Positions 1 to 25,715 of a DNA stretch of 25,715 nucleotides are shown here, piece by piece. The DNA is from a virus. Location of the stretch: IMG/VR virus record IMGVR_UViG_3300006027_000055, positions 1-25,715 of that record, one strand, 5' to 3'. Position 1 is the stretch's first letter; each line of letters starts with the position of its first letter. A model generated the notes under the pieces. That model ran no database searches. It saw only the letters and a program-made list of their open reading frames with translations, and had not been told where the DNA came from. The translations under genes and the position numbers were made by a program.

Positions 1-129
1 CAGTAATGTCCCAGTTTCTCTTTTTTTCAGAAGAGATGACTTGTTTTTAAACGGTTTTTTTGACGCTTTAATAGTAGGTTTTTGCATTTGATTCCTCTTG
101 TTCTCTTCTTGCGTTTTCCTTTTCGACAT
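1..129 (-). CDS. 5'-end of a basic protein, tape-measure position (partial)
   Basis: Only the first 43 codons are present; the gene runs off the left edge. The ATG is at 129-127. The visible N-terminus is strongly basic and hydrophilic (MSKRKTQEENKRNQ, then many Lys: KASKKPFKNKSS). A purine-rich stretch (AGGTGAGGG) lies just upstream on the minus strand and can serve as ribosome binding site. The start overlaps the end of the gp51-like frameshift segment in another frame, which suggests translational coupling. In many tailed phages the gene after a frameshifted tail chaperone pair encodes the tape measure; in T4 gp29 follows 26-51-27-28. A tape-measure role is therefore an inference from position only: there is too little sequence to recognise a family. 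Confidence 0.55.
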   Translation of the reverse strand, partial: MSKRKTQEENKRNQMQKPTIKASKKPFKNKSSLLKKRETGTLL

Positions 130-277
130 AAGCCCTCACCTGCGCCACATATACTTCTCTTTCCCACGGTATCCAGTTTTCTATCTCTGTCAGATTGTAT
201 CCATGATAGTGAATTAACTGGAAATTTAATTTAAAGTAATTAGATAAGTCTAAATGACTGAGGGCTATACGAAAAAA
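68..277 (-). CDS. 51: gp51-like segment, expressed by -1 frameshift from gp26
   Basis: This 69-codon open frame on the minus strand is in the -1 frame relative to gp26 and ends at TAA (70-68). It holds no ATG or TTG codon, and its only GTG lies deep inside, so it cannot easily be started independently. Its sequence looks like a real protein: HYHGYNLTEIENWIPWERE followed by VYVAQVRAYVEKENARR, a pattern (short tyrosine/histidine motif, P-W-E-R, amphipathic helix) that I associate with T4-type gp51 hub-assembly proteins and the downstream halves of tail assembly chaperones. In T4 gene 51 directly follows 26. Slippage at T-TTT-TTC (277-271) would give a fusion of about 300 residues (233 from gp26 plus 67). 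Identification as gp51 is from memory of the family and its position; the frameshift is inferred. Confidence 0.68.
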   Translation of the reverse strand, partial: FFRIALSHLDLSNYFKLNFQLIHYHGYNLTEIENWIPWEREVYVAQVRAYVEKENARREQEESNAKTYY

Positions 278-969
278 TCTTTAATTCCCTCAAATTGAAT
301 TGTTTTTTCATGATCTCCTTCGATGTACTGTTTCTTTGTTATCAATTTTGGCATTTTATCAAAATAATCTAATACTTTTTGAAACTGTTTCTTATTCATA
401 CTCTCCACAAAATCTTGCTTTTCTCTATCAGAGTAAATTTCTGCGTTTAGTTTTTCTTCTGGGGTTTCAATCTGTAAAAGGCATTTGGATATCATTTCGA
501 TATAATTTTCAGAATCTGAAGATGTGATTTTATCTGTCAAAAAGTCTTTCACTCTTGGATGTCTAAATGTTACCGAAAGTCTGTCGTTTAAGTCTATTTC
601 TTTATCTCCGAATTCGCCTATAATTTCAATATCTTCACCCAAATCAATTGAAAATTCTATTGGGTTTCCATCTTCCCCAAGAACACTAAAGTCAACTATC
701 TCTCCGATTGATTTGCTTCTTAGTTGAAGCAAAAGATATTCGAGATCCGACATGTATAGTTCGTTGATATCTTCGATTCCCTCGAAACAGTTTTTGATCA
801 AATTTGAAAGAGTCAGAATCATGTCTTTTTCTGAATTAGATGTTTCTAGTGCAGTTAAAAGTGTTTTTTCATCTCTTACTAAAAATGGTCTATAACTTAC
901 GCTTTTTTTACTTGAGGGTATTGTTGTTTGATACCTTGGCATCGACTCCAATAATATATCAGATAGCAT
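265..969 (-). CDS. 26: baseplate hub assembly protein gp26 (T4 baseplate family)
   Basis: This 234-residue protein matches the T4 gp26 'T4 bacteriophage base plate protein' family in length (T4 gp26 is about 208) and in its N-terminus: LLESMPRYQTTIPSSKK followed by RPFLVRDEK at residues 27-35, the family's conserved P-S-x-K-K...R-P-F-L-V-x-E-K signature. The rest is acidic and helical with no membrane segment. In T4, gp26 acts with gp51 and gp28 in assembling the baseplate hub. The ATG at 969 is preceded by AAGGAG with a 7-nt spacer; a second ATG 4 nt upstream is out of frame and stops after four codons. The gene lies downstream of the tube-fold gene in a minus-strand operon. Its last codons form a slippery T-TTT-TTC, making it the zero-frame partner of a probable -1 frameshift. 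Confidence 0.87.
   Translation of the reverse strand: MLSDILLESMPRYQTTIPSSKKSVSYRPFLVRDEKTLLTALETSNSEKDMILTLSNLIKNCFEGIEDINELYMSDLEYLLLQLRSKSIGEIVDFSVLGEDGNPIEFSIDLGEDIEIIGEFGDKEIDLNDRLSVTFRHPRVKDFLTDKITSSDSENYIEMISKCLLQIETPEEKLNAEIYSDREKQDFVESMNKKQFQKVLDYFDKMPKLITKKQYIEGDHEKTIQFEGIKDFFV
271..291 (-). promoter_or_regulatory. candidate programmed -1 ribosomal frameshift site
   Basis: On the minus strand the gp26 reading frame passes GAT-TTT-TTC-GTA-TAG. T-TTT-TTC (277-271) fits the X-XXY-YYZ slippery pattern, so both tRNAs can re-pair in the -1 frame, which then stays open for 67 codons past the slip. GAGGG (291-287) sits 9 nt upstream of the heptamer and could act as an internal Shine-Dalgarno stimulator of the kind known from dnaX. 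Only a weak 4-bp hairpin (TAGA/TCTA) is seen downstream, so the stimulator is more likely the upstream element. The zero-frame stop comes two codons after the heptamer. Confidence 0.68.
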
Positions 970-980
970 TCATAATCTCC

Positions 981-1523
981 TTAAATTTTGTCAAACTGAT
1001 AATCTTTATACGCAAACAACACGGTATAATTTACGGTGCTATTTTTTGTTTCGTTGCTGAATTCTATGGGCAATATCTCAACAGGAAATGCTTCGAAGAA
1101 TCTATATCTTGGCATTCCTACATTTAGTGTTTTATTGTTGAATGCTCTTTCCTGTAGAGTCACCATACCTCCTGATAGTGTTTTAAACGGAGTTAAAATA
1201 TCACTAACTGGGTTAATTAATTGATTCATCCAATTTTCTATTCGTTCTTGAATAGATCCAAATTCATCTAATTTAAAAGTAATTGATAAATCTCCATAAT
1301 TTCTTTTGTATGGTATTTTTCTTTTTACTCCATAGTAAGCATACTCTTTTGTAAGAACTGATCTAGTCCCTGTGGTAAAACTCACAACAGGCTGACTGAA
1401 TGCAGTGTTAACATCATATTGAGTTCCATCGGGTATGGTGATAAAAGCATCAAATTGATGCGATTTGACAGGAGGGTTTTCTGTAATTCTATTTACAAGC
1501 GAATCTACTCTAGGATCTGCCAT
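981..1523 (-). CDS. tail-tube-fold protein (gp19-like)
   Basis: This 180-residue protein has the size and pattern of a T4 gp19-type tail tube subunit (T4 gp19 has 163 residues). A glycine-led beta strand followed by an acidic residue and a helix with a Trp (YGDLSITFKLDE, then IQERIENWMNQL, residues 76-102) parallels the gp19 segment before its fvdWq motif. The C-terminal beta hairpin (ILPIEFSN...VNYTVLFAYKDYQFD) parallels the gp19 ending. The ATG at 1523 is preceded by GGAG with a run of A residues, and the first codons overlap the end of gp4 by 14 nt. A tube-fold baseplate protein (gp54/gp48 class) is the main alternative, because this gene is among gp4 and gp26 rather than beside a sheath gene. 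Assignment to the fold is fairly good; the exact role is uncertain. Confidence 0.6.
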   Translation of the reverse strand: MADPRVDSLVNRITENPPVKSHQFDAFITIPDGTQYDVNTAFSQPVVSFTTGTRSVLTKEYAYYGVKRKIPYKRNYGDLSITFKLDEFGSIQERIENWMNQLINPVSDILTPFKTLSGGMVTLQERAFNNKTLNVGMPRYRFFEAFPVEILPIEFSNETKNSTVNYTVLFAYKDYQFDKI

Positions 1524-1962
1524 TTTTTTTCTCCGGGAAAATTTGTTTCTCTGTTAAAATGACAAATCTCCAGTTCTTGTCTTTACACACCTTTTCTGCT
1601 GCTTCCCACTTTGATTTATTTATTTCATAAGTGAGGCATTCTCCCAAGAAAGCCTTGGTTTTTTTTCTTGGCTTTGGTGGTTTTGTCTGTTTGTCGGGTT
1701 TTACTTCGATGACGAGGGTTTCTATCTCACCATTGTCTTTTTTATGTTCTGCTATGAAATCTGGGTAATATTTGTGTACTTTATTGTCTTTTGGTGAAAG
1801 ATATGGAATTGCAATCTCTTCGCTGCCCCAACGCAGTATATTTTTGTTGCTGTCCATCCATTTACAGACTTTTCTTTCCCATAAAGATCTGCAAATAATT
1901 TTTACTGGATTGCCTATATACTTGGAAGCATTGTTAGGGTAAAATTTAGTTTTATATGCCAT
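1510..1962 (-). CDS. 4: head completion protein gp4 (TnsA/PD-(D/E)XK nuclease fold)
   Basis: This 150-residue protein is a clear T4 gp4 (also called gp50/65) head completion protein. Recognisable blocks are FYPNNASKYIGNP, RSLWERKVCKWMD (residues 25-37), RWGSEEIAIPYLSP, YYPDF (65-69), LVIEVKP (83-89) and, near the end, KWEAAEKVCKDKNWRFVILTE. The PD...E-x-K arrangement (D68, E86, K88, with E29 upstream) is the nuclease core of the TnsA-like fold and looks intact. In T4, gp4 is added to DNA-filled heads before tail joining. No convincing Shine-Dalgarno lies before the ATG (the 24 nt upstream are pyrimidine-rich), though the N-terminus fits the family well. It is the first gene of the minus-strand operon and overlaps the next gene by 14 nt. 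Confidence 0.93.
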   Translation of the reverse strand: MAYKTKFYPNNASKYIGNPVKIICRSLWERKVCKWMDSNKNILRWGSEEIAIPYLSPKDNKVHKYYPDFIAEHKKDNGEIETLVIEVKPDKQTKPPKPRKKTKAFLGECLTYEINKSKWEAAEKVCKDKNWRFVILTEKQIFPEKKNGRS

Positions 1963-1989
1963 ATCAAAGTATATAGGGAAAACAAAGCA
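1963..1989. promoter_or_regulatory. 27-bp divergent intergenic region
   Basis: This is the only point in the window where transcription diverges: gp4 reads leftward from 1962 and the tube-cap gene rightward from 1990. The gap holds GTATATAG (CTATATAC on the other strand) at 1969-1976, an AT-rich element that could serve as a -10 for either direction. It is not the T4 late consensus TATAAATA. AGGGA at 1975-1979 is a plausible, somewhat distant ribosome binding site for the rightward gene (10-nt spacer). Promoters may instead lie inside the neighbouring coding sequences. A promoter role is inferred from geometry only. Confidence 0.3.
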
Positions 1990-2832
1990 ATGGGAACATT
2001 TAGACTGCTTCCAGAAAACGATGAAGTAAACACATCAGGAACACAGGAAGATGCTGTGGGTAAGACCTCAGTTCCTCTTTTTCTTATATTGCGGTGTCAC
2101 GAATTTAGCAATACTCCAAGTGTCAGAGCAAATGGAGGTGCGAAGTTGCACGAATTTATTTTACCTTTCCCCGAATCTGCACCAACTGCTCTAAATATAT
2201 CATATAACGAAGAATTGGCAAAGGAGCAAGGGATTGTCGCTAAACTCTTCACCGAAACGGGAAATCTTGGATCTAACTTGTTGAATCTTCCCGGAAGAAT
2301 AATTGGAGATCAATTCCAATCTCTTAGCGGTGTTGATTTGGGAAGAAGACCGATGGATGTCACCGAACTTAGTTTGAATAAGGCAGAGAAAAGACGATAT
2401 TCTTTCAATTGGGTATTTACTTCCATTTCCTTCGAACAATCAGCGGAAATGGTTAAGATATGTAATTTGCTAACAAGTTTTTCTCTCCCTTCTACCGCCG
2501 GAACTGGTGGATTTGGTGGTTCAACAAGAATGATTATGCCACCCATGTGGACTATAGAAGTTTCAACTGGAAGTAACGGAACTTATTCTAATAATTCATT
2601 CGCAAAAAGTGCATTTCTCCAAAATCCAAAAACATGCTTTTTAACGAATGTATCGGTTGACAGAGACACCAGTGCTTTAATGAATGTGCCTGGTAATTAT
2701 AAACTTCCTACATCATTCGCTTTGAGTATTGGTCTTACGGAAATCGATCCTCTTCTCAGAAAGGACGGTGGAGTTATTGGAGAACTTCAATCTAGATCTG
2801 AAATAAGGGCAGCACAAGGAAGCATCCTATGA
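1990..2832 (+). CDS. baseplate tail-tube cap/initiator (gp48/gp54-like)
   Basis: This 280-residue protein resembles the T4 gp48/gp54 tail-tube cap class, which sits on the hub and starts polymerisation of the tube. The key segment is KRRYSFNWVFTSISFEQSA (residues 134-152), then a helix, and MPPMWTIEV (183-191). In the family a Y-x-F-x-W strand, a helix starting with E-S/Q-S-A and a P-x-W-x-I strand form the tube-like beta sandwich. The N-terminal 60 residues hold the first strands (FLILRCHEF, HEFILPFPES), and an insertion rich in Gly and Leu lies at 80-125. It opens the rightward operon and its TGA overlaps the next ATG (ATGA). I cannot tell gp48 from gp54 by eye. Confidence 0.65.
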   Translation: MGTFRLLPENDEVNTSGTQEDAVGKTSVPLFLILRCHEFSNTPSVRANGGAKLHEFILPFPESAPTALNISYNEELAKEQGIVAKLFTETGNLGSNLLNLPGRIIGDQFQSLSGVDLGRRPMDVTELSLNKAEKRRYSFNWVFTSISFEQSAEMVKICNLLTSFSLPSTAGTGGFGGSTRMIMPPMWTIEVSTGSNGTYSNNSFAKSAFLQNPKTCFLTNVSVDRDTSALMNVPGNYKLPTSFALSIGLTEIDPLLRKDGGVIGELQSRSEIRAAQGSIL

Positions 2833-3731
2833 CATATCTAAAATACTTACCAAAAATGAATTACACACTGGGTAATAGAAATATCGAAGTAAGTGATATT
2901 TTTAGAAGAGTTGCTTTCTCTCAAGAAACTAGAGAAAACCCACAGAACTGGAAAACAGTCAACGCAAATTCAACTCAAACAGTTGATGATGTTGCGTTAG
3001 AACAGTATAACGATCCATCTGCATATTGGCAAATTATGATGATGAATAATATTTGCACTAGATCAGAAGCACCCCCTTCTTACATCGAAGTGCAAAAAAC
3101 CCAAGAAGCATATGATCAAAAAATGTCATTCTATCTTCCTAATGTAAATTCTGAGAATCGACCAGTAACAGGTGATTATTTTGCACTTTTCGATCCATCT
3201 AGTCAGATTATTCAGTATCAACAAGTTGAAAGATATGATTCCGTTAACCGAGTTGTATTTTGCACAAATAGAAATATTTACAACTGGAGTTCTAGTACAA
3301 CCGTACTTCATGCAAGAAAAACCCAAAATGGTTCTGCTCCTGTGCGAACCGTGAATGTGTATAAAGTTGGATCTTTTGGAAATGGACTTTATGGATTTTA
3401 TACTAGAGACGGTGATATCTCTCCATATTATGTTCCTTCGACAAACACATTTATTTCTCCGACGACAGAAGATATTACCAATACTAACTGTCTTCTAGAT
3501 TTATTCATAAGAAATGAATCTTTGAATGAGGGGTACTTTGCAAAAACAGTGAGTCAAAAATACAACGAAACTATTACAGAAAAAAGAAATTTAAAAGTTC
3601 CCCCTGTTAATTTTGTTTCCGAAATAACTTCAAATACAGAAGAACTCCTTAAAAACGGAAACGCAGGGGGAGAAAAAAATATTAGAGGAATAGTGTTTGC
3701 AGGATCGACAAATACTGAAACTATACAATGA
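2829..3731 (+). CDS. 53: baseplate wedge protein gp53-like
   Basis: This 300-residue protein contains the hallmark of the gp53 wedge family: a region where a residue pair is followed by Y-x-(N/D)-P-x-x-Y-W (YNDPSAYWQIMMMNN, residues 60-74), then a downstream aromatic segment and an amphipathic helix (SYIEVQKTQEAYDQKM). In T4 gp53 the equivalent is YGNPQLYWVLLMCND. T4 gp53 has 196 residues; here the protein is about 100 longer, with a beta-rich middle (YYVPSTNTFISPTT) and a C-terminal part (NEGYFAKTVSQKYNE) of unclear homology. In T4 gp53 clamps neighbouring wedges together around the hub. Its ATG overlaps the previous stop (ATGA) and its own TGA overlaps the hub start (ATGA), so translation of the three genes is probably coupled. 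Confidence 0.75.
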   Translation: MTYLKYLPKMNYTLGNRNIEVSDIFRRVAFSQETRENPQNWKTVNANSTQTVDDVALEQYNDPSAYWQIMMMNNICTRSEAPPSYIEVQKTQEAYDQKMSFYLPNVNSENRPVTGDYFALFDPSSQIIQYQQVERYDSVNRVVFCTNRNIYNWSSSTTVLHARKTQNGSAPVRTVNVYKVGSFGNGLYGFYTRDGDISPYYVPSTNTFISPTTEDITNTNCLLDLFIRNESLNEGYFAKTVSQKYNETITEKRNLKVPPVNFVSEITSNTEELLKNGNAGGEKNIRGIVFAGSTNTETIQ

Positions 3732-6655
3732 CCGATAATAAATTACCCACACAGATTACAATCGAAAAAGCAGTTCTTGTCAAAATGGATGGTTCTGTTA
3801 GTATGGATCTTCTTTCTGAAGAAAACGGTACACCTCCATTTCGGGGGGTAGTTTTTAATGAGAGTTTGTTCGAACCTTCGGTTACGGGTAAATTATTCAT
3901 AGAGGACAAAAACTCATTTGGAGAACTTTTTAACATTACTGGGTACGAAATCCTAGAAATGACTACAAAAAGTTTCGATGAAGAAACATCTCAAGATTTT
4001 AAATTTCATGTGGGCGAAGTTAGTGAAATTTCAGATAGTGCAAGCACAACAATTGACGGCTTTGGTGGACCCTCGACAGTTTACACGATAGAACTCCAAC
4101 CATTTGAAGTTGAATATTTCAACACCGAGGAAGCCATTCCTGAAGGTTCTTCTTTCATAGGAAAAATTGCAGACGATGAAGGAAGGGGACTTGTTAATAA
4201 CTTAGCGTTACGATATTTTTCTCCGGAGTCAACAGAGTTTTCTTCTACAAGAAAAGAAATGGACATCGAGCCAACTCTAAATTCCATTTGGAACAAAAAA
4301 GAACAAGCCGGTTATCCCTACAGTAAATTTACAAGCAAACCTCACTTAATGCAGTACATGAATTATCTTACAGAGAACGCTATCTCGAAAGATAATGTAA
4401 ATGCAGCAAACTATCTTTTCTGGCAGGATTTAGATCAGTGGCATTTTAGATCAATCGACAGTCTTATTAAAGATGGTGATCCTAAACAATATAAAGTCAA
4501 TCCAATCGCATTCGATGAAAAAAACACAATTACTAGTTTTACTTTCACGAAAAAAATTAATCAAAAAGAACTTCTAAATTCACCAGCATATAAATCTTAT
4601 TATCATCATATTTCACCTGCATATTATGATTCATATGCAGAGTATATGACAACAAAAGATAAACTGATTCGGACAACAGTTTCATATGATTATTTCAAGG
4701 ACTATGATAACTGGAGTCACTTAGAAGAATATCAACTTCTTCCAGAAAAACTAAAAAATGAAAGTACCAGAGGACCTGAAATCTTTGATTCTTTCTATGG
4801 GTTTTTCAATATCAATGAATACAATGATCCATCTCCGACGAAGTTTGATTACACCACATCTACCACGGACAAGAATTCATTTCCATCGTGGCAAACAATG
4901 TTCGATCAAACTGATTTGCAAATTGATCCATTAAATACTATAAAGACTGATGTGTTTAGTGCGGACAATCTGGATCTAATTAATCAGTACGCTTCCAAAC
5001 GACTTCTCAAAGAGAAGTGGAATGTTTACAAGTATTCTATCTGTTGCGAAGATCAACCGACACCCGAAAAAGAAGAAATTGGACTGGGGATGATTGTTGG
5101 TTATACCACTCCAGATAATAATTCATATTATTATAAAGTTGCACCCGTTGAAATTTGGATAGGTGGGACCGCAGAGGCAGAAAGAATTTTAAACACAGGA
5201 AATTTCCAAGATGAAAATTTCTTAGTCGTAGCACAAAGTATCACTGGTGGTTCCGGACCAGATTCAAGAGTTCAAACGGTAGATGCATTTAATATAACAG
5301 AAATATTTAATGGTCCTAAAGGAAAGTCTAACGGAATTCGTTTAACCGATTTCTATGAAAAATATTATCCACACTCAATTATACCAGAGGAAGTAGATTG
5401 CACTTTAGACGAACCTGAGCAGTTGGCATTTAATGATGACACAGACGAAGGTGGCGGAGAAGGTGGTGGATGTGTCATAGTTTTACCTCCGGAATCTGGA
5501 TCGGCCGGGTGTGTAGTTCCGGTGTGCGATCCATTTGATGAAAACTATAGTTGTGGGTGGGGTGGAACTGATGTTCGATGCTGGCAATGTGATGGGGGTA
5601 GTTGGATAGAGGGTGGAGTTGGGTCGGATGGTCAATGTTGTGGTCCAGAACCCGAACCACAAGTTCTAGCATGTAGAGAAACCCGAGATAGTGTTGAGTG
5701 TAGTATTGAACCAATATGTTCTTGCTGCTGTGATCCATTATGCACACCAATAAATGAAACTGATTTGACCGAGTGTCCAGATGGATATTGTGGAGAACCA
5801 ATGCTCGGAGCTTGCTGTCCAACAGAGGAAACCATAGAAGATGGATCATATACTGAATGCGAAGAAAATGTTACCGCATCTTATTGTGCATCAGTTAATG
5901 GTAATTTTGGTGCTTTCGGTATTTGTGAAAATTGTGAAGACGCAGAACCCGATCTTCCTGTTTTTGGATGCTGTAAATGTACATCCTTTGGTTTGCCAAC
6001 CTGTACAACATATTTCGAATCTGATGTTGAGGGCGAAGGAACAGGGGAATTAGAGCAGCAATGTATTGACGGTGGAGGAGAAGTTATTTACGCAGATGAA
6101 AATAATCCAGAGGATGATCCATGCAGTCGTTGCACAGCAGAGACTGCTCCATGTCCACCTGATGGTGAAGACCAAGAATGTTGCTTCGAAGGTTTCGGTG
6201 GATTAACAATAGACTACTTCCGTCAGTTTGATCGATATAAAGAAGATACTGTAATTGGACCAGTGGGAAGTCTTCCTTCGATTACCGGAGGTGCTACATT
6301 CGATTGCATGAGATACGAGAGCATTACATCCGGTGGATTCGAATTTGATGCAGATGGAAACTACGATCGACTAGGGGAAACAAAACTTCTGAAGGGAACT
6401 ATTGTTAGATTGTTCCGCGTAGAAAAATCTTCTTTGGTGCATATATCTCCACGCGACCAAGATGATGAATACATTTATCTCTTCGAGTCTCCTCAACCAG
6501 TAAATCAATTCGTGATCGGCGAGCATCAAGGTATTTCCTGTGGATTAAATGATCCAGAGAACGGAGAAATCCCTGCAAGTCAATGTGGAATTAAATTCCC
6601 TGCGAGCGATCAATTACCACCTCTAGATCAGGGCGAAGGAGGGTTCAATGATTGA
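3728..6655 (+). CDS. gp27-type baseplate hub, N-terminal gene with Cys-rich insertion
   Basis: This 975-residue protein begins with a hub domain of the gp27 class found in T4-related phages: NESLFEPSVTGKLFIEDKN (residues ~44-62), then the F-x-F-H-V strand and EISDSAST, and NYLFWQDLDQWHFRSIDSL at 228-246, equivalent to the family's F-Y/F-W-...-G-F-x-F-x-S-x-D-S-L. The hub trimer sits at the tip of the tail tube. After residue ~557 comes a region of about 260 residues (558-819) with about 34 cysteines, including Cys doublets, a CCC, and two repeats of the same family as in the downstream adhesins (GACC at nt ~5810 and FGCC at ~5967). A final domain (820-975) returns to ordinary composition. The usual hub C-terminal domain is absent and is found in the next gene, which overlaps by 8 nt. 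The ATG overlaps the gp53 stop. Confident as hub; the Cys region's role is unknown. Confidence 0.78.
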   Translation: MTDNKLPTQITIEKAVLVKMDGSVSMDLLSEENGTPPFRGVVFNESLFEPSVTGKLFIEDKNSFGELFNITGYEILEMTTKSFDEETSQDFKFHVGEVSEISDSASTTIDGFGGPSTVYTIELQPFEVEYFNTEEAIPEGSSFIGKIADDEGRGLVNNLALRYFSPESTEFSSTRKEMDIEPTLNSIWNKKEQAGYPYSKFTSKPHLMQYMNYLTENAISKDNVNAANYLFWQDLDQWHFRSIDSLIKDGDPKQYKVNPIAFDEKNTITSFTFTKKINQKELLNSPAYKSYYHHISPAYYDSYAEYMTTKDKLIRTTVSYDYFKDYDNWSHLEEYQLLPEKLKNESTRGPEIFDSFYGFFNINEYNDPSPTKFDYTTSTTDKNSFPSWQTMFDQTDLQIDPLNTIKTDVFSADNLDLINQYASKRLLKEKWNVYKYSICCEDQPTPEKEEIGLGMIVGYTTPDNNSYYYKVAPVEIWIGGTAEAERILNTGNFQDENFLVVAQSITGGSGPDSRVQTVDAFNITEIFNGPKGKSNGIRLTDFYEKYYPHSIIPEEVDCTLDEPEQLAFNDDTDEGGGEGGGCVIVLPPESGSAGCVVPVCDPFDENYSCGWGGTDVRCWQCDGGSWIEGGVGSDGQCCGPEPEPQVLACRETRDSVECSIEPICSCCCDPLCTPINETDLTECPDGYCGEPMLGACCPTEETIEDGSYTECEENVTASYCASVNGNFGAFGICENCEDAEPDLPVFGCCKCTSFGLPTCTTYFESDVEGEGTGELEQQCIDGGGEVIYADENNPEDDPCSRCTAETAPCPPDGEDQECCFEGFGGLTIDYFRQFDRYKEDTVIGPVGSLPSITGGATFDCMRYESITSGGFEFDADGNYDRLGETKLLKGTIVRLFRVEKSSLVHISPRDQDDEYIYLFESPQPVNQFVIGEHQGISCGLNDPENGEIPASQCGIKFPASDQLPPLDQGEGGFND
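5399..6184 (+). repeat. Cys-rich repeat insertion in the hub protein
   Basis: The segment codes for residues 558-819 of the hub. About 34 of 262 residues are Cys. Two units fit the repeat seen in the tail adhesins; the better one runs GACC-x13-C-x8-C-x12-C-x2-C. The first half is less regular and rich in Gly, Asp, Glu and Pro (GGGEGGG, PEPEP). Flanking sequence on both sides is ordinary in composition, so it looks inserted. Confidence 0.75.
6636..6642 (+). promoter_or_regulatory. strong Shine-Dalgarno for the second hub gene
   Basis: AAGGAGG lies 5 nt before the ATG at 6648, inside the end of the preceding gene. It argues that the second hub gene starts independently by coupled re-initiation instead of being read as a frameshift fusion. 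Confidence 0.75.
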
Positions 6656-7583
6656 ACCAAATGAACTTTTAGAATTAACGAAAAATCACAAAGAGGTTTG
6701 GTACAAGAACGAAATACCAATCACCCAAGAAGAGAAGCGATACTACAAGTGTGCTAATCCCGAAGGTCCAGTTGACAACACTCTTTGTCCAGAAAGTGAT
6801 CCCCACTGCAATTGTCCATGTAAAGAACTTCAGCCACGAGATGCATTCATAATAAGTTCAAGTGCATCAGAACAGATTGATTATTGGTCGATTGCAGGGG
6901 ACGCTATATTTGGATTGCTCAATCCATTTGAATTGATATGGACAACAATAGGAAATGCCGTAGAGAGTCTTAACGCATCTCCAGAAGACAGTGTATATGT
7001 TGTAGTAAATTCTGCGTTCGAGACTCTAGATGCATTTTTATCATACGAAGAAGCAAAAGAATACATTGCAGATCTTCCCGTTTCAGAAGAACCGACTGAC
7101 GATGAATTGGAAGAATTGCTGACTGAACTGAAAGACGGATTCTGCGGTTCAATAGAAAACTCTCTTGGCGAGAGTTGGATGGGATGTGACTGGGATAATC
7201 CCGATCATCCTAGCAGTTGTAATTGTCCGTGCGTAGGAGAAGACTATCCTAAATTCAAAGAATACATGTCAACATATTCTACCTTCTGGGATACACCAAA
7301 GAAGACTCCACTTCTACGAAGCGCACAAATGACGCTTATCAATGCAATGAAAGCGCAGATGTCACTTCCCGGAGATTTTACATTGAAGCCGGGTAATTTA
7401 GTTGAAATTTCAATAAAAGAAATTGATTTTAATCAAAATGAGTTCGATAAATCTGCTAGCGGTAAATGGCTCGTAGAATCCGTATCCCACCTGATAGGAA
7501 CAAATACTCATAATATGCAGGTTTCGTTGACGAGAGATTCTTCATATACTAACTTGGAAGATTATGAAAGTCTACCCCAATAG
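6648..7583 (+). CDS. gp27-type baseplate hub, C-terminal gene
   Basis: The last ~90 of 311 residues carry the C-terminal signature of gp27-type hub proteins: LLRSAQMTLINAMKAQMSLP, G-D-F-x-L-K-P-G, then SGKWLVESVSHLI and a final strand ending in TRDSS. In the family this reads G-K-Y-L-V-x-x-x-x-H and ends in K-D-S, and normally sits on the same chain as the N-terminal hub domain. Residues 1-220 do not resemble a known family. They contain a moderately hydrophobic stretch (ISSSASEQIDYWSIAGDAI) and an acidic helix (TDDELEELLTELKDG), and two copies of CNCPC at residues 54-58 and 191-195. A strong AAGGAGG and an ATGATTGA overlap link it to the upstream hub gene. The two products most likely associate to complete the hub. 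There is no lysozyme or spike domain. Confidence 0.68.
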   Translation: MIEPNELLELTKNHKEVWYKNEIPITQEEKRYYKCANPEGPVDNTLCPESDPHCNCPCKELQPRDAFIISSSASEQIDYWSIAGDAIFGLLNPFELIWTTIGNAVESLNASPEDSVYVVVNSAFETLDAFLSYEEAKEYIADLPVSEEPTDDELEELLTELKDGFCGSIENSLGESWMGCDWDNPDHPSSCNCPCVGEDYPKFKEYMSTYSTFWDTPKKTPLLRSAQMTLINAMKAQMSLPGDFTLKPGNLVEISIKEIDFNQNEFDKSASGKWLVESVSHLIGTNTHNMQVSLTRDSSYTNLEDYESLPQ

Positions 7584-7598
7584 GAACCTATATAAGGC

Positions 7599-7994
7599 AT
7601 GAAAACTAAATCAAGATACTCTGATATTGACATAGATTTTGGTAAAAACAAATTCACTAAAGACCTATCGATTGCCAGAAATCTTCAAGCAATTCAGCAA
7701 TCAGTGCTTTCGATCATATTAACTAGTCCGGGAGAGAAACCGTTTAAACCGGGATTTGGTGTTGGTATTTATAATCTTCTTTTTGAAATTTTAACCGATG
7801 CAGATGTTGCAATACTTGGCAATTCGATGCAAAAGCAATTAGAAATATATGAGCCTAGGGTTACATTTGAAAGTGTGAAAATAGACGACAGTGTGCCATT
7901 TTTCCTAGATATTACATTAAACTATATTGTCAATACGATCACAGATGAACCAGTTCCACAAACAATCAACTTAAAGATAACAAAGGTTAGATAA
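7599..7994 (+). CDS. 25: baseplate wedge protein gp25 (GPW/gp25 family)
   Basis: This 131-residue protein is a standard gp25-like wedge subunit (T4 gp25 has 132). It shows the family order: an N-terminal D-I-D-x-x-F strand, an R-N-x-x-A-I-x-Q-S helix, SPGEKPFKPGFGVGIYNLLF (the family's G-E-x-x-x-x-P-x-x-G-x-G), and Y-E-P-R-V with the near-invariant EPR at residues 85-87. gp25 forms, with gp6 and gp53, the core bundle of each wedge and helps start sheath assembly. It has no Cys, unlike its hub neighbours. The ATG follows a 15-bp gap containing CTATATAAGG; the AGG is too close to the ATG to be an ideal ribosome binding site. The stop overlaps the gp6 start (TAATG). Confidence 0.95.
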   Translation: MKTKSRYSDIDIDFGKNKFTKDLSIARNLQAIQQSVLSIILTSPGEKPFKPGFGVGIYNLLFEILTDADVAILGNSMQKQLEIYEPRVTFESVKIDDSVPFFLDITLNYIVNTITDEPVPQTINLKITKVR

Positions 7995-9796
7995 TGGCAA
8001 ATCCTCAAATTCAAATCGGAAATTTAGAGTTTGATGATATCAAAGATAGCATCAAACAGTATCTTCAAACCCAAGATGTTTTTTCTGACTATAACTTCGA
8101 GGGTTCTGCTGCATCAACTCTTTTAGATATTCTGGCGTATAATACCACTTATTATGCCTTTTATTCTAATATGATCGCAAACGAGATGTTTTTTGACACT
8201 GCGCAAAAACTGTCAAGTCTCATTTCATTGGCAAAACCTCTAGGATATACGGTGCCTGGTGCAAAGTCTGCAAAAAGCACAGTGCTACTCCGTGCAGCAG
8301 GAATTGGTCAAACACTGAACAGATATCATCGATTTACAGGTCGAGATGAGTCTGGTGGATCCTTTACCTTTTATACATTTCAACCATATGTAACAGACGA
8401 AAACGGTGATGCTTTAATTGAAGTTCACCAAGGAAGCAGATTGTTCGATAAAATATCGGCAGTTCTTAATTTAGACAGAACAAAGACATTTATTTCAACT
8501 GTAAACATCGATATTAATTCTTTAGTGGTTGAGGTTCAAACACCAGATGACACGGATTTTATTGAATGGATCTCTTCCGGTAGCATAAATCAAAATGTAG
8601 ATGAAAATTCTAGAATTTACTTTTTAGAAAGAACTGATGCTGGATTCTTTGTTGTGTTCGGTGGAAACTATGCAACTGATGTTGACAGACAAGCAGGACT
8701 TGCTCTTCCAGAGGGAACTAGAGTCAGATTGAGTTATGTTACAAGTTCTGGTGAAGTAGGGAATGGTGTTGGTAATTTCATTTCTGATTTTTCCGCAACA
8801 ACACTAAACAATAATACAATTGTAGAGACAAAAAGTTTAAGTGAAAATGGTGCAACTGATCCAAATATTGAATCGATTAAATTCTTTGCACCCAAGTTTT
8901 TTGCCGCTCAGGATAGGGCAGTTACAAAACAAGATGCAATTGCAATAATTGGAAACAGTCCAGTCGGAGAGGGTGTAGAAAACTCCGATTATAAATTCAC
9001 TGTATGGGGAGGTGAGGAGCAAGATCCACCCTATTATGGAAGAGTATTTGTTTCTCTTATTAACAGTGATGAAAACTCTGATGGAATCGAACCAGATATA
9101 ACTGATGTTCAAACTGCTTTGTCCAATTTAAGAGAAAGATTAACAATTTCAATTCTTCCAGAATATATTGGTCCAGTTTCTTCTATTCTCCGAATAGGTA
9201 TGACAGTAACATATGATGAAAATCAAACAAATCTAAATGAAGAGCAATTGAAATCAAAGATTTCGACATACTTAAATAACACATATCAAACAACTCAAAG
9301 AGCATTTAATAAATCTTTAGACTTGTCTCAACTTGTGACAGGAGTTTCTTCAGTAGATTCTAGTTTAAATGTAGATCCATCAGAAATTAGCACAACTTTA
9401 GAAGTAAAACAAAAAGTGACAAATAATGGTAGACAGATTCTTGTTAAAAATCCAATATTACAGTCAACCGCATTTTCTGTCTCTAGCACACCAACCCAAA
9501 GCAATTTGGGTGAAAATATTCAAATAAGAAACTCAGTAAATCCCTCCGATTATAATAGTGACACTGGTTATGGTAAACTCGATGCATACACGGAAAACAA
9601 TAATTCTCTGGTTCTAGTAAAATCTAATGTGGGTAAAGTGAATTACGAGAGAGGAATTATTATTATAGATCAGGGTGTTTTGACTGGCGAGTTTACATTG
9701 TCTGTTAAACCGAAAAAAATATCCTTTGAGGCCAAGCAAGAATTATTAAGTAATTTTGAATTTGTAGTTAATGTACAAAAGGAATTGCCTAACTAA
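7994..9796 (+). CDS. 6: baseplate wedge protein gp6 (baseplate J-like)
   Basis: This 600-residue protein is a gp6-type wedge subunit (T4 gp6 has 660). The N-terminal helical domain is typical: FDDIKDSIKQYLQTQDVFSD followed by F-E-G-S-A-A-S-T-L-L-D-I-L-A-Y-N-T, with YYAFYSNMIANEMFFDTA and then the P-L-G-Y block. The middle holds beta-rich baseplate-J-like domains (LPEGTRVRLSYVTSSGEVGN) and the AITKQDA-type strand-helix (AVTKQDAIAIIGNS). The C-terminal part holds the dimerisation region with EYIGPVSSILRIGMTVTYD. In T4 gp6 dimers form the inner ring that joins wedges. No cysteine is visible. It is coupled by TAATG overlaps to gp25 before it and the gp7-like gene after it. Confidence 0.93.
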   Translation: MANPQIQIGNLEFDDIKDSIKQYLQTQDVFSDYNFEGSAASTLLDILAYNTTYYAFYSNMIANEMFFDTAQKLSSLISLAKPLGYTVPGAKSAKSTVLLRAAGIGQTLNRYHRFTGRDESGGSFTFYTFQPYVTDENGDALIEVHQGSRLFDKISAVLNLDRTKTFISTVNIDINSLVVEVQTPDDTDFIEWISSGSINQNVDENSRIYFLERTDAGFFVVFGGNYATDVDRQAGLALPEGTRVRLSYVTSSGEVGNGVGNFISDFSATTLNNNTIVETKSLSENGATDPNIESIKFFAPKFFAAQDRAVTKQDAIAIIGNSPVGEGVENSDYKFTVWGGEEQDPPYYGRVFVSLINSDENSDGIEPDITDVQTALSNLRERLTISILPEYIGPVSSILRIGMTVTYDENQTNLNEEQLKSKISTYLNNTYQTTQRAFNKSLDLSQLVTGVSSVDSSLNVDPSEISTTLEVKQKVTNNGRQILVKNPILQSTAFSVSSTPTQSNLGENIQIRNSVNPSDYNSDTGYGKLDAYTENNNSLVLVKSNVGKVNYERGIIIIDQGVLTGEFTLSVKPKKISFEAKQELLSNFEFVVNVQKELPN

Positions 9797-11067
9797 TGCT
9801 CGGACCAAAACCAACCACGGGTACACAGAATAAACCGGGATCTGAGGGTGCCGAACTTTTTGCAATTGCAGGGCTAGTAGATAAAACCAAAGATTCTGAT
9901 TTTGGTGTTGGTGTACCACCAAGGCCTACTGATCCTCCCGGAAACTTTCGGCCGGACGGGGAAGAGGGCGATGATCAACAAGTTGAAAACGATTTGGTGT
10001 TTTCTTTCGATTCCACAAAGTGTGTGAATAATTTTGACATTACACATATAATACCGAAGTGGATTTTAGAAAGAGATTCAGATTTACCCGCTAATTTTGT
10101 AGAACTAGCAGTAAACTACTATGACTGGTTGTATTGTAAAAATAGCGATCAAGGAGCCGGCTACTATACAGATCTTGAAGAATTTCAATCTTTGTATGCA
10201 TTGGACAGCACCGAATTAGAATTTCTTAAAAAAATAACTTTAGCATATGTTGCTGGTTTTCCAGAAGGAAAAATAGAAAATAGAGGTGACATATCACAAG
10301 ATGCGGAGAGGTTTAGAAATTTTGTTCGAAATATACGAACTGAATTTTATCATAGAAAAGGTAATGAAAATTCCTTTAAATATTTCTTTAAGACTCTATA
10401 TGGGGTAACAGGCTTTGGTGTTTCTGGCGAAAATATCGGAATAGATTATCCTAAAAAATACATCATGAGATTGAACGGTGGTAGATTCTCTGGGTTTAGA
10501 GCAGCAGAGAATGGATCTACCGGATCATATGAAGAAATATCATCTCTGGGTGGATCATATCTTAACAATTCGGTGCTAAGAGATGGTTGGTGGTATCAAG
10601 ACTATTCTTACTTGATCAAGGCGGGCAGAGATGATAGTCAATACTCCGATATTCTATTGAATATTTTACATCCGGCTGGACTTAAACCATTTTTCGAGAA
10701 AACAATTGATGATTATGTACCAATCGAGGGTGCGACATCAGATTTCGATCCTTATGCAACACTTCCAGTTTTAGAAAACTATTTTGCATATTATATAGGA
10801 ACAACTGTTGATATTGATGCTTGTATCGGGTGTTCGGGGGGAGCTTTGACTGCACTTCACTTCGGTACAGGATATACATACAACGCACCATCACATAAGC
10901 ATCCAGCATGGGCATTGAGAGTTCCGAGTGGAATAACACCCGAATTTGGTGACTTGAATGTTTGGCAGTTTTTAGAGTTATCACCGACATTTTCTGGATT
11001 GACAATTAATCCAAATGACGGTATATCTGCTTGCGGTGCCGCTGGATTCATCTGTTTAGGTGTTTGA
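9796..11067 (+). CDS. baseplate wedge gp7-like protein
   Basis: This 423-residue protein matches a family seen after gp6 in marine T4-related phages and usually labelled gp7-like. Signature parts are a helix with FVELAVNYYDWLY, ERFRNFVRNIRTEFYHRKGN followed by E-N-S (residues ~171-193), the YPKKYIMRLNGGRFSG block, and YQDYSYLIKAGRDDSQYSDI leading to LHPAGLKPFFE (~267-302). The first 70 residues are a flexible Gly/Pro/Asp-rich leader (PPRPTDPPGNFRPDGEEGDD). The last ~100 residues are poorly conserved to my eye and include CIGC (ending near residue 349) and HFGTGYTYNAPSHKH. It is much shorter than T4 gp7 (1032 residues), so it may correspond only to the wedge-binding part. The name rests on recognised motifs and its position between gp6 and gp8. 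Confidence 0.62.
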   Translation: MLGPKPTTGTQNKPGSEGAELFAIAGLVDKTKDSDFGVGVPPRPTDPPGNFRPDGEEGDDQQVENDLVFSFDSTKCVNNFDITHIIPKWILERDSDLPANFVELAVNYYDWLYCKNSDQGAGYYTDLEEFQSLYALDSTELEFLKKITLAYVAGFPEGKIENRGDISQDAERFRNFVRNIRTEFYHRKGNENSFKYFFKTLYGVTGFGVSGENIGIDYPKKYIMRLNGGRFSGFRAAENGSTGSYEEISSLGGSYLNNSVLRDGWWYQDYSYLIKAGRDDSQYSDILLNILHPAGLKPFFEKTIDDYVPIEGATSDFDPYATLPVLENYFAYYIGTTVDIDACIGCSGGALTALHFGTGYTYNAPSHKHPAWALRVPSGITPEFGDLNVWQFLELSPTFSGLTINPNDGISACGAAGFICLGV

Positions 11068-11095
11068 TACATAAGAGGAATAGAATAGGAAATAT

Positions 11096-12907
11096 ATGGT
11101 AAGTTATAAAACAGCAAATTCGGTAAGCACTCCTGTACCGACAAAAAGTTTAGTTAGTTTTAAGAATAGTAATCTAGAAAGATTTTACTCTGAGTTTTCT
11201 AATGCCGATAAAAAAGATGTTTATTCTTTCTTTATAGGAGGAACATCTACCAGCACAGAAAATAATACCATAGCAGGTAAAAGAATTTGGGGCGATGTCT
11301 CTTTAATTAGAAATATAGGAAGGGATGAGGTTCATCCTGTCACCGAGAGAATAAATTACGAAACCGGAAAGGTATATGATCCATTTTTAGCAAGCGGAAA
11401 TGCAGCAGACGATCAATATTATGTCTATAATAACCAGAATGGATTTGTTTATCTTTGTATCTCTAGTAACGCAAAAAACAGAAAAGATTTATTCAGACAG
11501 AGTAATTCTACAAAAACACCCGTTCACACTGAGGGGTATAGAACATACAGTGATGGATATACCTGGCTTCCTCTTTATAAAATAGATGATAAAATTGCAA
11601 GATTCGTGACAGAATCTTATATTCCAGTTGCAAACGCAACGATCGATTATCAAGAGTTTAGTAATACAGTTGGTCTTGAAAATAGATATGATTCTATATG
11701 TGGCTTATCAGGTGCCTCTGGTGGAACTGGATCTTGTTGCACATATGCAAAAGAAAAAGAACAAAAATGGCCAAACAATGGAACATATGCAGTTGGTGAT
11801 TTTGTAGATTGTATTTGTGATGTTCCCAATTGTTTTACCTGTCAAATTTATGGCGAAAAACTAAATCGAGATGTGGTGTTTATTGCCGGTACGGGAGGTT
11901 GCAGTGGATGTGCTTCCTCCATTACAGTTTTAGATAATACAACAAAAATTAAAAACTCTAATCCAAATGTAAACACAAATGATAATTATCAGGTTAAAAT
12001 TAAAGAAGATGGATCAAGAAATAATGGACAAATTGTTTCCGCATTCATAGATTTTAGTGGAATTTCTCTCAGCAATCGTGAGGTAAAAGTTCCATCGGCC
12101 AAAGTTGTAGTTGGAAGTGAAACCGGATATAACGCAGATATTAACCTGATCACTTATCTTGGTTCGGATAAGAAATATTACGCCGACGGCATAGAAATTA
12201 AAAATAGAGGTAAAAACTACAGCGAAGATTATGTTTTAAGTATTCCTGATGCAGCAACAAATACCATAGAAACTTTACTTACAAATGCAATTGATTTAAG
12301 TTTGGACGATGTTGAAGATAATATTGAAGACGATCCAAGAAAATTATTGAATGTATCTAAACTTTTATTCAATATTGCGATAAAAGATTCTGAAATCAGT
12401 TCTGTTATTGATCAAAAATCATTTACCCGATATGGTATAATTAAGAATGTTCTAAACACTGACGAAACGATTTTTGCGAAAACCAAAAATATTTCCGAGA
12501 AGAGTACAAATTCAAATCTTACTTCAATTAGAATAAGAAAGAAAGATAATACTACTATTACAACCGATGAATTTATTCCAGTCGCTAATAGTGTATTTGC
12601 AACATCCACTGGTGCTGTAAAAGGAACCGTTACTTCGTTCGAAAGAGATGCAAGTTTCACCAACCGAGCAGATGTTTCGATCGCAACACCAAACCCAAAT
12701 TCATTTACAGTCGGTAGCAGTTTTACTGTCACAACAGCGGGTGGAGGTACTGAGACATTCTTGATAACGAATGCAACACTTCCAGTAATTAAACCAAACA
12801 GCGGAAGTCTTCTTTTTAGTAATTCTGCCCAAATAGATATACCAACAGATGCAAGCAGTAATCGTCCAACTAGAAACTTTAGATTTATATTTTTGCTAGA
12901 TCAATAG
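11096..12907 (+). CDS. baseplate wedge gp8-like protein with Cys-rich insert
   Basis: This 603-residue protein has features of the gp8 wedge family of marine T4-like phages: an N-terminal helix-strand block (NLERFYSEFSNADKKDVYSF), YYVYNNQNGFVYLCISSN, and DGYTWLPLYKI at residues 153-163 followed by FVTESYIPV. In gp8 the D-G-Y-x-W-x-x-x-Y-x-I strand is a hallmark. SFTRYGIIKNVL (~443) matches the G-I-I/V-x-N-P strand, and the C-terminus (GSLLFSNSAQIDIP) matches the family ending. T4 gp8 has 334 residues; the excess includes a Cys-rich stretch at ~202-272 (CC, CICD, CFTC, CSGC; about ten Cys). AGGA precedes the ATG with a suitable spacer. A 28-bp gap separates it from the gp7-like gene; its TAG overlaps the Shine-Dalgarno of the next gene. 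Confidence 0.68.
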   Translation: MVSYKTANSVSTPVPTKSLVSFKNSNLERFYSEFSNADKKDVYSFFIGGTSTSTENNTIAGKRIWGDVSLIRNIGRDEVHPVTERINYETGKVYDPFLASGNAADDQYYVYNNQNGFVYLCISSNAKNRKDLFRQSNSTKTPVHTEGYRTYSDGYTWLPLYKIDDKIARFVTESYIPVANATIDYQEFSNTVGLENRYDSICGLSGASGGTGSCCTYAKEKEQKWPNNGTYAVGDFVDCICDVPNCFTCQIYGEKLNRDVVFIAGTGGCSGCASSITVLDNTTKIKNSNPNVNTNDNYQVKIKEDGSRNNGQIVSAFIDFSGISLSNREVKVPSAKVVVGSETGYNADINLITYLGSDKKYYADGIEIKNRGKNYSEDYVLSIPDAATNTIETLLTNAIDLSLDDVEDNIEDDPRKLLNVSKLLFNIAIKDSEISSVIDQKSFTRYGIIKNVLNTDETIFAKTKNISEKSTNSNLTSIRIRKKDNTTITTDEFIPVANSVFATSTGAVKGTVTSFERDASFTNRADVSIATPNPNSFTVGSSFTVTTAGGGTETFLITNATLPVIKPNSGSLLFSNSAQIDIPTDASSNRPTRNFRFIFLLDQ

Positions 12908-12910
12908 GAG
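12906..12910 (+). promoter_or_regulatory. AGGAG ribosome binding site setting a TTG start
   Basis: AGGAG lies 7 nt before the TTG at 12918 and overlaps the stop codon of the gp8-like gene. The first in-frame ATG lies more than 60 codons further in, which would remove the conserved N-terminal block, so TTG is the best start. Confidence 0.7.
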
Positions 12911-12917
12911 AAATCAA

Positions 12918-13616
12918 TTGTCATTCAGCCCATTCGACGAAAATCAAAATTTACCATTCACTGAGTCTCCATATTATAGTAGATTATTCTCTGAGTATTT
13001 CAGCAGCAATACTACACTTCTTAGAAACTATGTTGGAGTTGCTTTTAAGCCTGGTTATGCTCTTCAAGCATCAGAATTAAATGAAATACAAGAAATGATG
13101 TATGTTCATAGCACTCTGACAACTACAATGATTTCAAATTGGATAAATTCTAATACGATGAACCCACCAGAGGGAATTCAAGTTAATGGACCAGGGTGGG
13201 ATGGTGCTACACCTCTCTCTCCTGATTTGATTACAAGAAACAATAATCAAATTACTGCCAATCCGGGATGGTATCTTGTACGAGAACCAAACACCAATCT
13301 AAAACATTGGGTTTATATACCGCTTATTCCTCCTCTGAATATACCAGCAGATACTACGGGAACTGTAGGATTTAATGTAACAACTTTAAAAGTTGGTCCA
13401 AATTCTGATCCAAATTTATATGATAATTCTTCCGGAGATTCTGATTTTAACGCAGAGGGAGCGGACAGATATATAGTCGCTGTTCTTGGATGGTCTGCGA
13501 CTTTTTCTGAAGGAACAATTAATGGAGGAGAAGCACAATCAACAGATGAATTTGCTCCTCTGTTTACCGTAGATTCTTCAAATACTTATCGATTTATGAA
13601 TGGATTACTTTTTTGA
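12918..13616 (+). CDS. virion structural protein with PGYALQASELNE motif
   Basis: This 232-residue protein starts at TTG. Its N-terminal 65 residues carry a pattern common in large structural proteins of marine T4-like phages: SPYYSRLFSEYF, then NYVGVAFKPGYALQASELNE and IQEMM (residues 38-61; the general form is F-x-P-G-x-A-L-Q-A-x-E-L-N-E-L-Q). In those phages the motif opens baseplate-attached fibre or pin-like proteins, sometimes annotated gp10-like or DUF4815. The rest (TPLSPDLITRNNNQITANPG, WYLVREP, and a final RYIVAVLGW strand) is beta-rich and unrecognised. Here it is a short stand-alone protein. It lies between the gp8-like gene and the fibre-like genes, which suggests a connector between baseplate and fibres. 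The function is inferred; I see no enzymatic motif. Confidence 0.7.
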   Translation: MSFSPFDENQNLPFTESPYYSRLFSEYFSSNTTLLRNYVGVAFKPGYALQASELNEIQEMMYVHSTLTTTMISNWINSNTMNPPEGIQVNGPGWDGATPLSPDLITRNNNQITANPGWYLVREPNTNLKHWVYIPLIPPLNIPADTTGTVGFNVTTLKVGPNSDPNLYDNSSGDSDFNAEGADRYIVAVLGWSATFSEGTINGGEAQSTDEFAPLFTVDSSNTYRFMNGLLF

Positions 13617-13647
13617 TCGTAATACATAGAACTAGAGGAAACAAACA

Positions 13648-16245
13648 ATGGGCGTAGAAGACAATTTATTTCAAATAAGTTCTTTGGATCAAGGTGATAC
13701 CTTTTATGATTGGTTTAATAAAACCAATAATGAAATAATTGCTAAATTGAACAACATCAAAGTTTTTGATGGTCTTTCTGGTGATGGTATTGATGTTCTA
13801 GTTGGTACTACAGCGTCAGGAGAAGGTGCTTCTGCTGGAGATATTTTAGTTTCTATTAGTGATTCTATAAGCAAAGGTGTAACCTTTCAGGGTGATGTAA
13901 CTATAAATGGGATTCTAAACTACACATCCGCGCTCAATCTTCCGACTGGTTTAAGAATGTATGCAGGAGAAAGTGGTGGAACTGCTGGCTTTACTTTCGG
14001 TAATGCGGTTAGATCTATTCCATTCGACGGAAATGTCCCCGGAGGAACATATGGAATTGGTTTAACTCTTGCAGATTCTTCTAGTGGTACAAATGCGGAA
14101 GTTGTTGGTCTAGTTTCCTCTGTTGGATCAAATTATGTTGATGTTATTGTTAATGGTAACTTGGAATTAAGTGACTGGAGCGGATCTCTCGACACTGGAA
14201 ATACTCTTACAAACTGCGTTTACTTCCTTTCTACGACGAAAGGAAAAATAACAAAAACAGAACCAAATATCGCAGGACTTGTTTCAAAGCCTGTTTTGCT
14301 CGGACTATCGGGTGATCGAGGAAGTGTTCTTCATTATAGAGGACAACTCTTAGGAGAAAGTTCTGGGGTGTCTGGTGCGAGTGCTGGTGCTATTGCAGTT
14401 AACAGCGCAATCATTGATTTGTCATACGGACTTGATGGATTTACTCTAGGTACAACACAGTTAAGAGTGGGATCAGCAATATCAAAAACACGATCAACGG
14501 CTATTACTCCAAATCGACTCGATGTAATGGACACAGAATATACAGATCCATCGACTTTTGTTGCAAGTAATCTAGCGCCAAGTGCTACAGCCGCAGTTCG
14601 TGAAATATATGGAGGATACTATCTAACATCTGCAAACGATCCTGACATTCCTCCTATGAGTCCTCCAGACTTTAAGAATAGTGCAAACTCATGGAAACCT
14701 TCTATAAATGATTTCGTCGGTTTCATTAAAAGTTTCCCTGGCGGTGAAGATGGTACATTAGTAGAAATCACTTTATCTGGAGTATTTTATCCACAAGATG
14801 GTAATATGGCTGGAATTATAACTGGAGTAAATACTAATCCCGGCAATGGCGCTAACGCCGCCATTTATGTCACCCCATCAAATTATTATGTTGCTCCCAC
14901 CTCAGATCCGGTGTTCGGTCCTGTTGCATATAAAGACAGTGCAGGGCAAATCACAAGATTGCAAACATCATTTCAAGTTGGGATCCCTCTATCAGGCTCG
15001 TTCCCCGGAGATCCAGTTTTGCTTTCTACAAATCTGTCTCGTGTTGACAGACCCGGAAATGACTCCGGTGATGGCTCAGATCCTCGCGGTGAATTTGGCC
15101 AAGATGGTCCCTCCTTTAACGAAGCAGAGAATGGAGCGATGACATTCTGGCAAAGAGGAGTTTTAGATAAAACTGCAAATACAGCAGATGATGGGTGGTA
15201 TTTTGCTGACTCATGGAAAGTAATGAATGGTATTCGACCAACGAATAGTTCTGCAACAGGAACATTCAGAATTGAAAGAAAAGAATTCGATTTGGCACAA
15301 ACCGAAGTTCTTGGTTCGCCCGAGTATTATACTCGATATACATCTACTTTAAGTGGAGTGACTGGTACAACTGGTGGAGCCACAGGAGGTTCAACTGGAT
15401 CAACTGGCCCTGATTCTGATTTCTTGCGATTAGAAAATGTAATACCTGATTCTCAAGTTGCATCGAACACTCCGTATATTTTAAGTTTCTACGCAAAGGC
15501 CCAAAACTCATCAACTCCCATCAATATAAGTTATAATCAATACTTCCTTGATGGATCAAGAACAGGCACTGCGTTTAATGAAAAGAAATTAGGAACAATT
15601 TCTCTTGGAACTTCCTGGCAAAGATATAAAGTGGCACTTCAGGGTGTTGAACCGGGAGGCACTAAGGTTCAAGGTGATCATTATGCATCAATTGGATTTG
15701 ATCTGATTGAAGCTTCTGGGTTTGTTGATCTTGCGCAAGTTATACTTGAAAAGGGTAATTATGCGAGCAAACCAACAGCAATTGATTATAACACAGAGTT
15801 AAATCGACTAAAGAGAAGATATCAAAAATCATACGATGTGGAGGTTGCGCCCCAAACTGCAACAATGACCAATCCTCTTCGATCTGATATTACTCCCGTC
15901 GTTTTCCAAAATGATGTAACAAACACTCACTACCAAAAGTTTGATGTTAGCACAAGAAAAGTTCCATCTGTTCAATTCTTCTCTCCTAGTTCTGGAACTC
16001 TTGGAGATGCACTAAACTTAAGCGCAACTAATTCGTATGAAGCACTTGATCTAAGAAAAACATCTGGTAGTAAAAATGTTAAAGGAAATACTCGAACTGC
16101 AATTACAGGAAATCCAACTATATCAAGTGAAGTATCTAAAGATGGATTCGTTTTAGATCTTCTTGGTGGTGTACTAGAGGGCGATAAGATTGCAGTTCAT
16201 TATGTTGCAGATGCAGATATTAACAAGAACTTTAAGAGGACATAA
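13648..16245 (+). CDS. tail-fibre-like protein with carbohydrate-binding-type domain
   Basis: This 865-residue protein starts at an ATG with AGAGGA 8 nt upstream. Residues 16-36 (DTFYDWFNKTNNEIIAKLN) are the common N-terminal attachment motif of marine phage fibre-like proteins. Residues ~100-240 form a beta domain (NAEVVGLVSSVG..., FLSTTKGKI, KPVLLGL) shared with the next protein. Residues ~493-770 read like a jelly-roll carbohydrate-binding domain: NGAMTFWQRGV, WYFADSWKV, FLRLENVIPDSQ, YILSFYAKAQ, SWQRYKVALQG, QVILEKGNYASKPTAIDYN, ELNRLKRRYQKSYD. The Q-R-G, D-S/R-W, Q-x-x-x-E-x-G and R-R-Y marks are typical of that fibre module. A short Gly-X-Thr tract (G-T-T-G-G-A-T-G-G-S-T-G) interrupts it near nt 15358-15412. 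Probably a host-contacting baseplate appendage. Confidence 0.72.
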   Translation: MGVEDNLFQISSLDQGDTFYDWFNKTNNEIIAKLNNIKVFDGLSGDGIDVLVGTTASGEGASAGDILVSISDSISKGVTFQGDVTINGILNYTSALNLPTGLRMYAGESGGTAGFTFGNAVRSIPFDGNVPGGTYGIGLTLADSSSGTNAEVVGLVSSVGSNYVDVIVNGNLELSDWSGSLDTGNTLTNCVYFLSTTKGKITKTEPNIAGLVSKPVLLGLSGDRGSVLHYRGQLLGESSGVSGASAGAIAVNSAIIDLSYGLDGFTLGTTQLRVGSAISKTRSTAITPNRLDVMDTEYTDPSTFVASNLAPSATAAVREIYGGYYLTSANDPDIPPMSPPDFKNSANSWKPSINDFVGFIKSFPGGEDGTLVEITLSGVFYPQDGNMAGIITGVNTNPGNGANAAIYVTPSNYYVAPTSDPVFGPVAYKDSAGQITRLQTSFQVGIPLSGSFPGDPVLLSTNLSRVDRPGNDSGDGSDPRGEFGQDGPSFNEAENGAMTFWQRGVLDKTANTADDGWYFADSWKVMNGIRPTNSSATGTFRIERKEFDLAQTEVLGSPEYYTRYTSTLSGVTGTTGGATGGSTGSTGPDSDFLRLENVIPDSQVASNTPYILSFYAKAQNSSTPINISYNQYFLDGSRTGTAFNEKKLGTISLGTSWQRYKVALQGVEPGGTKVQGDHYASIGFDLIEASGFVDLAQVILEKGNYASKPTAIDYNTELNRLKRRYQKSYDVEVAPQTATMTNPLRSDITPVVFQNDVTNTHYQKFDVSTRKVPSVQFFSPSSGTLGDALNLSATNSYEALDLRKTSGSKNVKGNTRTAITGNPTISSEVSKDGFVLDLLGGVLEGDKIAVHYVADADINKNFKRT

Positions 16246-16247
16246 GA

Positions 16248-17453
16248 ATGAGCTGTAGCGCAAGTTCCAATTTACAGGGTAACAGTGTTACTCAAAACCC
16301 AAACGGTATTCCTTCTAGACTAGTTTTAAATTTAGATGCTACTTCCGATTTTTACACTCTGGATGCAGGTATTACAAACGGAGATGCGATTAGATTTCAG
16401 CCTACTCCATTTGGAACAACTGGAACATATCGAAGATCTCAAGGAAATAACAACGAAAATGCTGAAGTAGTTGGTGTAGTTGAAGCAATTGATACTAATG
16501 GAAATTTGACTGTTGTTCTTCGTGGAACCATAAACCACCCCCAAACTAATTTCGAATACAATCAGGATAGTTTTGGATCTACTTTAGGCGCATCTGGTGG
16601 GAATGATATTTTCTTCCTAAGTGATGGAGTTTCTGGTGGATTTATGAATCTAGCACCAACAGAGCCTGGAACGATCGCAAAACCAGTACTACAAAGAATA
16701 TCAGACTCTGCTGGATCTTATAACTTCCAAGTTTTAAATTATATCGGATATCAAATAGGTGGAGATTTAGTTGCAGAGACACAGAGTGCCTTACCTATTG
16801 GATCCTTCATAAAAGTTCCAAGATCATCTATAGTGCCAAATGGATGGGTGGAAACCTCAACATCCACAAGCACCCCATTAGATTTAGATGTAATATTATA
16901 TCCTGATTATTATGCGTTTGCAGGTAAATCTTTTGGTTTTATACAAACTCTGCAATTAACAGGAATCACAGTCACATCTACGCTTGTCGGGGCAACCATA
17001 ACACAAAAAACACCGCAGGGTATAGTTTATACAACTGGAATTATTAAATCAGTCCAAGGCGGCAGTTCAGTTAAAGTTCAAATGTCGATAAATGCGCAAG
17101 AATTTATATCTGATACCACTTATCCCGTTTCAGTAGTTCTTTCTTCGCCCGGCCAACCACTAACCGGAACAATCAGATCATCAACAATAACTTCAGTTAT
17201 GGTTCCAACTGTTGTTGATAACAGTCCAATTGTTTTCAATATATTTAACACTGATATAACTCCTCCTTTCAAAACATTAGTTAAAGTGAGGGATGTTGTT
17301 GGAGTTAGTATTCCAAGAAATGTTACAGTAGAAGACATGACTGTTTTATCTGAATTAATTTTAGGTAATACATATTCTAATGTTTCATCAACATTAGACA
17401 ATATAATTTCTAGAATAGAAACATTGGAAAATACTATTAACGGAGCATCTTAG
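16248..17453 (+). CDS. tail-collar-like structural protein
   Basis: In this 401-residue protein, residues ~15-175 form a beta domain homologous by eye to residues ~100-240 of the preceding protein: NAEVVGVVEAID, VVLRGTINH, FFLSDGVSGGFM, PGTIAKPVLQ. Residues ~182-232 resemble a degenerate phage tail-collar hairpin (PIGSFIKVPRSSIVPNGWVE, then YPDYYAFAGKSFG), where the family reads I-G-x-I...P-x-G-W and Y-P-x-L-Y-x-x-x-G-x-x-F-G. The usual C-D-G after G-W is missing. The C-terminus (LSELILGNTYSNVSSTLDNI followed by a heptad-like ISRIETLENTI) is a likely coiled coil that could trimerise. The ATG lies 2 nt after the previous stop, with AAGAGGA upstream. The last base of its TAG is the first base of the next GTG start. 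Confidence 0.65.
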   Translation: MSCSASSNLQGNSVTQNPNGIPSRLVLNLDATSDFYTLDAGITNGDAIRFQPTPFGTTGTYRRSQGNNNENAEVVGVVEAIDTNGNLTVVLRGTINHPQTNFEYNQDSFGSTLGASGGNDIFFLSDGVSGGFMNLAPTEPGTIAKPVLQRISDSAGSYNFQVLNYIGYQIGGDLVAETQSALPIGSFIKVPRSSIVPNGWVETSTSTSTPLDLDVILYPDYYAFAGKSFGFIQTLQLTGITVTSTLVGATITQKTPQGIVYTTGIIKSVQGGSSVKVQMSINAQEFISDTTYPVSVVLSSPGQPLTGTIRSSTITSVMVPTVVDNSPIVFNIFNTDITPPFKTLVKVRDVVGVSIPRNVTVEDMTVLSELILGNTYSNVSSTLDNIISRIETLENTINGAS

Positions 17454-20380
17454 TGATTTACGGTAGCAGTAGAATATCCATATTAGGTGCTACCGCTGCA
17501 ACTGGACCCACTGGAAACACCGGACCTACTGGACCGACTGGTAACACGGGTTCAGGAGTAGTCGGTCCAACGGGTAATACCGGAATAGATATAACTTCGA
17601 TAGACAATTTAAATAATGCGGGTATTCTTGGTACGACATTCAGTGATGGAACTTTTGTACTCAGTTCTTTTGTTATAAAAGGACCTACTGGCACTGCACG
17701 AATAGGAATTACGGGTGATAATAAGGGAACCGGGATTACCCTTCTTTCATCCGCTGGTGTTGATTATTCTGGATTAACTCTTCGAAGCATTAAAGGTAAC
17801 ACTTTAACCAGCGGTGATCTAGTTGATGTAACCCAAACAGATAAAGAAATTGTTGTTACTGTAGATGATTTTGGTGAGTTGGAAACTGGTTACTTAAACT
17901 TAACAGGAGTAACATCACAAAATTCTCTAATCACATTTACTTCTTCTGGTGCAGGTGGAAATCCTGTATCCATCGATAATACCAACTATGATCCAAGCAC
18001 CAAAACTCTTTCTTTCACGGTGAAGGACTATAGAGAAACAGCAAGAGAAATTACCTTATCTGGAATAACTTTGGACGGAGGAAACCAAGTTGAAGGTTTA
18101 GATGCTTACAGTTTTAGTATCAATCCAGAAGAAGCAAAACTTTTTAAGATAGATTTAAATGCAAAGGGTTGTGATCCCAGTTGTCCTGTTCTTTTCAATA
18201 TAGAATCACCAGCAAATGCCCAATATGGAAATTCTTTTACTCTTATCGTAAAAGGGGCAACAGGAACAACGCCTCTAACACAAAGATTTTCATCTAATGT
18301 ATCTTTCCCCTTTGATAAAGAACCATGTTTTAGTGGATCCACTGACATATTTAACTTCTTCTGGATTCCGAATCAATGGTATGGAAACTTAGTTAAGTGG
18401 GGTGATAATACTGAAACCGGCAACACTGCTTTCGGTTGCAATAATTTGGAACCATTTTCTTCGGGAACAAACAATCCTTTTAATCCAGGTCAACAGGGAG
18501 CAGTCGAAGCAACGGGTGCCTGCTGCGAAGGAAATGGTATATGCATCGAGTCTTCGATTAGTGGTTGCATTGGATTTTTTCATGGAGTCGGAACAACTTG
18601 TGGTAACACAGGAAACACTGGAGAGGGAATTTGCAATCAAAGAGGACCTTGTTGCATATACAATGAAATCTACAATTCAACACAATGTAATTTATTAACA
18701 TGCGACGAGTGCTTAACTCTAAACAGTCAAGACGGAATCAAAACTACATTCGGAGGAAATGGTAAGTCTTGTAATGATATTTCATGCCCCTCTGCTGCGG
18801 TTGGTATTGGAGCGTGTTGTAATGGACTGGGCGTTTGCGAACAAAAGAATGAAGTTAACTGCATCAAAGATGGTGGTTTTTTCCGAGGTGTTGGAATATC
18901 TTGCTTAGACTATTTTGATGAAAACATTTGTTCTACTGGAACTGGTTCCTGCTGCTTGGGTAAAAATTCTTGTATAGATGGTCAACAATTTGACGACTGT
19001 TTGGATGCAGGTGGACTTTATGCGGGGAATGGTTCAACATGTGCAGAATTAGTATGTCCAAATGTAAACAGTGTTTCATGCTTTGGTATTGTTGATAATC
19101 AATTAGTGAAGCCTGGAGATTTATTTGCAGGTGGATTGGTTGTGGGAATATTCAATCCTTACTATGCAAAAGTTGCGGGTGCAGAAAAACAATTTGTAGG
19201 TCAAAGTACAACATACACGAATGAATGTGGTACTACCGGCCAATATATGAGCATGTCTGAAATTACTGCGGATATTTATAGAACACCATATGATCATCAT
19301 GGTTATGGTTTCGGAGCATCAGGTGAACAACAAGTTTCTTGTGCAGATATAAATTCCAATACGATGCCCGGGGAAAATGAAAGCAGACCTGATTCATACC
19401 TTATGGTTGTCTCTTTGGATCCAGTTGCAGTGGATGGAAACGGAGATTTGGTCACACCGGGTCGGGGAGTCACGCAGAATTTTGTGTGGTCAAATTACGG
19501 CTCTTCGTGGGGTCCAACAATAAACTTACAAAATCCAAGAGCGCAGAATTATGGAATTTATGATGAAGAATACTCAGACATTGGAAGATATCTAGAGGGG
19601 TTCTGGACATCATCTATTGCCGTTGGTGGTGCAGCATGTGTGCTAGAACAAGGTTTGGTTTCTTCGTGTGCATATGCAAGATCACTCGGATCAGATTGGA
19701 ATCTGAGAATCGCATCCATACCTCCAAGAAGTCCAAATGGTTTTTGGAGAAGAAATTGGGGACTGTTCAACACCATTCGAATGGTCAACGCGGACAACGC
19801 AGAATATATTAATTTCAATTCAAGAGGAAACTTTGATTCTACTATATTCGGCCCATCAATCACAGGTGGAGATTACACCTCTGCCCGTGCAGTTAGACTC
19901 TTGCCTGACGGATTAACATCAGAAATGCAGGGGATAACTGCAAATCCAGAAACTGTTTCTCCTTGGTATCTTCCTAGTCATGATGAATTAGGATTCCTTG
20001 CTTCGCATTGTTTGAGAGACGGAAACTCGCCGTATAGTTTTGATTTAAACAGTGAACTATTGATGAATGGAGGAACACCTTTCCTCGGATGGTATTGGTC
20101 TTCCACGGGTTCGTTTAACGGTAATACTGCGGGTGAAGGTAAAGCGGCATTCAGTGGAACCGTTGATGGACCTGGTAGTGTTGCATGGGCAATGAAGTTC
20201 CCTGAATCTGGTGCTTTGACAGATTTTAAATCTGCAAGGAAACATAGAACTAATAATAAATACAAGGTAAGACCTATCAGGCTAATAAGGTGTGATGGTC
20301 TTTATGGAACAACCGGATCTTCGCCCGATCTTCAACTAGACAAATCCTGGCTAGTTCCGCCAGTACTGAGAGATATCTAA
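17453..20380 (+). CDS. collagen-like, Cys-repeat adhesin with DUF1566-like C-terminus (1 of 3)
   Basis: This 975-residue protein starts at GTG (GTG ATT TAC), overlapping the previous TAG by one base. Order of parts: N-terminal peptide with YGSSR; Gly-X-Thr collagen-like triplets at residues 18-44; a beta-rich middle to ~350, including FNFFWIPNQWYGNLVKWG; four Cys repeats at 355-535 (about 25 Cys, for example GSCC-x5-C-x8-C-x13-C-x4-C); then a C-terminal domain from ~536. In the last part, WYLPSHDELGFLASH (838-852), GWYWSSTGS and YKVRPIRLIRC (937-947) fit the DUF1566 pattern W-x-L-P-x-x-x-E-L...Y-W-S-S-T...V-R-x-I/V-R, a C-type-lectin-like fold. Collagen-like stalks in phage tails form trimers. 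A surface adhesin or receptor-binding role is inferred from architecture and position. There is no signal peptide. Confidence 0.7.
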   Translation: MIYGSSRISILGATAATGPTGNTGPTGPTGNTGSGVVGPTGNTGIDITSIDNLNNAGILGTTFSDGTFVLSSFVIKGPTGTARIGITGDNKGTGITLLSSAGVDYSGLTLRSIKGNTLTSGDLVDVTQTDKEIVVTVDDFGELETGYLNLTGVTSQNSLITFTSSGAGGNPVSIDNTNYDPSTKTLSFTVKDYRETAREITLSGITLDGGNQVEGLDAYSFSINPEEAKLFKIDLNAKGCDPSCPVLFNIESPANAQYGNSFTLIVKGATGTTPLTQRFSSNVSFPFDKEPCFSGSTDIFNFFWIPNQWYGNLVKWGDNTETGNTAFGCNNLEPFSSGTNNPFNPGQQGAVEATGACCEGNGICIESSISGCIGFFHGVGTTCGNTGNTGEGICNQRGPCCIYNEIYNSTQCNLLTCDECLTLNSQDGIKTTFGGNGKSCNDISCPSAAVGIGACCNGLGVCEQKNEVNCIKDGGFFRGVGISCLDYFDENICSTGTGSCCLGKNSCIDGQQFDDCLDAGGLYAGNGSTCAELVCPNVNSVSCFGIVDNQLVKPGDLFAGGLVVGIFNPYYAKVAGAEKQFVGQSTTYTNECGTTGQYMSMSEITADIYRTPYDHHGYGFGASGEQQVSCADINSNTMPGENESRPDSYLMVVSLDPVAVDGNGDLVTPGRGVTQNFVWSNYGSSWGPTINLQNPRAQNYGIYDEEYSDIGRYLEGFWTSSIAVGGAACVLEQGLVSSCAYARSLGSDWNLRIASIPPRSPNGFWRRNWGLFNTIRMVNADNAEYINFNSRGNFDSTIFGPSITGGDYTSARAVRLLPDGLTSEMQGITANPETVSPWYLPSHDELGFLASHCLRDGNSPYSFDLNSELLMNGGTPFLGWYWSSTGSFNGNTAGEGKAAFSGTVDGPGSVAWAMKFPESGALTDFKSARKHRTNNKYKVRPIRLIRCDGLYGTTGSSPDLQLDKSWLVPPVLRDI
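17504..17584 (+). repeat. collagen-like Gly-X-Thr tract, protein 1
   Basis: The segment codes for about nine Gly-X-Y triplets (GPT, GNT, GPT, GPT, GNT...) at residues 18-44, with one interruption (GSGVV). Thr in the Y position is usual in bacterial and phage collagen-like stalks. Confidence 0.88.
18515..19057 (+). repeat. four Cys-rich repeats, protein 1
   Basis: The segment codes for residues 355-535. Units begin at GACC, GPCC, GACC and GSCC. Units 3 and 4 are regular: CC-x5-C-x7-C-x13-C-x8-C and CC-x5-C-x8-C-x13-C-x4-C, each with a G-G-(F/L)-(F/Y)-x-G-x-G block before the fifth Cys. Unit 2 has extra Cys. Confidence 0.85.
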
Positions 20381-23322
20381 TGCCATTCAGAGGAAGCAGC
20401 AGACTTTTAAGAGTAATTAAAGGAGATCAAGGTCCAATTGGTCCAACTGGTCCAACTGGTCCTACCGGCAACACTGGAGATACAGGTGCAACTGGGCCGA
20501 CCGGAGCAACTGGAGTTGGTATTTCTGGTGCCGTTTCTTTCGAGAGTGGAGTTATAAAAGGAATTACTTTTACTCTCGTTGATGGGACAACCTTTGAATT
20601 GATTGGATTTACTGGAGAAACCTCCGATGGGGTTCTCGTTAATGCTAAATATTCTATATTCAACGAAAACTCAGATCTATTAGATCATGCTAAAATATTT
20701 AGAGGTTTCGTAGATTCTGTTGGAGTTGGTACAGGATTAGTTCCGAAAACAGCGCAATTTAGAACTTTAAATGTTCAAGGTAATAGAGTAAATGTTCGTG
20801 GTGATGCCAATGAAATGCTCATTCTCGAAGGAATCACTCTTCCCGGCAGAATCGGAGAAATAGGACAACTTCTCTATACAAATGGAGGAAATAGTGGATC
20901 TGCATCCACTGATCAATTAAATGCATTTTTGGGTAACACTTTTTCCGCTGTAGTTTCTCGACTCATCGAGAGAGGAATTGCTAGTGATATTTACGCTGAG
21001 TTTTTTGGGTGGGATCAATCCTACGCAAATAACTGGATCTTCCCTGCAAACTTTGATGTTTTACCCGGTGTATCCAACTACAACGAATATGCAGGTATAA
21101 ATCAAAGCAAAGCAGTAACAGGAGATAATGTTCAGGGCTTTGTTTTACCAAAAAACGATTTGTATGAAAATGCAGCACAAACAAGATTTTCGACAATCTA
21201 TGGCAATTTTGAATTAAAACCATTTATTGATATAGGAACTGGAGGGGATGACACTCCAATAACTTTTGAATTTGCAAGACATAAACCACACGGTATTACC
21301 ATGTCTTCGTTTAACGATACAGTCGGTTCTTGTTGTTTCTGCTCTTCTCCGGATATTGTAACCGGACAATATGGCACTCAATGTTTAGATTATGTAACAA
21401 AGTCTTATTGTGATAATCTTTTAGGAACATTTGGAACCACTGCATGTGCGGTTAGAGATGAAGGACCGGAATGTCAAGATACGGTTCCCTGTTGTGTGAA
21501 TGGAAATTGCGTTGATACAAGTCTAGAAAAATGTGACAAGTTTAACGGCATCGCTTTCCCTGACCTGGTAACATGTGCTGCTCTAGGTCAATGTCCAGAT
21601 ATTTGTCCCGGAGAAGATGGTGCTTGTTGTATCAATGGAGTTTGCTACTCGTTTAACGAAGAAAATTGCGCTCTAGTGAATGGAATTTTCCATGCAGGGA
21701 AAAATTGTCAGCCCTATGATCCAATAGACAATCCTAACGGATATAATTGCTGTCTTGATTCGTTCCCCGGTGCCTGCTGCATTAGTTCAGAAGAAGGTGG
21801 GGTTCCCGGAACCAATTGTTATGATAACTATACCGCACTTCAATGCTATCAAGCAGGTGGACATTATCAAGGTGCAGGAAGTTCTTGCTATGACAGTAAT
21901 GACGATTCCGATGTAGGTGATTTAGTTCTTGTTGGATATAGTGATAATGGAGATGCAATACTTCGAAGATGCTGTACAGATCCCTGTACAGATCCTCTAA
22001 CTGGAGAATTAGATCCCGAATGTCTTGATACCTTAAATGAACAATGCCAAGTAAGTCTTAATCCGTGTCACTCATATGAACTTGGAGCGGAAATAAATCC
22101 AAATGAAAAATATGCTGGTTACTTTGGGTATCCGGCAAACGAGTGCGCCGGAGAAGATTATCCGATAGGGGCTTATGGTAGAACAATTCGGGAACTTGCA
22201 GTTCTCGGGAGCAGTAGACCTGGAATTTCTTATCAACCAACTGTGGGTCGATATAATACAGTCTCTCCATGTGATCACTTACCTGCAATTCATGTTCGAA
22301 ATATGGGTAGCGGTTCCGGACAATCAGTTGAATTAAACTACAAGCGCGGACATCTTTCTGAAATTGGGTTGCTTCTAAACAATCCTTTTGATGATACGAC
22401 AGAATTTTATGATCCAGATGACGGAGCAAAGTATAACGAATTAGCAACAGAAATATATGGATCTGGATATAATGTCGATAGAAGATGGGCAATTCTTGTT
22501 AAGGATCAGGACGAACAATTGGATGGTGGTGGTTCTGAATTTAGTTGGGGCCCGGCGAATAGAATTGGTTTGGGAATTCTTCAAGATCCTCTGAAAAATT
22601 GGGCAACATCTCCGACAGACGGTTACTTAAATTCCAGATTGCACGGAGATCCTCGGTTACACGAAAATACAAATTTATGGTTCTGGGATAATGTATTTGG
22701 GTTTGATCCGGAAGCATACAATAGATGGGTGGATGAAACATTTAATCCTTGGCCGAGTGATGCGACAGAAACAGAAATCGAAAATCTACCGGAACAATTT
22801 AGAACTTTCTACGAACAAATGTGGGACGCTCAGAATGTAGGAACTGCGATGGGAACCGTAAATGGCCAATGGTATGTTCCAAGTATTACTGAATTAAATC
22901 ATCTGCTATATGTTCAGCAATTTAAAGGCATTAACTTAAACATGTCCGGAACTTATTGGTCTTCGACATCAGGAAAGATTAAACAGTCTAATTCAGAATT
23001 CCCATACGGAAGACCCTCAGAATGGTTGGGTGCAGAAACCGAGACAGATTACGCTTCATCTCCTTGGTTGAGTGATCCATATCTTGCATATAAAGCGGCA
23101 AGTGGTTACTATTCCTTCGCTCAAGAATTTTCTCAATCTGGCGCGATTGGTGACATATATAGTAAGCACAAGACAAATGAAACGGCAAAGGTGAGACTTA
23201 TCAAGAGAATACCAATTTATGTTGCAAGCCCACTTTGCTACAACCCACAATCATATCCGATTATTTTGGACTGTAATGATAGATCTGGTCCTTGCGCGTG
23301 CGGAGGAGATGTTTTACTATGA
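20380..23322 (+). CDS. collagen-like, Cys-repeat adhesin with DUF1566-like C-terminus (2 of 3)
   Basis: This 980-residue protein is almost the same length as its upstream paralogue. Its ATG overlaps the previous TAA (TAATG). Parts: N-terminal FRGSSRLLRVIKG; eleven Gly-X-Y triplets at residues 15-47 (GDQ, GPI, GPT x3, GNT...); a middle domain with RTLNVQGNRVNVRGD; Cys repeats at 316-563 (about 32 Cys, units starting GSCC, VPCC, GACC, GACC); and a long C-terminal region with a DUF1566-like end: QWYVPSITELNHLLYVQQ from 830, SGTYWSSTSGK, and AKVRLIKRI near 944. Middle and C-terminal loops differ greatly from paralogue 1, whereas the framework motifs are kept. A short Cys/Gly tail (CACGG) closes it. 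Probably a second virion-surface adhesin; no enzymatic motif was recognised. Confidence 0.7.
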   Translation: MPFRGSSRLLRVIKGDQGPIGPTGPTGPTGNTGDTGATGPTGATGVGISGAVSFESGVIKGITFTLVDGTTFELIGFTGETSDGVLVNAKYSIFNENSDLLDHAKIFRGFVDSVGVGTGLVPKTAQFRTLNVQGNRVNVRGDANEMLILEGITLPGRIGEIGQLLYTNGGNSGSASTDQLNAFLGNTFSAVVSRLIERGIASDIYAEFFGWDQSYANNWIFPANFDVLPGVSNYNEYAGINQSKAVTGDNVQGFVLPKNDLYENAAQTRFSTIYGNFELKPFIDIGTGGDDTPITFEFARHKPHGITMSSFNDTVGSCCFCSSPDIVTGQYGTQCLDYVTKSYCDNLLGTFGTTACAVRDEGPECQDTVPCCVNGNCVDTSLEKCDKFNGIAFPDLVTCAALGQCPDICPGEDGACCINGVCYSFNEENCALVNGIFHAGKNCQPYDPIDNPNGYNCCLDSFPGACCISSEEGGVPGTNCYDNYTALQCYQAGGHYQGAGSSCYDSNDDSDVGDLVLVGYSDNGDAILRRCCTDPCTDPLTGELDPECLDTLNEQCQVSLNPCHSYELGAEINPNEKYAGYFGYPANECAGEDYPIGAYGRTIRELAVLGSSRPGISYQPTVGRYNTVSPCDHLPAIHVRNMGSGSGQSVELNYKRGHLSEIGLLLNNPFDDTTEFYDPDDGAKYNELATEIYGSGYNVDRRWAILVKDQDEQLDGGGSEFSWGPANRIGLGILQDPLKNWATSPTDGYLNSRLHGDPRLHENTNLWFWDNVFGFDPEAYNRWVDETFNPWPSDATETEIENLPEQFRTFYEQMWDAQNVGTAMGTVNGQWYVPSITELNHLLYVQQFKGINLNMSGTYWSSTSGKIKQSNSEFPYGRPSEWLGAETETDYASSPWLSDPYLAYKAASGYYSFAQEFSQSGAIGDIYSKHKTNETAKVRLIKRIPIYVASPLCYNPQSYPIILDCNDRSGPCACGGDVLL
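20422..20520 (+). repeat. collagen-like Gly-X-Thr tract, protein 2
   Basis: Eleven uninterrupted Gly-X-Y triplets at residues 15-47 (GDQ, GPI, GPT, GPT, GPT, GNT, GDT, GAT, GPT, GAT, GVG). The tract starts within three residues of those in the neighbouring paralogues. Confidence 0.9.
21325..22068 (+). repeat. four Cys-rich repeats, protein 2
   Basis: The segment codes for residues 316-563. The clearest unit is GACC-x4-C-x7-C-x12-C. The last unit has a longer first loop (GACC-x11-C-x8-C-x13-C). A Cys-containing tail (TDPC, PEC, EQC, NPC) links it to the C-terminal region. Confidence 0.82.
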
Positions 23323-25715
23323 GCAGAGGAAGTAGTTCTATAAATGCAGTAAGTGCTATTACTGGTAACACAGGACCAGACGGACCAACAGGACCTATTG
23401 GACCAACTGGAAATACTGGACCCACTGGAGGAACTGGTGAGACAGGAGCCAGTGGTCCATCTGTTATAAGCAGTAAGTATGCGAGTGATGGTAGACTTGT
23501 ACTCGTTCTCACCGATGATACAGAAATTACAATTGATGGATTGACTGGTGATTTTTCTGTTTGGTCAGGTGAAGTTACCGGGGAAAATTTAACAACTACC
23601 GGATCTAAACTATTCCTTAGTGGACCTGATGGAACTACTAAAGGAAATACCTTTGAGTTTGTTTCCATTACTGGTGACGGTATTATAGAGGTCACTGGAG
23701 ATGGAACCTCAGTAATCATTGGAGCAACTTTATCGGCATCCGAAATTGCAATTGGGTTCAGTGGTGCAAGCGGAATTGCGTATCTTTTTCAAGAAAATGT
23801 AGTTCACTCAACAACCGCTGATAATTTATCAATACAATCTCCTTCGGTTATAAATCCAAACAGAAAAAGAAATGCTTTGGACTTTATGGGATCTACCAGT
23901 GATACTGGATCGGCACTAAAAACATACGACAAAACACAATCAGTCGGACCTTTTTCTGCAACAGATGTAATCGGAATTACTGGATCAATCGCAACAGGAC
24001 AAGGTGATGCTCAACCCGGTGAAGGTATTTTCTTGGATGTTTCTGCCGGGACAATGATTAATATTAACGCAAACTGGCCAGGAGTTGGTATTCAAGGATT
24101 CACTGGATATCAACTCGATGATGATTATGAACAAGTTATTAGTTTCACCGCTGTTGTGAATGGAAATTATTTCTGGAAATTCCCTGATCATGTATTCTTC
24201 GAAGAAGGAGAAGACTACTTTAGTTGTGGGTCAGATATTGTTAACTTCACTGCAATAAAAGACTTCACCGCACTCAATCAACCATATAAATGGTTTGCTA
24301 CATTTGCGGCAAGGGGATATGGAGTTACTAGTTGTCAAAATTCTGGATCTTTTGGTTCCTGCTGCTTAAGTTCATCAGATACCGGATTTGAATGTATTGA
24401 CTTTGTTGATCAATTCACCTGCACTCAAGAGTTGGGTGGAGAGTATTCTGCATTCCAGTCATGTGCAAATGGTTGTGGCGAAAGAAAGGGAGTTTGTTGC
24501 TCTCAGGGTGAGTGTAACGGTGATGTAAGTCCTGAAGAGTGTGAATTCTATAACGGAACTTACTGGGTTGGTGTAGCCTGCGGAGAAGAGGAAACCGAAA
24601 ATCCAGGCTTAAACTTAGGATTTGATGGTCCAGACATTGATAACCCCGGAGAGGGTGGAGACACAGAAGAAGATAACACTCCGACATATCCAAATGATCC
24701 CGATGCATCTAACAGAGATAGATTCTGTTACGATCCATGTAAAGCACCTTTAGCATGTTGTAGAAACGGCGAATGTCTGGGTGATTATTCCCAAATTCAA
24801 TGCGAAGAAATTTTAGGTGGCGTTTCAATCTCTCCTCCGCCGGGATCTCCAGCAGGATGTGGTTATGTTAATTGCTGCGAAGCCATTAAATATGAAGGTG
24901 CTTGCTGCTTTGGTTTTACTGGAGCAGAAGGACAAGAGCAATATTGCGAAGATTCAGTTTATGTTTATGATTGTCACGCCAGAGGTGGTGTCTTCATGGG
25001 CCATGCAACACAATGTGCAAATATTGATTGTTGCATTAATGATTTAGATGAAAGAGCGGCTTGCTGTACTTACAATTTTGGCACCGACAGTTATACTTGT
25101 GAAGACGGAAAATCAGAAGAAGAGTGTTTGGCTCAAGGTGGACAATGGCAAGGTTTTAATTCAGAAAACGCACCAGTTGTCTGTGCAGATAATCCATGTC
25201 CTAGTATCAATGACAAATTCGCATGTTGCACACAACTTTCGGATGGTTCTTATCAATGCAATGAAACATACGAAGAACAATGCACTGGTCTTTGGTTTGA
25301 TAACACGGCATGTTCTTCAGATCCATGTCCAACTCCACCAAACGGTTCTTGCTGTAAATGGATAATGGAAGAAGGTCAATATGAATGCAATGACAATGTT
25401 CCACTAACAGAATGTCAAGACGACAATGATATTTGGAGAGATGTTGCAAACGGAGAACCTAATTGCTCTGAAGAAGATTGTCCTATAAAGGGTGCTTGCT
25501 GTGTTACACTTCCAACTGGTCAAGTGGTGTGTTCAGAAGTTTTGCAATCAGTCTGTGATGCACTGGAAAATGGTGCCTTTGCCGGTGAGGGAGTAGAGTG
25601 TTCTAATGAGTTATGTGGAGTTTGCCCTGACGGATTCCCCCCTGATGAAGATGGATGTCGGTGCGGTGAACCTCCAAATCCCCCATGTCCTCCTGAAGTG
25701 CTTTGCTGCGGTTGT
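23319..25715 (+). CDS. collagen-like, Cys-repeat adhesin (3 of 3, 3'-partial)
   Basis: The frame stays open from ATG at 23319 (ATGA overlap with the previous stop) to the window edge: 799 codons without a stop. The N-terminus MSRGSSSINAVS matches the GSS motif of the two upstream paralogues. Gly-X-Y triplets lie at residues 16-48. A beta-rich middle follows (YFWKFPDHVFFEEG, WFATFAARGYG). From residue 346 to the edge there are at least eight Cys repeats with about 58 Cys, twice as many units as in either paralogue, closing with a Pro/Cys stretch (EPPNPPCPPEVLCCGC). The C-terminal domain is beyond the edge; by analogy it may be DUF1566-like, but that is not seen. Likely virion-surface protein. 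Confidence 0.72.
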   Translation, partial: MSRGSSSINAVSAITGNTGPDGPTGPIGPTGNTGPTGGTGETGASGPSVISSKYASDGRLVLVLTDDTEITIDGLTGDFSVWSGEVTGENLTTTGSKLFLSGPDGTTKGNTFEFVSITGDGIIEVTGDGTSVIIGATLSASEIAIGFSGASGIAYLFQENVVHSTTADNLSIQSPSVINPNRKRNALDFMGSTSDTGSALKTYDKTQSVGPFSATDVIGITGSIATGQGDAQPGEGIFLDVSAGTMININANWPGVGIQGFTGYQLDDDYEQVISFTAVVNGNYFWKFPDHVFFEEGEDYFSCGSDIVNFTAIKDFTALNQPYKWFATFAARGYGVTSCQNSGSFGSCCLSSSDTGFECIDFVDQFTCTQELGGEYSAFQSCANGCGERKGVCCSQGECNGDVSPEECEFYNGTYWVGVACGEEETENPGLNLGFDGPDIDNPGEGGDTEEDNTPTYPNDPDASNRDRFCYDPCKAPLACCRNGECLGDYSQIQCEEILGGVSISPPPGSPAGCGYVNCCEAIKYEGACCFGFTGAEGQEQYCEDSVYVYDCHARGGVFMGHATQCANIDCCINDLDERAACCTYNFGTDSYTCEDGKSEEECLAQGGQWQGFNSENAPVVCADNPCPSINDKFACCTQLSDGSYQCNETYEEQCTGLWFDNTACSSDPCPTPPNGSCCKWIMEEGQYECNDNVPLTECQDDNDIWRDVANGEPNCSEEDCPIKGACCVTLPTGQVVCSEVLQSVCDALENGAFAGEGVECSNELCGVCPDGFPPDEDGCRCGEPPNPPCPPEVLCCGC
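23364..23462 (+). repeat. collagen-like Gly-X-Thr tract, protein 3
   Basis: Eleven Gly-X-Y triplets at residues 16-48 (GNT, GPD, GPT, GPI, GPT, GNT, GPT, GGT, GET, GAS, GPS). Confidence 0.9.
24354..25715 (+). repeat. at least eight Cys-rich repeats, protein 3
   Basis: Units start at GSCC, GVCC, LACC, GACC, AACC, FACC, GSCC and GACC. The last one is CC-x9-C-x7-C-x14-C-x4-C. Units 2 and 3 are separated by an acidic linker (residues ~424-465). The array may continue past the window. Confidence 0.85.

Follow-up and report, generated by a model that had tools for sequence, protein, structure and literature searches.

The stretch of DNA analysed here (the window, 25,715 nucleotides) corresponds to positions 1 to 25,715 of IMG/VR record IMGVR_UViG_3300006027_000055 and comes from a marine T4-like phage. 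Close to its first position, on the minus strand, a gp26-like gene is followed by an open stretch in the -1 frame, which we refer to as the extension (Table 1). The gene order is tail tube, gp26, extension and tape-measure-like gene, the last of these assigned on a weak match of the 449-residue downstream protein to PHROG 23574 (tape measure; E=4.9e-4), and annotated relatives display the order tube, gp26, gp51 and a large gene. The gp26-like protein matches Pfam family PF12322 (T4_baseplate; E=4.4e-47) and PHROG 150 (baseplate hub; E=3.7e-45), while the extension matches PHROG 634, the baseplate hub assembly catalyst gp51 (E=2.7e-23, profile positions 58–119 of 121), placing the two parts in the gp26/gp51 family of T4. 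Elsewhere in the window, a gp4-like head closure protein (1510–1962, minus strand) matches the TnsA-like endonuclease family PF08722 (8.1e-22), and three large proteins encoded on the plus strand (17453–25715) carry collagen-like GPTGPTGNTG repeats near the N-terminus together with repeated cysteine-rich blocks; the latter are probably tail fibre or adhesin proteins.

Table 1. Features at the gp26 locus of the window, with the basis for each assignment.
Feature	Position	Strand	Basis
Tail-tube-like gene, directly upstream of gp26	981-1523	minus	PHROG 45 tail tube, E=1.3e-13 (same protein in L002)
gp26-like protein of 234 aa; proposed short form of the chaperone (TAC-N)	265-969	minus	PF12322 and PHROG 150
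Inverted repeat TGAGGG (287-292) / CCCTCA (259-264) around the heptamer, role uncertain	259-292	minus	Fold z = -2.26
SD-like GAGGG, preceding the heptamer by 9 nt; may stimulate frameshifting	287-291	minus	Direct reading; relatives
T_TTT_TTC slippery heptamer, in frame with gp26 and followed by GTA TAG	271-277	minus	Direct reading; same place in relatives
Zero-frame stop TAG of gp26	265-267	minus	Direct reading
Extension in the -1 frame (67 codons), gp51-like and proposed as the TAC-C domain; stop TAA at 68-70	71-271	minus	PHROG 634, alignment, dN/dS
Tape-measure-like gene, 5' end; overlaps the last part of the extension	1-129	minus	Complete in L002 (449 aa, ORF 3841-5190)

The 3' end of gp26 reads GAG GGA ATT AAA GAT TTT TTC GTA TAG on the minus strand. 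The heptamer within this reading has the X_XXY_YYZ form of a -1 slippery site, stands in the zero frame ahead of the stop and is kept in relatives. The original prediction had placed it near the end of gp26, which is where it lies, with the clarification that a single codon (GTA) separates it from the stop. The chance of finding 67 open codons in the -1 frame, computed from base composition, is about 0.004, and this value, taken with the PHROG 634 match and the conservation of the heptamer in relatives (84/84 and 97/97 loci, see below), argues that the frame is open beyond chance. In the extension of the window phage no ATG, GTG or TTG occurs until codon 42, which is GTG, and the predicted fusion of gp26 to the extension is 300 aa long. 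The original prediction is borne out on each of these points: a protein-like open frame, with no ATG or TTG and only a deep internal GTG, a GAGGG preceding the heptamer by 9 nt, and a predicted fusion of about 300 residues.

Relatives were collected using the extension protein, and not the heptamer, as the query. This yielded 84 IMG/VR loci, all of which (84/84) have TTTTTTC one codon ahead of the gp26 stop; L002, which belongs to these 84, has the same sequence as the window at this locus. In a wider set, made up of the 84 IMG/VR contigs and 13 annotated phages hand-picked after inspection of their junctions, 97/97 loci carry the heptamer in this position (95 TTTTTTC and two TTTTTTT), although these relatives are non-independent and counts of invariance therefore overstate the number of separate tests. 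The set leaves out Pseudomonas phage Cygsa01 (L097), which lacks the heptamer, and Rhizobium phage IC12 (L098), which has it but was not aligned. The conservation among relatives anticipated by the original prediction is thus found, with a spacing from heptamer to stop of 0–3 nt (one codon in 94/97, none in 3/97). Phenylalanine codons in these genes are TTT or TTC in a ratio of 76:24, yet the second Phe of the heptamer is TTC in 95/97 loci. The codon immediately ahead of the heptamer specifies any of five amino acids (S, D, N, A, G), but its third base is T in all 97 loci, the sole case of an invariant third base among 146 amino-acid-variable columns.

Homopolymer runs are error-prone, and one long gene could in principle have been split here by a sequencing or assembly error. 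The same arrangement is however present in L002 and L003, two contigs identical to the window at the slip site, and in dozens of other genomes that include cultured isolates; this conservation refutes the explanation, to which we attach a negligible probability. The run might alternatively cause RNA polymerase to slip, so that the frame would be changed by the polymerase and not by the ribosome. We consider this extremely unlikely, given that the run is just six T in length and closed by C in 95/97 loci (seven T in the other two), that what is constrained is the X_XXY_YYZ pattern as set by the codon register, and that the SD-like and structural signals described below are placed where ribosomal frameshifting uses them.

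Substitutions in the extension fall mainly at third codon positions. In the 97-locus alignment, similarity to the extensions of relatives starts at the slip position and gaps are absent from the first 33 well-filled codon columns. Values of dN/dS were obtained with L002 as the reference, its extension being identical to that of the window, and with near-identical pairs and those with saturated dS excluded. The ratios are 0.0146/0.508 = 0.029 against L004 and 0.0146/0.572 = 0.026 against L006, with rougher values (dS > 1) of 0.189/1.394 = 0.135 against L005 and 0.189/1.939 = 0.097 against L014, giving a range of ~0.03–0.14 across the four pairs and showing the extension to be under selection. 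Among annotated phages, 571 records match the extension (E up to 1), cyanophages for the most part.

Many records annotate gp51 as a separate protein, which would be made by reinitiation or from a start codon of its own close to where gp26 ends. Such a start is available in part of the family: ATG is the fourth extension codon in 46/97 loci, the first extension start is at the seventh codon in 22/97, and TAATG stop-start overlaps are found in some distant phages (L096, L097 and L102). Separate translation nevertheless leaves the invariant heptamer unexplained, and the conserved homology starts at the slip, ahead of any early ATG. Moreover, an SD core is found just upstream of the first extension start in only 2/97 loci, as opposed to 94/97 upstream of the heptamer, and 17/97 loci, the window clade included, have no start within the first 12 extension codons, the window phage being the extreme case with none before the 42nd. 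We therefore regard independent synthesis of gp51 as very unlikely. In Cygsa01, a distant relative, the TAATG overlap is located at ~1990–1994, which suggests a third way of expressing the C-terminal domain.

Pairing with the anti-SD sequence across the 97 loci is strongest for 8-mers whose end lies 7–9 nt upstream of the heptamer, and an SD core is present no more than 18 nt upstream in 94/97. The window phage has a candidate stimulator of this kind at a suitable distance (GAGGG, 9 nt). When RNA folding was scanned in 50-nt segments across the relatives, the mean z was -1.65 for the segment starting at the heptamer end, the next strongest value being -0.78, and z was below -2 in 42/97 loci for the stretch from +4 to +49. 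No downstream stem-loop signal was found in the window phage (z = 0.20) or in its clade (-1.08 to 1.15). A single conserved downstream hairpin was considered and rejected, as a consensus fold of 96 distinct sequences contained a short downstream stem only, with individual stems in differing registers; this suggests that the downstream stimulator is fast-evolving. Stems of ~6 to 14 bp are predicted just 3' of the heptamer in L010, L012, L081 and L100, their registers varying by lineage. The GAGGG and CCCTC arms of the inverted repeat are retained in the near relatives L002, L004, L005, L006 and L014 but not family-wide. It is conceivable, though unlikely, that the SD-like element of the window clade pairs with the bases just past the stop (TGAGGG/CCCTCA) in place of a stem-loop, in which case the signal behind frameshifting may be another one, or one open to regulation.

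AlphaFold2 produced a confident model for gp26 (pLDDT 88) and a helical one of moderate confidence for the extension (pLDDT 70), and a structure search of a viral library returned baseplate hub and gp51-like proteins. A PDB fold search with gp26 gave no significant match among solved structures; the HK97 tail assembly chaperone 2ob9 appeared at ranks 5 and 9 with non-significant E-values (0.71 and 1.1). A search of NCBIfam returned nothing useful. Taking together the conservation of the heptamer, the lack of a usable start in the clade, the relatedness of gp51 and the extension, and the gene order, we conclude from sequence that gp26 and gp51 in this phage very probably form a pair of tail assembly chaperones of the lambda type, produced through -1 frameshifting, as originally proposed.

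The original prediction also drew on the fact that 26 and 51 are neighbouring genes in T4. They are indeed adjacent, and belong to the same protein families as the gp26 and extension of the window phage, but they are oppositely oriented, with 26 on the minus and 51 on the plus strand, and do not form a frameshift pair. T4 gp51 (249 aa) matches PF12322 over residues 1–201 and PHROG 150 over residues 3–248; at its C-terminus it aligns with the profile of the extension (hhalign E=1.8e-4). Comparison of the gp26 alignment with T4 gp51 by hhalign gave a short match of no value, and the N-terminal relationship of gp51 therefore rests on the Pfam and PHROG matches. T4 gp51 thus comprises a complete gp26-like protein followed by a C-terminal domain in common with the extension. 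T4 therefore encodes the long form as a gene of its own, whereas the long form of the window phage is predicted to arise by -1 frameshifting.

The locus resembles lambda G/GT in combining a short form with a -1 frameshifted long form (here predicted) between the tail tube and tape measure genes, and in having a C-terminal frame that likewise lacks a start of its own (the first being at the 42nd codon). It differs in that the window phage proteins have no family match to the lambda-type chaperone and belong to a T4-like, contractile-tail gene set. The lambda slippery heptamer is also different from T_TTT_TTC. Close counterparts are the cyanophage proteins annotated as 'gp51 baseplate hub assembly catalyst' (for example in P-SSM2, S-PM2 and S-SM2), which have the same extension and the same heptamer at the junction. 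Cyanophage records either list gp51 as a gene of its own or overlook it, and many of these phages have the early ATG that the window phage lacks; a joined gp26-gp51 gene is annotated in none of the 15 annotated gp26/gp51 loci examined.

In the mechanism that we propose, gp26 would serve as the short form of the tail assembly chaperone (TAC-N), with the -1 frame encoding its C-terminal domain, TAC-C, which cyanophage records annotate as 'gp51'. The majority of ribosomes would decode T TTT TTC GTA TAG and terminate to give the 234-aa short form. In a minority, both Phe tRNAs would slip back by one base on T_TTT_TTC, probably with help from the SD-like GAGGG that precedes the heptamer by 9 nt. 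These ribosomes would decode 67 further codons to produce TAC-NC, the long form of 300 aa. On the model of lambda gpG/gpGT, the tape measure protein, whose gene comes next, may then be coated by numerous short copies and a few long ones, with the C-terminal domain recruiting tail tube subunits.

The abstract of the work by Vladimirov and colleagues is said to describe frameshifting as conserved in several T4-like groups, and to name 26 and 51 for T4. Chaperone genes of T4-like phages are credited to Vladimirov, Gautam & Davidson (Virology 2022) in two citing papers, of which one relays that some T4-like phages have separate short and fused long genes (PMC10885494) and the other cites the study for poly-T slippery sites in T4-like TAC-N genes (PMC12846349). 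Earlier, Atkins et al. (2016; PMC5009743) had G-T frameshifting conserved in long-tailed phages 'except T4'. In the T4-like chaperones of Vladimirov et al., TAC-N is reportedly gp26 and TAC-C the region of gp51, with a poly-T -1 frameshift in some groups, as here. On that description we find no difference between their set and the window phage, an uncultured relative in which the extension is without a start near the junction. The link from T4 hub factors 26/51 to lambda-type chaperones, which the original prediction had put forward, is thus supported but, on these accounts, is already published (Vladimirov et al. 2022), and the window phage is a well-supported further case. For marine T4-like phages, the sequence evidence indicates that gp51 is in many cases not a gene by itself but the C-terminal portion of a tail assembly chaperone, reached by frameshifting. 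Frameshifting in the window lineage contrasts with a separate long-form gene in T4.
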